Below, piece by piece: positions 1-64,000 of a stretch of 64,000 nt of DNA; position 1 is the stretch's first letter, and every line of letters starts with the position of its first letter. The DNA is from Pseudoalteromonas sp. 3D05 (GTDB lineage: Bacteria > Pseudomonadota > Gammaproteobacteria > Enterobacterales > Alteromonadaceae). The position numbers and the translations under genes are program-made. Below the pieces are notes generated by a model. The model was given only the letters and a program-made list of their open reading frames with translations. It was not told the origin of the DNA and did not search any database. Where the stretch lies: positions 46,755 to 110,754 of the forward strand of contig NZ_PDUS01000010.1 of assembly GCF_002723455.1 (NCBI RefSeq), written 5' to 3'.

Positions 1-65
1 CAATGCCTTGCCTAAATCGCTTTTTATTCCAACTGACACTCGCATCTTGAGATGGCTTGGATATA
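1..65. repeat. Intergenic repeat, copy 1 (cut by window edge)
   Basis: This stretch matches 1830-1893 in the same orientation at most positions; both begin CAATGCCTTGCCTAAATCGC and end near a TATA. It lies just past the end of nhaD, and the second copy lies beyond the start of nhaD, so the gene is flanked by direct repeats. The element probably extends leftward out of the window. It has no open frame and its function is unknown; it looks like a dispersed intergenic repeat. Confidence 0.6.
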
Positions 66-78
66 GTGCTTTATCAGT

Positions 79-1515
79 TTAAAAAAGTGATGCATTCAAC
101 CATAAATGTAAAGCGATACTTGCAGCGTAACCTAGTGCAATAACTGGAGCCCACTTTAAATGGCCAAAGAAGGTATAATAACCACGAGCTTGCCCCATTA
201 ATGCAACACCCGCAGCTGAGCCTATAGATAATAAACTTCCGCCAACACCCGCAGTTAAAGTTATTAGTAACCACTGCCCGTGAGACATTTCAGGCTGCAT
301 AGATAGCACCGCAAACATAACAGGAATATTGTCTATTACAGCTGAAATCACCCCCAAAAAGATGTTTGCAGAAGTCGCTGACCAATTACCATATAGCATC
401 TCAGACATAAGGTTTAAATAACCTAAAAAGCCGAGCCCACCAACACACATTACAATTCCGTAGAAAAACAATAAGGTGTCCCACTCAGCACGTGAAACTT
501 TACTAAATACGTCAAACGGTACAACACTGCCCAGTTTAGCTAAGCGATCATTATCACCAATTTGTTCAGCATGTGCCTTTTTGCGTGCTAATGAACCAGG
601 CAAAGTCATTCTTAAAAAATAACCAAAAAATTGTAAATAACCTAACCCCATCATCATGCCAAGTACTGGCGGTAGGTGTAAAAAACTATGACATGCGACA
701 GCTGTTGCTATGGTTAATAAGAATAGACTTAAAATGCGAAGTGCCCCACGTTTTAGCTCTATTTCTTCGTACTGCGCCGAAGGCTGCTTATCGGCAACAT
801 AAAAACTCATAATTGCAGCGGGAACAAGGTAGTTTGCTAATGAAGGGATAAATAACACTAGAAATTCATTAAAATGAACAAGGCCTGCTTGCCAAACCAT
901 TAATGTAGTAATATCGCCAAATGGACTAAATGCACCACCAGCATTGGCAGCAATAACGATATTAATACAACTTAAGTTAATAAATGGCTTATCCCCTTGC
1001 GCCACTTTCATCACCACCGCACACATCAACAGTGCCGTGGTTAAGTTATCGGCAATCGGCGAAATGAAGAAAGCTAAAAACCCAGTGATCCAAAACAGGT
1101 TTTTATAATTGAACCCTTTTTGAATCATCCAAGAACGTAAAGCATCAAACACCCGTCGCTCTTCTAATGCATTAATGTAGGTCATAGCCACTAACAGAAA
1201 TAACATCAGCTCTGCAAACTCTAACAAATTATGCCTAAATGCAGATTCGGTGATAGCGGGTATATCATTGTTTACATAATATGCGCCAATTAAAATCCAA
1301 ATAAGACCCGCGGCAACGAGCACTGGCTTTGATTTACGTAAGTGGAGTTTTTCTTCAAGCATGACAACTGCATAAGCAATACAAAATATAAAAATGCACA
1401 GCATGCCGATAGTTGAGCTGGTTAGATCTAATTGGCCCTCACTCGCCCACGTTGGGGAGCAAAATAAAAGTAACACTAAGCTAAATAAATTAAAGCCTCG
1501 TAGTAAGTTTTTCAC
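79..1515 (-). CDS. nhaD: NhaD-type Na+/H+ antiporter
   Basis: Predicted inner-membrane sodium/proton antiporter of the NhaD (ion transporter superfamily) group, 478 residues, used for Na+ extrusion and pH homeostasis in marine bacteria. A signal-like hydrophobic N-terminus (residues 1-24) is followed by about a dozen hydrophobic segments. The conserved stretch SPIADNLTTALLM (about 152-164) and the later ISAVIDNIPVMFAV segment are typical of the family and carry the polar intramembrane residues expected to bind Na+. The start is GTG at 1515, chosen because AGGACG lies about 8 bases upstream. The gene stands alone between two copies of an intergenic repeat. Family assignment is firm; ion specificity is inferred. 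Confidence 0.9.
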   Translation of the reverse strand: MKNLLRGFNLFSLVLLLFCSPTWASEGQLDLTSSTIGMLCIFIFCIAYAVVMLEEKLHLRKSKPVLVAAGLIWILIGAYYVNNDIPAITESAFRHNLLEFAELMLFLLVAMTYINALEERRVFDALRSWMIQKGFNYKNLFWITGFLAFFISPIADNLTTALLMCAVVMKVAQGDKPFINLSCINIVIAANAGGAFSPFGDITTLMVWQAGLVHFNEFLVLFIPSLANYLVPAAIMSFYVADKQPSAQYEEIELKRGALRILSLFLLTIATAVACHSFLHLPPVLGMMMGLGYLQFFGYFLRMTLPGSLARKKAHAEQIGDNDRLAKLGSVVPFDVFSKVSRAEWDTLLFFYGIVMCVGGLGFLGYLNLMSEMLYGNWSATSANIFLGVISAVIDNIPVMFAVLSMQPEMSHGQWLLITLTAGVGGSLLSIGSAAGVALMGQARGYYTFFGHLKWAPVIALGYAASIALHLWLNASLF

Positions 1516-1703
1516 ACGGTACGTCCTGTTTTAATTTCAAAAACGGTATTTTTATAACGATTTTTATTATTAATTCTTATGAATGGGGGGTTGTTATAAA
1601 AAAGTTGCTGTAAGTTACCATGATTTAACATTAAGGCTATTATACTCAAGTCTAAATATTCATTGTTAATAGTTATGTTTGTGATAAAAACTATGAATAT
1701 TCC

Positions 1704-1893
1704 CAAACCAACTTATAGCACTTTTAACAACGATGAGAGTAAGTGTCTGTGAAACGCCCAACGGGTTGGTTTAAAAGCGATTTATACTGCGTTATTGATT
1801 TTAACAATAGAACCACTATTACTTGCAAACAATGCCTTGCCTAAATCGCTTTTAATTCCAACGACGCTCGCACCTTGAGGTGGTATGGGTATA
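1704..1893. repeat. Intergenic repeat element, copy 2
   Basis: The distal part, 1830-1893, repeats the first 65 bases of the window. The proximal part contains an inverted pair, AAACCAAC near 1706 and GTTGGTTT near 1766, that could close a stem. The element fills the gap between nhaD and the Nramp-like gene and ends only a few bases before the latter's possible starts, so it may include or displace that gene's promoter. It has no coding potential. The outer boundary is uncertain because the first copy is truncated by the window. Confidence 0.5.
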
Positions 1894-1945
1894 TATGTAT
1901 GCTCTGATGGTAAATTCAGTAAAAATAACAACATTAAGGTATTGT

Positions 1946-3145
1946 ATGCGATTCGGACCAGGCCTCTTAGTCACTGCCGCTTTTATAGGACCAGGCACAA
2001 TTACTAGCGCAAGTATTGCAGGCGCAAATTTTGGTTTTACTTTGGCATGGACATTATTATTTTCAGTAATAGTCACCATCTCATTGCAATCAATGGCGGC
2101 ACGATTAGGGGTAGCAACAGGACAAGACTTAGCACAAGCATTACGTGCTCATATACACACACCTATATTTAAAGTAATCGCAGCTATATTAGTGATCAGT
2201 GCCATTGGTGTAGGAAGTGCGGCTTATGAAGCCGGCAACCTAAGCGGTGCAAGTTTAGGTTTAATAGGTATTTTCCCAGAGGTTAACTCACACGTTTGGA
2301 CACCCTTGATTGCCATTTTTAGTGCTTTGCTTCTTTATAGTGGGAAACATAAAATGGTGGAATCTGCACTTATAATACTCGTCCTTTTGATGAGCTTAGT
2401 GTTTATCTCAACATTGATAATTGCAGCCCCCCCAATTGAACACTTACTGAAAGGGTTTATACCGAGTATTCCTGAAGGCTCAATGACCACAGTACTTGCC
2501 TTAATAGGGACTACCATTGTCCCTTATAACTTATTTTTGCATTCTGGCATTCTGGCTGCAAAACACGACAAAAACAGCAATACCGACAAAGTCATTAAAC
2601 AAACCAATCTCGATACAGGTATATCGATTACCTTAGGTGGGGTTATCACGCTAGCCATCTTATCTACAGCGTCGGTTGCATTTTATGGGACCGATGCGGG
2701 TAAAATCAGTGCTGCAAATATGGCTTCACAATTAGAGCCATTACTTGGTAATGCTGCGCAGTACTTTTTTGCAGTTGGTTTATTTGCCGCAGGTTTAACT
2801 AGCGCAATAACAGCACCATTAGCGGGTGCATATGCCGTGTGTGGTATGCTCGGATGGTCAAATGATATGAAGAGCCGTCAGTTTAAGTGGGTTGCACTGG
2901 TTATTTTAGTATTTGGGGCAACAGTTGCTTCTCTTCGCTTAGATCCTATTGCAGTCATCATATTTGCTCAAGCCGCTAATGGCTTGCTTTTACCTATTGT
3001 TACTTTTTACCTCGTTTGGCTGGTAAACCAAAAGGCGGTAATGGGAAAATACACCAACTCACTACTTGTTAACCTGCTAACATTACCAATGTTATTGCTT
3101 ATACTGGGGTTAAGTAGCTACAAACTTATCAACATGATTGTTTAA
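1946..3145 (+). CDS. Nramp-family-like transporter, divergent metal site
   Basis: Inner-membrane carrier of the Nramp fold, about 399 residues with roughly 11 hydrophobic segments. In Nramp proteins, helix 1 carries DPGN and helix 6 a Met-Pro-His, which bind Mn2+ or Fe2+. Here helix 1 reads GPGT (residues 15-18) and helix 6 reads VPYN in GTTIVPYNLFLHS, so the Asp, Asn and Met ligands are all replaced. It therefore belongs to a divergent clade and its substrate cannot be read from the sequence. The start at ATG 1946 is favoured by TAAGG six bases upstream; an in-frame ATG at 1907 would add 13 residues but has no clear ribosome site. Confidence 0.8.
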   Translation: MRFGPGLLVTAAFIGPGTITSASIAGANFGFTLAWTLLFSVIVTISLQSMAARLGVATGQDLAQALRAHIHTPIFKVIAAILVISAIGVGSAAYEAGNLSGASLGLIGIFPEVNSHVWTPLIAIFSALLLYSGKHKMVESALIILVLLMSLVFISTLIIAAPPIEHLLKGFIPSIPEGSMTTVLALIGTTIVPYNLFLHSGILAAKHDKNSNTDKVIKQTNLDTGISITLGGVITLAILSTASVAFYGTDAGKISAANMASQLEPLLGNAAQYFFAVGLFAAGLTSAITAPLAGAYAVCGMLGWSNDMKSRQFKWVALVILVFGATVASLRLDPIAVIIFAQAANGLLLPIVTFYLVWLVNQKAVMGKYTNSLLVNLLTLPMLLLILGLSSYKLINMIV

Positions 3146-3233
3146 CAATAGTAGATTACTCCCTGAAACGTGCCGCTCTTATTTAGCTTTATGGGCTCAT
3201 TAGACTTGGCTACACACTACTGGTTATAAATAG

Positions 3234-3683
3234 TCAGCGCCTTTTATTTAAAGGGCGCTGAGTTAACACTGAAAAAACAGAGCCGCCTACAGCACCTGCT
3301 AACAGTTGAGTATAAAATCCCCACCCTCTTGCGCCAGCAATAATATGTATATTCATAATTGATTCTATGACAATGAGGACGGTTGCAAACGCGACTATAC
3401 CTGCCACTATAAATAATGGAAATCTTAAATTAGTATGTTTTTTCGCAAGCCATTGAGCCACAGTAAACGCTATAGCTAATGCAATGGCAATAATTGCCCC
3501 ATAAGTAGGTAATAACCCTAACCAATCAGAAAGGGTTAAGCTAACACGATCACTTAAAGCAATTTCAACATCTACATTAACTAATTGATTGACAACGTAT
3601 TGACTATGAAACAAGCTAGCAAGCGTGAATGTAAGTAACCAGGAAGCTAAAAATGAAGGCAACAAACGAGTTAAAAATGGCAT
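3234..3683 (-). CDS. Small membrane protein of unknown function
   Basis: Open frame of 149 residues with about four hydrophobic segments (roughly residues 8-25, 58-85, 90-108 and 115-140) and a basic C-terminus ending KRR, suggesting an inner-membrane protein. I do not recognise a family. Its start overlaps the start of the divergent sugar dehydrogenase by about 30 bases, so the two promoters must lie inside each other's coding sequence. Length and hydrophobic pattern support a real gene; function is unknown. Confidence 0.6.
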   Translation of the reverse strand: MPFLTRLLPSFLASWLLTFTLASLFHSQYVVNQLVNVDVEIALSDRVSLTLSDWLGLLPTYGAIIAIALAIAFTVAQWLAKKHTNLRFPLFIVAGIVAFATVLIVIESIMNIHIIAGARGWGFYTQLLAGAVGGSVFSVLTQRPLNKRR

Positions 3684-4849
3684 GGTTTTCTCAACTTAAA
3701 ATAAATCATCTCATTCACATTACCAAAGGCTTAAACACTAAACAATGTATCAGTTTTTTATTGCTCTTTGGCCTCTTTACAAGCTACGTAAACGCAGCTG
3801 CTATATTACCCACCAATAAGTACAACATTACAACAATTGCAGATGAGTTAAAGTCTCCTTGGAGTATGGTAAAGCTCCCTGATGGCACGTGGTTAATTAC
3901 TCAGCGCGACGGCCATGTTGTTGTCGTCAAAGAAGGCCAACAGTCTAATATCAAATTAGACTTACCAGGGCTATATGTTGGCGGACAAGGCGGCTTACTT
4001 GATGTAGTGCTAGCACCGGACTTTATACGCTCTAAAGAAATTATATTTACTTATGCTCAAGGTAAACTTGATGCAAACCGCCTAGTTATTGCTAAAGCTA
4101 TATTTGATGGTATCCAATTTTCAAAGCCAGATATTATTTATAAAGTCGCGACAGATAAAAATACACCGCAACACTACGCTGGCCGTGCACTTGTTTTACC
4201 CGATGATACATTATTAATTTCAAGTGGTGACGGCTTTGACTTTCGCGAACAAGCACAAGTCAAAACAAGTCAACTTGGCAAAGTATTACGCATTCATTTA
4301 GATGGCACTATACCTAAAGATAACCCGTTCATTAATCATGAAAATCGCCGTGCTCACGCTGTTTTTTCACTTGGCCATAGAAATACACAAGGGCTTATTT
4401 ACGACTACGACGCTAATCACATCATTAGCCATGAACACGGACCTGCAGGTGGAGATGAACTAAATTACTTAACCGCAGGCACAAATTATGGTTGGCCAGT
4501 TATAACCTATGGCAAAGATTACTCACAAGCGCGCATATCTCCTTTTCAAGACTATCCTGGTATGAAAAAACCATTAGTCGACTGGACACCTTCAATTGCG
4601 CCTTCAGGTATGGCTTATTATGGCTCAAAACATTCAGCATTCCCGTCATTACACAAGCATGCACTGATCACCACATTAGTCGATAAAAAACTCTACGCCG
4701 TTGATTTAACGACAGGCCAGTTTGATCAATCGGCTGTTTTTCCTGAAATTTCTGGGCGTTTGAGAGATGTTTATATCACCCCACAAGGCAACATAGCCAT
4801 ACTTACCGACGGAAAAAGCGCCAACTTATTACTCATAAAACCTGAATAA
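3653..4849 (+). CDS. PQQ-dependent sugar dehydrogenase (GSDH family)
   Basis: Predicted periplasmic aldose/glucose dehydrogenase of the soluble beta-propeller type (glucose/sorbosone dehydrogenase family, like E. coli YliI), 398 residues. The N-terminus has a long basic region and a hydrophobic stretch ending VNAAA near residue 49, an export signal. Family motifs visible are SPWSMVKLPDG near 67-77, LGHRNTQGL near 240, and EHGPAGGDELNYL with GTNYGWP near 260-280, which line the PQQ and Ca2+ site. ATG 3653 is preceded by AGGAAG at six bases, which decides the start. Such enzymes oxidise sugars to lactones when PQQ is available; no pqq genes are in the window. Confidence 0.88.
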   Translation: MKATNELKMAWFSQLKINHLIHITKGLNTKQCISFLLLFGLFTSYVNAAAILPTNKYNITTIADELKSPWSMVKLPDGTWLITQRDGHVVVVKEGQQSNIKLDLPGLYVGGQGGLLDVVLAPDFIRSKEIIFTYAQGKLDANRLVIAKAIFDGIQFSKPDIIYKVATDKNTPQHYAGRALVLPDDTLLISSGDGFDFREQAQVKTSQLGKVLRIHLDGTIPKDNPFINHENRRAHAVFSLGHRNTQGLIYDYDANHIISHEHGPAGGDELNYLTAGTNYGWPVITYGKDYSQARISPFQDYPGMKKPLVDWTPSIAPSGMAYYGSKHSAFPSLHKHALITTLVDKKLYAVDLTTGQFDQSAVFPEISGRLRDVYITPQGNIAILTDGKSANLLLIKPE

Positions 4850-4906
4850 CCTAATTATAAATATACACTGAGGTGATTAAGCAAGTACTGTGTTTTTAAA
4901 TTCTAA

Positions 4907-5416
4907 TTAACGTAAAAGGTATCGATAAAAGATAACGCCTTGCTTACTTATTTGCTGTTGCGAAAATCCGCATTTCTCTAGTAGTTTTATCGAACCATTA
5001 TTACTCTGGTCAACGCCTGCGATAAGCGATGACCATGTTTTTATAACCTTTGCTTCAGCGATAAAGCCATTTAATAGTTCACTAGCAAAGCCGACTCCCC
5101 ACTCCTCTTTGGCAAGTAAGTAACCAATATGCGCACTCTGTTCAGTACCTGTAGAAATAAATAAAAAACCAATTATATGTTCAGGTGCTGTCCTGACGAC
5201 CAACAAGCGGCTTTGCGAGAGCATGCTTTTCAACCAAACATTAGCTGAATCAACACAATTAACACTTTGAAAATGTGGTGGTAAACTTTCTACGACAGCG
5301 GAGGTTAAAATATGGGGTACGCGCTCTAGCAACTCATTGCACTTTAACAATGGTTGGTCGTGATCAATTTCTGTAACAATCAACCTGCTTGTATTAAACT
5401 CGATAGCCATACTCAT
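4907..5416 (-). CDS. GNAT-family N-acetyltransferase
   Basis: Protein of about 169 residues with the layout of RimJ/RimL-type acetyltransferases: N-terminal TSRLIVTEI strand, a central IGYLLAKEEWGVGFASELL segment matching the acetyl-CoA-binding motif A, and a C-terminal NGSIKLLEKCGF, the usual loop and helix. It probably transfers acetyl from acetyl-CoA to an amine; the acceptor is unknown. A start six codons upstream of the chosen ATG is possible, but the conserved fold begins just after ATG 5416. It is followed after 39 bases by the convergently unrelated DUF924 gene on the same strand. Confidence 0.8.
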   Translation of the reverse strand: MSMAIEFNTSRLIVTEIDHDQPLLKCNELLERVPHILTSAVVESLPPHFQSVNCVDSANVWLKSMLSQSRLLVVRTAPEHIIGFLFISTGTEQSAHIGYLLAKEEWGVGFASELLNGFIAEAKVIKTWSSLIAGVDQSNNGSIKLLEKCGFSQQQISKQGVIFYRYLLR

Positions 5417-5455
5417 TTCTCTTTTTATAACCAAACTAGCAAAAGATTGTCTATG

Positions 5456-5992
5456 TTAAAAACCTGAATTGGGTTGTTTCAAAAATTCAATTTCCTCAGC
5501 TGTAGAACTTCGCTTTAATATGTTGTTCCGATGCGGATAGCGGCCAAATTTATCAATAATTGCTTTATGTTTATATTCAAAGTCAATATTACTTTGAATA
5601 CCAAGACGATTAAATAACTTAACGGCTTCTTGATGTATTGCCATTGATTCGCTGTGCATGAATGGCATATACAAAAATACGCAGTGTTGCGCAGAAAGTT
5701 GCGTGTCAAACCCTTTTTCAATGGCGCATTGAGCCAATGCAAGTGCCAGTGAATCTGAAGCAAAAGATGTGGGAGTATCGCGGTAAATGTTACGTGAGAA
5801 CTGATCCAACATAATAATTTCAGCCAAACTACCTAGCTCAGTTTCACGCCAATGTGCCAACTCACACGCAATCGCTTGATTATGTAGTTTACCAAACCGG
5901 GATTTAATCATTTGATCAAACTCAGTGTCTTTTTGCCACCATTGTTTAGGCTCAAGTTCAGTAAACCAAAAATCAATAATTTCTTTATACAT
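5456..5992 (-). CDS. DUF924 family protein
   Basis: 178 residues, full length for DUF924. The family signature is clear: IIDFWF at the start, KQWWQKDTEFD, the central LAEIIMLDQFSRNIYRDTP, and a C-terminal RYPHRN motif. The family is predicted to be all-helical and TPR-like; its biochemical role is not established. It sits immediately upstream of the GNAT gene on the same strand and may be cotranscribed with it. Confidence 0.88.
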   Translation of the reverse strand: MYKEIIDFWFTELEPKQWWQKDTEFDQMIKSRFGKLHNQAIACELAHWRETELGSLAEIIMLDQFSRNIYRDTPTSFASDSLALALAQCAIEKGFDTQLSAQHCVFLYMPFMHSESMAIHQEAVKLFNRLGIQSNIDFEYKHKAIIDKFGRYPHRNNILKRSSTAEEIEFLKQPNSGF

Positions 5993-6126
5993 AATAATGC
6001 CTCATACACTAAAGAGCCGAGCCTAAGCTCAGGTTTTATAAATATTGCAATTTGATACTAACTTCGCCACCAACGTGAAAAAGCGAGTACAAGTAAAAAA
6101 GTATTGCTTGTTCTGGTTTTATGCAT

Positions 6127-8106
6127 TTACGCTAAACGCTCATACAAACCTGATGCGCGGCTGACTGATTTATTCATCGCCATAAGTAATACTTTTTTAT
6201 CGGCCACCAGCTCAAAGGTTTTCTTTGCACGGGTGATACCGGTGTAGACCAATTGGCGATTTATACCTGCGGTTGCTTGATTTGCAGGGGGTAAAACCAT
6301 GGCGGTGTAAGCAAACTCTGAGCCTTGTGATTTATGTATGGTCATTACATACACTTTATCGTGGGCAGGGAGTCGTGCGGGTGAAAATGCACGTTCATTG
6401 CCCTGCTCGTCAATAAATACCGCTTTTAGCTGCGCGTTTTCATCATGCAGTAGAATACCAATATCGCCGTTGAACAGTTTTAATTGGTAGTCGTTTTGCG
6501 CAATCATAATAGGTAAACCTAGATAATGGCGGTTATTTGCATGGGTTTTGATTAGACCAAGATTATGTAATTGCTTTTCAATGCGCAAGTTTAAGCTGTT
6601 TACGCCATAATCACCTTCACGCACGGCGGCGAGTAATTGGTATTGTGTAAACGCATGATGAATATCTGCACTCGGCGCGCCTTGCTTAATGAGCTTTAAA
6701 TACTCACTGTAATGGCGAGCAGCGCTTTGTACCAGTTTTTCAATTGGCTTAGTGACAATATCGTAATCTAAAACAACGTCGTTAAATTTGCCTGAATAGA
6801 TTTCCTGCTCAACATAATTGAGCTTACCTGAGTTGTTGGTGTTAACCGCAAAAGCCAGCTCGCCAATACCACTTTTAGCATCAAAGCGATAACTATGTTG
6901 TAAAAACGCGATGCAATCGGCCAATGCAAATGGGCTTTGCTGCGATTGTAGTTTTTGCTCGCCATTAAAACACAACTGATTAAGCTCGGTGCAGCGGGTA
7001 TCAGAATAACTCGGCGTTTGCCCAAGAGATAATCCTTGGCATAAGTCGCTCATTACACTGCCGGTATCTACCGACGCTAATTGGTCTTTATCGCCGAGCA
7101 ATATTAATCTTGCGCGAGCAGGTAATGCCTCGATTAATTTAGCCATGAGTGATAAATCAACCATAGACGCTTCATCGATGATCAATACATCAACGTGTAA
7201 TGGGTTGCTGCTGTTATGTTTAAATTTATTGGTAAAGGGTTTAACCCCAAGTAAACGGTGAATCGTTTGCGCAGTTTGCGGTATATGCGGCTCAACATTG
7301 TCTGGAATATCTGCTTTTAATTGCTGCTTAGCCCCTAGAATAGATTCACTTAACCGCGCGGCGGCTTTACCCGTTGGGGCCACCAGCTTAATGCTTAGCG
7401 GCGCACTTTGGTACAGTGATTGTAATATGGCTAATAGCTTGGTGACCGTGGTGGTTTTCCCTGTGCCTGGGCCGCCGGTGATAACACTAAACCCCTTTGT
7501 GGCCGCCATAGCACAGGCTACTTTTTGCCAATCGAGCCCTTCTTTTGGTGCTTTATCTTCAGGGAAATAATCATTGAGTAACTTGGCAAGCGCTGCATTG
7601 TCTATTTTAATTTCGCGCTTACTCATGCCTAATAACCGTGAAGCCAGCGTTTGTTCGTACCCTGCAAGGCGTGCAAAGTAGAGCCTAGTGCCAAATAAAC
7701 ACAGTGGTTTTTGCTCACCTACACTTGGGTGCGACTCTAAACAACGAACCGCTTGCTGAATATCAAACTCATCACTAAATGGGCTGATTGTATCGGGTGA
7801 TGAGCCTTGTGCTTTATTAAAGTCAGACTTTCGTAAGTTAAAAGGATTTTGCCAATTTACATCATCTAAATTTAAACAGCTGTGCTGGCTTTGCCCTGCT
7901 AAGCACAGCAACAAAATTAAGTTAAATACATCGCTATTGTCAGCACTGCTCGCTGCATGTTCGGTTAAAAGCTCAGCGAGTTTTACATCAACCACTCGCA
8001 GGCGCCCTTCACTTACTAAAAAGTCAATTAACGGCACGGTATCTACTGTATTATCAGCCTCAGCGGCCATTAATGGTAATTCATTTATTGCATCAACTTC
8101 ACTCAT
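6127..8106 (-). CDS. recD: Exodeoxyribonuclease V alpha subunit RecD
   Basis: RecD, the 5'-to-3' helicase subunit of RecBCD, which processes double-strand breaks for recombination. 659 residues, slightly longer than the E. coli protein. Walker A GGPGTGKTTT lies near residue 212, Walker B VLIIDEASMVD near 310, and the C-terminal SF1 motifs VMTIHKSQGSEF and LVYTGITRAKK near 588 and 620. ATG 8106 overlaps the recB stop by four bases (ATGA), so translation is probably coupled. It is last in the leftward recC-recB-recD operon. Confidence 0.96.
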   Translation of the reverse strand: MSEVDAINELPLMAAEADNTVDTVPLIDFLVSEGRLRVVDVKLAELLTEHAASSADNSDVFNLILLLCLAGQSQHSCLNLDDVNWQNPFNLRKSDFNKAQGSSPDTISPFSDEFDIQQAVRCLESHPSVGEQKPLCLFGTRLYFARLAGYEQTLASRLLGMSKREIKIDNAALAKLLNDYFPEDKAPKEGLDWQKVACAMAATKGFSVITGGPGTGKTTTVTKLLAILQSLYQSAPLSIKLVAPTGKAAARLSESILGAKQQLKADIPDNVEPHIPQTAQTIHRLLGVKPFTNKFKHNSSNPLHVDVLIIDEASMVDLSLMAKLIEALPARARLILLGDKDQLASVDTGSVMSDLCQGLSLGQTPSYSDTRCTELNQLCFNGEQKLQSQQSPFALADCIAFLQHSYRFDAKSGIGELAFAVNTNNSGKLNYVEQEIYSGKFNDVVLDYDIVTKPIEKLVQSAARHYSEYLKLIKQGAPSADIHHAFTQYQLLAAVREGDYGVNSLNLRIEKQLHNLGLIKTHANNRHYLGLPIMIAQNDYQLKLFNGDIGILLHDENAQLKAVFIDEQGNERAFSPARLPAHDKVYVMTIHKSQGSEFAYTAMVLPPANQATAGINRQLVYTGITRAKKTFELVADKKVLLMAMNKSVSRASGLYERLA

Positions 8107-11100
8107 GATGCCTCTCCTTTTTTAACCGCGGGTTGAGTAAATAAGCCATCTAAAATAGCTACTTGCTCTGTGGTGAGTTTATTAAAGAAAATGCCTTTCC
8201 CTTCACCCATACCCCGTAAAAAGGTGTAGTAAACGCCGCCTAAGTGTTGCTCTGGGCTATAATTTGCAATGCGCTGTTTTAACAAACGATGAAGCGCCAC
8301 TGTGTAAATTAAATACTGTAAATGGTATTGATGGCTGCTCATGGCTTGCTCAAGGGAGTCTTGTTCGTAGTCGCTTGGCTTGTTCCCTAAGTAATTCGAT
8401 TTATAGTCCAAAATATAATATTGGCCTTCAAAGCAAAATATTAAATCAACAAAGCCTTTTAATAACCCTTTAACATCAAAAAACTCAAGGTTACTTTGGT
8501 TAAAACCAAAGTGTTTTATAAGTACCGCATTAAGCTGTTTGGCGTTTAAACTCTCAAGGGGTAAATTAAACTCCATTTCCACTAAGCAATCACTCGGCGG
8601 CAATACACTTAAACTGAGCCCTTCGTCATTCAGTGGGCATTGCAGGGCGCTGAGTATCCACTGCTCTGCAGTTTCTTGCCAACTGCTATCTATGTGGTAT
8701 TTTTTTAAGCTTTTTTCTACAACACCCGCGAGATTTTGTTCATCGTTGCTTGGGTGCGTTATGGGGCTGGTGAAATCAATCTGCTCAAAAATTTCATGTA
8801 AGCAGCTACCGGGTTTTGCGCCCTTAGGGAAGCTGTATGGCGATTTAACATCTTCTTGCTCTGCGGCAAATTCGTCTTTTTCGTGATCTTCATCACTGCG
8901 CCCAGGTTGTATGTGATCAGTATGTTTTTTAAAACTCAAGGCACTAAAGCTGGTGGCACGCCAATCTTTTTCAATGTCTACGGTGACATTATTAACGCTG
9001 AGATTGTGACTTGAGCTTTGCGTTGAAGTCAATTGCAAGGTGCCCTGCTCTAGCAACTCATCACTGGTAAATTCAGTGTATTGCATTGCTTTGTTTTCAT
9101 CACAAAATTCTTTTAAGTGGCTGCGCCATACTTCGCTGCTGGTAATATCAAGCCCTGCGAAGAGTACATGGCCCAACGAGCTGCTTTGTATTGCCAGTCG
9201 CTTACTTTGTCCTTGCCCTAGGTTATACATGCCGATGGCGCAAAAATGAATGGCGCGCGTGAGTGCCACGTACAATAAGCGTAAATCTTCTGCTAGGCGT
9301 TCTTGCTCGGCTTTTTGCAGGGCATCGTCGGCTTTACTTAAATCGTAAATAAGTTGCCCATCTTTATGATACAAAGCCTCTTTGGTTTCACGGTAGCCAC
9401 TGGCAAATGGCATAAACACCAGCGGGAACTCAAGCCCTTTTGAAGCGTGCATGGTCACAATACGCACTAGGTTTGCGTCACTTTCAAGGCGAACTTGCAC
9501 CGCTTCACCATCTTGTTGGCTAACCTTTTGTGCAAACCAACGTAATAGCCTCAATGTGCCCTCAAGCTCAATTTGCTTTTGTTGCAGTATTTCACTTAAA
9601 TGGCGGTAATCGGTGAGCCAGCGCTCTACGTTATACCCTAAACCCTGCCACTTCGCGCTTAATTGATTGTGGCTCAACAGGTGCTCTAGCATCGCCATGG
9701 CACCTTGTTTGTGCCACAGCGCCGTTAAGTAAGCAAAAAAGTTAAGGTGCGATTGCCACTGCTCTTCATCGTCAGCCAGCGCGTAAATCTCGTTATAACT
9801 TAAACAAAATAGCGGCCCCGCCAATACACCGCGCAGTAATGATTCATTGTATTGACCATGCAGTGCGGTTAAAAAGTTAAGTAAATGATGGCTAAGCTCT
9901 TGGCTAAATACGCTGTCGCGGGATAAATACACACTGGCAATTTTAGCGTCGCTCAGCGATTTTTTAATAATTTGTGCTTCTAATCGGTCGCGTACCAAAA
10001 TACAAATATCGGCAGCAGTTACCGGTGCCTCACCAATGCAGGCACGGCCCTCTTGTGCTTGGCTTAGCAAAGTGACGACTTTATTTGCAAAGTGGCTTGC
10101 TAAATGATGCTGCCCAACCCCTTTGTTGGTGGGTTTTTTACTGTCATCGGCGGCGGTGTCGGCAAATACACAAAACTCAAAAGCCTTGGCAGGTTTACCG
10201 TCAATTAAAAATGATTCATCGGTCTTTTTACCTTTGGCTGCAACCGGATTAAATGGAATGGCCTCATTATAAATAAAGCTGTTGTCGTGCTTGGCAAATA
10301 GCTTATTAACACTGCTTACTACATCACTGCTTGAGCGAAAATTAGTGCCTAAGGTAAATTGTTGCTCCTGCGCAACTTCATGCTTTGCACCAATATAGGT
10401 AAAAATATCAGCCCCCCTAAAGCCATAAATTGCTTGTTTAGGGTCGCCAATCATCGCAAGTGTGGTATTTTCTTGGCCATAAATTTTACTAAAAATACCG
10501 TACTGAATGGGGTCGGTATCTTGGAATTCATCAATCATCGCCACGGGGAATAACTGGGCTATTTTTTGCGAAAGTGTATCGCCTTGCTCACTGTTAAGCG
10601 CACTGTGTAAATTACTTAATAGATCATCAGGGGTGATCACACTTTGCTCTGTTTTACGTTTAACAATGGCTGTTTTAACCCAGCTTGCAGCATGTTGAGC
10701 AATGGCTATGCCAAGCCCTTGGTTAATGGTGCTGCTGAGCTTGGCAAGCTCATCAAACTGAGGCAGTAATTCATGGCTAAATAAAGGCTGATTTTTTTTA
10801 TAGTTGCCCGGGTCACTTAAGTTATCGCTACTCCAAACTTCAAACGAATACTTACTTGTGCCAAATTTAAAAAATAATTCATCGCCACGGCAAAAATCCT
10901 CAAGGGCTTGTAGGCTGCCTTTACGTCCCGGAGTTTTAGAACCACTGAGACCTGACGCTTTAATTGCACCAATAAACTCGCTGTCTAAACACGCTTGTTT
11001 AAAAGTGGGTATTTTATCTAAGTACGCTTCACGTGCTCGCCATACATCATCAAGGTTAATCGTCGGTGTAATGAGCGCATTGCCTTTATTTAGTAGGCTC

Positions 11101-11693
11101 GATACTTGACTAAACAGTGATTCAGGGGCTGGGAATACATCTAAAATAGCGTCGGTTTTTTCTTTATTTAGCGGGTAGACAAAAGTACGCCAAAAATCTT
11201 TAATGGTCTCAAGTAAAATTTCGCGCTCATCGAGTATAAATTCTAAGTTAAACGCCACGCCAGATTCAAACGCATGTTGTTTGAGCATGCGCTGACAAAA
11301 ACCATGAATAGTAAAAATGGCCGCTTCGTCCATCGATTTTGCCGCAGCATCAAGTAAATCAAAGGCGCGGTGTTTATCTTCGATGTGTGCAATGAGCTCG
11401 CTTACCAACTCATCTTTGGTTTTAAGCCCGAGTAATGCATCGCGCGCGGCGATTATACGAGCACGTACTCTGTCTTTAATTTCTTGCGTGGCGGCCTCAG
11501 TAAAGGTTACAACCAAAATTTGTTCAACACTCAGTGGCTTATTTACCTCACAATGCGGATCATCCGCTATTTGCATACCGAGTAAGTAACGTAAATACAA
11601 GCCGGTAATAGTATACGTTTTACCGGTGCCAGCACTGGCCTCAATTAAACTTTGCCCCGTAAGAGGCATGTTGAGCGGGTTAAGCGCTTGCAT
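8103..11693 (-). CDS. recB: Exodeoxyribonuclease V beta subunit RecB
   Basis: RecB, the 3'-to-5' helicase and nuclease subunit of RecBCD, about 1,196 residues. Walker A is ASAGTGKT near residue 20; UvrD-type motifs follow (VAMIDEFQDTDPIQYG, IGDPKQAIYGFRGAD, LRLLYVALTRA). The C-terminal RecB nuclease motif with the catalytic Asp and Lys is present as FVDLIFCF followed by YYILDYKSN. ATG 11693 is chosen because AAGGAGAG lies five bases upstream; the frame extends eight codons further without a ribosome site. The start overlaps the end of recC by 14 bases. Confidence 0.96.
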   Translation of the reverse strand: MQALNPLNMPLTGQSLIEASAGTGKTYTITGLYLRYLLGMQIADDPHCEVNKPLSVEQILVVTFTEAATQEIKDRVRARIIAARDALLGLKTKDELVSELIAHIEDKHRAFDLLDAAAKSMDEAAIFTIHGFCQRMLKQHAFESGVAFNLEFILDEREILLETIKDFWRTFVYPLNKEKTDAILDVFPAPESLFSQVSSLLNKGNALITPTINLDDVWRAREAYLDKIPTFKQACLDSEFIGAIKASGLSGSKTPGRKGSLQALEDFCRGDELFFKFGTSKYSFEVWSSDNLSDPGNYKKNQPLFSHELLPQFDELAKLSSTINQGLGIAIAQHAASWVKTAIVKRKTEQSVITPDDLLSNLHSALNSEQGDTLSQKIAQLFPVAMIDEFQDTDPIQYGIFSKIYGQENTTLAMIGDPKQAIYGFRGADIFTYIGAKHEVAQEQQFTLGTNFRSSSDVVSSVNKLFAKHDNSFIYNEAIPFNPVAAKGKKTDESFLIDGKPAKAFEFCVFADTAADDSKKPTNKGVGQHHLASHFANKVVTLLSQAQEGRACIGEAPVTAADICILVRDRLEAQIIKKSLSDAKIASVYLSRDSVFSQELSHHLLNFLTALHGQYNESLLRGVLAGPLFCLSYNEIYALADDEEQWQSHLNFFAYLTALWHKQGAMAMLEHLLSHNQLSAKWQGLGYNVERWLTDYRHLSEILQQKQIELEGTLRLLRWFAQKVSQQDGEAVQVRLESDANLVRIVTMHASKGLEFPLVFMPFASGYRETKEALYHKDGQLIYDLSKADDALQKAEQERLAEDLRLLYVALTRAIHFCAIGMYNLGQGQSKRLAIQSSSLGHVLFAGLDITSSEVWRSHLKEFCDENKAMQYTEFTSDELLEQGTLQLTSTQSSSHNLSVNNVTVDIEKDWRATSFSALSFKKHTDHIQPGRSDEDHEKDEFAAEQEDVKSPYSFPKGAKPGSCLHEIFEQIDFTSPITHPSNDEQNLAGVVEKSLKKYHIDSSWQETAEQWILSALQCPLNDEGLSLSVLPPSDCLVEMEFNLPLESLNAKQLNAVLIKHFGFNQSNLEFFDVKGLLKGFVDLIFCFEGQYYILDYKSNYLGNKPSDYEQDSLEQAMSSHQYHLQYLIYTVALHRLLKQRIANYSPEQHLGGVYYTFLRGMGEGKGIFFNKLTTEQVAILDGLFTQPAVKKGEAS

Positions 11694-14600
11694 AATCGCT
11701 CTCCTTAGCGTTATCAATTAGTGGCGTAAGAAGTGTATTGCTCCAATGAGTAAATTCTTCTTGGCAATCTAATAGCGATTGCGTAGTTAAACGAATATAC
11801 GGGTTTTCTCCCTCGCCGCGGCCTATGTATTGCGGGCTAAATTTATTAATCGCTTTATTAATATCGCCCTCAGTTTTTACGTATTCATAACTACTGGCCG
11901 GAAAAAACGCCACTGGCGATTGTCTAAGCGCCGCGTATAAACTAAACCATTGGTTTAATTGTTGCTGCGCATACTCAGTATCCATCGGCGCAAAAGCGAT
12001 TTGTTTATCTAAACCTAAAATTAGGGTTTCCACAGGGTGACCCATCACTTGAGCCGTTAAATGATAAATAAAGCCCTTAATTAGATCTTTCGCTTTAATA
12101 CTGGCACTTCTGTAAAACACTTGTTTTTGCATGTAAATATGATTGAGCCAGCCTTCAAGTTGGCTGCTTTGCGTTTTGCCATCAGCATCCTCACAGTTGA
12201 GTGTTAAAGACACTTCAACAGGTTCATTTTTGCCAGTCGCTATATGGGCTTTCACTTGTCCTGCAAGCGCATCAACCCGGTACTCCATGCTTTCAAAAAT
12301 CAAATCACCGACATGAGCTTGAGGCAGCTCCCCTCGTTGCAGTATTTGTTCACGACTCAGGGGTCTATCGAAAATGGCCGCTTCAAGTATTTCATCTAAA
12401 TAAAAATAGCGTTTTAGCGCATCAACACTAAAGGGTTCTTCATCTTTGGCCACATCGTTAAACTCAGGTAAGCGTAGGCCCAACGTTTGCTGATAAAAGC
12501 TTTCATGGGGGTTACAAACACTGCGAATAAACACATCAAGGTCGAGACTTTCAGGCATTGCCACATCAAGTTTGCTAAGTGGCTCAGGGGTTATTGCCTC
12601 TGCCGGCAACCATACTGGGTTATAGCTGTGCTCATTAACCGCTAATTGCGTTGGTGTTTGCTCGCTTGGCATATAGTAATGGTAATTAAATGGTTGAAGG
12701 CGCTGCGCTTTAACTAAACAGTCTGGCAGGGTTCGCTCGCTTTGCTCAGTTAAGGTAAAGCTTCTACCAATGTACTCTAATAACTCACTTACTAGTGTTG
12801 ATGGCATACGTGGTTGGTTGTCAAAACACGAACGACCAATATAGCTCATATATAAATTATCTCGGGCACTGAGCAGCGCTTCTAAAAATAGATAACGGTC
12901 ATCAAGTTTTCGTGATCGGTCACCTTTTTGCTTTTTAGAATACGGCACTAAATCAAAACCAATGGGTTGCACAGTACGCGGGTAGTCGGCATCGTTTAGC
13001 CCTAGCATACACACTACTTTGAATGGTACGGCGCGCATCGGCATCAAAGTACAAAAATTAACTTGGCCGACTAAAAATCGCTGGCCAACGCCCTTTTCTT
13101 GAATGCCTTGTTTGATTAAATAGCTGACAATGCGCTGCGACACCGCTTGAGTATAATCACCATTCTCATGGTGTTTTTTCAGCTCATCGAGCACTTTTTT
13201 AAGTACTAAAAGATCCCAGCTGTCATCGCTTTCACTTTCATAAATGGCTTCGAGCAGCTCATCTAAAATATCCGCTTTATTCGTGAGAGTATCATCTGGG
13301 CTTAAGCGTTCTTTAAATGTTTGCAGTACGTCAATAAAATGCACCAATTTATTGAGTGTATCGAGTGCCATGCCTTCAACTTCATCGGCGCTGTAAATGC
13401 CCGCAAATGGGATTTGCTCATCGCGCTGTGCTATCCCGAGCAATAAACGGTTTAAGCCATGTTGCCAGGTGTTTAAATCTATTGTTGGTAAGTCAAAGCC
13501 ACTTTTATGCTCGGCGTTAATGCCCCACTTTACCCCTACTCGCTCCAACCAGTATTGAATTTGCTCGTACTCATGAGGCTCTAAACTAAACTTTTCGGCA
13601 ATTTGTGTTACTTGCAGTAAATCTAAAATGTCAGACACGCCAAAACGCGAAAACGGTAAGTTGGCTAAACTGGCAAACGAGCTAAGTACAGGTTTTTCTT
13701 GCTCGATGGCTAAATCGGCTAACGCATACGGAATATGGCGCTTACCGTGAGCACCACCAAATACCGCCTCGATATACGGGCTATAGGTGCCTACATCTGG
13801 CATCATCACGATAATGTCTTTTGGTGTAAGAGCTGGGTTTTGATGAAACAAATTAAGTAAATAATCATGCAAGCGCTCAACTTCGCGCAGTGGCGTATAA
13901 CAATCACTTACAATAATACTGCTGTCAGTCTCGCTAATCGGCAATTTACCTTCGTCATTGATAAACCACTCTTTATCTAGCGTTAATGCTTCACCTTTAA
14001 ATGCGAGTTGGTATATTTCACTTTGAATTTGACCTAATAGTGAGTCATCAAAACTGTCGGTGAAGCCGTCAATCCAGCGGGCATCTAATTGTACTAGTTG
14101 CTCAAAATAATCACGGCCTAATTTACCCCACGATGATAAAAGTGGGTTACCAATAAAGTAATATTCATCATCGGGTTTACTTTGAGTATGCTGAGCGGCA
14201 TCAAGTAACGGTGTTTTGGCGTATTTGGCGGTAATTTTTGCTGCGGTTTTTTCATCAACCACATCTCCCCAATAATGCTCACTGGGGTTAAAAAAGAATA
14301 AAAACACCTGTGTTTTTTTACTTAGTGCATCAAAAATTTCCAATTGAGAGCTGGCTATGGCAGATATACCAAATAGGCTAATGCGTTTTGGCAATAGGCT
14401 CTCGTCCATGGTTTTAAGTGCTGCCAGTAATTTGCCTTGCATATTGGCACGATGAAACTGGCTTTGCCCAAGCTCAACACTTAAAGCAACAATGCGTCGC
14501 CATAAATCGGGTTGCCAAGAAGAAATACTAATGTCTACGTCATCTAGTGCATCTTTGCCGCTATCCCACGTTGCAATCCAGTGCGGGCGATACATTAAAT

Positions 14601-15012
14601 ATTGGTCGTACACGTCGGCTATTTTTTCACAAAGGGCAAAGGTTTTTTGCCCGTCTAAATCACCTTCAAGATACGTTTTAAGGGGTAAATATAACGGCTC
14701 ATCAATGCAATCAGGTAAAATGGTAAATATTTTCCATGCAAGGTTTGGTTTATTAAATGCTGACTCTTTAGGTACGTTTGGCAATAACTGTTGATAAAGT
14801 TGCCAAATAAAACTCGAAGGCAAAGGAAAGTCCACCTGCGCTGCAATACCGAGGTTTTCACTTAAGCCTATTTTTAACCATTGTGACATACCCGGCGATT
14901 GCACCAGTACCACTTCTTTTTCAAATGGGCTGGTTAACGGGTCTACAGTTAACAGCTTATGAAACTGAGCTTGCAGGGTTTCCATTCGGTTAGATTGAAT
15001 AATATTGAGCAT
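11680..15012 (-). CDS. recC: Exodeoxyribonuclease V gamma subunit RecC
   Basis: RecC, the Chi-recognising subunit of RecBCD, about 1,110 residues, first gene of the recCBD operon. It begins MLNIIQSNRMETL as usual, with VQSPGMSQWLKIGLSENLGI soon after, a family hallmark. Later blocks such as ELGQSQFHRANMQGKLL and ISLFGISAIASSQLEIF are also typical. The frame is open 16 codons further upstream, but ATG 15012 has AGGACA at about nine bases and fits the family N-terminus. No thyA, ptrA or other classical recC neighbour is present. Confidence 0.95.
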   Translation of the reverse strand: MLNIIQSNRMETLQAQFHKLLTVDPLTSPFEKEVVLVQSPGMSQWLKIGLSENLGIAAQVDFPLPSSFIWQLYQQLLPNVPKESAFNKPNLAWKIFTILPDCIDEPLYLPLKTYLEGDLDGQKTFALCEKIADVYDQYLMYRPHWIATWDSGKDALDDVDISISSWQPDLWRRIVALSVELGQSQFHRANMQGKLLAALKTMDESLLPKRISLFGISAIASSQLEIFDALSKKTQVFLFFFNPSEHYWGDVVDEKTAAKITAKYAKTPLLDAAQHTQSKPDDEYYFIGNPLLSSWGKLGRDYFEQLVQLDARWIDGFTDSFDDSLLGQIQSEIYQLAFKGEALTLDKEWFINDEGKLPISETDSSIIVSDCYTPLREVERLHDYLLNLFHQNPALTPKDIIVMMPDVGTYSPYIEAVFGGAHGKRHIPYALADLAIEQEKPVLSSFASLANLPFSRFGVSDILDLLQVTQIAEKFSLEPHEYEQIQYWLERVGVKWGINAEHKSGFDLPTIDLNTWQHGLNRLLLGIAQRDEQIPFAGIYSADEVEGMALDTLNKLVHFIDVLQTFKERLSPDDTLTNKADILDELLEAIYESESDDSWDLLVLKKVLDELKKHHENGDYTQAVSQRIVSYLIKQGIQEKGVGQRFLVGQVNFCTLMPMRAVPFKVVCMLGLNDADYPRTVQPIGFDLVPYSKKQKGDRSRKLDDRYLFLEALLSARDNLYMSYIGRSCFDNQPRMPSTLVSELLEYIGRSFTLTEQSERTLPDCLVKAQRLQPFNYHYYMPSEQTPTQLAVNEHSYNPVWLPAEAITPEPLSKLDVAMPESLDLDVFIRSVCNPHESFYQQTLGLRLPEFNDVAKDEEPFSVDALKRYFYLDEILEAAIFDRPLSREQILQRGELPQAHVGDLIFESMEYRVDALAGQVKAHIATGKNEPVEVSLTLNCEDADGKTQSSQLEGWLNHIYMQKQVFYRSASIKAKDLIKGFIYHLTAQVMGHPVETLILGLDKQIAFAPMDTEYAQQQLNQWFSLYAALRQSPVAFFPASSYEYVKTEGDINKAINKFSPQYIGRGEGENPYIRLTTQSLLDCQEEFTHWSNTLLTPLIDNAKESDYASA

Positions 15013-15070
15013 TACGACACTGTCCTTGCATGAGATAAAAACAGTGTAAGATATTTTCAATTATAGGGGT

Positions 15071-15166
15071 AGCCATTAACGGTTAATGGCTTCAATAAAT
15101 CAGATGCTTAGCTTGATATTTAACCGTAGTAAGCTCACAACTTCAATCCCTTATGCGGTGAGCTTA
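15071..15166. other. Two inverted repeats between phoD-like gene and recC
   Basis: Two potential hairpins fill the gap: TAAGCTCAC at 15130-15138 pairs with GTGAGCTTA at 15158-15166, and AGCCATTAAC at 15071-15080 pairs with GTTAATGGCT at 15082-15091. Neither is followed by a T-run on the leftward strand, so they are not classical terminators, though they may end or attenuate transcription from the phosphatase cluster before recC. Confidence 0.35.
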
Positions 15167-15175
15167 GTGTCGTTA

Positions 15176-16225
15176 CTAATATGGGCTAATACTGGATAAA
15201 CTAAATTGGCTTTGCATTATAGTTTTGCCATCTATGCCTTTAAGCTGCAATGAGATATCTGGGTCTGCTTGCTGCCAATCAATGCTTAAATCGCCATAGT
15301 TAACTTGATGAGTAAAATCACCTACACGGTGTTTATTAGGACTAACATCTTTCCATTTTTCAGTTAGGCCAGAGCTTGTCATTTCAACTAATGGATAATC
15401 TAGGTTCTCTCTGTATTTTGAGATTTCGCCCCAGTGCGTATCACCACTTGCGATAATTACCCCATTCACTTTATGTTTTTTTATCAGTGAAAATAAACGA
15501 TTACGGTCTTCAGGAAAGTTTGCCCATGACTCCCAACCAGTAAAATCAGGTAATAACTGCAAGCTTGAAGTGATAAGTTTAATTGCCGCAGGCTTTTTAA
15601 GCTCTTGCTCAAGCCAAAGCCACTGAGCCTCTCCCAGCATTGATGCGCCGCTTACCTCTGTTGGGCTGTATGGTCCTTGATTATTGGCTTTGCGCTGAGT
15701 GTTGTACTGCGTTTCGCTCACATGGTTAAGTGCATCGCGGTTCCAGCGTAAATCAGGCATGATCACTTGTACTGTTTGCTCGCCTTCACCATACATATAC
15801 GAGGTATAGATACCATCAGGGCGTGTGCGGCGTATGGAATTTTTTGGTTCGCCAAAAAAATCGAGCATGATTTGTCGTGATTGCTCTTTGTGTGGGTACT
15901 CTTTCCCTGCATCGTTTTGGCCAAAATCGTGGTCATCCCACATGGCAATAATCGGCGTGTTTGCTTTTAACGTTTTAAACCCTAGCTTTGCACCCAACTT
16001 TTGATATTTGTTGGCGAGCACGGTCATATCATTGGTATCACCATAAATGTTATCCCCTAAAAAGATAAACAAATCGGCATTTTCGTTATTGATGGCATCA
16101 AAAATGGGAATTGCTTTGTCTTGATGACCACACGAGCCAAACAGAATTTTATTTGGTGCAGTTGCGGCTACTGCACTAAAGCTGAATAATATACATGTTA
16201 TGAAGGCTGTTTTAAGTCGTTTCAT
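15176..16225 (-). CDS. PhoD-like metallophosphatase (exported)
   Basis: Predicted exported phosphatase or phosphodiesterase of the alkaline phosphatase D group, 349 residues with an N-terminal signal ending VAATAP near residue 24. Metal-binding motifs are visible: FGSCGHQD (about 29-36), FLGDNIYGDT (about 55-64), MWDDHDFGQNDAGKEYP (about 94-110) and IASGDTHWGEIS (about 258-269). Its start overlaps the stop of the upstream phosphatase gene by four bases, so the two are translationally coupled. The E. coli PhoX/PhoD phosphate link is family knowledge; regulation by phosphate here is inferred. Confidence 0.85.
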   Translation of the reverse strand: MKRLKTAFITCILFSFSAVAATAPNKILFGSCGHQDKAIPIFDAINNENADLFIFLGDNIYGDTNDMTVLANKYQKLGAKLGFKTLKANTPIIAMWDDHDFGQNDAGKEYPHKEQSRQIMLDFFGEPKNSIRRTRPDGIYTSYMYGEGEQTVQVIMPDLRWNRDALNHVSETQYNTQRKANNQGPYSPTEVSGASMLGEAQWLWLEQELKKPAAIKLITSSLQLLPDFTGWESWANFPEDRNRLFSLIKKHKVNGVIIASGDTHWGEISKYRENLDYPLVEMTSSGLTEKWKDVSPNKHRVGDFTHQVNYGDLSIDWQQADPDISLQLKGIDGKTIMQSQFSLSSISPY

Positions 16226-17349
16226 TTTAAAACCTCGCTAATCGCAGGTGCCATATTTGGGTTGAGTTGCTGTGGGTTTTGCCCTAATGCTTTTAATACA
16301 GTGGCTGCCACCTGTGCTTGTTTAAATTCTTGCTCTGCTTTCATTAAACCAGTTTGCTTTATAGACGGTCCCATTGCTGCCAGCCATATATGTTCAGAGC
16401 CAACAATCCCATCAGGAAACGCCTTACGGCCTTGCTCTGATTGAGCCAGTGCACGTTTTGAGCTATGGTGCTGCCAATCATTAACATGACTGCCACGGCC
16501 ATGATCTGTAGTAACAATCAAGGTGGTGTTATTTTTATATCCCTCCGTGGCTTGCAGCGTTTGCCATAAGTCCCTAATAAACGCATCACTTTGCTTAGCC
16601 GATTTTAAATAGTGATCGTAATCACCATCGTGGGCAAAATCATCGGTTTCTCCAAGGCTAATTACTAATAACTTTGGCTTTTTAGCCAGTAAAAAAGCTT
16701 TAGCAAAGCGATAGGTAAAGCTATCTAATCGCACATTATGCCAAGGACTGGGGACCTCATTTTGCATCGCGTTGAGTAACTGCGCATCATCTGAGAATTC
16801 AGCGTCAATAGGCATAAAGCCCGCATTCACGTATACGCCACTGCGCTTGTCATTTACGATATATGGAAATACATCCCAGCCACCAAATAATGCCGTTTTA
16901 TTTTTGTATGCAGGCTGCTCGTGTAACAGCTCCAATATGGTTTTATTAGGGTTATAGTTTTTATCGTTACTATTAATGTTTTCATCAACAGTACCGGTTA
17001 AAATTTCGTTGTACCCCGGATATGAAAAGTACCATGGGTTACTTACCGACATCTTGGAGTCATTATTTCTATCACCAATAATGGCGCCTTTGTTTGCCAT
17101 TGTTTGAGTAATAAATGGCATTAATAATTTCTGTCGTTGTTTTGGGTCTTTATGCCAAAATTCACTGTTTAATTGGGCTTGGTTTTTTACAAAGTCCGCG
17201 TTGTTTATTAATGCTTCATCTGCACCACTAAACACTTCTTGCCAACGTACACCATCGAGTGTCACTAACACGACATTTTGCGTGGCATTTACTAACGTGC
17301 TGGTTGCAACGAGCAGCCCTAAGAGCGTTATTTTTAATATTGTGTTCAT
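16222..17349 (-). CDS. Alkaline-phosphatase-superfamily hydrolase (exported)
   Basis: 375 residues with a signal peptide ending near LVNATQ (residues 1-23). The fold is that of the alkaline phosphatase/sulfatase/type I phosphodiesterase superfamily: VVLVTLDGVRWQEVFSGADE near residue 26 holds the first metal ligand, LGETDDFAHDGDYDHY (about 231-246) and VTTDHGRGSHVNDWQHH (about 279-295) hold the remaining Asp and His ligands. The substrate is probably a phosphate ester or diester in the periplasm. It overlaps the PhoD-like gene by four bases and lies 61 bases after the TonB receptor, with a terminator hairpin between. Confidence 0.82.
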   Translation of the reverse strand: MNTILKITLLGLLVATSTLVNATQNVVLVTLDGVRWQEVFSGADEALINNADFVKNQAQLNSEFWHKDPKQRQKLLMPFITQTMANKGAIIGDRNNDSKMSVSNPWYFSYPGYNEILTGTVDENINSNDKNYNPNKTILELLHEQPAYKNKTALFGGWDVFPYIVNDKRSGVYVNAGFMPIDAEFSDDAQLLNAMQNEVPSPWHNVRLDSFTYRFAKAFLLAKKPKLLVISLGETDDFAHDGDYDHYLKSAKQSDAFIRDLWQTLQATEGYKNNTTLIVTTDHGRGSHVNDWQHHSSKRALAQSEQGRKAFPDGIVGSEHIWLAAMGPSIKQTGLMKAEQEFKQAQVAATVLKALGQNPQQLNPNMAPAISEVLK

Positions 17350-17360
17350 AAAGTTACCTT

Positions 17361-17392
17361 AAAAAGCAAAAAGCCCATCAATGATGGGCTTT
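17361..17392 (-). terminator. Rho-independent terminator after TonB receptor gene
   Basis: AAAGCCCAT at 17370-17378 pairs with ATGGGCTTT at 17384-17392 around a five-base loop, and the leftward strand continues TTTTTGCTTTTT. It lies 18 bases past the receptor stop and just before the phosphatase start, so it would insulate or partly attenuate the two downstream genes. Confidence 0.8.
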
Positions 17393-17410
17393 GTGATTTA
17401 TAACTAATTT

Positions 17411-19765
17411 TTAAAAATTAGCAGTAAATGTCAGTGCTGCAGTACGTGGCGCACCAATAAAATAGGTAGAACCATTACCAGTACCACCGCTTAAGTATTG
17501 TTTGTCTGTCACATTTGTCACAGCAAAAGCAATATCTATTGATGTAAATGCGCCTGCATTTACCTCTGCGTAGTAGCCTGCGTTAAAATCAATCACTGTG
17601 TAACCATCAACCTCACTGCGTGCTCGAGTTTGCTCATCAGTCCATGCGCCGAGACGCTCACCAGTGTATTTAGCCGACACACCAAAGCGGAAATCTCCGC
17701 TGTAATAATCCGTTGAAAGCACAAACATATCACTAGGCGCATCAATAACATCATCACCCGCTCTAAAGCTTGGACCGGCATCAGCAATCAGTTCGCCATT
17801 AGCGTATGAACTTGGGTCGTCAGATGCATATTCGGAGCTATTATTAGTGTACGAGGTATAAATATTCCATTCATTGGTCAACATATAGCTTGCCGATAAT
17901 TCAAAGCCTTGTGATTCAATACCACCTACATTAATGTATGAGCCATTAGTACCAATAGTGTAATCAATACCGCTGGTATCACTGCCAGGGGCAATAAAGG
18001 TAATACGGTTTTCAAATTCAATTGAATAAGCAGTGGCTGTTAGGCTTAAGCGGTCAGCTTGATAACGTACACCAAAATCAATATTCTCAGCCGTCTCTGG
18101 TTCTATATCAGTCAGCGCCGAGCTATCACGTTCAAGCACACCGTCTTTAATCGCGGCAAAGTTTTCACTGTAACTGGCAAATAATTCAGTGCTGCTACTA
18201 AGCTGATACAGCGCACCAGCGCTGAATAATACATCTGAATCGCTATTAATTTTATCAGAGGTTATATCGTTAAAGTGGTCGTATTTTTGTAGCTCAACTA
18301 AGTATTGCTTTGCACCGAGATTTAAAGTGAAATCACCTAATGCCACTGAGTCTTGGATATACCATTTGAACGTATCTGTATCAAACGTGTTTTTATACTG
18401 CGTCCAATATGGTGTGCTATCAAAGTGATGATACACGCGAGCATCAATCACTTTGTGCCAATCACGCGATTCATCACGCTCTGATTGCTCATACCAAATA
18501 CCCGCTTCAATATCATGCATGCCAAACGTGACACTATAGTCTGCAGTTAAGCCTAAGCGGTTTTTATTATAATGAGTATGGCGATATGACATAACAGGGG
18601 TTGCTGAATCGTCATAACAAGCTGGGTTTAAACCTGGGCCTGACGCCCACGGCCAACTCAAACTCTCGGTACAGTTAGCATCAGGTGCGAGTGGGTTACC
18701 GACACTGTCTGCAAACCCGTATGACCCTGCATTCGAGCCGCCCTCTGTTGTAGGGTTCCCTTCGTCATCGACTGGAGATGTTAAATAAGGCGGGATCCAA
18801 TCACCTCGGCCCGAATTTTTATGATAATAAGGGCTAATTGTCAGTAATGATGAAGGTGAAATCGCATATTCAAACTTTAGATAACCTAAGGTGTTTTCAC
18901 GCAATGTGCCCCAACCTTCTGCAAACATTTGGTCAAAGTGCGGCGTACCTGTCCAATTCCAAGTTAGTTGGTCCCAATCGGGTGTTTGTGCGAACTGTTC
19001 AAGACTTACACTGTTGTAGTTAGTTTCGCTCACATCATCATACGATAAACGGCCAGTAACCGTTAATGCATCAAAGTTAGATACAAATTTAGCCTCGGCG
19101 TGTTGATTGTCTTTGCCGCCATTACTGCCATCACCAACCCAGCGGCTGGTGTCTGTTTGTGAATAACTTACATACGCTTGCGTGTTATCGAAAATAGTGC
19201 CCGTTTCATGTTTAATATAGTAACGCGTAGCGTCATGATCGCCATTGGTATAAGCAAAGGTGGTGCTTTTATCAAGGCTTGGGTCTTTACTGACAAAGTT
19301 AAATGTACCGCCTAAGGCTTCAAGCGATGCTGATGCGATATCAGAGGTGCCTTGACCGACTTCTACAGTTGCGAGGTTTTCGCTATCTAAATAACGGTTC
19401 GCTTTAGCACCACCGCCATAATTTGAGCCACCATTAGGTATTCCATCAATGGTCATACCTAATTGCTGTTGATTACCGTCGATGCTAAAGCCACGCATCG
19501 TAATAGTTGTTGACCAGTCATCACCACCAAAGGCATCACCTTCGTTTATGCTGATGCCGGGTAAATTATCAATCACTGATAACACACTCGATACTGAGCT
19601 TTGCTGCTCAAGCATTGCAGGTTCAATTACATTATTTGCGTAACTAGTTGGTTTTGCCACCACGGTGACTTCTTCGATTTCATTATTATTTGCATGACTG
19701 TTTGTGGAGAAAGCTAACGCAATCGCTAAGCTTAGTGCGCTTTTATTTTTAAGAATGTACATCAT
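17411..19765 (-). CDS. TonB-dependent outer-membrane receptor
   Basis: 784-residue receptor with a signal peptide (residues 1-25, ending FSTNSHA), a plug domain from about residue 32 to 160 (IEEVTVVAKPTS, NLPGISINEGDAF, ITMRGFSIDGN, LEALGGTFNFVSK), and a beta-barrel ending in the C-terminal phenylalanine of LTFTANF. The ligand is not evident from the sequence. Its position upstream of two exported phosphatases suggests uptake of a phosphorylated or phosphate-linked compound, but this is inference. Barrel segments are rich in aromatic and Asp/Asn residues, as usual. Confidence 0.9.
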   Translation of the reverse strand: MMYILKNKSALSLAIALAFSTNSHANNNEIEEVTVVAKPTSYANNVIEPAMLEQQSSVSSVLSVIDNLPGISINEGDAFGGDDWSTTITMRGFSIDGNQQQLGMTIDGIPNGGSNYGGGAKANRYLDSENLATVEVGQGTSDIASASLEALGGTFNFVSKDPSLDKSTTFAYTNGDHDATRYYIKHETGTIFDNTQAYVSYSQTDTSRWVGDGSNGGKDNQHAEAKFVSNFDALTVTGRLSYDDVSETNYNSVSLEQFAQTPDWDQLTWNWTGTPHFDQMFAEGWGTLRENTLGYLKFEYAISPSSLLTISPYYHKNSGRGDWIPPYLTSPVDDEGNPTTEGGSNAGSYGFADSVGNPLAPDANCTESLSWPWASGPGLNPACYDDSATPVMSYRHTHYNKNRLGLTADYSVTFGMHDIEAGIWYEQSERDESRDWHKVIDARVYHHFDSTPYWTQYKNTFDTDTFKWYIQDSVALGDFTLNLGAKQYLVELQKYDHFNDITSDKINSDSDVLFSAGALYQLSSSTELFASYSENFAAIKDGVLERDSSALTDIEPETAENIDFGVRYQADRLSLTATAYSIEFENRITFIAPGSDTSGIDYTIGTNGSYINVGGIESQGFELSASYMLTNEWNIYTSYTNNSSEYASDDPSSYANGELIADAGPSFRAGDDVIDAPSDMFVLSTDYYSGDFRFGVSAKYTGERLGAWTDEQTRARSEVDGYTVIDFNAGYYAEVNAGAFTSIDIAFAVTNVTDKQYLSGGTGNGSTYFIGAPRTAALTFTANF

Positions 19766-19885
19766 TGTTCCATTTGCAATTATAGTGTTGTAAACGGGAA
19801 CATTATGGTGATAATAAGTGACAGAAAAACGCGTTTTTATTTACGTAACAGTTACCAAAATATGTACTATTTATGGCATAAAAAG

Positions 19886-21913
19886 TTATTTATTCAGTTT
19901 TGACGCAAAATCATGAATCTCACTCTTTGGTAGTGCAGGTGCATAGAGCCAGCCTTGTGCTGTTTGAATACCTAAACATTTAACCCAAGCAAGCTCCTCT
20001 TCAGTTTCAATGCCTTCAGCTACAACCGAAAAACCAAGCTGTGCAAAGATCTCTGCAACTTGCTGGTAAAGCACCTTGCCAGCTGGTTGTTCACATTGCA
20101 GCAAAAACTTGCGGTCTAGTTTGACATGTTTTACAGGTAAATTAGCCAACATTGATAAACTTGAATAGCCAGTACCAAAGTCATCAAGTACCGTTTCAAT
20201 TTTATTTTCGCGCAGTTTATCAATGTGCTTAGTGACTAAAGATTGTTGCGTTAAATAGCTTGATTCAACAATTTCAATTTTAACTTGATCTGGAAAGTCA
20301 GAGAACAAATCACATATTTTATTGACCATTGATTCACTGGTTAACACATCAGGATTAACATTAATACTGATCACTGGCTCGAAACCTATATTCTGCCATT
20401 GCCGAAGATCGCGCTGTGCTTGTTCGATAACCCAGTGATCTATAATTGCTGTTTGCTTATGGGCAATTAAGGTATCTAAAAAGTAAGGCCCTGTTATCGT
20501 TCCATCTCTTTTTACTAACCGTAAAAGCGCTTCAAACCCATTCACCCGGCCTGTATTAATATCTATTTGTGGCTGGTAATAAAGCGCCAAGCGTGACTTA
20601 GAAATTGTGTTAAGCACATCGGTTAGGCGACCCATTGAGTTATTTGTTTCTCGTTGCTGTTGAATAAATCGCTGTTCTGACTTTGCAGCAAACCGTTCGC
20701 TCACATTTAGTTGGCCACTGAGTTTATAAAATGCTAGCTGATAATCATTGCGTTCACTGCTTAGCTTTAAAAATGGATAGTAAATACATGCATTACAGAT
20801 TATTAAAAAAACCTGTAATATCGGCGCAACAAGATCGGTACCCACCATACTGCCATTAACGATTGTAGGGGTCATCCAACTTATTGACACCTCTTGATAG
20901 CCTACAGCGCCAGTTGAAATTAAAAAGTAACTTACAATAAAGTTGAAACAGGGAGCAAGTATAAAAGGGATTAATAAAAGCGGATTTAGAAAAACAGGTA
21001 ACGCAAAAAGAATAATCTCACAAAAATTAAACGCCGAAAAAGGCAATGACAAACGCGCTATATTTTTCTCATGACTGGCGTTTGACATAAAAAATGCGGC
21101 AAGGATCAAACCAATAAAACAACCAGTTCCCCCTATTAATACAAATGTGTCATAAAAGGTTTTTGCTGTTAAACCAGGAAATATATCTGCATCTAAAAAT
21201 GCTTGGTTAAACATCATTGAATAAACGTTGTCACCATGTACTCCGAAAAACCAAAAGCCATGTATCATCACCATACGTTTAAATAGTTGCTCAGAAACGG
21301 AGCTTCCGCTTTCCATAGGAACTAAATAAATTAGTAATGTTTGCATTATCTGTTCAATGATCGGCACAATTATAAACAGAGCAAAAAATGCGACTGTAAA
21401 AGGCAGGATCAGCATTAACTTTTCTTTTAAAAAATCGCTAATAAAGCTTGAATCAAAATATTTTTGTGGCAACACCCGATAAGATAACATTAACAAGTAA
21501 CTCGTTAACGAAGGGATCAGTATAGCGTACGCTGATGCACCAGTAGCATCAACATAGACGCCCCCAGCGCTAAAAACGAGAAAGTCGCTATGGATGATAA
21601 ACGAGATTATTGCCAACATGCTGCCAACCACAGCACTCTGCCCTAAATTTTTAGATAAATGATAACCAACAGATAACACCACCATCACCGGAAACAACAA
21701 TAAAATTGCACGGGAGCTCTTTTGGACTATGCCATAAGTTGAATCTGCTGATGATAAAAAAGAAAAATTAAGGGCAACATTAAGTGCGAGAATAGCCAAA
21801 GCAGAGCAAACAAAATAAGGTAATAAAGCGATAAAAGATTCACGTAGCGATAGTACAAATCGCGAATGCGCAAAGCGTGAAAAACCATTATTTATGTACT
21901 TAATAGCCGCCAA
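19886..21913 (-). CDS. EAL-domain c-di-GMP phosphodiesterase fused to a PTS EIIC-like membrane domain
   Basis: 675 residues in two parts. Residues about 1-390 form roughly ten hydrophobic segments resembling the lactose/cellobiose-type PTS EIIC domain, including WFFGVHGDNVYSMMF near 220. Residues about 430-670 form an EAL domain with the expected catalytic residues: FEALLR, SINVNPD, IEIVES, LDDFGTGYSSL, KLDRKFL, AEGIETEEE and a final QGWLYAP. The enzyme should therefore hydrolyse c-di-GMP, possibly under control of a sugar-like ligand sensed by the membrane part. No EIIA or EIIB is nearby, so transport is not implied. Confidence 0.88.
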   Translation of the reverse strand: MAAIKYINNGFSRFAHSRFVLSLRESFIALLPYFVCSALAILALNVALNFSFLSSADSTYGIVQKSSRAILLLFPVMVVLSVGYHLSKNLGQSAVVGSMLAIISFIIHSDFLVFSAGGVYVDATGASAYAILIPSLTSYLLMLSYRVLPQKYFDSSFISDFLKEKLMLILPFTVAFFALFIIVPIIEQIMQTLLIYLVPMESGSSVSEQLFKRMVMIHGFWFFGVHGDNVYSMMFNQAFLDADIFPGLTAKTFYDTFVLIGGTGCFIGLILAAFFMSNASHEKNIARLSLPFSAFNFCEIILFALPVFLNPLLLIPFILAPCFNFIVSYFLISTGAVGYQEVSISWMTPTIVNGSMVGTDLVAPILQVFLIICNACIYYPFLKLSSERNDYQLAFYKLSGQLNVSERFAAKSEQRFIQQQRETNNSMGRLTDVLNTISKSRLALYYQPQIDINTGRVNGFEALLRLVKRDGTITGPYFLDTLIAHKQTAIIDHWVIEQAQRDLRQWQNIGFEPVISINVNPDVLTSESMVNKICDLFSDFPDQVKIEIVESSYLTQQSLVTKHIDKLRENKIETVLDDFGTGYSSLSMLANLPVKHVKLDRKFLLQCEQPAGKVLYQQVAEIFAQLGFSVVAEGIETEEELAWVKCLGIQTAQGWLYAPALPKSEIHDFASKLNK

Positions 21914-22016
21914 CTTTTAGTCTCGTAGAGATGTTTTTTTAGATTATAAGTTAATTAGCTATAAAAAGTTAGTTAATAGCTTGGCAGTAAAGAAAAATCC
22001 CCTTTTAGTATCAATC

Positions 22017-22042
22017 AAGTGCAGTATTTTTGTACTGCACTT
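22017..22042. terminator. Hairpin downstream of old yellow enzyme gene
   Basis: AAGTGCAGTA at 22017-22026 pairs with TACTGCACTT at 22033-22042 around a six-base loop, 20 bases past the oxidoreductase stop. The stem is strong, but no long T-run follows on the leftward strand, so terminator activity is only probable. Confidence 0.45.
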
Positions 22043-22061
22043 AATAATTTATTCCCGTTAT

Positions 22062-23108
22062 TTATACTAACTCACTCAGCATTGACTCATCATAAGCCAC
22101 TAACTCTTCATCATTAGTCACTTTACTGATGTAATCTGGGTTCGCAATAAATGGGCGTCCGATTGCAATTAAGTCAAATTTATTGTCGCTAATTGCTTGT
22201 TTTGCTGTATCAAAACTGTAACTTCCAACACCAACAAGATTGCCAGTATAATGAGCTCTTAAGTATTCTGATGTAGTTTGGTTATCTAAGCTTGCAAAGC
22301 GCATGCTGTCGTCAAAAATACCGCCATGAACGTACGCTAATTCACGCTCATTAAGTGCCGCCAATAAAAAGTCGAATACCGCTTTGTCACGGCTATCCTC
22401 TTCCATATTAAAATAAGCTCCAGGCGATAATCTAAGCGCTGTTTTGTCTGCACCTACAGTGGAAATAACAGCATCTACTACATCAAGCGCAAAGCGCGAC
22501 ATATTTTCTGGCGTTTGACCGTACTCATCCTCACGTGTATTTGCTGCATAATGTAAAAATTGATCTATTAAATAGCCATTTGCCCCATGGATTTCCACAC
22601 CATCAAAGCCTGCTTCAAGTGCGTTTTCTGCTGCTTTTGCATAATCGGCCACCAATTGCTTGATCTCATCAATTGTGGCGGCTTTAGGCGTTTGATAGGT
22701 TAACTCACGCATTCTTGGCACTGAGCCTTCAACACCAATAGCGGAAGGTGCCAATACGTCACCACCGTCAAAAAAGTAAGGATGCGCCACACGACCAACA
22801 TGCCAAAGCTGAGCAAACATTTTACCGCCCTTCTCATGGACTGCATCCGTAACCTTTTTCCAGCCTTGTATTTGCTCACTGGTAAATAACCCCGGTGTAT
22901 TTGGGTAACCTTGTGCATCAGGGCGAATAATTGTCGCTTCGCTAATAATTAGCCCGGCATCTGCGCGACGCGCATAATAATCGACCATGGCCTTTGTTGG
23001 CACTAAATTGTCATCGCTCATACAACGAGTCAATGGCGCCATCATCACGCGGTTTTGTAGTTCGATACTGTTATTTAACCTGTAAGGTTTTAGTAAATCG
23101 GTAGTCAT
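22062..23108 (-). CDS. Old yellow enzyme / NemA-type alkene reductase
   Basis: FMN-dependent NADPH oxidoreductase of the old yellow enzyme family, 348 residues and full length. RVMMAPLTRCMSDDN (about 20-34) is the N-terminal FMN-binding strand, AQLWHVGRVAHP (about 99-110) is typical, and FDGVEIHGANGYLIDQFL (about 169-186) carries the substrate-binding His and Asn. IAIGRPFIANPD near 316 binds the phosphate of FMN. It reduces activated alkenes, nitro compounds or electrophilic aldehydes. It is transcribed away from a TetR regulator, as with nemRA, and palindromes sit just upstream of its start. Confidence 0.93.
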   Translation of the reverse strand: MTTDLLKPYRLNNSIELQNRVMMAPLTRCMSDDNLVPTKAMVDYYARRADAGLIISEATIIRPDAQGYPNTPGLFTSEQIQGWKKVTDAVHEKGGKMFAQLWHVGRVAHPYFFDGGDVLAPSAIGVEGSVPRMRELTYQTPKAATIDEIKQLVADYAKAAENALEAGFDGVEIHGANGYLIDQFLHYAANTREDEYGQTPENMSRFALDVVDAVISTVGADKTALRLSPGAYFNMEEDSRDKAVFDFLLAALNERELAYVHGGIFDDSMRFASLDNQTTSEYLRAHYTGNLVGVGSYSFDTAKQAISDNKFDLIAIGRPFIANPDYISKVTNDEELVAYDESMLSELV

Positions 23109-23120
23109 TCTTACGATCCT

Positions 23121-23144
23121 TATCTTGAGTGTACATTCAAGATA
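23121..23144. promoter_or_regulatory. Palindromic operator upstream of alkene reductase
   Basis: TATCTTGA at 23121-23128 and TCAAGATA at 23137-23144 are perfect inverted copies around a TGTACA core, giving a 24-base palindrome with one mismatched pair. It begins 13 bases upstream of the reductase start codon and shares the TTGA/TCAA half-sites with the second palindrome, as expected for the dimeric TetR repressor encoded next door. Confidence 0.7.
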
Positions 23145-23157
23145 AGGTCGTTAAAGC

Positions 23158-23184
23158 AATTATTCAAGTCTATTTTGAATAATT
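23158..23184. promoter_or_regulatory. Second palindromic operator in divergent promoter region
   Basis: AATTATTCAA at 23158-23167 pairs with TTGAATAATT at 23175-23184 around seven bases. It is followed by a further half-site, TGTTCAAGATTAAG. With the palindrome at 23121-23144 it places two repressor sites in the 138-base gap between the divergent reductase and TetR genes, consistent with control of both promoters. Confidence 0.6.
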
Positions 23185-23246
23185 GTTCAAGATTAAGTAA
23201 ACTGATACCACTTACTAAGTAAACATATCAATAGTAGCGAGAATCT

Positions 23247-23828
23247 ATGCGGGTAGCCGAGTTTGACCGTGAGTTTGTTTTAAGACAAGCCATGCTTGCA
23301 TTTACACAATGCGGGTATGCAAAAACAAGCATGCAAAAGTTAACCCAAGTAACTGGGCTGCACCCAGGTTCTTTGTATGCGGCTTTCAAAAATAAAAAAG
23401 GCGTGTTCTTAGCAGCTATAGAACAATATCAAACCGATAAAAATCAGCAATTCAATGCTTTATTTTGTGCAGACACGCTCGTTTTACCAAGCTTGCGCGC
23501 GTACTTAGAACTAGTCGTAGCAGAGTGTTTAGGAGGTGATAGCATGAAAGTGTGTTTACTCACAAAAAGTATATCAGAGGTTGAAGGACAAGACACTCAA
23601 ATAAGCAAGGTGTTAAGCGACAATTTAAATGCCTATGAACAAGCCCTTGCTTTTCAATTTAACCGCGCAATAGAGCAGCAAGAAATACACTCGGAGCGCT
23701 CAGCTTCGCAACTTGCTCGCTTTTTTGCAATGAGTCTATACGGGCTTAGAACATACGCATTAACAAATAATAATCCCAAAGACATTAACCAGCTAGCCGA
23801 TGATTTATTCAACGCTATTAGCAATTAA
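23247..23828 (+). CDS. TetR/AcrR-family repressor (NemR-like)
   Basis: 193 residues. The N-terminal helix-turn-helix (about residues 9-50) reads LRQAMLAFTQCGYAKTSMQK followed by LTQVTGLHPGSLYAAFKNKKG, a standard TetR DNA-binding domain; the C-terminal ligand domain contains several cysteines (for example near 83, 92 and 99) that could sense electrophiles, as NemR does. It is divergent from the alkene reductase and probably represses it and itself through the palindromes in between. Ligand is inferred, not shown. Confidence 0.88.
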   Translation: MRVAEFDREFVLRQAMLAFTQCGYAKTSMQKLTQVTGLHPGSLYAAFKNKKGVFLAAIEQYQTDKNQQFNALFCADTLVLPSLRAYLELVVAECLGGDSMKVCLLTKSISEVEGQDTQISKVLSDNLNAYEQALAFQFNRAIEQQEIHSERSASQLARFFAMSLYGLRTYALTNNNPKDINQLADDLFNAISN

Positions 23829-23922
23829 TTTTTAAGCAATCGACAGGCTGTCATATTATTCAATATACTAGGGTCAACAGACCCTAGTTAACAAGACAGC
23901 CAAAAAATAAGTGAGCCTTTAT

Positions 23923-24318
23923 ATGAATAACGCAACAGCGAGCGCAACTGAAAAGTTCGAATCTATCTTAGGTTTAGGAGCAAAAAAAAGACTGGCATTT
24001 ATGTTTGAAACCGTTCAAGAGCTTAAACAAATATGGATATTAAACGACGATGACGGTTGCGTGATGCTTGCTAATGAGGATGACGACTGCGTTCCTGTTT
24101 GGCCAGAACGTATTTTCGCAGAAGCCTGGGCAACCGGCGAGTGGGAAAACTGCACCGCGAAAGCAATTTCTTTAAAAGACTGGCAAAGCAGATGGACACC
24201 AGGGCTTGAACAAGACGACCTACTCGTTGCCGTATTCCCTACTGAAGAAGATGACGGCACTATCTTGTTTCCTGATGAATTTGATGCACAATTAAGAGCG
24301 AAAAAGAAACGCTTTTAA
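23923..24318 (+). CDS. DUF2750 domain protein
   Basis: 131 residues, acidic and cytoplasmic, with the DUF2750 pattern: a short helical N-terminus (RLAFMFETVQELKQIW), then GCVMLANEDDDCVPVWPE, FAEAW followed by a conserved WQSRWTPGLEQDD, and a final LFPDEFD. The function of the family is unknown. A GTG four codons upstream is in frame, but ATG 23923 fits the family start. It is followed by a strong terminator shared with the convergent tRNA-Ser. Confidence 0.82.
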   Translation: MNNATASATEKFESILGLGAKKRLAFMFETVQELKQIWILNDDDGCVMLANEDDDCVPVWPERIFAEAWATGEWENCTAKAISLKDWQSRWTPGLEQDDLLVAVFPTEEDDGTILFPDEFDAQLRAKKKRF

Positions 24319-24337
24319 TTTTCCTAATGTAAAAAGC

Positions 24338-24365
24338 AAAAAAGCGACCTTAGGTCGCTTTTTTT
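24338..24365. terminator. Bidirectional terminator
   Basis: A GC stem, AAGCGACC with GGTCGCTT, around TTA, is bordered by an A-run on the left and a T-run on the right. It can stop transcription of the DUF2750 gene from the left and of tRNA-Ser from the right. Confidence 0.85.
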
Positions 24366-24373
24366 AAATCAAA

Positions 24374-24463
24374 TGGCGGTGAGGGAGGGATTCGAACCCT
24401 CGTTAGGGATTAACCTAAACACACTTTCCAGGCGTGCGCCTTCAGCCACTCAGCCACCTCACC
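24374..24463 (-). tRNA. tRNA-Ser (anticodon GGA)
   Basis: On the leftward strand the 90-base sequence begins GGTGAGGTGGCTGAGTGG and ends CCTCACCGCCA with encoded CCA. The anticodon loop CTGGAAA gives GGA, and a long variable arm typical of serine tRNAs follows. The acceptor stem GGTGAGG/CCTCACC pairs fully. Confidence 0.96.
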
Positions 24464-24563
24464 ACATGCGTTATTCTGTAACGCGTTGCAATAGTATGAA
24501 ATAGCGCACACTCGTGCAAGGTGTTTTTCAGCATTGCATTTCAATTGCTTAGTATATAAACAA

Positions 24564-24597
24564 AAAAGGCCGTTAATCTTTAAATTAACGGCCTTTT
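24564..24597. terminator. Terminator downstream of nadA
   Basis: AAAAGGCCGTTAAT at 24564-24577 pairs with ATTAACGGCCTTTT at 24584-24597. With A/T runs at both sides, the structure ends nadA transcription 19 bases after its stop codon. Confidence 0.85.
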
Positions 24598-24615
24598 GCA
24601 ATAACGCTTACGATA

Positions 24616-25656
24616 TTAACGCTTTAATGACGCTGAAAAATCAAGCATACGGTTAAGCGACTTGAGTGCGCCTTCACGAAGGTCCATATCAACGAACACT
24701 TCTTTACCGTTTACATCTATTAAAGCTTCCTCAATGGCTTTGAGGCCGTTCATTGCCATCCACGGACAATGTGCACAGCTTTTACAGGTTGCGCCTTCGC
24801 CAGCCGTTGGTGCTGCAACAAATTCTTTATCAGGGCATAGCTGCTGCATTTTATAAAAAATGCCGCGATCAGTGGCCACAATAAACTTTTGGTTATCCAT
24901 TGTTTGAGCCGCTTTGATCAGCTGACTTGTAGAGCCTACCGCGTCAGCTAAAGCAACAATTTCAGCAGGAGACTCAGGGTGAACCAATACGCCAGCATCA
25001 GGATACAACGCTTTCATATCTTTTAGTGCTTTTGTTTTAAACTCATCATGTACGATACACGCGCCATCCCACATGATCATGTCTGCGCCTGTATTCTTTT
25101 GAATATAAGCACCAAGATGCTTATCAGGGCCCCAGATAATTTTTTCACCCATTTCATCTAGGTGTTCAACTATTTCTAGCGCGCACGATGAAGTAACAAT
25201 CCAATCAGCACGAGCTTTAACTGCTGTAGAAGTATTGGCATATACAACCACTTTACGATCAGGGTGCTGATCACAAAACGCTGAGAATTCATCAATTGGG
25301 CAGCCAATATCAAGCGAACAGGTTGCTTCAAGCGTTGGCATTACCACGGTTTTATTGGGCGTTAAAATTTTAGCCGTTTCACCCATAAAACGTACACCAG
25401 CAACGATGATCATATCTGCATCATGTTTTGCGCCAAAGCGCGCCATTTCTAAAGAATCAGCAACACAGCCACCCGTTTCTTCTGCAAGAGCCTGAATTTC
25501 TGGATCTGTATAATAATGGGCTACAAGTACCGCATTTTTATCTATCAATAACTGTTTTATTCGTGCCTTATATTGCGCTTGCTCATCGTTGTTTAACGGA
25601 GCTGGCTTAGGAGGAAAGATATATCCTTCAGGCATTATAGTTTGAGCTAGACTCAT
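24616..25656 (-). CDS. nadA: Quinolinate synthase NadA
   Basis: NadA condenses iminoaspartate with dihydroxyacetone phosphate to quinolinate in NAD synthesis and carries an oxygen-sensitive 4Fe-4S cluster. The protein is 346 residues, full length. [18 protein letters not shown] near 45-62 is the substrate motif, and the cluster cysteines are in [11 protein letters not shown] (near 113), [18 protein letters not shown] (near 200) and [13 protein letters not shown] (near 290-302). It lies beyond the tRNA-Lys genes that follow cpoB, the same order as in E. coli. Confidence 0.97.
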
Positions 25657-25777
25657 TTCTCGACCACTTAAGTTTACAGTGCAATTATGGGGCGAATTAT
25701 ACGAGAATCTAGTGCTAAATAACAGTAGGGTTAAAGAGTCTGTGAGAATTAAATATAAGGAGAGATGATATCAAGAA

Positions 25778-25853
25778 TGGTGGGTCATGATGGACTTGAA
25801 CCATCGACCAATGGATTAAAAGTCCACTGCTCTACCAACTGAGCTAATGACCC
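25778..25853 (-). tRNA. tRNA-Lys (anticodon TTT), copy 1
   Basis: 76 bases on the leftward strand, GGGTCATTAGCTCAGTTGGT at the 5' end and ATGACCCACCA at the 3' end, with encoded CCA. The anticodon loop CTTTTAA gives TTT. It is identical to the two other copies at 25922 and 26086. Confidence 0.97.
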
Positions 25854-25921
25854 GCTCTTGATCTACTTTGAAGTAGGCACTGCGTAAATCCGCCGATTGA
25901 ACCATTCAATATTAAAAAGAA

Positions 25922-25997
25922 TGGTGGGTCATGATGGACTTGAACCATCGACCAATGGATTAAAAGTCCACTGCTCTACCAACTGAGCTAATGACCC
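25922..25997 (-). tRNA. tRNA-Lys (anticodon TTT), copy 2
   Basis: Identical in sequence to the copies at 25778 and 26086. The spacers between copies share a CGTAAATCCGCCGAT segment, which indicates that tRNA plus spacer was duplicated as a unit. Confidence 0.97.
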
Positions 25998-26085
25998 GCT
26001 CTAATGCTACAAGTTAATGTAACTAAACACTAATACGTAAATCCGCCGATAAAAGACCACTCTATTCTTACATGATAAGAATAGA

Positions 26086-26161
26086 TGGTGGGTCATGATG
26101 GACTTGAACCATCGACCAATGGATTAAAAGTCCACTGCTCTACCAACTGAGCTAATGACCC
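26086..26161 (-). tRNA. tRNA-Lys (anticodon TTT), copy 3
   Basis: Third identical tRNA-Lys gene, first in the direction of transcription among the intact copies. All three probably form one precursor transcript downstream of cpoB. Confidence 0.97.
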
Positions 26162-26229
26162 GCTCTGTGTCTAATTGCCACTAATTCATCCTGAAGCTTG
26201 GGCCCGGCTCGTCGTCCTGACTCGCATTC

Positions 26230-26261
26230 ATAAGACTGCGAAACTTCGTTTCGGTTCTTAT
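26230..26261. other. Hairpin joined to a tRNA-Lys stub
   Basis: ATAAGA at 26230-26235 pairs with TCTTAT at 26256-26261, and CGAAAC at 26239-26244 with GTTTCG at 26248-26253, giving a stem with a small internal loop. It lies directly against a truncated tRNA-Lys and may be part of a small inserted repeat that replaced the rest of a fourth tRNA gene. Confidence 0.45.
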
Positions 26262-26265
26262 TCAC

Positions 26266-26284
26266 CCAACTGAGCTAATGACCC
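26266..26284 (-). pseudogene. tRNA-Lys remnant (5' end only)
   Basis: The 19 bases GGGTCATTAGCTCAGTTGG on the leftward strand equal the 5' end of the three intact tRNA-Lys genes, and the upstream flank AGAGC is also shared. The remaining three quarters of the gene is missing and replaced by unrelated, hairpin-forming sequence, so this is a dead fourth copy. Confidence 0.75.
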
Positions 26285-26452
26285 GCTCTTTTTTCCGCAA
26301 TTTGAGTGGTTGAACCATTCCTCTGCTGCGGGCGCTTATAATACTTATTTAAAAAATGAGTGCAACAGAAAATGTCTCTTTTTTTAAGTTTTTATGTCTA
26401 GTTGACCAATTTTAGACCGCTTATGACAAAAAGCAGTCTAATCAAGCTCATT

Positions 26453-27205
26453 CTACATTTTTGCTAGGCGTTCTGCGGCCAATTTTGCAGCAGTTGTGCT
26501 TGGGTATTGATTGATCAGTTCATTTAAAGTTTTTAACGCAGATTCTGTTAAACCTTGTTCATGAAGCAAAGTACCCAGCTTTAACATAGCATCTGGACGT
26601 TTATTTGAATTTGGAAATTCATTTACAACGACTTTAAAATGTTCTGAAGCTTGCGCTGAATCATTTTTGATCGACAACAGCTGCCCTAACCAGTAATGTG
26701 CATTAGAGGTATACACAGAATCGGGATAAGTAGTTAGAAAAGCTTGGAACTCTGGTATAGCTTGATCATAGCGTTTATCTTTCATTATTAACGCCACAGC
26801 ACGATCGTAAGCTTCATTTTCTGACAAGTCAGTACTTATTGTTTGTGTTGCTAAAGGCTCACTGTAGTCTGTTTGCGGTGTTTGTGCTGGCTGTGAATAT
26901 GCTTGGCTTACACGATTTTCAATTTCTTGATAAAGTTCGCGCTGGCGCTGAAGAACCTTTTCTAGTTTATAGCTTTGTTCTTCTGTAATACCACGCACTT
27001 GACTGACTTCATCTTGCAAAATATTGAGTTGCTGTTGTAACTCTACCTGCAACAAATTGCGTGATTGCATCATTTTTTCAAGAGCAGCTAAACGCTTCTC
27101 AACGCTTGATTGCGAGTTTGCAGCATCTGAAACAGGAGCGGGAGCAGCCCATAATTGGGTGCTCCCGCTTAAGATCATTGCTGCCAAAATAATTTTCGGC
27201 TTCAT
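26453..27205 (-). CDS. cpoB: Cell division coordinator CpoB (YbgF)
   Basis: Periplasmic partner of TolA that links outer-membrane constriction to peptidoglycan synthesis. 250 residues: signal peptide ending LWAAPAP near 23, a coiled coil from about 33 to 95 (rich in Gln, Leu and Glu), a linker, and three TPR repeats from about 130 onward (YDRAVALIMKDKRYDQAIPE, YTSNAHYWLGQLL, PDAMLKLGTLL). Last gene of the tolQRAB-pal-cpoB operon, 13 bases after pal. Confidence 0.94.
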   Translation of the reverse strand: MKPKIILAAMILSGSTQLWAAPAPVSDAANSQSSVEKRLAALEKMMQSRNLLQVELQQQLNILQDEVSQVRGITEEQSYKLEKVLQRQRELYQEIENRVSQAYSQPAQTPQTDYSEPLATQTISTDLSENEAYDRAVALIMKDKRYDQAIPEFQAFLTTYPDSVYTSNAHYWLGQLLSIKNDSAQASEHFKVVVNEFPNSNKRPDAMLKLGTLLHEQGLTESALKTLNELINQYPSTTAAKLAAERLAKM

Positions 27206-27218
27206 AATGTCTCTAATC

Positions 27219-27761
27219 TTAGTAAACTAATACCGCACGGCGGTTTTTTGCGAAAGCTGATTCAGTGCGAGACTTAACCATTGGCTTCTCTTCACCATAG
27301 CTCACAACTGACATTTGGCTAGCAGAAACACCTAAACTTTGTAGGTATTTTTCAACTGATTGGCCACGATGCTCACCCAGTGCAATGTTGTACTCTGGCG
27401 TACCGCGCTCATCTGCATGGCCTTCAATAAGCAGCTTAACAGATGGATTTTGTACTAAAAACTCAGCATGTGCACGTAATAATTCAGCATACTTGCCTTC
27501 AATTGTTGCTTTATCAAAATCAAAGTAAATAACTTGCTCTTGACGAAGTGACTCGTACTTTTGACGAAGCTCTTCTTGTGCTTGTTGCTCTGGCGTAATT
27601 GTAGACACTTCAACCGTGTCATTTTGCACTGTTTGCTCAGTTGCGCTTTGATTCGATTGGTTTGCAGCACCTTCATCAATATCTGATGATGAGCTACAAG
27701 CTGCTAAAGTCATTACAGGTACTGCGATTAACAGACCTTTGAGTATTTTATTAAGTTGCAT
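27219..27761 (-). CDS. pal: Peptidoglycan-associated lipoprotein Pal
   Basis: Outer-membrane lipoprotein that binds peptidoglycan and TolB. 180 residues with lipobox LAAC at about 19-22, a Ser/Gln-rich linker, and an OmpA-like domain from about 70: VIYFDFDKATI, LIEGHADERGTPEYNIALGE, VVSYGEEKP and a final KNRRAVLVY, which contain the diaminopimelate-contact residues. It lies 36 bases downstream of tolB. Confidence 0.97.
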   Translation of the reverse strand: MQLNKILKGLLIAVPVMTLAACSSSSDIDEGAANQSNQSATEQTVQNDTVEVSTITPEQQAQEELRQKYESLRQEQVIYFDFDKATIEGKYAELLRAHAEFLVQNPSVKLLIEGHADERGTPEYNIALGEHRGQSVEKYLQSLGVSASQMSVVSYGEEKPMVKSRTESAFAKNRRAVLVY

Positions 27762-27797
27762 TGAGTAGATTCCTATATTGTATAAACTAGCAATTTA

Positions 27798-29156
27798 TTA
27801 CTGTAAGTAAGGCGACCAAGCTGGCGCCTTTACTTCTCCATTTAGCACAGGCAAGCGTGCTTTAAAGCGACCATCCATTGATACTAGCGCCAGCACCTGT
27901 TTATTATTATGGAGTGTGCTATAGATGATCATTGAACCATTTGGCGCAATACTTGGAGATTCATCTAAACGCGTACGAGTTAGCACCTGAAAAGCGCCAC
28001 TCGCCAACTCTTTTTTAGCGAGATGGTACTGACCTTGTGTACGGTTAACCATCACTAATTCTTTTCCGTCTGGCGTAATTGAACCGGCAAGGTTCATATC
28101 ACCGTCGAACGTCATTCTTTTCGCTCTGCCAGTTTGTAAATTTAACTTATAAATCTGAGCATTACCACCCCTTTCAGAGGTAAACACAACATCTTGGCCA
28201 TTTGGATGCCACGATGGCTCGGTATCTATACTACGGTGGTTTGTAAGGCGTGTTTCTTTGCCTGTACCCAAATCGCGCATGTACACTTCAGTTGCACCAT
28301 TTCTGTCTTTAGACAACACAAGTAATAGTTTTGTACCGTCTGGTGAAAACTGAGGCGCGCCATTAATCCCTTTATGACTGGTGATCAATTCACGCTTACC
28401 CGTGTAAAGGTCTTGCATGTAAATTTGACTCTGGCGGTTTTCAAACGTCACATACGCAAGCTTAGTGCCATCTGGTGACCATGCTGGCGACATCAGTGGT
28501 TCTTTTGAACGTAATAAAACTTGTTCATTAAAGCCATCATAATCAGCAACAACGAGTTGATATGGCATCGGTTCTTGATCACGCACGATAACATAAGCAA
28601 TTTTTGTTAAAAAAGCACCTCGTTCACCCGTTAGCTTTTCATAAACCACATCACTTATTCTGTGTGCATAACGTCTAAAGCCGTTTTCAGGAATAATGCT
28701 TTCGCGCGCTTCTTGAATATGATCTTGGCTTTTTACAAGCTTGCCGTTGCTCATCATTTGCGTTTCACCGCCCGTTATTTGGGCACGGATCACATCAATT
28801 AATTCATAGCTGACTAAGTAACGACCATCAGGTTGCTGCTCTACGTTACCAACCAAAATAGCCTCAACGCCGAGATTTACCCAAGCAGAGTAGTCAATAT
28901 CGCCGTCTTTGCTTGGTAACTGTGGCATATCATCAACACTAATTGGTTTAAATTTACCACTGCGCATTAAATCTTGAGCAATCACTTCGCTCAGCTTTTG
29001 TGGAATAGGCGCTATACCATTGTATTTAAATGGGACAATTGCTATGGGTCGTGCACCATCTATACCGTCTGTTATCACGATTTCTAATGCTGCACTGGCA
29101 ATGCCATGAAATCCCAGTAGTACAATAAAACAAGCAGTTTTTATCTGGTTAAACAT
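27798..29156 (-). CDS. tolB: Tol-Pal system beta-propeller protein TolB
   Basis: Periplasmic TolB, 452 residues, which shuttles between TolA and Pal. The signal peptide ends GIASA near 22; the N-terminal domain (about 23-165) is followed by a six-bladed propeller with repeats [47 protein letters not shown] and APAWSPYLQ. Length and repeats match the family. It starts nine bases downstream of the tolA stop. Confidence 0.97.
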
Positions 29157-29165
29157 ATCAATCCT

Positions 29166-30104
29166 TTAAAATTGAGGCGCTATAGTTAAGTTAATATTTT
29201 TTAATTGCTCAAATACGTCACGGTCTTTCGAAACAGGCAGAGTATCGGCCATCCGTACCGCGCGCATTGCAGCTTCGCACACTAAAGTATCTCCGCCCAA
29301 TGATTTTACTTGCGTTACAAGGCCATTAAAACCTAGACGTATATTAAGACGACACTCTTTACCTTTCATCTTTACATCTTTTAAGAAGTTTTGTTGTATA
29401 CGCGCCATTATTAAAGCTTTAAATTTTTCTACTTCGCCAACCACTTGCTGTTGACGTACCTTGTTACGCGCTGCCTGCTCTTTTGCCAACTGATCTTGAA
29501 GCATCTGCTCCTGTAACGCTTTAAGTCGAGCCTCTTCAGCAGCTTCAGCACGTTCTTTAGCTTCTTGCTCTTCACGTGCGCGTTGTTCTTCCGCTTTTTT
29601 CAAAGCCTCTTCTTCTGCTTTACGTTTATCAGCTGCTGCTTTTGCTGCTTGTTCAGCTTCTTCCTTTTGCTTTTCAGCTTGCAGAGCTTTAGCACGCTCT
29701 TTTTGTTCAATCTCTCGCGCTTTTTTAGCTTGAGCTTGCGCCTGAGCGGTCTCTTTTTCTTTAGCTCTGCGTTCGTTCTCTAGCTTTTTAATACGCCTTG
29801 CTTCTTCTTCGCGTTGTTTACGCGCGTCATTGGCACGACGCTCAAGATCACGTATACGTTTATCTTCAGCACGTTTTTGAGCATCTTCTTTACGTTTCAG
29901 CTCAGCAATTTTTTGCTCAACCATCTTTTGATCAACTGTCACTGCCGCAACCGCATTATCGGCTTCGGGCATAGGCTCTGTGTTAAGTGTTACTTCTAAC
30001 ACTTTTGGACTGGGCATATGGAAGCTTGCCGATCCTATAATTCCACCAATAATGAGCAAATGTAACAACACAGATTTTATTATTGAAGCACCCATATTAG
30101 CCAT
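29166..30104 (-). CDS. tolA: TolA envelope-spanning protein
   Basis: TolA links the TolQR motor to Pal. About 312 residues: one N-terminal membrane helix (near 8-27), a long Ala/Lys/Glu/Arg-rich helical region (about 55-215), and a C-terminal domain with the conserved pattern containing CRLNIRLGFNGLVTQV and a second cysteine further on. Two close starts are possible: ATG 30104, which overlaps tolR by eight bases, and ATG 30095; the ribosome site AAGGAAG lies near both. Confidence 0.94.
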   Translation of the reverse strand: MANMGASIIKSVLLHLLIIGGIIGSASFHMPSPKVLEVTLNTEPMPEADNAVAAVTVDQKMVEQKIAELKRKEDAQKRAEDKRIRDLERRANDARKQREEEARRIKKLENERRAKEKETAQAQAQAKKAREIEQKERAKALQAEKQKEEAEQAAKAAADKRKAEEEALKKAEEQRAREEQEAKERAEAAEEARLKALQEQMLQDQLAKEQAARNKVRQQQVVGEVEKFKALIMARIQQNFLKDVKMKGKECRLNIRLGFNGLVTQVKSLGGDTLVCEAAMRAVRMADTLPVSKDRDVFEQLKNINLTIAPQF

Positions 30105-30531
30105 TACTTCCTTCAAATGATTCTGTCATTAGACCAACCGAAGGAACACCTGCATTTTTTAAGAAATCCATCAATAATAAAACCTCTTGATAAGACACTT
30201 TGCCAGAGCCTTTAATCATCACAGGTGTCTCTGGGTTCTTCATTAATTGCAATTTAATCACAGCTGCAACATCGAGCGCTTCCATCGGCTCTTCTGGGTT
30301 TGTGCCTACACTAACATAATACTTACCTTGCGCATCTATAGACGCAATAATCGGCGGTGTATCTTTAGTATCAACCAGATCAGATTCTTCCATCTTTGGT
30401 AAATCAACTTTTACGCCGTGTGTAATTAACGGCGCGGTTGCCATAAATATAATAAGCAATACCAGCATGACATCGATGTAAGGTACTACGTTGATCTCAG
30501 CAACAGGGCGACGTTTATTACGCTGATACAT
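30097..30531 (-). CDS. tolR: TolR proton-channel subunit
   Basis: 144 residues, ExbD/TolR family. One membrane helix near 17-37, [20 protein letters not shown], contains the essential channel Asp. The periplasmic domain follows ([20 protein letters not shown]). It overlaps tolQ by 14 bases and tolA by eight, consistent with coupled translation. Confidence 0.96.
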
Positions 30532-31219
30532 TCGCTTTTGCCTCTATTTGTGTAGCTGCTTGACGGTGTAAAATATTCGCAAACTCTTCCATAAAGTTAA
30601 TGTAGTTTGATTCAAGCTTTTCTACTTTATTAGAAAAGCGATTGTAAGCAATAACAGCCGGAATGGCCGCAAATAGACCCATCGCCGTTGCAATCAATGC
30701 TTCAGCAATACCTGGAGCAACCATTTGCAATGTCGCTTGTTTTACTTCACCCAATGCAATAAATGCATTCATGATGCCCCAAACAGTACCAAATAGACCA
30801 ATGTACGGACTAATTGAACCAACCGTCGCTAAAAAAGATAAGCTAGATTCAAGTTTTTCAATTTCACGTGAAAGTGCTACGCGCATCGAACGGTGCGTGC
30901 CTTCCATTACAATACTTGCGCTTTGAAATGATGTTTTTTTATGGCGTGCGAATTCTTTAAAACCTGCGATAAACAATGCTTCAACACCCGTCACTTGGCT
31001 GCGAGAAGAAATTTCATTGTAAAGCTTACTTAGATCAATGCCTGACCAAAATTTCTGTTCAAAACGTTTTGCATTTATTAGCGCATCTGAAATTGCTTTT
31101 TTACGCTGAAAAATAATTGCCCATGACATAATTGACATACCCACTAGCGACAACATCACTAACTGTACCAATACACTTGCTTCGAGGATTAAATCTACAA
31201 AATTAATTCCTGATCCCAC
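30518..31219 (-). CDS. tolQ: TolQ proton-channel subunit
   Basis: 233 residues, MotA/TolQ/ExbB family, with three membrane helices: near 12-32 ([20 protein letters not shown]), 137-160 ([21 protein letters not shown]) and 170-195 ([23 protein letters not shown]). The conserved Thr of the third helix and the GLFGTVWGI motif are present. First gene of the operon here; ybgC, which often precedes it, is missing. Confidence 0.96.
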
Positions 31220-31705
31220 AATAAACTCCCAATTCGATTTCTTGTTAAGTACGCATTTTATAATGTGCGAGTATGACCAATGAAATAGTCAATAGTTCAG
31301 GCTAGTGTATCCACTGTGTCGTTCACTGACAACGATGTTGCTACGAATTAGCAGCAAAAAACGGTGAAAACCCAAACTTGCACTTTAATAATGTGTATCT
31401 GATTCTAAAATAACCACTGCATTTCAAGCGCATTGAACTTTAAGTTTGCTCTAAGTGCGCTTATTTATATATAAAAAACAACTAAAACACGCGCTTTATT
31501 CACATTTGGTGCATAAACACGCAAAACAACAGTTAATCATTCATGCTGCAAAAAATAAACTAATCATAAAGAGTTTTAGCTATTATTAATAAACCAATAT
31601 ATTACAACACCCTACAAGTACATATAAGATATAAAGTTTAAAAATAATTCAATGAATTATTTTATCGCATTATTTTTTTTAATCCGAAAAAGAAAATTTT
31701 CTAGT
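31220..31705. other. AT-rich non-coding DNA upstream of tolQ
   Basis: No convincing coding frame is visible on either strand. The tolQ promoter must lie in this region. The stretch next to 31700 is very AT-rich and could act as an UP element for the small-RNA promoter that follows. Confidence 0.5.
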
Positions 31706-31734
31706 TTGAACAAAAAACAACTTTTGCGTATTAT
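31706..31734 (+). promoter_or_regulatory. Sigma-70 promoter of candidate small RNA
   Basis: TTGAAC (31706-31711) and TATTAT (31729-31734) are separated by exactly 17 bases and preceded by an AT-rich tract. This is the best sigma-70 promoter in the gap, points rightward, and lies about six bases before the inferred RNA start. Confidence 0.7.
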
Positions 31735-31739
31735 TCTCA

Positions 31740-31922
31740 CATACCGAGCTGGCGCAGTAATAACAAAAGTTATTAAGCACTGTTCTTAGCAATATGATTC
31801 TGATTTTTCGTATTGCATTGCTTAAATGCCCCCATGATAAAACATGGCTAATTTAAGCTGTATACCCTGGATTACTTCCTTCAACTTGTTGTTTACCCGC
31901 ATTCTTATGCGGGTTTTTTTTT
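31740..31922 (+). ncRNA. Candidate structured small RNA between ruvB and tolQ
   Basis: A unit of about 180 bases with its own promoter and a strong terminator, on the strand opposite to both neighbours. Three stems are visible: GCAATATGA (31789-31797) with TCGTATTGC (31808-31816); GCTTAAAT (31820-31827) with ATTTAAGC (31851-31858), enclosing CCATG (31832) with CATGG (31843); and the terminator ACCCGCAT with ATGCGGGT followed by eight T. A pyrimidine-rich single-stranded stretch lies before the terminator. No open frame of note. I do not recognise a known RNA family; 6S, tmRNA, GcvB and Spot 42 do not fit. Confidence 0.65.
31895..31922 (+). terminator. Terminator of candidate small RNA
   Basis: An eight-base-pair stem, ACCCGCAT with ATGCGGGT, a TCTT loop and eight consecutive T. 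It is a textbook intrinsic terminator for rightward transcription, with no rightward protein gene upstream to use it. Confidence 0.85.
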
Positions 31923-32226
31923 GCTTAAAAAAACTTTATCAATATTGGCACATACGATATAGGCTGCTTGCTTAACAGTGAGTGAACTAACACTCGTTGA
32001 TTACTCAATATAGCGTAATATACCCAACCACCCCAAAATGCAGAACCCAGGGTTTCACTCGGGCTTACTTTCAAAGCGCTACTTTGCAAGAACGGCCACC
32101 CCTTTTAAGAATGAACAACGATAAGAGAAGTAACGATGAAGTGCCCTAAGAGTTGGTGTGAGGCGAGTAAGATTAACAGTCAAAATTGGTATACAAGTGG
32201 GGTTGTTGCATTAATGACTACTTAAA
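31923..32226. other. Non-coding DNA with an intergenic-repeat fragment
   Basis: No coding frame is supported. A segment at about 32018-32045, beginning TATACCCAACCACC, resembles the reverse complement of the end of the repeat at 1830-1893, which reads TATACCCATACCACC in that direction. A further stretch near 32115, ACAACGATAAGAGAAG, resembles ACAACGATGAGAGTAAG in the same element. This looks like a diverged copy in the opposite orientation. Confidence 0.4.
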
Positions 32227-32296
32227 CTGAACTCTGGATAATAAATAACTTTTTATTTATATCAATACTTTAGTGTATCTCTTAACCAGAGTTCAG
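32227..32296. repeat. 70-base inverted-repeat structure downstream of ruvB
   Basis: CTGAACTCTGG at 32227-32237 is the exact inverted copy of CCAGAGTTCAG at 32286-32296, and inside it ATAAATAA faces TTATTTAT. It begins 31 bases past the ruvB stop. It could be a terminator-like structure for ruvCAB or a short inverted-repeat element; no target duplication is obvious. Confidence 0.5.
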
Positions 32297-32326
32297 GTTA
32301 CTTAAATTAATACAACCTGGGGAGGT

Positions 32327-33334
32327 TTAATCTTTCTTGGGCAATAAACCAAAGTGCGAATACGCAATTTCTGAGACAATACGCCCTCTTGGCGTTCGTT
32401 GAATAAACCCTTGTTGAATTAAGAATGGTTCAATCACATCTTCAATCGTTTCTTTTTCTTCGCCAATAGCCGCAGCCAAGTTATCTAAACCGACAGGGCC
32501 ACCCATAAACTTTTCAATAATGGCGAGCAAGTATTTACGATCCATATAATCAAAGCCACTTTTATCTACATCAATCATATTTAAGGCAAGCTCTGCTACG
32601 CTAGCATTTACAGTGCCGTCTGATTTAACTTGTGTGTAGTCGCGGACCCGGCGTAATAGCCTGTTGGCAATACGAGGAGTGCCTCTTGAACGTTTAGCAA
32701 TTTCTATTGCACCATCTTCACACATTTCTAAATCTAAATAATGTGCTGAACGGCCCACAATAGTTGATAAATCAGCAACTGAATAAAACTCTAAACGTTG
32801 CACAATACCAAAACGGTCGCGAAGTGGTGATGTTAGTGAGCCTGCACGAGTTGTTGCGCCAATTAAGGTGAAAGCAGGTAAATCTAGCTTAATAGAGCGC
32901 GCTGCGGGGCCTTCACCAATCATGAGATCAAGCTGGTAGTCTTCCATTGCTGGGTAAAGGATTTCTTCAACCTGCGGGCTTAGTCTGTGAATTTCATCAA
33001 TGAACAACACATCACCTTCTTCAAGGTTCGTCAAAAGCGCCGCTAAATCCCCAGCTTTTTCAAGTACAGGGCCTGATGTGGTTTTAATATTTACCTTAAG
33101 CTCGTTGGCAACAATGTTAGCTAACGTTGTTTTACCAAGTCCTGGTGGCCCAAAGATCAATAAATGATCAAGTGCCTCAGCACGCGTGCGTGCAGCTTCA
33201 ATAAATATTTCCATTTGCTGTTTTACATGGGGCTGCCCAGTATAATCAGCCAGCAACTTTGGCCTAATGGCGCGATCAACAACGTCTTCGTTACTTTGCT
33301 CGCTTGCGTCTATAAGACGATCCGCTTCAATCAT
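32327..33334 (-). CDS. ruvB: Holliday junction helicase RuvB
   Basis: Hexameric AAA+ motor that drives branch migration with RuvA. 335 residues, full length. Walker A is [17 protein letters not shown] near 59-75, Walker B is [13 protein letters not shown] near 107-119, sensor [16 protein letters not shown], and the C-terminal winged helix ends [13 protein letters not shown]. It follows ruvA by seven bases in the ruvCAB operon. Confidence 0.98.
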
Positions 33335-33341
33335 GGTTTAC

Positions 33342-33962
33342 TCACAACATTGATTTTAGAGATTCTTTTATTAGATTCTCTGTAGACATACCCGGCTTAC
33401 TTACAGCTTTAACTGTTTTTTGAGCTTGAGCTAGTTTATAGCCCAAAGAGACTAATGCTGATACGGCATCATCTGATGCATTATTTGCAACCAACGTATC
33501 GTTTGCAACCGGTTCAATCACTGCATTATCGCTAAATGGTGTAAATAAGTCATTACCCCAATCTTTTAGTCTGTCTTTCATCTCGAGCACTAAACGCTCA
33601 GCTGTTTTCTTACCAACACCAGGCAATTTAACCAAGCTAGTTGCATCTTCATTATTAACGCAACTAACAAACTGTTGCGCCGACATACCTGATAAAATCG
33701 CAAGCCCAAGTTTGGGCCCAACGCCATTCGCTTTTAATAGTTCACGAAATAACGCACGTTCAACTTTATTGTTAAAACCAAATAATAACTGAGCGTCTTC
33801 TCTTACCACAAAATGTGTGTAAATTATTGCTGATTCACCCACATTAGGTAAATCATAAAAACATGTCATTGGCATGTTTACTTCATAACCAACACCACTT
33901 ACCTCAATGAGAATCTCTGGTGGCTGCTTTTCAACTAACACGCCATTTAAACGACCTATCAT
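33342..33962 (-). CDS. ruvA: Holliday junction DNA-binding protein RuvA
   Basis: 206 residues. The N-terminal OB-fold begins [20 protein letters not shown], two helix-hairpin-helix motifs follow ([15 protein letters not shown] and [20 protein letters not shown]), and domain III ([21 protein letters not shown]), which contacts RuvB, closes the protein. It lies one base after the ruvC stop. Confidence 0.98.
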
Positions 33963-33963
33963 A

Positions 33964-34488
33964 TTATTTCCTTAATCTTCCTCTAACGGTTTTAGATGCA
34001 CTGCCCGCTAGTTTTATTAAATTTTGTTCTGAGTGAGCGTGGCAAATAGCAATAGCCAATGCATCAGCAGCATCGGCCTGGGGGGTTCCAGGTAATTTTA
34101 AAATGTTTTTGACCATTTGTTGAACTTGTGTTTTATCTGCCCCGCCATGGCCTACTACCGCTTGCTTTATCTGCCGAGCTGAATACTCAAACACCGGCAG
34201 CTCCGCCATTGATGCCCCTACAATTGCAGCCCCACGTGCTTGACCAAGCTTAAGTGCAGAGTCAGGGTTATGTGCCATAAACACTTTTTCAATCGCAAAG
34301 GTGGTTGGAGTAAACTGCTCTATTAACTGGCTAACACCCTGATAAATCATTTTCAAACGAATAGGAAACTCATGCTCTGCTAACTTAATACAGCCACTGC
34401 CCAAATAGTTGAATTTTGCCCCATGGTGCTCGATTACACCATACCCTGTTAACCGAGAGCCAGGATCGATTCCTAAAATTATAGCCAA
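33964..34488 (-). CDS. ruvC: Crossover junction endonuclease RuvC
   Basis: Holliday-junction resolvase, 174 residues. Catalytic acidic residues are visible in [14 protein letters not shown] (Asp near 7), [20 protein letters not shown] (Glu near 66) and [17 protein letters not shown] (two Asp near 138-141). First gene of the ruvCAB operon. I see no LexA-type site directly upstream. Confidence 0.98.
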
Positions 34489-34601
34489 CTATAAACCTGT
34501 TACTTAAAGGGTAATAACGCAATAATGCCAGAGCACTGTATAAATTACCAGTAAACATACTATTTTGACTTAACCGTTGTTTGTTTTTAAACCACAGATA
34601 C

Positions 34602-34629
34602 AAAAACACCCGCGGCTGCGGGTGTTTTT
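34602..34629. terminator. Terminator between ABC permease and ruvC
   Basis: AAAAACACCCGC at 34602-34613 pairs with GCGGGTGTTTTT at 34618-34629 around GGCT. The A and T flanks allow function in either direction; on the leftward strand it ends the ybbA-ybbP unit ahead of ruvC. Confidence 0.85.
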
Positions 34630-34646
34630 ATCTGTAATAAATCATA

Positions 34647-37148
34647 TTAGGCAAGCGAGCGAAGTAACCCTTGGGTGTTCTTACGCATGGTTCTAGCAAT
34701 CATCATATATCCCAATACCGACACAAATATTCCACCAGCCAGTGGGCCTAACACCCAAATGTGTGGATGCAGCTTACCTGCTAGTTCAAACATTTCCTTT
34801 TGTACTACAAGTAAAGCCAAGTCACTAATTAGCGCAGCAACAAAACCTGCGGATGCACCTAATAGTAAAAACTCATAAAGTGTTGCATTTTTTATCAGTC
34901 TGCCCTTGGCGCCTAATGTTCGCAAAATAACAATTTCTTGCATTCGTTCGCCCAAACTAGCTTGTACCTGCGAAATAAGCACTAATGCACCACACAGCAC
35001 AACAATTGACAACACAAAGCCTATAGCCAGTGACACTTGTGAAATAGTAGATCGAATTTGTTTAACGAAACTATCTACGTCAATAGCATTTATTGTCGGA
35101 TAAGTACGAAGTAACTCACTGAAATCACGCTTTTGTTCTTGTTCAATACGAACTGAAGAAATATACGTAGCAGGAAAATCAGCTAAAACATCAGGGCTTA
35201 GAATAATAAAGAAGTTAGGCTTTAAGGTTGCCCAGTTAACTTTACGTACACTGGTAATTTTGGCATCAAAAGACTGCGCACCAATCAAAAATGTGAGTGT
35301 ATCGCCCATCTTTACATCGAGCCTAGCCAGCATTGACTCCTCTAAAGATGCCTCTGCAACAGCATCGTCACTAAACCATTGCCCATCAATAATCTCGTTA
35401 TGGCTAGGTGCATCAGCAAGCCATGTTAGATTTAGCTCACGTCCAATACCCGAACGCGCCTCCTCGTCTTTTTTCTCGTTATCTTCAAGTGACACTTGCC
35501 GTGCTACCAACTCGCCATTTACCGCATTCACTCGGCCACGTATTGTTGGGTAGAACTCTGATACTTGAATATTCTTCTGCGCTAAATAGTTATTTACCTC
35601 TGGTAACTCTGACTGGGTTATATTCACCAAAAAAGCATTAGGTGCATCACTAGGTAGCTGAGACTCCCAATCTGAAATCATGTCATTTTTTAATACCACT
35701 AAAAACAAAAGCAACTTTATAGCAAGTGAAAAACTAATTAACTGCACCGCATTTGCGTTCGCCCGTTTCTGGATAGATGCAATAGCAAGAGACCAGCTAC
35801 TTCCTGGACGAAGGCCAAGTTTACGGCCGCCACCGAATATGAGTCGCGAAAGGCCAAATAACAGCGCTATTAAAATTAAGGTAGAAATAAACAAGATAGC
35901 CGTTATTTTAAGGTTATTACTAAATAACCACATCAGTAAAAATACCGTTAGAGCTGACATGCCTAAATGAACTTTACTTACTAATAATTTATCACCAAGG
36001 TTTCGGCGTAAAACACGCAGGGGTGGTATATCAAAAAGATCAAGAAGTGGCTTTATCGAAAACATCACCGCACAAATAACACCGGTACTAATGGCAACTA
36101 ACCAAGGTTTGGCACTCGCAGCAGGTAATGTATTGTTCATCGATTTTGCAAGGTAACTAGTCGCTATTTCTTGTAAGCCGTAACCAATCAATAAGCCCAC
36201 CAACACAGATAAAACACACACCATTGAAAGGTGTAATAAATATATTTTTCGTATTGTTGTTCGACTACCGCCAAGGGTTTTCATCATCGCGACTGGATCG
36301 TATTGGCGCTCACAATAACGTTTTGCAGAAACCGCAATCGCCACGGCTGCTAAAATTATTCCTAGTAAACCTGCCAGCAATAAGAAACTTTCAGCACGAT
36401 TTAAGCTATTAGCAATAGGCGACTGTCTGTCTTTGACGCCATACCATTGCTGGTTTTCCTTCATTTTAGGCTTTAACCAAGCGTAAAAATTGCTAATGTC
36501 GTCTTCATCGCCCGCGTAAAGTTGACGATAAAATACGCGGCTACCTGGCTGGATAACTTGTGTAGCAGAAATATCCGCCTCATTTAAAAGCACGCGACGA
36601 CTACTTGAAAAAATATTAAACGGCGCATCCGGCTCCTCGACTAATACTTTTTCGATCACAAATTGCGCAGCGCCTAGTTCAACAATATCGCCTACTTCAA
36701 CTTTTAAAGCATAAAAAACTGATTCACTAAACCATACGTGCCCCACACTGGGGCCTTGATTGGCTACTTCTACTGTGCCAGTTAGGCTGGATTTAACTTT
36801 TAACTCACCTTTTAACGGGTACTTAGGTGACACAGCTTTTACTGAGCTTAATTGCATTTCTTCGTTCGCAAAAAGCATGGTATCGAAGTATGTAAGTTTG
36901 GCTGTTTGTAAGTTATATTCTTGTGCTTTAGTCAAGTAATCTGAAGGAATAGCATGACTACTTGCAAGTACTCGGTCTGCAGCAATAAAAGCACTGCTTT
37001 TTTGTGCAATGCTCTGGCCTATGCGGTCGGTCACCATGGATAAAGTTAATACTGTGAGTACTGCTAACGCAATAGCGGCACAAATAACCGTTAATTCGCC
37101 CCGACGAAACTCACGACTAAACAATTTTAATGCTAATTTAGCCCACAT
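34647..37148 (-). CDS. ybbP: YbbP-type ABC transporter permease (FtsX/MacB family)
   Basis: 833-residue permease with two FtsX-type cores, each of several hydrophobic segments (near 255-400 and 710-830) separated by large extracytoplasmic domains. It starts MWAKLALKLFSREFRRGELT and matches the YbbP layout and length. ATG 37148 is preceded by GAGG at about ten bases; a GTG five codons upstream is not needed. It overlaps the ATPase gene by 11 bases. These complexes are thought to extract lipids or lipoproteins, but the substrate is not established. Confidence 0.9.
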   Translation of the reverse strand: MWAKLALKLFSREFRRGELTVICAAIALAVLTVLTLSMVTDRIGQSIAQKSSAFIAADRVLASSHAIPSDYLTKAQEYNLQTAKLTYFDTMLFANEEMQLSSVKAVSPKYPLKGELKVKSSLTGTVEVANQGPSVGHVWFSESVFYALKVEVGDIVELGAAQFVIEKVLVEEPDAPFNIFSSSRRVLLNEADISATQVIQPGSRVFYRQLYAGDEDDISNFYAWLKPKMKENQQWYGVKDRQSPIANSLNRAESFLLLAGLLGIILAAVAIAVSAKRYCERQYDPVAMMKTLGGSRTTIRKIYLLHLSMVCVLSVLVGLLIGYGLQEIATSYLAKSMNNTLPAASAKPWLVAISTGVICAVMFSIKPLLDLFDIPPLRVLRRNLGDKLLVSKVHLGMSALTVFLLMWLFSNNLKITAILFISTLILIALLFGLSRLIFGGGRKLGLRPGSSWSLAIASIQKRANANAVQLISFSLAIKLLLFLVVLKNDMISDWESQLPSDAPNAFLVNITQSELPEVNNYLAQKNIQVSEFYPTIRGRVNAVNGELVARQVSLEDNEKKDEEARSGIGRELNLTWLADAPSHNEIIDGQWFSDDAVAEASLEESMLARLDVKMGDTLTFLIGAQSFDAKITSVRKVNWATLKPNFFIILSPDVLADFPATYISSVRIEQEQKRDFSELLRTYPTINAIDVDSFVKQIRSTISQVSLAIGFVLSIVVLCGALVLISQVQASLGERMQEIVILRTLGAKGRLIKNATLYEFLLLGASAGFVAALISDLALLVVQKEMFELAGKLHPHIWVLGPLAGGIFVSVLGYMMIARTMRKNTQGLLRSLA

Positions 37149-37860
37149 TGGCAATAACCTCACTCGTGTCTTTTACCAACTGCCCTGCTTCTATTTGCAA
37201 TATATGTTGGCACTTCTGTGCGAGTGTTTCGTCATGCGTCACTAACACAAGCGTAGTACCATGCGACTGATTAAGTTCAAACAATAAAGATTCAATCATC
37301 TTACCGTTTTTGCTATCAAGGTTAGCAGAGGGCTCATCTGCAAATAAAATCTTAGGCGTGCCAATAAAAGCGCGTGCAATAGCAACACGTTGCTGCTCAC
37401 CGCCAGATAACTGTGATGGGTAATGCTCAACTCGATGGCTTAAACCTACTTTTTCAAGCAGCTCAAGTGCCTGTTGTTTTGCATTATGATCGCCAGCAAG
37501 CTCAGCAGGCAGCATGACATTCTCAAGTGCGGTTAAGCTTTGTACTAACATAAACGACTGAAACACAAAACCTACTTTCTCAGCCCTTAATGCAGCACGT
37601 GATTCTTCATCTAAGGTATGTAAAGGGGCACCGTCTAAATAGATTTCGCCTTTACTAGATTGATCAAGGCCAGCCAATAAACTTAGCAGCGTAGATTTAC
37701 CTGAACCAGAAGTGCCGACAACTGCTACTGAGTCTCCAGACTTGACATTAAACGTGATGTCGCTGAGGATGGGCAAATCCCCTTCGAGGGTAGTTACCGT
37801 TTTAGAAAGACCTTTAACTTGAATTATATTTAATTGAGATAGCGCTGACATATGATGCAT
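37138..37860 (-). CDS. ybbA: YbbA-type ABC transporter ATPase
   Basis: 240 residues, LolD/MacB-like ATPase partner of YbbP. Walker A is VVGTSGSGKSTLLSLLAGLD near 48-67, the signature LSGGEQQRVAIARAF near 145-159, Walker B ILFADEPSANLD near 169-180, and the switch His in LVTHDE. AGGA five bases before ATG 37860 supports this start, which overlaps the divergent tesA start by nine bases. The ybbA/tesA divergent pair is the same as in E. coli. Confidence 0.93.
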   Translation of the reverse strand: MHHMSALSQLNIIQVKGLSKTVTTLEGDLPILSDITFNVKSGDSVAVVGTSGSGKSTLLSLLAGLDQSSKGEIYLDGAPLHTLDEESRAALRAEKVGFVFQSFMLVQSLTALENVMLPAELAGDHNAKQQALELLEKVGLSHRVEHYPSQLSGGEQQRVAIARAFIGTPKILFADEPSANLDSKNGKMIESLLFELNQSHGTTLVLVTHDETLAQKCQHILQIEAGQLVKDTSEVIANVG

Positions 37861-38472
37861 TCAATCCTACGTTTTTTATTTGTTTTACTGTTAGTAATCA
37901 AACCACTTACTGCAGCAGCTGACAACACAATTTTAATATTAGGTGACAGTTTAAGTGCCGCCTATGGCTTAAAACAAGAGCAAGGCTGGGTTAAATTGTT
38001 ACAAGATAAATACGACGCTGAACAAACAAGCATCCAACTTATCAACGCCAGCATTAGTGGTGAAACTACAGGTGGTGCTCTGCGACGTTTAACAGGCCTA
38101 CTTGATGAGTTCCAACCAAGTCATGTGCTTATTGAGCTAGGTGGCAATGACGGGTTGCGTGGTTTTCCTACAAAAAAACTTCAAAACAACCTTACCTCAC
38201 TAGTTGATAAAAGCAAACAAAGTGGCGCGCAAGTAGCAATTATGGAAATTCATATTCCACCCAACTATGGGCCACGTTACACACAAATGTTTACCGAAAG
38301 CTTTAAACTAATTGCCGAACAAACCAACAGCCATTTAATGGAGTTTTTTGTCCTTAACGTTGCCACTGATAGCAGACTAATGTTAAGCGACAATATTCAC
38401 CCAAATAAAGAAGCTCAACCCATTCTACGAGACGTAATGTATAAATCGATCAAAAATTGGTTAGCAGATTAA
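37852..38472 (+). CDS. tesA: Acyl-CoA thioesterase I / lysophospholipase L1 (TesA)
   Basis: Periplasmic SGNH hydrolase of 206 residues. The signal peptide ends LTAAAD near residue 23. Catalytic blocks are ILGDSLSAAYG (Ser near 33), the Gly of SISGETTGG, LGGNDGLRGFP (Asn near 96) and the Asp-His pair in SDNIHPN near 180. The start codon region is shared with the divergent ybbA gene, leaving no intergenic promoter. It is the last gene before the tRNA-Pro that carries the island. Confidence 0.94.
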   Translation: MMHSILRFLFVLLLVIKPLTAAADNTILILGDSLSAAYGLKQEQGWVKLLQDKYDAEQTSIQLINASISGETTGGALRRLTGLLDEFQPSHVLIELGGNDGLRGFPTKKLQNNLTSLVDKSKQSGAQVAIMEIHIPPNYGPRYTQMFTESFKLIAEQTNSHLMEFFVLNVATDSRLMLSDNIHPNKEAQPILRDVMYKSIKNWLAD

Positions 38473-38532
38473 GTTTGCTGGGCACTATTTTGCCCAGCTC
38501 GTATAATAAATGTGCAAACAAACAAAAGCGTA

Positions 38533-38560
38533 TTGATTTTTCGAAAAAAATACGTATATT
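38533..38560 (+). promoter_or_regulatory. Promoter of tRNA-Pro
   Basis: TTGATT (38533-38538) and TATATT (38555-38560) are separated by 16 bases and followed by the GC-rich GCTCGC, the discriminator expected for a stringently controlled stable-RNA promoter. The mature tRNA begins 12 bases further on. Confidence 0.7.
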
Positions 38561-38571
38561 GCTCGCATAGT

Positions 38572-38648
38572 CGGTATGTGGCGCAGCTTGGTAGCGCACT
38601 GTCATGGGGTGGCAGGGGTCGAGAGTTCGAATCTCTCCATACCGACCA
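38572..38648 (+). tRNA. tRNA-Pro (anticodon GGG), island insertion site
   Basis: 77 bases beginning CGGTATGTGGCGCAGC and ending CATACCGACCA with encoded CCA. Anticodon stem CTGTC/GGCAG closes the loop ATGGGGT, giving GGG. The 3' portion from the anticodon loop onward is repeated exactly at 58080, showing that an integrative element used this gene as its target and rebuilt it on entry. Confidence 0.96.
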
Positions 38649-38652
38649 TTTA
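38604..38652 (+). repeat. Left attachment site attL of genomic island
   Basis: 49 bases running from the anticodon loop of tRNA-Pro to just past its CCA are identical to 58080-58128. Identity begins at ATGGGGTGGCAGG and ends at ACCATTTA, after which both copies diverge. This is the classical integration core for P4-type integrases in tRNA 3' ends. Confidence 0.95.
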
Positions 38653-38729
38653 AATTCTATTTGTTTCAACTTGTTATAAATTAAACTCTCTTCTTTATCG
38701 CACTATTAACTTAGCATTTTTAAATATAT

Positions 38730-38749
38730 GTCGCACATTTATCGCACGA
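38730..38749 (+). repeat. Arm-type repeat near left end of island
   Basis: GTCGCACATTTATCGCACGA differs from 57908-57927 at a single base. Each copy itself contains two spaced TCGCAC units, and another ATCGCAC lies at about 38698. Located 77 bases inside attL, it is a good candidate for a recombinase arm or directionality-factor binding site. Confidence 0.65.
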
Positions 38750-38890
38750 TACTTCCCTTAAATTATTTTATACTTTTAAGGTATAAAAGGGGGGGATATA
38801 TAGGAAGACAGCTAATGGCACTCTACTGAACAAGTTTTTATTCTTCTTTTGAATTGTATTTTAAAGCTCAAAGTACAATAGAAAACAATT

Positions 38891-39377
38891 ATGCAAACCA
38901 ACGAAAAACAAAACCGCTTCACACTTACTCTTTGACGAAATTATTTGTGCAATTGTATTTGGCTCAATTCCCTGCCTTTTAGTCTTACTCTTTTCAGGCG
39001 TAGAAGGCCCGGTTAGCTTTTTCTAAGGGATTACGCCACCAGACCATCTGATATACTATTTTAATTTACTAACTCTTTTGCATAGTGTTGTTTGGGCTAT
39101 TTCTAAATACAGTTTGTCTTTACCCGATTCTAGTAGAACATTTAAATACAGATTACATACACCTTCATACCAAATTGGTTTTAACCTAGTAGGTCTGTAT
39201 CGAGCTGTAGCAGGTTCACTCCCTTTCATTGCAATACCTCTATTAATTTATGATTCGACTAGAGGTAGCATCCTTAAAGCTATATTTATGCTTTTACTTT
39301 CAATTGCTAGTTTACTAGCCGCCTACTGGCTAACATATTGGCAGCAAAAGACCGTACCAAGAATTAAAGAGTTTTGA
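38891..39377 (+). pseudogene. Broken gene for a small membrane protein
   Basis: The frame opening at ATG 38891 (MQTNEKQNRF) stops at 38933, but coding continues in another frame from about 38928 (LFDEIICAIVFGSIPCLLVLLFSG), is then interrupted by TAA at 39024, and resumes in the same frame to 39377 with two further hydrophobic segments. Read through, it would be a protein of about 160 residues with about four membrane helices. One frameshift and one nonsense mutation are needed. The family is not recognised. Confidence 0.5.
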
Positions 39378-39649
39378 TTTATACTTCAGCCAACGAAAAG
39401 TTTGAAACTTAAGGCAACAACTAACTTGAAAAACGCCGGACACCTGTGAATTGGAAATTAAAAGAAAATAGGCAGCTTTGAGCGATCAACGGACATTCGA
39501 CCTACCTCAGTCGAACGACTGCTTAGCCCAAAAATGCGAACATAGCTATTTATTGTGTATTGGTTACTTTATCTAATATCAATTAGCGAACCATGTACAA
39601 TTATGAAACCTTAGGCAAACGTAAACTACAAGACTTGTAGATATAAGTA
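39378..39649. other. Non-coding stretch at island left end
   Basis: I see no supported gene, repeat or RNA here. The sequence separates the broken membrane-protein gene from the end of the MerR-type pseudogene and reads like degraded intergenic DNA. Confidence 0.4.
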
Positions 39650-40039
39650 TCACTCTTCAAGCAACTGCAATACCCCACATTCTTTAACTTTTCTATCATC
39701 TGTGCATGCCGAGGCCATCTCAGATAGGGTAGCCTTTAGCTCCTCAAGCTCTGCAATGCGATGCGTGACGTCAACCATATGTTGATGGATCAAATTGTTC
39801 ACACTAGAACAACTTTTATCGGGATTATTTTTTGTATCCAACAGCTGTTAAATTTCTATTATGGTCAAATCTAATGAGCGACATTGTTTAATGAATCGCA
39901 GTGCTCTCAACGATGATGCGTCGTAAATTCTGTAGTTGCCTTCACTGCGATTGCAAGCCTCAAACAAATCCTGTTTTTCATAAAAACGGATCGTCTGAAT
40001 AGAACACCCACTTTTTTTTGATAGCTCACCTATTTTCAT
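39650..40039 (-). pseudogene. MerR-family metal regulator (CadR/PbrR-like) with in-frame stop
   Basis: The frame starts MKIGELSKKSGCSIQTIRFY, a typical MerR DNA-binding domain, and reaches SLDLTIIEI, where TAA interrupts at codon 64. Translation would resume in the same frame with QLLDTKNNPDKSCSSVNNL and end CGVLQLLEE, the metal-binding half with the Cys pattern of CadR/PbrR/ZntR proteins. Total length is about 129 codons, normal for the family. A single base change (most likely from AAA, GAA or CAA) explains the stop. It is divergent from the efflux operon it should control. Confidence 0.85.
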
Positions 40040-40057
40040 AAACGTGCCTTTGTGTTG

Positions 40058-40088
40058 TTGACTCTATACTAGGTATAGACTTTACACT
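40058..40088 (+). promoter_or_regulatory. MerR-type promoter of metal-efflux operon
   Basis: TTGACT (40058-40063) and TACACT (40083-40088) are separated by 19 bases instead of 17, the hallmark of promoters activated by MerR proteins through DNA distortion. The spacer contains the dyad CTATAC-TAG-GTATAG (40064-40078), the expected operator. It lies between the divergent regulator pseudogene and the first CDF gene. Confidence 0.9.
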
Positions 40089-40120
40089 GTACCTATAGTT
40101 TTGGGAATAAGAGTTGAACA

Positions 40121-40756
40121 ATGAGTGGTTGCGGCTGTGAAGTGGAAATCAAAGATGCCTCACAAAAACGGGTTCTGTATTGGCTGCTCGGCATCAATGC
40201 GACGATGTTTTTCGTTGAGATGACCGTGGGTATTTTGGCTGACTCTACTGCTTTAATAGCAGACTCTATGGACATGCTAGCGGATGCAGTTGTATACGGC
40301 ATAGGTATTTATGCTGTGGGCAAATCTATACTTCACAAAGCCAAAGCTGCGAAAATCAGTGGTTACTTTCAGCTATTGCTGGGCGTAATTATTCTTATTG
40401 ATATTACCAGAAGGTTATTCTTGGGCAGTGAGCCTATCTCATCACTAATGATAGGAATGGGGTTCATTGCACTAATTGCAAACGTCGTTTGCTTGGTGAT
40501 CATTCGTAATCATAAAAACGACGAAGTACATATGCGAGCCAGCTGGATTTTTTCGGCCAACGATGTCATCGCCAACATGGGTGTCATTATCGCCGGAGTT
40601 TTAGTGGTATGGCTTGATAGCAGAGTACCGGATTTGGTTATCGGCTGTATTGTGTCGATTGTCGTGCTGCGCGGAGCGTGGATGATCCTCAAAGGTGCCA
40701 AGCAGGAAGTACTTAATAGCGAAGTACAGAAAGGTAAAGCGGGTGATCCACTATGA
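40121..40756 (+). CDS. Cation diffusion facilitator, short form
   Basis: 211-residue CDF-family metal/proton antiporter with six hydrophobic segments and almost no C-terminal cytoplasmic domain. Binding-site motifs are IADSMDMLADA (helix 2, about 47-57) and FSANDVIANMG (helix 5, about 144-154), which carry the Asp/Asn metal ligands. An N-terminal MSGCGCEVE adds three potential ligands. Such short CDF proteins are often found next to CadR-type regulators and export Zn2+, Cd2+ or Co2+. First gene of the efflux operon. Confidence 0.88.
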   Translation: MSGCGCEVEIKDASQKRVLYWLLGINATMFFVEMTVGILADSTALIADSMDMLADAVVYGIGIYAVGKSILHKAKAAKISGYFQLLLGVIILIDITRRLFLGSEPISSLMIGMGFIALIANVVCLVIIRNHKNDEVHMRASWIFSANDVIANMGVIIAGVLVVWLDSRVPDLVIGCIVSIVVLRGAWMILKGAKQEVLNSEVQKGKAGDPL

Positions 40757-41112
40757 CATACAACAAAGCGGTTAAGCCACATATCGATTCCAAATTAACA
40801 GATTACTCAGATGCAATGTCTAACAATAATGAGAGGCAGGCATTTGCAGCGCTGGAGGATGCGCATGTAATTGGTCAGCACTCTACTTATTATCATTGTT
40901 TAATTCATTGTAAAATGCTGCGACACGGTCTTCTAAACAAAGATTGGAGAGCCGTTTTTGGACAAGTAATAAGAATAGTTGGTGCTGCAACCAAAACAGC
41001 TATCGGCCTTGTACCTAAAGGGAATACAGGTGGCACTGACATCAGCCCCTTTAAGCGACTGCCAATCAGTGCTGAAAATCAAGCGATATTGGACAAAATC
41101 AACCATGCATAA
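40753..41112 (+). CDS. DUF3703 family protein
   Basis: 119 residues matching DUF3703: FAALEDAHVIGQHSTYYHCLIHCKML is the recognisable core, with several His and Cys that could bind metal, followed by a Gly-rich GLVPKGNTGGTDISPF. The family is regularly located in heavy-metal resistance operons; its role is not established. Its start overlaps the upstream CDF stop by four bases and its end overlaps the next gene by eight, so it is translated as part of the operon. Confidence 0.85.
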   Translation: MTYNKAVKPHIDSKLTDYSDAMSNNNERQAFAALEDAHVIGQHSTYYHCLIHCKMLRHGLLNKDWRAVFGQVIRIVGAATKTAIGLVPKGNTGGTDISPFKRLPISAENQAILDKINHA

Positions 41113-41989
41113 TCATAACCACAGTCACAGTGATAACAGCGCATCAAAACGTATTGGCTGGGCATTTTTCTTGAATGTCGTGTTCACTATCATTGAATTT
41201 ATCGGCGGGTGGCTGACAAACAGCACGGCTATTATGGCCGACGCAGTGCATGATTTGGGCGATAGTTTATCCATTGGCACCGCTTGGGGCTTAAATAAAC
41301 TCAGTGATAAACAAGCAACCAATACATTTTCCTATGGCTATAAACGCTTTTCACTTCTTGGTGCATTGATTAACGGGTTAGTGTTAACGACTGGCTCAAT
41401 ATGGATCTTATTCGAAGCTATCCCAAGGCTTTCTGCACCCGAAATGCCGCAAGTCGAAGGCATGATACTCCTGTCAATTTTTGGCATCGCCGTTAATGGA
41501 TTTGCTGCGTATAAACTTAGCGAAGGGAATTCCTTAAACGAACGTATCTTAAACTGGCATTTACTTGAAGATGTATTGGGTTGGGTGGCAGTGCTGATCG
41601 TATCGATTGTGCTGATGTTTAAGCCATGGCCAATTTTAGATCCTATCTTATCCATTGGCTTCACGTTATTCATTTTATTCAATGTAGTTAGAAATCTAAA
41701 AGAAACCTTATTGTTATTCCTGCAAGCCACGCCCGATGCTAAGCAGATGGAGGAAGTGCGTAAAGTACTCATGTCATTTGATGATGTGGCGGATATACAT
41801 CATTTTCATATCTGGTCTTTGGACGGTGAACATAGCGTCATGACGGCACATGTGGAGTTGAAACAAGATGTTTCGGTTTCTCAATTGAGAACACTTAAAG
41901 ACGAACTTCGCCAAGGTCTTGATGAGTTTGATTTTGTGCACACTACCATTGAAATTGAATTTGCCAATGAAGATTGTCGTGATGAGTAA
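41105..41989 (+). CDS. czcD: CzcD-type cation diffusion facilitator
   Basis: 294-residue CDF protein. A His-rich start, MHNHNHSHSD, precedes six membrane helices; metal ligands lie in IMADAVHDLGDS (helix 2, about 43-54) and WHLLEDVLGW (helix 5, about 153-162), in the HxxxD pattern of Zn2+ CDF proteins. A cytoplasmic ferredoxin-like C-terminal domain ends HTTIEIEFANEDC. ATG 41105 is preferred over upstream frames because it begins at the family N-terminus and overlaps DUF3703. It exports Zn2+, Cd2+ or Co2+ into the periplasm for CzcCBA. Confidence 0.9.
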   Translation: MHNHNHSHSDNSASKRIGWAFFLNVVFTIIEFIGGWLTNSTAIMADAVHDLGDSLSIGTAWGLNKLSDKQATNTFSYGYKRFSLLGALINGLVLTTGSIWILFEAIPRLSAPEMPQVEGMILLSIFGIAVNGFAAYKLSEGNSLNERILNWHLLEDVLGWVAVLIVSIVLMFKPWPILDPILSIGFTLFILFNVVRNLKETLLLFLQATPDAKQMEEVRKVLMSFDDVADIHHFHIWSLDGEHSVMTAHVELKQDVSVSQLRTLKDELRQGLDEFDFVHTTIEIEFANEDCRDE

Positions 41990-42076
41990 TGTAATGATTG
42001 AAATACTTTGTTTCGGTTGGTCGATTGGTCTTAGTTCGATTACCTGTTAATATGAAAAAGATGAGAGTAGATAGAT

Positions 42077-42472
42077 ATGTTTAGTGTAAGGGTGACAAGT
42101 TACCTGCTGATTTCGCTGATTTTGTTTCAGTCGTTTTCTGCTGTCGCCAAGTCCTTGGATTTTCATGCTATCGACTCGCAACATCTAAGCGAAATACATG
42201 AACATCAGGCGGGAGATAACACCGCTTCTGTGAAGACGCATGCTCAACTGCAATCTAACGAACAACTTGATACTGATAACGCCCCCGTAGATATTTCTCA
42301 CAATCCTGCTGATTGCCACCATTGTGGTCACTGTCATGGAACCCATGCCCAATGGCTTGGAAATAACACCGCAATTGAACTGGCTTCGGTTGCCACCCAT
42401 CACGGTTTCTATTACTTATCAAAAGTAATAGATGCACCTGTCACGCAATTACTACGCCCACCTAAAGCATAA
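42077..42472 (+). CDS. CzcI-like periplasmic metal-operon protein
   Basis: 131 residues with a signal peptide ending SAVAKS near 25, an acidic and His-containing middle, and a Cys/His cluster NPADCHHCGHCHGTHAQW at about 87-104, suited to bind Zn2+ or Cd2+. It occupies the place of czcI, directly upstream of czcC, and resembles CzcI/DUF2946-type proteins in size and pattern. CzcI is thought to modulate the efflux response; that role is assumed here from position. Confidence 0.7.
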   Translation: MFSVRVTSYLLISLILFQSFSAVAKSLDFHAIDSQHLSEIHEHQAGDNTASVKTHAQLQSNEQLDTDNAPVDISHNPADCHHCGHCHGTHAQWLGNNTAIELASVATHHGFYYLSKVIDAPVTQLLRPPKA

Positions 42473-42543
42473 CCCTGAACTAATCAAACACCGTTCGCCA
42501 ACTGCTTGGCGATATATATTTTTGATAATTTAGGAATAAAACA

Positions 42544-43866
42544 ATGATGCATATTTCATTGAGTCGCCCTATGCGTTTGCACGCTTGGGTGGTTTCCACG
42601 ATGCTTGTTCTTTTGACAACACACACCGTGGTAGTAGCACAAACAAACAGTATCACCAATCGCGAAATGACCTTGCAAAGCGCCATACAGCGAACATTAG
42701 CGAATTCGCCCGAATTGCATGAGTTCACATACAAGCAACAAGCAATTGAGGGAGAAATTAAAACTGCTTCTCTCAAACCAGCCCTCAACGTAGGCATTGA
42801 AGTGGAAAACTTCTTAGGAACAGGCGAGGTATCGGGCATTAAGGACACCGAGCTGACTCTCACATTGTCGTCGGTCATTGAATTGGGCAATAAACTCAAT
42901 TCACGTAAGGCGTTTGCTAAGGCGCAATCCACCTTAGTCGAAGCGCAAAAACAAGTGCACACCTTGGATGTACTGGCTGAAGTGACACGTCGTTACATCG
43001 ATGTATTGGCGCAACAAGCGTTAATTGACGCGCAAAAAGATGCAGAAACACTTGCTCGATATACCTATCAAGCAGTCACAAAACGGGTGGATGCAGGTGC
43101 TTCCCCTGCATTTGAACAGAAACGCGCTGAAGCGGCTTTAGCAAGAGCTAGACTGGATGTGGTGACGGCACAGCAAACTAAGCAAGCCATGATAAATAGT
43201 CTGGCTATTCTGTGGGGGGAAAAAGATCCCTCTTTTACTGATGTGGAGGGTGACTTATTTGCGCTGCAATCGTCTCCTTCGTTAACCGCGCTTTTCACCA
43301 CTCTATTGGACAGTCCCAATCTTGAGGTCTATACGCAAGGTTCGAGATTGCAGGCTTCCCAAGTCCGCCTTACTCAAGCAGCTAATCAATCGGATTTAAG
43401 CTGGACGGCCGGTATCAGGCGCATGAATGGCATAGATGAAACAGCCTTTGTAGCAGGCGTGAGTATGCCTCTGTTTGCCGGTGACCGAAATCTTGGCGAG
43501 TACGAAAAACAGCGAGCAATTCAGGCACAGCTGGAACAACAAAAAGAGTCAGCGACGCAAAGCCTATACCATCAGCTAAATATGGCCTTGATGGTCAGAA
43601 ACAATGCGCTGCTCAATGTACAGACACTGCAAAACTCTATTATCCCACCCTTAGTTCAAGCGCTGGAATTAGTAGAACAAGCCTATATCAACGGTCGATT
43701 CAGCTACCTTGAATGGGTGAGTACACGTCAAGAACTACTCAATGCCAAACAAGCCTTAATTCAATCAGCGAAGCAAGCTCATCAGCGTGGTGCCGATATC
43801 GAATCACTGACTGCACAGCCTCTTGTGGATACGATCAACACCTCTTTTTCGAGAAAAACAAAATGA
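42544..43866 (+). CDS. czcC: CzcC-type outer-membrane efflux protein
   Basis: 440-residue TolC-family channel subunit of a heavy-metal RND pump. The signal ends VVVAQT near 36, and two helical outer-membrane-efflux repeats follow (about 45-235 and 245-430), with family signatures TLSSVIELGNKLNSR and SMPLFAGDRNLGEYEKQ. Its stop overlaps the next start by four bases. Confidence 0.9.
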   Translation: MMHISLSRPMRLHAWVVSTMLVLLTTHTVVVAQTNSITNREMTLQSAIQRTLANSPELHEFTYKQQAIEGEIKTASLKPALNVGIEVENFLGTGEVSGIKDTELTLTLSSVIELGNKLNSRKAFAKAQSTLVEAQKQVHTLDVLAEVTRRYIDVLAQQALIDAQKDAETLARYTYQAVTKRVDAGASPAFEQKRAEAALARARLDVVTAQQTKQAMINSLAILWGEKDPSFTDVEGDLFALQSSPSLTALFTTLLDSPNLEVYTQGSRLQASQVRLTQAANQSDLSWTAGIRRMNGIDETAFVAGVSMPLFAGDRNLGEYEKQRAIQAQLEQQKESATQSLYHQLNMALMVRNNALLNVQTLQNSIIPPLVQALELVEQAYINGRFSYLEWVSTRQELLNAKQALIQSAKQAHQRGADIESLTAQPLVDTINTSFSRKTK

Positions 43867-44801
43867 ACAAAAATATATTAATTAAGAAGCAAAACACGCT
43901 GTTAGTTTTCATTGTTTGCAGTGCGTTGGGATTTTTTTCAAGCACCACAATACAAGCATCAGAAGGCGAGCATGGTAAAGAGGAAGCCCATAAGGATGAA
44001 CGCGTATTCATGGCAGATAGCATGGCGCAAAAAATGGGCGTAATGACGCAAAGTGTGCAAACGGGTAGTCTCAATATTACCACCACTGTTTACGGAAATA
44101 TAGTGACCGACCCTGCTTCACTGAGTCATGTGCGTGCACGATTCGACGGTATGGTGACTAAGGTCAATGCAAACTTAGGTAACAAGGTAAAAAAAGGCGA
44201 GACACTGGCGGTAGTTGAATCCAACGAAAGCCTGAAAAGTTATCCCGTTGCCGCGCCGTTTTCAGGCACCGTGATTGCCAGACATGCCAATGAAGGCGAG
44301 TTATCTAATGGCCAAGTGTTATTTTCAATCGCAAACTATGATGACGTGTGGGCACAGCTTAAAGTCTTCCCACAACAGCTCTCTGATATTGCAGAGCAGC
44401 AAAGTGTTCAACTTAGTGTGGCAGGCTCATCGTTAGAAACCACTATCCAGCATATCTTACCCTCGCCAGATGAAAAACCGTATGTATTGGCGTATGCCAA
44501 AATAGCTAATACCTCAGGTCAGTGGCCGGTTGGCGCGGCTATCAAAGGGCTTGTCACAATCAACAAACTTGATGTCGCCATGATGGTTCCTAAAGCTTCG
44601 ATTCAAGAGTTTGAAGGGGCTTCTGTCGTGTTTGTCAAAGAAGGTGATGAATACCGTCCCGTGCCCGTTACCTTAGGTCAACAAGATAACTACAATATTG
44701 AAGTGTTATCAGGTCTGCACATTGCAGATGTGATTGTCAGCCAGAACAGCTACCTGTTTAAAGCCGATTTAGAAAAGTCGGAGGCCGGTCATGACCACTA
44801 A
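43863..44801 (+). CDS. czcB: CzcB-type RND membrane-fusion protein
   Basis: Periplasmic adaptor of 312 residues. ATG 43863 sits in the ATGA overlap with czcC. A signal segment (about 8-31) is followed by EGEHGKEEAHKDE, a His/Glu-rich stretch, then a barrel-sandwich domain (VRARFDGMVTKVNANLGNKVKKGETLAVVES) split here over residues 80-120, and a beta-barrel. It is shorter than classical CzcB, lacking a large N-terminal metal domain. Confidence 0.9.
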   Translation: MNKNILIKKQNTLLVFIVCSALGFFSSTTIQASEGEHGKEEAHKDERVFMADSMAQKMGVMTQSVQTGSLNITTTVYGNIVTDPASLSHVRARFDGMVTKVNANLGNKVKKGETLAVVESNESLKSYPVAAPFSGTVIARHANEGELSNGQVLFSIANYDDVWAQLKVFPQQLSDIAEQQSVQLSVAGSSLETTIQHILPSPDEKPYVLAYAKIANTSGQWPVGAAIKGLVTINKLDVAMMVPKASIQEFEGASVVFVKEGDEYRPVPVTLGQQDNYNIEVLSGLHIADVIVSQNSYLFKADLEKSEAGHDH

Positions 44802-44854
44802 TAACTCAATGCTATTTACTTGGTCATGCGTCTCAGTTATTGGGGGACGAACAT

Positions 44855-47800
44855 ATGATTGAATCCATATTACGTTTATCCATAGAGCGACGAGGGATAA
44901 TGCTGATGTTGATCTTCCTTGTGCTGGGCATGGGGATATTCAGTTATCAAAAATTACCTATCGATGCGGTACCCGATATCACTAACGTGCAAGTGCAAAT
45001 CAATACACAAGCACCGGGCTATTCGCCTTTGGAAACCGAGCAGCGGATCACATTCGTAGTAGAAACAGCACTGGCGGGATTACCTGACCTGTCCTACACC
45101 CGCTCTTTATCACGCTACGGCCTGTCTCAGGTAACAGCGGTATTTGATGAAGGCACTGATCTGTATTTTGCGCGTAATCTCATCAATACGCGATTAGGCG
45201 CAATCAAAAGTCAGCTACCAGAAGGGTTAGAGCCTGAAATGGGACCTATCGCTACTGGGTTGGGCGAAATCTACATGTATACCTTGCGAGCCAAGCAAAA
45301 TGCGATGCAAAAAAATGGTGAGCCTTACAATGCAATGGCGCTTCGCGAGATACACGACTGGATTGTAAAACCGCAGCTCGCACTGGTTAAGGGGATCACT
45401 GAAGTCAACGCCATTGGAGGCTATGTTAAGCAATACCATGTGAATCCTGAACCACAGCTTATGCTGAATTTTGACATTAGTCTAAGCGATATCCATCGTG
45501 CTCTGGAGCGAAACAACACCAATCAGGGGGCGGGGTTTGTTGAGCGAAATGGGCAACAAATACTGGTGCGCTCACAAGGTCAACTTCAAACACTTAGCGA
45601 TATCGAAAATGTGGTAATAAAACGCATTAATACTGTCCCCGTTGCGGTGAAAGACATTGGCAGTGTGGCTATTGGTAAGGAGCTGAGAACTGGTGCGGCA
45701 ACGCAGGAGGGTGAAGAGACCGTTTTAGGTACGGCAATGATGCTAGTCGGCGAAAACTCACGAGCCGTTGCTCAATCCGTTGCCAAAAAGGTGAAGGACA
45801 TTCAATCCAGCTTACCTGATGGTATTGTCATTGAGCCAGTCTATGACCGTACCCTATTGGTCGATAAAGCTATCGAAACGGTTCAGAAGAATTTAGTAGA
45901 AGGTGCGTTATTAGTCATAGTGATCTTGTTCATATTGCTTGGCAATATTCGCGCCGCGCTCATCACTGCGGCAGTTATACCGCTGGCGATGTTGGCGACC
46001 ATTACAGGGATGGTTAATACAGGTGTGTCTGCCAACCTAATGAGCCTTGGCGCATTGGACTTTGGATTAATTGTCGATGGTGCGGTGATCATCGTAGAGA
46101 ACTGTATCAGGCGGTTATCCGAGTCTCAGAAACGCACAGGCACAGTCTTGCCACTTAAAGAGCGGCTAGAACTGGTTTTTCAAGCGACCAACGAAGTCAT
46201 TCGTCCTAGCTTATTCGGTGTATTGATTATTACTGTCGTGTATATCCCGCTGTTCTCATTGACAGGCGTTGAGGGCAAGATGTTCCAACCAATGGCGGCA
46301 ACGGTCATCATGGCGCTGATAGCAGCGATGCTGTTCTCCATTACCATTGTACCTGCGGCAGTCGCGATGTTTATGGCAGGTAAAGTCAGTGAGAAAGAAA
46401 GCTTCATTATTGTTGCAGCTAAATCCGCCTATCGTCCTATCATTAATCTTGCACTGAAATTACGCTGGATAGTGCTTTTCGGCTCAGTCGTGCTGGTAGT
46501 GGGCAGCTTATGGTTGGCAACGCGATTAGGCTCTGAGTTTGTTCCCCAGCTTGACGAAGGAGACATCGCACTGCACGCCATGCGAATACCGGGCACAGGT
46601 ATTGAACAAGCCGTCGCAATGCAAAAAACACTTGAATCTACCTTGATGGAATACGAACAGGTACTCACAGTGTTTGCGAAAACCGGTACCGCAGAAGTAG
46701 CTACCGATGCGATGCCGCCCAACGTAACCGATACCTTTGTGATGCTAAAACCACGAGCGCAGTGGCCTGATCCTAACCTATCAAAAGCTGATTTCGTGGA
46801 AACCCTTGAGCGAGATTTACAAGCGGTGACAGGCAATAACTATGAGTTTACCCAACCTATCCAAATGCGTTTTAACGAGTTGATAAGTGGGGTAAGGGCT
46901 GACCTTGGTATAAAAGTCTTCGGAGATGATTTAACCACGCTGGTTGCTTCTGCAAACGACATCTTAACGGTTTTACAATCAATTGACGGCGTGGCGGATG
47001 CACGACTTGAACAGGTCGATGATATCCCTATCTTCACTATCAACCCTAAGCTAGTCGAGTTGGCACGTTATGGATTGGACGTGGCCGATTTGCAGGAGTG
47101 GTTGGCGTCAGCTATCGGTGGTAATACTGCTGGCTTAATTTTTGAGGGAGATAGACGCTTTGAGTTGCTTGTGCGATTTGGTGAAGGTATCCGCACAGAT
47201 TTAGATGCCATTGGCAGCACTCCTATCATTACATCGGATGGGGAATTTGTGCCGTTATCAGAAGTCGCTACGCTGGGGTACTCGTCTGTTCCCAATCAAA
47301 TCAGTCGAGAAAACGGTAAGCGCAGAGTCGTGGTTACCGCCAATGTCAGAGAGCGCGACTTGGGGAGTTTTGTTGACGAAGCCAAAATCAAAATAACCGA
47401 ACAGGTAGCTCTACCAGCAGGCTACTGGCTGGATTATGGCGGCACGTTTGAACAGCTTGAAAGTGCCAGTCAGCGACTGTCTATCGTGGTGCCGGCCACG
47501 CTTTTCCTGATACTTGTGTTACTAGTGGTGGTGTTTGGCTCATTTCGTGATGCCTTGATCATCTTCACTGGTGTGCCTTTAGCCTTAACAGGAGGTGTTT
47601 TCGCACTCTGGATGCGTGACATGCCACTGTCTATATCTGCCGGAGTCGGGTTTATTGCGCTCTCTGGTATTGCGGTACTAAACGGCTTAGTGATGTTGTC
47701 ATTTATTAAACAGCGAGTACTAGAAACAGGTGACTTGATTAACTCAATCGTTGATGGAGCTATCACAAGATTGCGTCCGGTTCTGATGACGGCACTGGTA

Positions 47801-47968
47801 GCAAGTTTAGGTTTCATCCCCATGGCACTGAATGTCGGGACTGGCGCTGAAGTGCAAAGACCGCTTGCAACGGTAGTGATTGGCGGGATCATCTCGTCCA
47901 CCATCCTAACATTGGTCGTTTTGCCTATTTTATATCGGATGATGCACTCGAAATTAACTAAGGAGTGA
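44855..47968 (+). CDS. czcA: CzcA-type heavy-metal RND efflux pump
   Basis: Proton-driven inner-membrane pump of the HME-RND family, about 1,037 residues with 12 helices and two large periplasmic loops. The intramembrane proton-relay motif DFGLIVDGAVIIVEN in helix 4 retains both Asp and the Glu found in Zn/Co/Cd-type CzcA. Other hallmarks are VPDITNVQVQINT near 36 and LPIDAVPD. ATG 44855 is preceded by GGGGGA at seven bases, deciding the start. With czcC and czcB it exports Zn2+, Cd2+ or Co2+ across the outer membrane. Confidence 0.94.
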   Translation: MIESILRLSIERRGIMLMLIFLVLGMGIFSYQKLPIDAVPDITNVQVQINTQAPGYSPLETEQRITFVVETALAGLPDLSYTRSLSRYGLSQVTAVFDEGTDLYFARNLINTRLGAIKSQLPEGLEPEMGPIATGLGEIYMYTLRAKQNAMQKNGEPYNAMALREIHDWIVKPQLALVKGITEVNAIGGYVKQYHVNPEPQLMLNFDISLSDIHRALERNNTNQGAGFVERNGQQILVRSQGQLQTLSDIENVVIKRINTVPVAVKDIGSVAIGKELRTGAATQEGEETVLGTAMMLVGENSRAVAQSVAKKVKDIQSSLPDGIVIEPVYDRTLLVDKAIETVQKNLVEGALLVIVILFILLGNIRAALITAAVIPLAMLATITGMVNTGVSANLMSLGALDFGLIVDGAVIIVENCIRRLSESQKRTGTVLPLKERLELVFQATNEVIRPSLFGVLIITVVYIPLFSLTGVEGKMFQPMAATVIMALIAAMLFSITIVPAAVAMFMAGKVSEKESFIIVAAKSAYRPIINLALKLRWIVLFGSVVLVVGSLWLATRLGSEFVPQLDEGDIALHAMRIPGTGIEQAVAMQKTLESTLMEYEQVLTVFAKTGTAEVATDAMPPNVTDTFVMLKPRAQWPDPNLSKADFVETLERDLQAVTGNNYEFTQPIQMRFNELISGVRADLGIKVFGDDLTTLVASANDILTVLQSIDGVADARLEQVDDIPIFTINPKLVELARYGLDVADLQEWLASAIGGNTAGLIFEGDRRFELLVRFGEGIRTDLDAIGSTPIITSDGEFVPLSEVATLGYSSVPNQISRENGKRRVVVTANVRERDLGSFVDEAKIKITEQVALPAGYWLDYGGTFEQLESASQRLSIVVPATLFLILVLLVVVFGSFRDALIIFTGVPLALTGGVFALWMRDMPLSISAGVGFIALSGIAVLNGLVMLSFIKQRVLETGDLINSIVDGAITRLRPVLMTALVASLGFIPMALNVGTGAEVQRPLATVVIGGIISSTILTLVVLPILYRMMHSKLTKE

Positions 47969-48319
47969 ATGTTGGGCACCGTATTGCAGAAAATACGGTG
48001 CTCTTCGTCTGGAAATTTAAAACAACTGAAAATGATTACTGAACTGTATATTCACCAATAAGAAGCTGATTGTCCGGAATACTACAATTACCACCAATTC
48101 AATCAAGGTCGAATGATGATCTGCAAATGACACAAATTTAACAGTCAGGTCTAACGTTCGACTGTCCGCTTTTAGGCTCAAAGCAGACCGTTAGAGAATT
48201 TCTGCTCAACAACTGCAATTGGCACTAAGCGGTCGGGGCAACTAGTCCAGAAAGTTCTAAGCTGTATTGCCACTGTTGCATATTTTGCTGTTTAATTTCA
48301 ATCTAAGTGCCCTGTCACA
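47969..48319. other. Intergenic region after czcA with a terminator-like hairpin
   Basis: GCACCGTATT at 47975-47984 pairs with AATACGGTGC at 47992-48001, seven bases past the czcA stop, a probable terminator although the following T-run is interrupted (TCTTCGTCT). The rest contains no open frame; it marks the switch from the rightward metal operon to the leftward replication genes and could be a junction between cargo blocks. Confidence 0.5.
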
Positions 48320-49699
48320 TTATGTTATCCAATATCTTTTAACTGTTCTTAAACTAAGATTAGTAAAAAGTGCAACAGCCTGTTGAGTTGGTTTGTTGCC
48401 CGTTTCTTTGGTTATTTTTTTAACAGTTTTTTTAACAAGCTGCTGCGAATTACTTCGCTTTTTAATCGCAGTGTCTGTAGCTGCTTTTTTCTGCCTCTCC
48501 TTAATTTCATCGCTTGATAACTTCACTTTTGACTTAACATTTAAGTATTCAGGGCAAAAGCCGAACAAGTCTTCCAGGTAATCAGCTAGAGTCTCTTTTC
48601 TGTACTTATAGTGTGTTGTTTTTGCTGTTCTAGTTAAACTAACAAGCTCTTCTAATGATAAACCAATTAGTTCATCATTTATTTTTGTTAGCTTTTCAAA
48701 TGCGGTGTTTTTATTCAGATGTTGAAACGCAACAAACAGGATAAACGCTGTTTTATCTCGCTTACCCTTTGGCACCCCACCCTGCTTATAAAAGTGGTTT
48801 TGAATACTGTTAATACATTTTAGCCACCATTCTTTAATGCTATGACCGTAGCGTTGGTGACCTGGTTGCTTTGGTTGCTTTGGTTGCTTTGCTATCTTAT
48901 CTCTGGGGCTTGAAGCTAAACTAGTTTTGAATTCTAGTTGTGATTTCTCTATATCCTTCCGTAAATGACATAGATCTAAACACATCAACAGTTCATCAAA
49001 TGTATATTTAGTACCAGAGCCAAAATACCTGGCATGCAATCCTGTTCTGCTGTGAACAGACCCTGGGACGCGCAAAAAGCCGCTAATTCTTTTTGTAGCC
49101 ATAAGATCTATATGCCAAAAACTCTCTGACGTTCCAAAACTCTCAATTAGACTTTTAGCGATTTGTTGCCATATCAACTTGTTAATTGCGACTGCATCTA
49201 CAGGATTGTAAATCCAATAAAGATGTATTCCACCTGAGCCAGAAAGGACATAGCCTGTTGGCGGCGGTAGCTTACTCAGTTTTAACCTATTGAATACTTC
49301 AGGAACAATTTTAGCCTCTGTCCTTCTAACATCAAATGGATCACATTTATGATTAAGATCAATTTCAATCCAATTCGCTGACAGTAGAGCAAGGTTGCTT
49401 TCCCTAGGCCAACTAAAAAATTCGTTTGGAGTGTAATAGCAGTCTACTGATTCACTTGTACTATACAATACTCCTCGAACAAACTTACTAGTGTCCCGTC
49501 TAAAAGCTCGAAAATCGGTTAAGCTTTTTGATTTACTGTTCCCAAGTAAATGAATAAATTTTTTAGACTTATGGCATTTACTTAGTAACCCTCGAACATA
49601 TTTAGGTGTCTTAAATTCAATTAGAGAATAAAACTGACTCGGATAGGCAATAGTATATTCTGGCCACTCGAATTGTGGCCTTATTTTAAAGGCAAGCAT
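48320..49699 (-). CDS. AEP-primase-like replication protein
   Basis: 459 residues. A DxN-type acidic motif in ANWIEIDLNHKCDP (about 128-141), SGSGGIHLYWIYN (about 173-185) with the conserved His, and HIDLMATKRISGFLRVPGS (about 217-235) reproduce the three motifs of the archaeo-eukaryotic primase superfamily. A triple KQP repeat marks a linker near 290, followed by a helical PriCT-like domain and a C-terminal helix-turn-helix (TQQAVALFTNLSLRTVKRYW). It probably primes replication of the excised island. AlpA-like and AEP genes together are typical of phage satellites and mobilisable islands. Confidence 0.65.
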   Translation of the reverse strand: MLAFKIRPQFEWPEYTIAYPSQFYSLIEFKTPKYVRGLLSKCHKSKKFIHLLGNSKSKSLTDFRAFRRDTSKFVRGVLYSTSESVDCYYTPNEFFSWPRESNLALLSANWIEIDLNHKCDPFDVRRTEAKIVPEVFNRLKLSKLPPPTGYVLSGSGGIHLYWIYNPVDAVAINKLIWQQIAKSLIESFGTSESFWHIDLMATKRISGFLRVPGSVHSRTGLHARYFGSGTKYTFDELLMCLDLCHLRKDIEKSQLEFKTSLASSPRDKIAKQPKQPKQPGHQRYGHSIKEWWLKCINSIQNHFYKQGGVPKGKRDKTAFILFVAFQHLNKNTAFEKLTKINDELIGLSLEELVSLTRTAKTTHYKYRKETLADYLEDLFGFCPEYLNVKSKVKLSSDEIKERQKKAATDTAIKKRSNSQQLVKKTVKKITKETGNKPTQQAVALFTNLSLRTVKRYWIT

Positions 49700-49761
49700 A
49701 TAATATGAAAATGCAAAGTGCGTTTGGGGTGTCGCCGGTCAAGCAGCCCCTTTCGCCTTCC

Positions 49762-49998
49762 TTACACCTCCACTCCTTCAAAGCGAGCAAGCCATTGCTC
49801 AACTGTTTCGCGTTTAAACAGGCGAACTCGTCCCAATTTAATAGAAGGTGGAGCTAAACGTTGAACTTGATAAAGGTTGGCATCTTTTCCAGACTCAATA
49901 GCCTTGCGCTGGGCGCTCAGACGATTATTAATTGTGCCTGTAGATAGGTGTAAAAGCTCTGACAGCTCTTTTACTGATAAGATCTCTGATGACTGCAT
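49762..49998 (-). CDS. AlpA-like helix-turn-helix protein
   Basis: 78 residues. SVKELSELLHLSTGTINNRL is a MerR-type or HTH_17 DNA-binding helix-turn-helix and the C-terminal LGRVRLFKRETVEQWLARF is the wing and final helix of AlpA/excisionase-type proteins. Such proteins activate integrase genes or bias excision. It lies directly upstream of the primase gene on the same strand, 62 bases apart. Confidence 0.8.
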   Translation of the reverse strand: MQSSEILSVKELSELLHLSTGTINNRLSAQRKAIESGKDANLYQVQRLAPPSIKLGRVRLFKRETVEQWLARFEGVEV

Positions 49999-50292
49999 AT
50001 TCGCTCTCCAATACGTAAATTAGAGCAAAGAGATGCCACATTGCTCTGTGAGCCGTGGACTTGCTAGTACATATAATTAATATATGCGTACCCTAGTAAC
50101 CTCTTTTCTACGTATTGAAAGCAGCCCCGAACATTGGGCGCCTGTTTTTTATTAACTTTACTATGTTCTGTGGTAAATCTTTTTATCTCTTTGCATTATA
50201 AGTAAGCATAATGACTATGCTTAAGATGAATTTAAATGAGATATAATGATAAATCAAGTGAACTTGAGGAATTAAATTGCTCTAAGGCTCTG

Positions 50293-50661
50293 CTAATGAA
50301 TTACCGAGCGCTGGATTTTTAAACTATCACTGCAATCATCACAAAGCATAAGCATCCACTTAAACACTGATTGAACATGTGCCTCAGGGTAGTAATTATC
50401 AAACTTCTTCACTTTTTCTGATCGATTATAAAACGATGAAAAAGACTCTAGTTGTATATCCCAAACCTCTGATTGCTCGTTACTATAATCGTAAAACATG
50501 AAGTCTAAGGTAAGTAACTCACTAAGTACTTGTGCTTCATTAAGCTTACTTAGGTTATTTCTAATCGATAATAACTTATCACGGCTATTATCCTGACCTT
50601 GCAGTCTGATAAATAAAAAATCAATCGCGGGTAAAAATGAATAAACGTTAAAATTAATCAT
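50293..50661 (-). CDS. Hypothetical protein
   Basis: 122 residues, mixed hydrophobic and acidic, no signal peptide or obvious motif (a C-terminal CDDC pair is the only notable feature). A perfect-stem hairpin lies just upstream of its start, at the end of the neighbouring unit. Not recognised; supported only by length and a consistent strand with the primase and AlpA-like genes. Confidence 0.4.
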   Translation of the reverse strand: MINFNVYSFLPAIDFLFIRLQGQDNSRDKLLSIRNNLSKLNEAQVLSELLTLDFMFYDYSNEQSEVWDIQLESFSSFYNRSEKVKKFDNYYPEAHVQSVFKWMLMLCDDCSDSLKIQRSVIH

Positions 50662-50667
50662 AAAAAA

Positions 50668-50692
50668 CTACGCAGCTTTTCAACTGCGTAGC
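50668..50692. terminator. Hairpin between two small leftward genes
   Basis: CTACGCAG pairs with CTGCGTAG around an eight-base loop. On the leftward strand an A/T-rich stretch follows, so it could terminate the 66-residue gene before the 122-residue one. Confidence 0.5.
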
Positions 50693-50749
50693 CTGTATTT
50701 TGTGTAAAAACCCACTTAACAATTGCACTTAACAAAGCAACTGTCAAAA

Positions 50750-50950
50750 CTATTTGTAGAACTCACCACGACTATGAACGTCACGCGCTTCTTGCTCTGT
50801 GTAGCTATCACCACAATGATCGACATTTCCTGTTCCATCATTGTATTCATCAATGAACTTATCTTGCTCAGACTTATCATCAACATCCAGCAAAATATCA
50901 ACCGTCACGGCTCCTATAAACTTAACTGCTTTCCACAACATTTGCTTCAC
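50750..50950 (-). CDS. Small hypothetical protein
   Basis: 66 residues with a hydrophobic N-terminal half (LWKAVKFIGAVTVDILLDV) and an acidic C-terminal half. It is divergent from the XRE regulator, its start lying 10 bases from the first CTAAG-N5-CTTAG operator, so it may be repressed by that regulator. Not recognised. Confidence 0.4.
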   Translation of the reverse strand: MKQMLWKAVKFIGAVTVDILLDVDDKSEQDKFIDEYNDGTGNVDHCGDSYTEQEARDVHSRGEFYK

Positions 50951-50960
50951 TCGCTTCTAC

Positions 50961-51009
50961 CTAAGTATTCCTTAGTATCGTGAACACATTAAAGCTAAGA
51001 AACTCTTAG
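50961..51009. promoter_or_regulatory. Paired palindromic operators for XRE regulator
   Basis: CTAAG-TATTC-CTTAG at 50961-50975 and CTAAG-AAACT-CTTAG at 50995-51009 are two palindromes with identical arms and a five-base spacer, centred 34 bases apart, about three helical turns. They lie 25 to 73 bases ahead of the XRE start, in the place of an autoregulatory operator, and are absent ahead of the second module copy at 58.3 kb. Confidence 0.7.
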
Positions 51010-51033
51010 TTTTCAAGTTAAGAATTAAATATA

Positions 51034-51309
51034 ATGAAAACGAATGATGGTTCACCGTTTCCAAAACGGCTAAAAGAGGCAAGACTAGCAAAGGGACTTT
51101 CGCAAAAAAAACTAGGAATACTGGCAGGTATGGATCAGTTCGCGGCGTCGCCTAGAATGAATCAATACGAAAAAGGCGTACACTCACCCGACTTTCAAAC
51201 AGTGCGCGCGTTAGCTAAAGTATTAGTAGTACCAACAGCTTTTTTTTACTGCGAAGAAGATAATTTAGCCGCTATAATTCTTAATCATAAAACTTATAAC
51301 GTTAATTGA
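51034..51309 (+). CDS. XRE-family transcriptional regulator, copy 1 (intact)
   Basis: 91 residues, almost entirely one Cro/C1-type helix-turn-helix domain: FPKRLKEARLAKGLSQKKLG followed by ILAGMDQFAASPRMNQYEKG, the HTH, and FQTVRALAKVLVVPTAFFYC. It leads a rightward unit with the 50-residue protein, 57 bases apart, and probably represses it through the CTAAG-N5-CTTAG palindromes upstream. A frameshifted copy is at 58295. Confidence 0.88.
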   Translation: MKTNDGSPFPKRLKEARLAKGLSQKKLGILAGMDQFAASPRMNQYEKGVHSPDFQTVRALAKVLVVPTAFFYCEEDNLAAIILNHKTYNVN

Positions 51310-51366
51310 TAACATAAGGCTCTAGGTGTAGAATTAAATGTAGACGATTTATTCGAGGTGGTAATA

Positions 51367-51519
51367 ATGAGTAAAGATAAGAAAAAAATCACAAAAAGTA
51401 TGATTTTGAGATCTGTTGCTAGTTCAACTGCCATTGAAACTGGCGCAACAGTAAAAACAATAGAAAAAAGGTTAAAAGCAAATAAACTTAAATATGAGTC
51501 TCTTTCACTCGCTATTTAA
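51367..51519 (+). CDS. 50-residue protein, candidate Fic antitoxin (copy 1)
   Basis: Small basic protein with ribosome site GAGGTGG eight bases before ATG. The centre reads SVASSTAIETG, close to the [S/T]xxxE[G/N] inhibitory motif of Fic antitoxins (here SxxxET). The second copy at 58627 differs at six bases, five of which are synonymous (one Ala to Thr), so the frame is under protein-level selection. Its end overlaps the end of fic, transcribed in the opposite direction, by eight bases. Not recognised as a named family; antitoxin role is inferred. Confidence 0.7.
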   Translation: MSKDKKKITKSMILRSVASSTAIETGATVKTIEKRLKANKLKYESLSLAI

Positions 51520-52126
51520 TTATATCTTTCACGAGCCTTTCAATGTGTTGATAATCTCTGTTTACACCCGCTTGAATTGACTTGATGTAGAAATCTTTAT
51601 GCTCATCCCACAAGCTATAATCAAGCGTTCCTTTTCCAGCTTTGCTACACAAAAAGTCCATTAACAGACGGCTTACCCTGCCGTTACCCTCACGAAATGG
51701 GTGAATTAGAATAAACTCAACATGGCTCTGAGCTAAAAATGACACAAGCTCTTCATCGGTCATTTCTGGTAAGTTATTAAATCGAGATAAATACTCATCT
51801 TCAAATACGCTAATATGCCTTTCAATTTGCAGAGGTGACATAAACTGAAATCCACCTTTGCCCATATCAACGCTTCTTATTTTACCTGCCCACTCGTATA
51901 CATTACCTAGCCATTGTCTGTGCCAATTAGCAACATTTTGAAAAGAAAAAACGTCTTCTTCTGGCTCTGGCGTTGTAAATATTTTTTCATATAGTTTAAC
52001 TAAAAGAATAGCCTCAACATCATCCATCTCTGCTGCATCAACAATCGCTAACTTGTTCGCTAAAACTAGTTTTTCAGACCCTAGTTGATATTGCGCTTCA
52101 ATAGAATCAGTCTCGTATTTAGTCAT
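51512..52126 (-). CDS. Fic-family AMP-transferase, copy 1
   Basis: 204 residues with the Fic core: WLGNVYEWAGKIRSVDMGKG and the active-site loop HPFREGNGRVSR (catalytic His near 145), followed by LLMDFL. Fic enzymes transfer AMP or other groups from nucleotides to target proteins and often act as toxins. I see no inhibitory SxxxEG helix at the N- or C-terminus of this protein, which would make it class I and dependent on a separate antitoxin. The 50-residue protein converging on it is the candidate. Confidence 0.88.
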   Translation of the reverse strand: MTKYETDSIEAQYQLGSEKLVLANKLAIVDAAEMDDVEAILLVKLYEKIFTTPEPEEDVFSFQNVANWHRQWLGNVYEWAGKIRSVDMGKGGFQFMSPLQIERHISVFEDEYLSRFNNLPEMTDEELVSFLAQSHVEFILIHPFREGNGRVSRLLMDFLCSKAGKGTLDYSLWDEHKDFYIKSIQAGVNRDYQHIERLVKDIIK

Positions 52127-52278
52127 TTAATTACGCCAGAAAATGATTAGTGTAAAAGTGCTTAACAACCAATGCAAGTAACCTTGGTGTAATAACTTTG
52201 CCAATTTATGTGATTGTTTAATAATTTGAAACCAATTTTAATAGAGGCATCATGAGCAATAGCCTCTCCTTAAATATT
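52127..52278. other. Non-coding stretch upstream of fic copy 1
   Basis: Contains the fic promoter region. Homology to the second module copy ends near 52185, which marks the right breakpoint of the duplication. No gene seen. Confidence 0.4.
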
Positions 52279-52341
52279 GGGGCTTCGCCCCTGTCCCCCG
52301 CTATGTCGAAGCCGAAAATCGGCTTACACATAGCGGGGGAC
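52279..52341. other. Long near-perfect hairpin in integrase leader region
   Basis: GTCCCCCGCTATGT at 52293-52306 pairs fully with ACATAGCGGGGGAC at 52328-52341; inside, AAGCCGA (52309-52315) pairs with TCGGCTT (52319-52325), leaving one 2x2 mismatch and an AAA loop. A small hairpin, GGGGC-TTC-GCCCC, precedes it at 52279-52291. No T-run follows on either strand, so it is not a terminator. A single-strand recognition structure (transfer or replication origin, recombination site) is possible. Confidence 0.65.
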
Positions 52342-52440
52342 GAAACATTTACACTCTTATATGCAGGTTTTATTTGCAGATTGAAAAATATTTCTAAAGT
52401 GGTAATCTTATTGTTACTGAAGCTTTAATTAGCCAGAAAA

Positions 52441-52563
52441 AAACAGGCGCTATTCTGCTGCCTTCAACACGTAGTAACGAGGTAAATGCTATCTTTTTAA
52501 AGGTAGTAACCAATCAAAAACGGCGCACTCCAGCTGCTGACAACACGTAGATATGAGGTTAAT
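52441..52563 (+). repeat. Paired imperfect 46-base direct repeats
   Basis: 52441-52487 and 52518-52563 align over 46-47 bases with the core GCTG, CAACACGTAG and GAGGT conserved, at a period of 77 bases. They lie upstream of the two-gene recombinase unit at 52.7-53.8 kb and are candidates for its binding or recombination sites. A palindrome, TTCGCATATGCGAA, lies between them and the gene at about 52588. Confidence 0.6.
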
Positions 52564-52683
52564 AATCAGGCGAGATCAGTCCGAGCCTTTCGCATATGCG
52601 AAAAACAGGGGCGAATAGGCTTAAGTGCCGCTGAGCTTTATTGCCAGTCAATCTTACAACCTTAATACGACTGGAGTGATCCC

Positions 52684-52905
52684 ATGAAATTCGATGCACT
52701 AATCGAAGTCCAAAAACTAAAATTTGAAAGCAAGCTAATCGCTGGAAACCGTAAAAAAGCATCTAAGCTTGATAAACATAAATTTGAGCTAATAGAAATT
52801 TACAAGCAAGGGTCTAACATTGTCGAGCTTCAGCGCTGGCTAAAGCGTAAAGGTATAAATGCTCATTGGTCAACAATTCAAAGATGGATTAAAAAACATG
52901 GCTAA
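52684..52905 (+). CDS. Small basic protein upstream of second recombinase
   Basis: 73 residues, Lys-rich, with a C-terminal helix-turn-helix-like segment (LIEIYKQGSNIVELQRWLKRKG, ... STIQRWIKKHG). ATG 52684 is preceded by GGAGTG at about six bases. Its end overlaps the recombinase start by eight bases, so the two are coupled. It may be a recombination directionality or DNA-binding partner. Not recognised. Confidence 0.6.
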   Translation: MKFDALIEVQKLKFESKLIAGNRKKASKLDKHKFELIEIYKQGSNIVELQRWLKRKGINAHWSTIQRWIKKHG

Positions 52906-53779
52906 ATTTGCGAAACCAAAAACTCAAGCACACAATGTCATAAAAGGGCTTACAAAAAGTAATCTTATAAAGTCTCTTGGAACTGCCAGAAACTACGAGC
53001 AATCACTTAACACCGTTGCCTCTTGGGCTAAAGATATTGGCATAAACGGTATTCAGGCAATGACAATCGAGCAAGCTCTCAATTATTTAGATTACCGAAA
53101 AGAAATAGTGGGTCAAAAATCACTGGATATGGAACGCCAAGCTATACAAGCAATGATGAGGCTAAACGGCAAACTTAAAGATAAGCAAACACTCCCTGTT
53201 ATTAAATCAATTAATCAGCAAATTCTTAAATCACGCTCCTACACCACAGAGCAAGCACAAATAATAAGTAAGCACCAAACGTCTAAATATTCATTATCAA
53301 CACAAATAGCACTCTCTGCGGGGCTTCGTGCACATGAATTGTTGACCATAGCCAAAGTTGAAGAACGCAAAGCAGATAAACGACCAGCTTTTGATTCAAA
53401 ATGGTCTGGTAGAAACGGTGTGCTATATACCGTGACAGGCAAAGGAGGCTTAACACGCGAAGTACTAATACCTCACGATTTATCAGCTAAATTAGAACTT
53501 CGTAAATTTAAACAACCTGTCACTGTTGTTGATAGAAAAATAAACTACTTGCAGCGCTACGATATTGGAGGTGGAAAAAAGTGGTCGGATTCATTTAATA
53601 AAGCATCAAACCGTACGCTTTCATTTTCCAACGGTGCTCACGGCCTTAGGCATAGCTACGCACAAGAAAGGCTATTAGAGCTGATACTTAATCAATATCC
53701 ATATCAAATAGCATTAGAGACAGTTTCACAAGAGATGGGACATTTTAGGCCGGAAATCACTGAGGTGTATTTACGTTAA
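52898..53779 (+). CDS. Tyrosine recombinase of Integrase_1 type
   Basis: 293 residues. N-terminal core-binding domain (TARNYEQSLNTVASWAKDIG) and C-terminal catalytic domain with ALSAGLRAHELL (first Arg), HGLRHSYAQER (His-x-x-Arg) and EMGHFRPEITEVYLR carrying the second His and the nucleophilic Tyr. It is distinct from the P4-type integrase at 56.6-57.9 kb. Its start at 52898 is set by the overlap with the upstream small gene. Probably the recombinase of a second element nested in the island. Confidence 0.85.
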   Translation: MAKFAKPKTQAHNVIKGLTKSNLIKSLGTARNYEQSLNTVASWAKDIGINGIQAMTIEQALNYLDYRKEIVGQKSLDMERQAIQAMMRLNGKLKDKQTLPVIKSINQQILKSRSYTTEQAQIISKHQTSKYSLSTQIALSAGLRAHELLTIAKVEERKADKRPAFDSKWSGRNGVLYTVTGKGGLTREVLIPHDLSAKLELRKFKQPVTVVDRKINYLQRYDIGGGKKWSDSFNKASNRTLSFSNGAHGLRHSYAQERLLELILNQYPYQIALETVSQEMGHFRPEITEVYLR

Positions 53780-53820
53780 GTTAAAGCTACCGTGAAGATA
53801 GCTTTAATTTCAAGTCTTAT

Positions 53821-53949
53821 CTATTTCTTTGAAGATTTACTAGGTTTTAATCCTGGGGTGTTCCCTGGAGTATTTTTGTTATCACGTCTACGTTTATCAG
53901 GTTTGCCAGTTGAATCAGCAATTGGTTTTGGTCCAGGTTTAAGAGCCAT
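53821..53949 (-). CDS. 42-residue basic protein
   Basis: Reads MALKPGPKPIADSTGKPDKR and onward, ending KPSKSSKK, with AAAGGA at eight bases ahead of ATG. Rich in Lys, Pro and Gly with no hydrophobic core, so probably unstructured and nucleic-acid binding. It opposes the end of the recombinase gene. A rightward frame in the same place (53792-54028) starts GTG and has no ribosome site, so this strand is preferred. Not recognised. Confidence 0.5.
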   Translation of the reverse strand: MALKPGPKPIADSTGKPDKRRRDNKNTPGNTPGLKPSKSSKK

Positions 53950-54168
53950 AATCGTTATCCTTTCAATTAAGAGGAAGTCCCTCAATTATAAGTATAGCTT
54001 TAAACAAAAATTTGATGGTTGTTATTGATAAATAATTACTTATCCGCTAAATAAAAAGGTACAATTTTAAATGGAACCTGAAAATAACATGTTAGGAATA
54101 CGTTAATATAATCACTTTAAAAAGCTTAATTTGACGCACTGAAACTATCTAGGTTTCAATTAAATATA

Positions 54169-55368
54169 TCAATTGTACGCCTTGCAAAATAGCCATATAG
54201 TTAGGCCTAATAAGACCAAAGCTGCAATAATTGACAAATACAGTTTTATTTCAACTTGAAATTGTGCGCTCTCAATATTCCCTTTCGCATTTCGTATATC
54301 ACTAGCTTCATCCTCATACGCCTTTGCTAGCTCGTCAAAAACACCTGAATATTCTTTATTCAATATCTTTAACGTTGAAAACTGTCCTACCAAATTAAAA
54401 ATAAGCAAAGCAGCTAGCACTAATACTGTTATTACTACAGATACATTTTTTGCATAAGTCATGGTGTTTAAACCTGCCGTCTCAACTAGTTTTATTTGTG
54501 TTGTGGCAAACCAAATACCTGCGGGTAATGACAAAAGCTTAGTTGCAATATTATCGAAAATTTCATGGATCTTACTTACATACTCAGTTCGCTTCTCCAT
54601 GTACTCTTTACGCGCTTTATCAAATGTGTAATTTTCGACATAGCCTTGATAGCTTAATAAAACATTAGAAATTAAAGAGCTCATATGTTGTATTAAATAG
54701 CTAAATCTTTGTTTTGGCGCTTTATCTTTGAGAAAAGATACTAATTCCTTACAGATCAGGCAAGTAATAGCTTCTTTGTGTAAATCTTTGCTCAGTAACT
54801 TGTCTATGGCCTGAAGATCAATTGAGTGTTCCAAATCAATTTCTCTTAAAACAAATTGAAAACTAAGAGGCCTATCATAAAAAATAGTTTTATCACCACC
54901 TTCGGTTAATTCGGCAAGTTCCGCTATTAACTTATAAACTTTATGAATACTAAGGTAGTTTCTATATTTTTCATCATTATTTGAAGGAGAAAATAAAAGA
55001 GCTGTATCTGTAAAAAAAATATACCTAACTGGCGACTTAACTCGTAACTCATTTGCTAAAATATCATTCCAATTAGAACAAATTGCATAGTCAGGTTTTA
55101 TCTCCTGTGCTGATAAATCTACGTTAAATCGAATATTATCAGCGTAATGACCTGGTTTTAACTGGCTTAGATTAGCGCTAGAGGCCGGCTCGCCATTTTT
55201 AGTGAAGTCATAAGCTCCAGATGTTAAACCAGCCTCTTCAAGTATCTCTAGATTTTTTTTAAGCTCATCTGTTAAACGCAGCTCACCTTGAAACTCGCCC
55301 TCTTTTAAAGTGCGACACTCAAGCGCTGCAAAAATCGTTGAATAAGCTTCTAAAATCTGTTGTTGCAT
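54169..55368 (-). CDS. Two-helix membrane protein, partner of NdpA-like protein
   Basis: 399 residues. A long soluble N-terminal part (about 1-290) of mixed alpha/beta character is followed by a membrane helix near 308-328 (VSVVITVLVLAALLIFNLVG), a helical, charged segment, and a second helix near 373-395 at the C-terminus. Its start overlaps the upstream NdpA-like stop by one base (TGATG), so both are made together. The family is not recognised. A soluble sensor fused to C-terminal membrane helices is the common plan of abortive-infection effectors, which is the inferred role. Confidence 0.6.
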   Translation of the reverse strand: MQQQILEAYSTIFAALECRTLKEGEFQGELRLTDELKKNLEILEEAGLTSGAYDFTKNGEPASSANLSQLKPGHYADNIRFNVDLSAQEIKPDYAICSNWNDILANELRVKSPVRYIFFTDTALLFSPSNNDEKYRNYLSIHKVYKLIAELAELTEGGDKTIFYDRPLSFQFVLREIDLEHSIDLQAIDKLLSKDLHKEAITCLICKELVSFLKDKAPKQRFSYLIQHMSSLISNVLLSYQGYVENYTFDKARKEYMEKRTEYVSKIHEIFDNIATKLLSLPAGIWFATTQIKLVETAGLNTMTYAKNVSVVITVLVLAALLIFNLVGQFSTLKILNKEYSGVFDELAKAYEDEASDIRNAKGNIESAQFQVEIKLYLSIIAALVLLGLTIWLFCKAYN

Positions 55369-56408
55369 CAGCTAGTTTCACCATGCTCATCTTCTAACTC
55401 TTCTTCAATAGCACTTCGTAATGAATCTGGGATTTCTGAAAATGTAAGTTGTCCGTTCTCGTATTTTACCGTTGTGTTTAACATTTCTCTATCAAAACTA
55501 ATTGAAACACCTTTTCCTCTACCTGATATTTTTCTGTAACTTTTCAGTACTTTTTGATCTATTGCTAATTCTTCAGGTAAATCATAATGCTCTCTAGCAT
55601 GCTTGCAAAAATCCTCTGCCCTATCTGAAAAGACATGATTTGCCACATGGCTTAAGTGCAGTTGACTTCCTGCTTTCTGTTGTACCTTTATAAAATCATG
55701 TGCTTGAGCAATTTTCTGCGAAGCAACATCATCATCCATGTGACAAGTATCTTTTGCATAGTCATGGATTGCATTTTTTAATTTCTTAGTTTCTAAACTC
55801 GCAGCAAGTTTGTCTCTTTGGCAACCAATAAATTTTTCAAAGTAGTCTCTGACTTCCGCAGCTAAACCTGTTCTAAAACGAATATATCTAGAGCTTAAAT
55901 CACTCCTCCATTGGCTTAAGTTCACCGCAGCACCCAAATGCAGCTTTTTCAAATCCAAAATCTCACTAGCCACTACCTCTAGATTATCAGCAACATCTAT
56001 ACCTTCCGTTTTATTTAAGATAGCTATAGCAAGCCAGTCATCGTTATTCCTTTCATACTGATAAAAAACTAAATACCCCCCCTTCACAGATTGTAACTGA
56101 TCACCAACAATTACACTTTCAAACTTATCTGCAAGCTCTTTTGTTAAATCAACAAAGTTAGAGCAATTGCAATTATCATCATAGTACTTATTTAATTTTT
56201 GTTCGAAAGCTGGCTCTACAGTATTATCACCATCGACACCAAACTCCCCTATATTTAGGTGTGCATTAGAAAATAACTCTAAAAGCCCATCGGTTAATTG
56301 TGCAGCCATGCCTTGGGTACTATTTTCATTTTCTCGAAGCTTTTTTGATAGTCTCTCACCATCGTTGTCACGTTTAACAACATGAATAATTACATGCTTT
56401 ATTGCCAT
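55368..56408 (-). CDS. NdpA-like nucleoid-associated protein (37-kDa family)
   Basis: About 346 residues resembling the 37-kDa nucleoid-associated (YejK/NdpA) family: IKHVIIHVVKRDND at the start, KGGYLVFYQY and WLAIAILNKTEG near 112-135, LDLKKLHLGAAVNLSQW near 155-171, and YIRFRTGLAAEVRDYFEKFIGC. The C-terminal FDREMLNTTVKYENGQLTF matches the family end. Chromosomal NdpA is usually a single gene; here it is in a mobile island, coupled to a membrane protein. ATG 56408 is preceded by GGACG at about five bases and suits the family start. Confidence 0.8.
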   Translation of the reverse strand: MAIKHVIIHVVKRDNDGERLSKKLRENENSTQGMAAQLTDGLLELFSNAHLNIGEFGVDGDNTVEPAFEQKLNKYYDDNCNCSNFVDLTKELADKFESVIVGDQLQSVKGGYLVFYQYERNNDDWLAIAILNKTEGIDVADNLEVVASEILDLKKLHLGAAVNLSQWRSDLSSRYIRFRTGLAAEVRDYFEKFIGCQRDKLAASLETKKLKNAIHDYAKDTCHMDDDVASQKIAQAHDFIKVQQKAGSQLHLSHVANHVFSDRAEDFCKHAREHYDLPEELAIDQKVLKSYRKISGRGKGVSISFDREMLNTTVKYENGQLTFSEIPDSLRSAIEEELEDEHGETS

Positions 56409-56608
56409 AATTCGTCCGTATATTTTAAGCAAAGGAGTTTTAGTAAGGTAAGAAAAGCAGTTCTTTACTTGTTTTTTAGTTTTATAATTTCAAAAGACTC
56501 TAGATTGTTTAAATCCTGAATGCAAGCCAAAAGAAGCGAATCGGATAGATTGCAGCTGGTTAAAAAGCTCATACCCTTTTCAAGTAATCTACATGCAAAA
56601 AATATAAG

Positions 56609-57874
56609 TTAACTTCCTATAAAATCTAGTTTATCCCCCCAAGCAGCTAAAGCCCTCTTTCTTTTGTCCATATACTCCTGCATATTATAAACGCCCTGTA
56701 CCCCCTGTAATTGATGATTGAGTATTTTTTCAATCACTATTGGGTCAGCTCCAATACCAGCATCCCCCAAGCGCGTTGCAACTGTTCTTCTTAAATCGTG
56801 AGGCACAAACTTAGGTACTCCAAGTTCCTCTAGTTTACGGCTGATAGAACGTGATAGTGAATGCCTATCAATTGGCTGTTCGCCTGGGCCTGATTTATTA
56901 GTTGTTGTGCTCGGGAACACATACTTAGAATTGAGATAGCCAAATGCTGCGCGCAACTCATCAAGTAAAATAACCATATTTTGAGTAATCGGTACTTTAT
57001 GAGTTCTTTCGCCATTTTTATTTTGCTTCACGCGCTCGGCTGGGATTGTCCATATCATTTTATCAAAATCAAATTCTTGCCACTGTGCACCTGTAACCTC
57101 TATTGGCCGACAACCTGTTAAAGTTATACACTTTAGTGCGTAAATAACTTGCTGGCTTATACCTAGCTTTGGCAGGCGGTCAAATACTTGAATAACTTCG
57201 TCAAACTCTAGTGCTCTGGTTCGCGACTTTTCAAGGCCACCCACGCTTTTCTTTTTAACTGTGCTTATCGGGTTACCTTGGATTAAATCTCGCTCAACAC
57301 CAAAGTTAAACATTTGCTTAAGGATAGATAGCGTTTTATTCGCCTGCGTTTTAGCGCCTCTATCAGTTATTGGATCAAGCACTTTTTTAAAAATTTCGCG
57401 GCGAGTTATTTCTTTAAGTTTATAATTACCAATAAATGGCAGAATGTCTTTATCAAACATTCTAATAACTGGGTCTACATCTTTTCGGTTGGCTTTAATG
57501 TCTCTTTCAATAAACTCATTCGCAAGTACTGCGATTGTCGGTGAGGTGATTTCTTGCTTTTCAATTAGTGCTGCTTTCTTTTTTTGTAAAAAAACATCAA
57601 TACCGCGCGACACATCACCAATATATTGCTTAGCAAGCTGCCTAGCCTCACTAACTGTTATTACCGATGAATTACCTAAGGCTAGCCTCCTTTCTTTCGA
57701 ACCTCGGCCTCCTAGGCGGTAATACAGATAATATACTTGTGAACGTTTTCCATCTTTATTTGGTTTTCCAAGATTTAAATAAAAACCAGAGATCTCAGTG
57801 TCATTGATTTTGGTAATTTCCAAAGGGGTATTTTTGAGTATAGATTCAGTTAATTTTACTTTGATTGACGCCAT
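56609..57874 (-). CDS. P4-type tyrosine integrase of the island
   Basis: 421 residues. N-terminal DUF4102-like arm-binding domain (ISGFYLNLG, YYLYYRLGG, RRLALGNSSVITVSEARQLA), core-binding domain, and catalytic domain with TGCRPIEVTGAQW (first Arg), PHDLRRTVATRLG (His-x-x-Arg), and a C-terminal H-x-x near LNHQLQG with Tyr in VYNMQEYM. ATG 57874 has AGGTG at ten bases. It lies 205 bases from attR and should integrate at tRNA-Pro. Confidence 0.93.
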   Translation of the reverse strand: MASIKVKLTESILKNTPLEITKINDTEISGFYLNLGKPNKDGKRSQVYYLYYRLGGRGSKERRLALGNSSVITVSEARQLAKQYIGDVSRGIDVFLQKKKAALIEKQEITSPTIAVLANEFIERDIKANRKDVDPVIRMFDKDILPFIGNYKLKEITRREIFKKVLDPITDRGAKTQANKTLSILKQMFNFGVERDLIQGNPISTVKKKSVGGLEKSRTRALEFDEVIQVFDRLPKLGISQQVIYALKCITLTGCRPIEVTGAQWQEFDFDKMIWTIPAERVKQNKNGERTHKVPITQNMVILLDELRAAFGYLNSKYVFPSTTTNKSGPGEQPIDRHSLSRSISRKLEELGVPKFVPHDLRRTVATRLGDAGIGADPIVIEKILNHQLQGVQGVYNMQEYMDKRKRALAAWGDKLDFIGS

Positions 57875-57907
57875 TTTTCGCACACCTAGAGTTAAGTCAA
57901 AAATTTT

Positions 57908-57927
57908 GTCGCACACTTATCGCACGA
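57908..57927 (+). repeat. Arm-type repeat upstream of integrase
   Basis: GTCGCACACTTATCGCACGA, one base different from the copy at 38730-38749 near the other island end and in the same orientation. It lies just upstream of the integrase start, so protein bound here could both regulate integrase and take part in recombination. Confidence 0.65.
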
Positions 57928-58079
57928 GCTGATTTGAGCTCACTAAACTTCACGTTCATTCACTAGGTATAATTTAAAAGCTTAATCCTTTCAATAGCAA
58001 TAACTTACAATTACTTTGAATACTTCACTGTAGAACACTTTTAGCCACTTTTGTACACGATAAAGCACAGGTGATTTTT

Positions 58080-58128
58080 ATGGGGTGGCAGGGGTCGAGA
58101 GTTCGAATCTCTCCATACCGACCATTTA
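58080..58128 (+). repeat. Right attachment site attR of genomic island
   Basis: Exact 49-base copy of 38604-38652, containing the 3' half of tRNA-Pro without its 5' half or promoter. It marks the right boundary of the inserted element; sequence beyond it is not matched to the left flank. Confidence 0.95.
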
Positions 58129-58294
58129 CTCCTTCCTAAACTCATTGCTCATCATTATTACTTAATAGTTGTGGATAACCCACAAATCGCCTGCAACATC
58201 CAAAAAATAGCTTCAATAAACTTAATTGCTTTTTTACACTGCCATTAGTTAATCTAAGTACTGCAATTACATTGCAAATAATAATTAAAATGTA

Positions 58295-58569
58295 ATGAAA
58301 ACGAATGAAGGTTCACTGTTTCCAAAACGGCTAAAAGAGGCAAGACTAACAAAAGGACTTTCGCAAAAAAACTAGGAATACTGGCAGGCACGGATCAGTT
58401 CGCGGCGTCGCCTAGAATGAATCAGTACGAAAAAGTCGTACACTCACCCGAATTTTAAACAGTATGGGCACTACCTAAAGTATTAGATGTGCCAACAGCA
58501 TTCTTTTACTGTGAAGAGGGTAATTTAGCCGCTATAATTCTTAATCATAAAACTTATAACGCTAATTGA
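58295..58569 (+). pseudogene. XRE-family regulator, copy 2 (frameshift and stop)
   Basis: Copy of the regulator at 51034-51309. A run of eight A in copy 1 is seven A here, shifting the frame in the middle of the helix-turn-helix, and later CAA has become TAA. The rest is nearly identical. The palindromic operators found ahead of copy 1 are also missing, so regulation of this module copy must differ or be lost. Confidence 0.9.
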
Positions 58570-58626
58570 TAACATAAGGCTCTAGGTGTAGAATTAAATG
58601 CAGACGATTTATTAGAGGTGGTAATA

Positions 58627-58779
58627 ATGAGTAAAGATAAGAAAAAAATCACAAAAAGTATGATTTTGAGATCTGTTGCTAGTTCAACTGCTATTGAGAC
58701 TGGCGCAACAGTTAAAACAATCGAGAAAAGGTTAAAAACAAATAAACTTAAATATGAGTCTCTTTCACTCGCTATTTAA
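58627..58779 (+). CDS. 50-residue protein, candidate Fic antitoxin (copy 2)
   Basis: Same protein as at 51367-51519 except one Ala-to-Thr change near residue 38. Its ribosome site GAGGTGG and its eight-base overlap with the end of fic are preserved, even though its upstream regulator is broken. Five of six base differences between copies are synonymous. Confidence 0.7.
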   Translation: MSKDKKKITKSMILRSVASSTAIETGATVKTIEKRLKTNKLKYESLSLAI

Positions 58780-59386
58780 TTATATCTCTCACAAGCCTTT
58801 CAATGTGTTGGTAATCTCTGTTTACACCCGCTTGAATTGACTTAATGTAAAACTCTTTATGCTCATCCCACAAGCTATAATCAAGCGTTCCTTTGCCAGC
58901 TTTGTTACACAAAAAGTCCATTAACAGACGGCTTATCCTGCCGTTACCCTCACGAAATGGGTGAATTAGAATAAACTCAACATGGCTCTGAGCTAAAAAT
59001 AACACAAGCTCTTCATCGGTCATTTCTGGTAAGTTATTAAATCGAGATAAATACTCATCTTCAAATACGCTAATATGCCTTTCAATTTGCAGAGGTGACA
59101 TAAACTGAAATCCACCTTTGCCCATATCAACGCTTCTTATTTTACCTGCCCACTCATATACATTACCTAGCCATTGCCTGTGCCAATTAGCAACATTTTG
59201 AAAAGAAAAAACGTCATCTTCTGGGTCTGGTGTTGTAAATATTTTTTCATATAATTTAACTAAAAGGATAGCCTCAACATCATCCATCTCTGCTGTATCA
59301 ACAATCGCTAATTTGTTCGCTAAAACTAGTTTTTCAGATCCTAGTTGATATTGCGCTTCAATAGAATCAGTCTCGTATTTAGTCAT
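58772..59386 (-). CDS. Fic-family AMP-transferase, copy 2
   Basis: 204 residues, intact, differing from copy 1 at eight positions (for example Val to Ile in the active-site loop, now HPFREGNGRISR). All catalytic residues are kept. ATG 59386 corresponds to the copy 1 start; an in-frame extension of 15 codons upstream is not shared. Being outside attR, this copy belongs to a different or older element. Confidence 0.87.
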   Translation of the reverse strand: MTKYETDSIEAQYQLGSEKLVLANKLAIVDTAEMDDVEAILLVKLYEKIFTTPDPEDDVFSFQNVANWHRQWLGNVYEWAGKIRSVDMGKGGFQFMSPLQIERHISVFEDEYLSRFNNLPEMTDEELVLFLAQSHVEFILIHPFREGNGRISRLLMDFLCNKAGKGTLDYSLWDEHKEFYIKSIQAGVNRDYQHIERLVRDIIK

Positions 59387-59499
59387 GTAATTACGCCAGT
59401 TTAAGATGATTAGTGTAAAAGTGCTTAACAACTAACACAAGTTCATTGGATTATATCTTATCTGATGGTTTTAACTACTAAGAATGGCGTTGCATTTAT

Positions 59500-59881
59500 T
59501 GGTTGAACTCACAGCCACAAACGATCATTCAAAAAGAACATGGCAAGATGCACCTCCGTTTTTCCTTGGTCCATATGTATTTAAGGGCTAGTTTACACCA
59601 CGCCATGTGGATAAGCCCTAAGTTTCATCTACAAGTGATCCGCGCATTTGACGCCCGGCCATCACCAAAGCACCCTTCCCACTGGATTACCAGCGAATCA
59701 TGCTCACAATAGAGAACGGCCAAACAACAAACACCCAAGCACTCGCGCTTGAAGAGATGGTCACCTCATTCGATAAACTACCCAACATCCTACGAGAAAG
59801 TATGAAAATACAACCCTACCAACTCGCCCAAAGAGCCACAGCCGCCAACGAGCGCTTAAGCCGAATGATACACAAATACTA
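59500..59881 (+). pseudogene. Remnant of phage antirepressor-like gene
   Basis: Fragments in different frames, including WISPKFHLQVIRAFDARPS near 59605-59665 and IENGQTTNTQALALEEMVTS from about 59703 to the end, resemble the middle and end of KilA-N/Rha-type phage antirepressors. At least one stop and one frame change separate them, so the gene is dead. A terminator follows directly. Confidence 0.45.
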
Positions 59882-59889
59882 AGCCCATA

Positions 59890-59915
59890 AAAAACCCGCT
59901 AATCAGCGGGTTTTT
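59890..59915 (+). terminator. Terminator after antirepressor remnant
   Basis: AAAAACCCGCT at 59890-59900 pairs with AGCGGGTTTTT at 59905-59915 around AATC. It is a strong intrinsic terminator, functional in both directions in principle. Confidence 0.85.
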
Positions 59916-59981
59916 GCAATGTTTTCTTTAATTAGATCAAATGCTATAGTATGAAAATTCACACTTAAATGGAATTTTCAA

Positions 59982-61049
59982 ATGAATAAGTTCTTTTTTC
60001 CTGTCTGCGCAATTCTAATATTAAATGCCTGCGGAACAACGGGACTACAGAAGGTACCACAACTACCTAAATCAAACTCTACCGACCAAAAAACAGGTAC
60101 TCCCTTTACATACTCACCAGAAGGTAAAAAGCAATTTGCTTTCGCTGAGATGTCAGAGGGCTTACAAAAATTTGGATACGGAGATCTATGCTTTGAAATG
60201 CCTACGAGGTCTTATGCTAATGATTGTTTGTTAAACAAGTTACCTTATGATAAGTACGTTGGAAAAAAAGGTTTTTATACAGACCGTAAACCATTCAAAG
60301 ATTATTCAGGATACGTAGTACAAGAAGCAATTCTTGAAACAGGCGAAGTTATTTACCTAGCTACTTCAACAAAATATAAGCATGTTGGGAATAAAATCGT
60401 ACCTCTCGATGAATATGAAAAAATCGTCAACTTCAAACCTGAACCTATATATAAAGGTGCTGAAGTCCTATTAACTGGATACAACAAAACTTCTAAAGGT
60501 TATATTAATGTTAGTAGCCAAAAAAATCATAGTTTCACAGAACGTGAAATAGAAGCAATAAGAAGTATTGCAAGTAAATACCCTAATAATGGCTCAAAAA
60601 TAGCTGATTTATTGACTACTTTGATTGTCGATTATGATGATTTTGAAGGGCGTACTATTGTTTATGCTCCACCATACAACAATCGTAAGTCGTATTTATC
60701 TATTAAAATAATTTTTAAAGATAGTGGAGAGGTATACCCCTTTGTAGTTTCGCACTATCAAGCCGATGACTGGTTATTTGTTAATGGGTACTCTATTTCA
60801 GCGGATGGATATCGTTGGGATAGTCCTAAGCTAGACTTTAAAAGAGATCATTCCGGAGGAACAATTTGGGAATGGGCTAATCAAAGTCTTACACCGTCTT
60901 ATATAAATGTGCTAACAAAAATGGCAATTGCAGATAAAGCAAAAATTAGATTTAGAGGTCAAGAATATTACTCTGATTATGAGCTAGCAGCAGCTCAAAA
61001 AACTGAATTGAGTAATCTTTTAAAAATTGTCGATTTAACAAAAAGATAG
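59982..61049 (+). CDS. Hypothetical lipoprotein
   Basis: 355 residues. Signal peptide with lipobox LNAC (Cys at residue 17) followed by Gly-Thr-Thr-Gly, so a membrane-anchored lipoprotein (no Asp at position +2, favouring outer-membrane sorting). The rest is soluble and rich in Tyr and Lys, ending EYYSDYELAAAQKTELSNLL. No family recognised. It stands alone between the antirepressor remnant and the TIR gene. Confidence 0.65.
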   Translation: MNKFFFPVCAILILNACGTTGLQKVPQLPKSNSTDQKTGTPFTYSPEGKKQFAFAEMSEGLQKFGYGDLCFEMPTRSYANDCLLNKLPYDKYVGKKGFYTDRKPFKDYSGYVVQEAILETGEVIYLATSTKYKHVGNKIVPLDEYEKIVNFKPEPIYKGAEVLLTGYNKTSKGYINVSSQKNHSFTEREIEAIRSIASKYPNNGSKIADLLTTLIVDYDDFEGRTIVYAPPYNNRKSYLSIKIIFKDSGEVYPFVVSHYQADDWLFVNGYSISADGYRWDSPKLDFKRDHSGGTIWEWANQSLTPSYINVLTKMAIADKAKIRFRGQEYYSDYELAAAQKTELSNLLKIVDLTKR

Positions 61050-61116
61050 TAATTATTGGTGTAATAGTCTAAAAAGATCATTACAACATTGACATTTGAC
61101 GTTTGAGTAAATAAAA

Positions 61117-61896
61117 CTATTCAAATTCTCTTTTAATTGTTGCTAAGACTTCACCGAATGTCTCATTAATGTTTTGATATCTGATTTGCTGTACACCATC
61201 CATATTAGAAAAAATCTCTACCTCATCCTCCAATAGCACTATAGCTCTATTAAAACCAAGTTTTCCTTGAAATAAACCGACTTCGTGAATTACATTTTGA
61301 CGAGCCCTAGGTAAACCTTCTCGAGTTGCATCTTCAGCAGTTAATACTAATAGTGCAAAAGTACTTTTCTGCGCCATTTCTTCAAGAATATCCCTAATAG
61401 TGTGCCCTGCTCTAGCACCTGTTTCAAAAGCTTCAACCTTTATATCATGTTTATCTTGAAGATGATCTTTTAAGTCTCTCCAATGTGGAGATCTACCGTG
61501 GCCAATAAACACGGTTAACGGATTTAAAGCCGCGAAATCTTCCTTGAAATATCTATTTTCATTAATATCAAAAATATGACTTACCTCTTCTATTAAAGCT
61601 CTTTCTAAGCTTTTAATACTAACCTCTGTATTACCATTACTGTATATTATAAACACTTCAAAATCTGAAGCTCCATAACGGAAAATGGCCCTACTGTTAG
61701 AGTTCTTATAATCAGAATAAAACTCTTCTTTAGTATCATACGACCAAGTTGTATCTTCATTTACCACTGTAAAATTCTGAATTGGTGCGCATATACTTAA
61801 TTTTCGTTCTTCAATTCTTTTATCTAACAGTAAAACAGCTTCTTGCAGCACTTCAACGCCAAACCTAACACCTCTGTAAGTTTTTTTCTTATTCAC
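61117..61896 (-). CDS. TIR-like nucleotide-binding protein (CAP12/Pycsar-TIR type)
   Basis: 259 residues. The C-terminal half (about 128-259) is the TIR-like domain of the CAP12/Pycsar-effector group: LTVFIGHGRSPHWRDLKDHL, VEAFETGARAGHTIRDILEE, FALLVLTAEDA and RQNVIHEVGLFQGKLGFNRA, which contains the Glu expected for NAD+ hydrolysis. The N-terminal half is a separate alpha/beta domain of unknown role. In defence systems such proteins deplete NAD+ on infection. No cyclase is nearby; an HNH gene lies just upstream on the same strand. Confidence 0.8.
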   Translation of the reverse strand: MNKKKTYRGVRFGVEVLQEAVLLLDKRIEERKLSICAPIQNFTVVNEDTTWSYDTKEEFYSDYKNSNSRAIFRYGASDFEVFIIYSNGNTEVSIKSLERALIEEVSHIFDINENRYFKEDFAALNPLTVFIGHGRSPHWRDLKDHLQDKHDIKVEAFETGARAGHTIRDILEEMAQKSTFALLVLTAEDATREGLPRARQNVIHEVGLFQGKLGFNRAIVLLEDEVEIFSNMDGVQQIRYQNINETFGEVLATIKREFE

Positions 61897-61958
61897 AATA
61901 ACCTCTTTACCTTCAAGTACATTCTAAATAGATAAGCTTTACACATCTAAAATTTAGC

Positions 61959-62765
61959 TTACCATTTGACTGTTCGATATTGTTCATGGATATACTTAAT
62001 AAAACAATGGTAGTTTTCCAAAAAAATATTAACTAATTTAGTCATTTCTGACTCTAAGAAATCTCTCTGATTTCGATTAAAAACAGATTTATTCATATAC
62101 ATAAAGCCGCCTTCATTAATGTATGTACAGTGAATAACCGTCATATCATCAGGTGCTTTCTTTGGTTTCATGCGTTCTTCTAGGGTAATAAACTTATCAC
62201 CTGAAAAATATCCTTTCACTAACTCATCGATTTTATGCATATCATACAAGAGGTTATCCCAATAATTAGTTAATTTACTATCTCTAAATGGATAAAATGT
62301 AGGATCATCTTTAAAATAATCTTGGAAAATACCTGCGGCATCAAAGTTAATTGAAATTTTGAAAGGTAAATCTGAAACCATTCCATAAAACTTTTTAATC
62401 GGAATATAAATAAATAAGTTATTAAGTGAAGTTAAATCTTGATCATATTCAAAGTCAAATTGTATTCTCTTTTTGATATTTTCCTCAAAACACCTCTTTT
62501 TCTCAAGAAGCATTTCAGCTGGATATAAGTCTTTTTTTCGATCAACAATTCTATGATCTTTTAAGCATAATAAAATTAAATTTTCATATGAGTTGTCCCC
62601 TGATTGACCTCGTAACCCTCTTGGTCCATCAGGACTATGTGCTATTACATGAGCCATATCACCAATAACAACATCTTTTTCTAAAACTGACTGACCACAT
62701 ATATTGCAAAGACCAGCCGAACGGCTAAATAGAAGCTTAATAGTTGGTAAACTTGGTTGCCTCAT
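61959..62765 (-). CDS. HNH endonuclease-like protein with C-terminal extension
   Basis: 268 residues. The N-terminal 90 residues form an HNH domain: SAGLCNICGQS with the Cys pair, DMAHVIAHSPDGPRG with the catalytic His, and NLILLCLKDHRIVD with the Asn and His. The remaining about 180 residues form a separate, mostly helical and beta domain that I do not recognise. It is 62 bases upstream of the TIR gene on the same strand and may form an operon with it. Confidence 0.72.
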   Translation of the reverse strand: MRQPSLPTIKLLFSRSAGLCNICGQSVLEKDVVIGDMAHVIAHSPDGPRGLRGQSGDNSYENLILLCLKDHRIVDRKKDLYPAEMLLEKKRCFEENIKKRIQFDFEYDQDLTSLNNLFIYIPIKKFYGMVSDLPFKISINFDAAGIFQDYFKDDPTFYPFRDSKLTNYWDNLLYDMHKIDELVKGYFSGDKFITLEERMKPKKAPDDMTVIHCTYINEGGFMYMNKSVFNRNQRDFLESEMTKLVNIFLENYHCFIKYIHEQYRTVKW

Positions 62766-62836
62766 CTAAAGCACCTTGAGTAAATTAAAACAGTCTTTAA
62801 AGTATTTGAAATTCATAAATTAATCCAGAATATTTC

Positions 62837-63112
62837 TTATATTTTTGCAAACTCTGCACACGGTTTATGTAACCTAACGCTTCTTGTAACCAATCCCTCT
62901 AAACAAAAGCCATCTTCAGGTGATATATATATTGGTGCGTAGTCATCTGATGTAGACATTAGTAAACGCTTTTCTTTATGGATTATTTTACAAACAAAGC
63001 TGCTATGGTAAGTAGCAACTAATGTATCACCCTTACTTACATTTACTGCACGATCGACAATTAACAAGTCACCATCAGATATCCCCCCTGCATAGAAAAA
63101 CAAAGGGGTCAC
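62837..63112 (-). pseudogene. umuD: UmuD-like fragment lacking the catalytic serine
   Basis: The frame contains GISDGDLLIVDRAVNVSKGD, a stretch typical of UmuD/LexA C-terminal domains, and the Lys (in FVCKIIHKEK), followed by a normal family end. The upstream part joins FFYA directly to GGISDGD, so the segment with the nucleophilic Ser (GDSM) and the whole N-terminus are missing, and the only start is GTG. No umuC follows. It is a dead remnant of an SOS-type mutagenesis gene, perhaps from a plasmid or phage. Confidence 0.75.
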
Positions 63113-63298
63113 CCATTAGAAAGTTTCGGTCAAGCAGGCAGCTGTGTTTTCTTGATATTTTTAGTCAAAAAACCAAGTGTTATTATATTTTAAACTCACT
63201 TTAAATATGACTATGCATCCAGTAATAACGTCGTTTGGTGTAAATATGCACCAGTTACCCATATGAATTTAGGCGGTTTAACTTAGCATCATTGATGA
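63113..63298. other. Non-coding stretch near right border of accessory region
   Basis: I see no gene, repeat or terminator here. It probably holds the end of the accessory segment; no direct repeat matching the left side of the island is visible. Confidence 0.35.
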
Positions 63299-63484
63299 TT
63301 AATTAAGAAAAACAAAGAACATAGGGGGACAAATCTTGACTTCAGACATCATAATTATCAAAGCGTTTTTAACAGTATTTCGAACCAAAACAAAATAACA
63401 CTTAAAAAACACCTTCTTTATCTGATGCGCTAATAACTGCTGCAGATTATTTTTTTCAATTTCATTACGAAACGGCTCTAGCAT
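63299..63484 (-). CDS. Possible small gene or gene fragment
   Basis: 61-residue frame, 21 bases after the methyltransferase stop on the same strand, starting MLEPFRNEIEKNNLQQLLAH. The first 30 residues look like a helical protein start and the rest is low-complexity and hydrophobic, suggesting that a real gene has been cut by the accessory DNA. Weak evidence. Confidence 0.25.
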   Translation of the reverse strand: MLEPFRNEIEKNNLQQLLAHQIKKVFFKCYFVLVRNTVKNALIIMMSEVKICPPMFFVFLN

Positions 63485-63505
63485 TACTTTTAGTTAAACC
63501 GAAGT

Positions 63506-64000
63506 TTAATTTGGTTGCCAGTGGTACACATAAATAGGTGTTTTGTAGAAATCTTTAAGTTTAATAACCTTAACTGGCTTATAGGAAGGCAAAGCGAAGG
63601 TGTTGCTCACAATGGTGATGCTTTTTGCCATGTCGTGTTTTAACTTATCTTCAAGCGCCACCATTGCACCAGGAAAAAGGTAACATACTAAAGTAGTAGC
63701 ACCACTGAGATCAGCGTTTTTGAAGTCTTTACGATATAAACGAAGGTTGTTTAAACCCATGCTATATTTAAAAATAATTGAAACAAGCCATGGAAACCAA
63801 GATACCTCATAACCAACAACCTGTTTGTTTGGATATTTTTTGGCAACCGCTATCACGAGCGTTCCCCAACCAGACCCTAAATCAATTAAAGTGCCTTTTT
63901 CATCTGTACTTATTTCAGCCAGCATAGTTTGGCGCGCTTGAATTGAGCTCATCATCGGTGAAATACCCGTTTTCAAGGTACTCCAAACAATAGATAAAGC
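63506..64000 (-). CDS. Class I SAM-dependent methyltransferase (partial, runs off window)
   Basis: Frame remains open to the right edge, so the true start lies outside the window. LIDLGSGWGTLVIAVAKKYP (with the GxGxG SAM-binding loop) and VVGYEVSWFPWLVS follow the Rossmann pattern; the end, KLKDFYKTPIYVYHWQPN, is complete. A small cytoplasmic or membrane-associated methyltransferase of unknown substrate. It is probably chromosomal backbone to the right of the accessory region. Confidence 0.75.
   Translation of the reverse strand, partial: ALSIVWSTLKTGISPMMSSIQARQTMLAEISTDEKGTLIDLGSGWGTLVIAVAKKYPNKQVVGYEVSWFPWLVSIIFKYSMGLNNLRLYRKDFKNADLSGATTLVCYLFPGAMVALEDKLKHDMAKSITIVSNTFALPSYKPVKVIKLKDFYKTPIYVYHWQPN

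Follow-up and report, generated by a model that had tools for sequence, protein, structure and literature searches.

A conserved small RNA gene beside tolQ in Pseudoalteromonas carries a GcvA-type operator and may stand in the place of GcvB

Introduction

What kind of gene occupies the spacer between tolQ and ruvB in Pseudoalteromonas sp. 3D05, and which regulator could control it? The window, i.e. the whole stretch of 64,000 nucleotides that was analysed (contig NZ_PDUS01000010.1, positions 46,755 to 110,754), had been annotated from its letters alone. This first-pass annotation described an orphan small RNA (sRNA) gene in the spacer, with promoter, stems and terminator of its own. Our analysis leads to GcvA, the glycine-responsive LysR-type regulator, and to the sRNA GcvB. 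The GcvA operator is given as ATTAG-n5-CTAAT (earlier ATTA-n7-TAAT); at E. coli gcvB two such repeats, IR1 and IR2, are centred at −65 and −43, and glycine is the inducer (PMC5002191). According to a 2022 paper, gcvB and gcvA always lie together (PMC9409037).

Results

A structured RNA between tolQ and ruvB

The conserved unit spans approximately 31669–31922 on the plus strand and comprises an operator, a promoter, three hairpins, a pyrimidine-rich 3′ stretch and a terminator, flanked by the divergent tolQ and the convergent ruvB (Table 1). The first-pass annotation had located the unit correctly but let it start at the −35 box, about 37 bp downstream of the GcvA-type box at which the conserved unit begins. 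The promoter with 17-base spacing that it described is present, and a scan of 31000–32700 returned one terminator-like site, at 31895–31914 plus a T run. In this A+T-rich spacer the two scans alone are at chance level, with 6 promoter-like sites against 6.0 and 1 terminator-like site against 1.1 expected from shuffles, and the case for a gene therefore rests on fold and conservation. The exact promoter-element string ATTTTCTAGTTTGAW was found in 17 of 60 genomes, which means little because the pattern demanded four T's. The first-pass annotation saw no reading frame, and none is conserved: the longest frame starting with ATG, GTG or TTG has 2–41 codons over 36 sequences, and no shared peptide was visible by eye.

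Table 1 Position of the features of the sRNA locus in the window
Feature	Position	Strand	Basis or remark
GcvA-type operator IR1, ATTA-n7-TAAT, ATTATTTTTTTTAAT	31669..31683	+	centre 31676, −65 from the inferred start
Second, half-conserved operator, IR2-like	31691..31705	+	CTAGT half-site 31701–31705; centre 31698, −43
Sigma-70-type promoter, TTGAAC-17-TATTAT	31706..31734	+	promoter scan; spacing in relatives by eye from alignment
Inferred small RNA, ~180 nt	31741..31922	+	start inferred from −10 box
Hairpin SL1, basal GAGC/GUUC, variable apical stem	31746..31785	+	fold and pair counts
Hairpin SL2, GCAAUAUGA/UCGUAUUGC	31789..31816	+	pair counts
Compound hairpin SL3, GCUUAAAU/AUUUAAGC outside CCAUG/CAUGG	31820..31858	+	pair counts
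3′ module CCCUGGAUUACUUCCUUCAACUUGUUGUUU, candidate pairing region	31865..31894	+	most conserved part of the RNA (alignment)
Intrinsic terminator, ACCCGCAU-UCUU-AUGCGGGU, U run	31895..31922	+	terminator scan; pair counts
tolQ, divergent neighbour	30518..31219	-	TIGR02796, 296 bits (cut-off 221)
ruvB, convergent neighbour	32327..33334	-	NF000868, 532 bits (cut-off 282)

The predicted fold of the RNA (31741–31921) has −50.4 kcal/mol compared with a mean of −32.7 for dinucleotide shuffles (z −4.7; none of 200 shuffles as low), and it contains the compound stem GCTTAAAT/ATTTAAGC outside CCATG/CATGG that had been noticed in the letters. A 226-bp query matched the locus in all 36 Pseudoalteromonas genomes, our own included (E ≤ 1e-4), and found nothing at E below 0.006 in 24 genomes of other families. 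In all 36 genus genomes tolQ adjoins the sRNA gene divergently, and ruvB follows within the fetched piece in 33; no ruvB is seen in L024, whose piece stops where its contig does, nor in L039 and L042. Across the genus the 5′ end of the RNA is conserved, the hairpins change by compensation and the 3′ module is highly conserved, with a shortened form in L041–L043. Each single-sequence fold shows hairpins plus a terminator, with differing local folds. From the plain alignment of 36 sequences RNAalifold recovered only SL2 and the terminator; SL1 and SL3 were too variable for the aligner, which misplaced them. With 18 sequences RNAalifold also paired the 5′ end of the RNA with the UUGUUGUUU end of the 3′ module in a weak helix rich in G-U, and some single folds pair the same parts, so that the module is not wholly free.

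For the pair counts, 29 sequences, of which 28 are distinct, were aligned by fitting them to a covariance model; both partners change in 22 of the 36 pairs. The count omits the seven most divergent of the 36 sequences, and the fitted alignment, whose model was built from 14 sequences, leans towards the structure. Its covariation score of 0.332 exceeded all 500 shuffles (mean 0.136) as well as slid structures (at most 0.132), while further pair types were not above shuffles (171/500). On a structure-free alignment of 14 sequences, scored with a structure given by hand, the covariation score (0.176 vs 0.090 shuffled) and the share of paired cells (93.1% vs 88.2%) were again reached by none of 500 shuffles; both-side-changed pairs (119/500) and further types (496/500), two of five measures, were not above them. 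In the 29-sequence fit, 88.5% of the basal and 77.3% of the apical cells of SL1 are paired, both-side changes occur in six of nine modelled pairs of SL2 and in six of the eight outer pairs of SL3, and the terminator stem is paired in 100% of its cells. The stems are kept by compensating changes in relatives, which the first-pass annotation had named as the support to look for. The sRNA gene encodes a real, evolutionarily conserved, structured RNA, and its conservation together with its covariation lends strong support to the proposal of a complete sRNA gene.

Downstream of the terminator, in the part of the spacer before ruvB, there is also an imperfect inverted repeat (32223–32300, TAAACTGAACTCTGG.../...CCAGAGTTCAGGTTA, 25-nt arms, 84% complementary) whose core has no second copy within the window. 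It could be the remnant of a small mobile element or a hairpin on the ruvB side.

A GcvA-type operator upstream of the RNA

Ahead of the −35 box, TTTTCTAG is invariant in all 36 alignment rows, and the second operator position holds a CTAGT-type half-site, read as CTAG in 36/36. The centres at −65 and −43 reproduce the spacing of E. coli gcvB, with IR2 as a half-site only (PMC5002191). We built a matrix from 25 distinct GcvA-type boxes of gcvB loci in other families (32 of 33 loci; L128 was dropped). On both strands, it ranked the site upstream of the sRNA first in the locus in 35 of the 36 genus loci, with centres from −65 to −67; the exception, L014, has ATTA-n7-TAAT with a different middle. 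The gcvB loci themselves bear a very similar string, e.g. CATTAGTTTTTTTTATCTGA in L047, and their box is centred at −65 from the RNA start of the model in 19 of 32. In 12 of 16 loci that come from the family's other genera, the top-scoring site of the upstream interval ranked first in the locus; these include L079, where the matrix picked a site other than the ATTAGGTAAACTAAT palindrome further upstream. The remaining four have a perfect ATTAG-n5-CTAAT (L072, L084, L090) or 9 of its 10 letters (L077).

The exact pattern ATTAGTTTTTYTWAT occurs at 16 sites in six genus genomes, compared with none for the reversed control. It lies upstream of gcvA in 6/6 and at the sRNA in 5/6, the copy in the window being one base off. 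Of five further sites, two adjoin a gene that we take to be clpB-like, one precedes a glycine transporter gene (PF03458) and two lie elsewhere. The boxes at the glycine transporter gene and at the presumably clpB-like gene (L440 at G019:C10:176499, L433, L437) are in other genomes of the genus than ours and make both genes candidates for new members of the GcvA regulon.

GcvA is encoded in our genome (NF008352, 464 bits, cut-off 288) with the same box upstream, on another contig than the sRNA and with no gcvB adjoining it. Only ~108 bp separate gcvA from the next gene upstream, presumably kdsA as read from its protein, a spacer too small for a divergent gcvB, and a covariance-model search beside this gcvA gave no sRNA match. 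The description as an orphan holds insofar as Rfam 15 at gathering thresholds gave no match to the sRNA; the conserved operator upstream had been overlooked, and it makes the gene less of an orphan than first thought. The new element is this GcvA-type operator, recognised by its sequence, upstream of a conserved sRNA and at gcvB spacing. Over the whole window, Rfam 15 at the gathering threshold returned five tRNAs only, none at the sRNA; they lie at 25781–26161 (−), 24377–24463 (−) and 38572–38645 (+), three in tandem with equal scores and two more.

Distribution of the RNA and of GcvB

An exact motif scan returned 94 stretches, and the 80 listed all belong to Pseudoalteromonas, Alteromonas, Salinimonas, Lacimicrobium, Aestuariibacter, Planctobacterium or one Alteromonadaceae MAG. 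In a sample of 295 genomes of the order, the covariance model made for the full-length RNA matched 84 at E ≤ 0.1, many of them weakly and with unrelated sequences on inspection. Two such cross-matches, L074 (G115) and L086 (G253), are presumably RyhB-like genes (GACATTGCTCACATTGCTTCCAG), L074 also with what we take to be a Fur-box-like palindrome. The match in G307 (22.1 bits) was spurious, and the 3′-module model found the syntenic locus there instead. In the 22 genomes of the family outside the genus, the syntenic gene has tolQ and ruvB in 19 and tolQ only in one; G195 and G229 gave weak matches only.

The model of the 3′ module alone matched 53 of the 295 genomes at E ≤ 1e-4 (families f1 21, f6 19, f20 6, f15 5, f7 2), 24 of which had contributed sequences to it. 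The matches in f7 were dropped because the GcvA box is absent in 3/3. Of 26 fetched loci of f6, f15 and f20, 23 contain a box that has 9 or more of the 10 letters. This level is attained by 2.8% of shuffled windows and, among 179 other windows taken from these loci, by one; in the remaining three loci the box has 8 letters, as many as 27% of shuffled windows reach. In f20, tolQ and ruvB flank the RNA in four of six loci, and tolQ lies within the fetched flanks in 5/15 loci of f6 and 0/5 of f15. These three families, too, have RNAs that combine this 3′ module with the box.

GcvB above the Rfam cut-off was found in 72 of the 295 genomes, only in families f5, f8, f9, f10, f12, f18 and f21, and in no sampled genome of the four families that bear the sRNA. 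Not one of the 53 genomes with the 3′ module is among these 72, while ~13 would be expected if the two were independent; since the families are few, this complementary distribution amounts to a handful of independent events and not to 295. At the six GcvB loci whose neighbours were examined (L045, L047, L273, L274, L276, L277), gcvA adjoins GcvB.

Comparison with GcvB and other sRNAs

The sRNA shares with GcvB (RF00022) an ATTAG-n5-CTAAT operator at about −65 and a weaker one at −43, a sigma-70-type promoter, a length of ~180–200 nt, a 5′ hairpin, a terminator, a CUUCCU motif and a short G/U-rich stretch. The latter lies beside the terminator in the sRNA but between the first two hairpins in the Rfam model of GcvB. 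A permissive scan matched the GcvB model to the sRNA in full length at 24.8 bits, below the gathering threshold of 42. In a search of 60 relatives with stricter filters, by which weak matches can be lost, the listed matches of this model in the 36 genus genomes, up to 37.8 bits, all lay off this locus; one listed match elsewhere in our own genome had 22.9 bits. The 24.8-bit match therefore carries little weight, and we rejected GcvB membership on its basis. A scan of 20 family-member loci saw GcvB once (23.6 bits), and nowhere in 24 family genomes does a GcvB match exceed the cut-off.

The R1 seed core TGTTGTGTTTGC is exact in all 32 GcvBs compared (one of 33 loci was too short and was skipped) and in none of the 36 sRNAs, which retain 8–10 of its 12 letters, compared with 7–10 in shuffled copies. 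The R2 core ACTTCCTGTA is exact in 28 of 32 GcvBs, with 9 of 10 letters in the other four. It is exact in 0/36 sRNAs; 32 of them have 8 of its 10 letters (shuffled copies 6–8), and ACTTCCTTCA is present in 29. The sRNA lies in the tolQ-ruvB locus, beside tolQ in 36/36, and not divergently beside gcvA, the placement given for GcvB (PMC9409037). As score, place and both seed cores fail, we do not file the RNA as GcvB, but it probably works like GcvB. Twelve weak GcvB-model matches on contigs C89–C197 of G014, several of them no more than 30 bases from where a contig begins, are perhaps a repeated element.

A pyrimidine-rich stretch immediately before the terminator is also found in anti-hemB (RF02837, Burkholderia) and mmgR/suhB (RF00519), RNAs of another lineage for which we know of no GcvA operator. 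Their matches were repeated but all sub-threshold (at best 38.3 bits for anti-hemB, threshold 49.5, and 28.2 for mmgR, threshold 41) and driven by the pyrimidine stretch plus terminator; both identities were rejected. Intergenic sRNAs of the same genera are the Csr sRNAs Pf1–Pf3 of Pseudoalteromonas fuliginea (PMC11882849) and Aln1a–c of Alteromonas, the latter all within one 404-bp region (PMC5864184). These differ from our sRNA by many GGA motifs (25, 21 and 9 in Pf1–Pf3) and by titrating a protein (PMC11882849). By eye, 31741–31922 contains a single GGA, not the many of the CsrB/RsmX type.

Possible targets of the 3′ module

Conservation within the RNA is highest in the pyrimidine-rich stretch that precedes the terminator, which is what a pairing region should show, and the first-pass annotation's pairing with Shine-Dalgarno sequences stays a prediction. 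The last 27 nt of the module have a mean P(unpaired) of 0.61 over the 36 sequences, below 0.5 in six, and promoter, terminator and U run accompany this region. A search with the 18-mer complement of the module (at most 3 mismatches) gave no excess of long complementary sites: 9 non-self sites vs 7 for the control in our own genome, and 81 vs 111 in 14 other genomes. Sixty of the 81 were fetched, and 8 lie at starts, 44 sense-internal, 5 antisense and 3 intergenic, counts that are confounded by the SD-like letters of the search pattern.

Three sites in our own genome lie at or just after translation starts, those of an aspartyl protease (PF13650, 22.9 bits over a 100-residue piece, under the cut-off of 24.3), a TonB-dependent receptor and a CapC-family membrane protein. 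Their duplexes of −21.4, −15.0 and −25.7 kcal/mol are equalled by 2, 9 and 0 of 46 start regions of the window (mean −12.0, sd 4.0). The only recurrent candidate is the start region of an aldehyde dehydrogenase gene, matched in 3 of the 14 genomes and with orthologs in 18 of 22 genus genomes searched. Over 17 orthologs (one, with its start misplaced at a contig end, was dropped) the mean predicted duplex is −18.7 compared with −12.5 kcal/mol for shuffled modules (0/400). It stays a candidate because the duplex in our own genome reaches no more than −16.1, and 7 of the 46 window starts do as well. At the end of tolR and the start of tolA (30104, minus strand) there is a perfect 14-bp complement of the module, which shrinks to 13 bp in the sister genome G005 and does not exceed 8 bp in any other genome examined; tolA was rejected as a target since the pairing is lost beyond the sister genome. 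Overall, the target predictions are only suggestive.

Discussion

We propose, with a probability of roughly two in three, that the RNA is a trans-acting base-pairing sRNA under GcvA control and fills the role of GcvB in its clade. In the presence of abundant glycine, GcvA would bind the operators at −65 and −43 and activate transcription of the sRNA. The 3′ module (CUUCCUUC plus UUGUUGUUU, beside the terminator) would then pair, presumably in dependence on Hfq, with CA- and purine-rich translation start regions, and this pairing would repress mRNAs for nutrient uptake and metabolism.

The best reading of the locus is an sRNA in GcvB's place, which could have taken that place either through replacement or through extreme divergence coupled with relocation. 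Replacement we hold at somewhat below even odds: Pseudoalteromonas, Alteromonas, allied genera and three neighbouring families would have lost canonical GcvB and handed the output of GcvA to an unrelated sRNA, mostly at tolQ-ruvB, in a non-orthologous replacement that kept transcription factor and operator. The other route, a true GcvB ortholog that has changed past recognition and left gcvA for the tolQ-ruvB interval, we consider rather unlikely. It would account for the shared operator and spacing, the similar size, 5′ hairpin and terminator, the full-length sub-threshold match and the likeness of ACUUCCU to the R2 core; the module of one f15 genome (G113), GUGGUUGUGUUG, even looks R1-like by eye. 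Against it, the listed genus matches of the GcvB model lie elsewhere and some score higher, the model saw GcvB in one of the 20 family-member loci, the R1 core that every compared GcvB has is missing from every sRNA of the genus, and the gene does not adjoin gcvA.

The remaining explanations deny either the regulator, the mode of action or the gene itself. LysR-type boxes resemble each other and the box is A+T-rich, so a conserved sRNA whose box serves another LysR-type regulator, or none, would make the link to GcvA misleading; we regard this as improbable, given the rarity of the exact pattern, its presence upstream of gcvA itself in all six genomes, the spacing as in gcvB, and the first rank under the gcvB-trained matrix. 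An RNA of the CsrB/RsmX kind, acting by protein titration and not by base pairing, would fit the GGA in hairpin loops of some relatives and the CsrA-titrating sRNAs known from the genus (PMC11882849), but one GGA in the window copy compared with the counts published for these, and a most conserved part that is pyrimidine-rich, leave it very little room. Hardly tenable is the notion that there is no gene and that an A+T-rich spacer shows hairpins and a promoter by chance: it agrees with the chance-level promoter and terminator scans and is already contradicted by conservation in 36/36, covariation and the operator.

GcvB is a well-studied global sRNA, and in the clade studied here regulator and operator persist with a different RNA at a different place. 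If the proposed role is true, the locus offers a clean case for studying the replacement or rewiring of regulatory RNAs, and it would provide a major group of marine bacteria, in which our searches found no GcvB, with an amino-acid sRNA. Our literature search found no paper joining GcvB with Alteromonadales, or GcvA and a small RNA with Alteromonas. Among papers on GcvB with Pseudoalteromonas or Shewanella none was about such an RNA by its title, and a 2026 review from the GcvB and Shewanella literature, searched for terms, names none (PMC13414033). The primary transcriptome of Alteromonas comprises 127 reported chromosomal sRNAs (PMC5864184), and the sRNA described here may be among them without a name.
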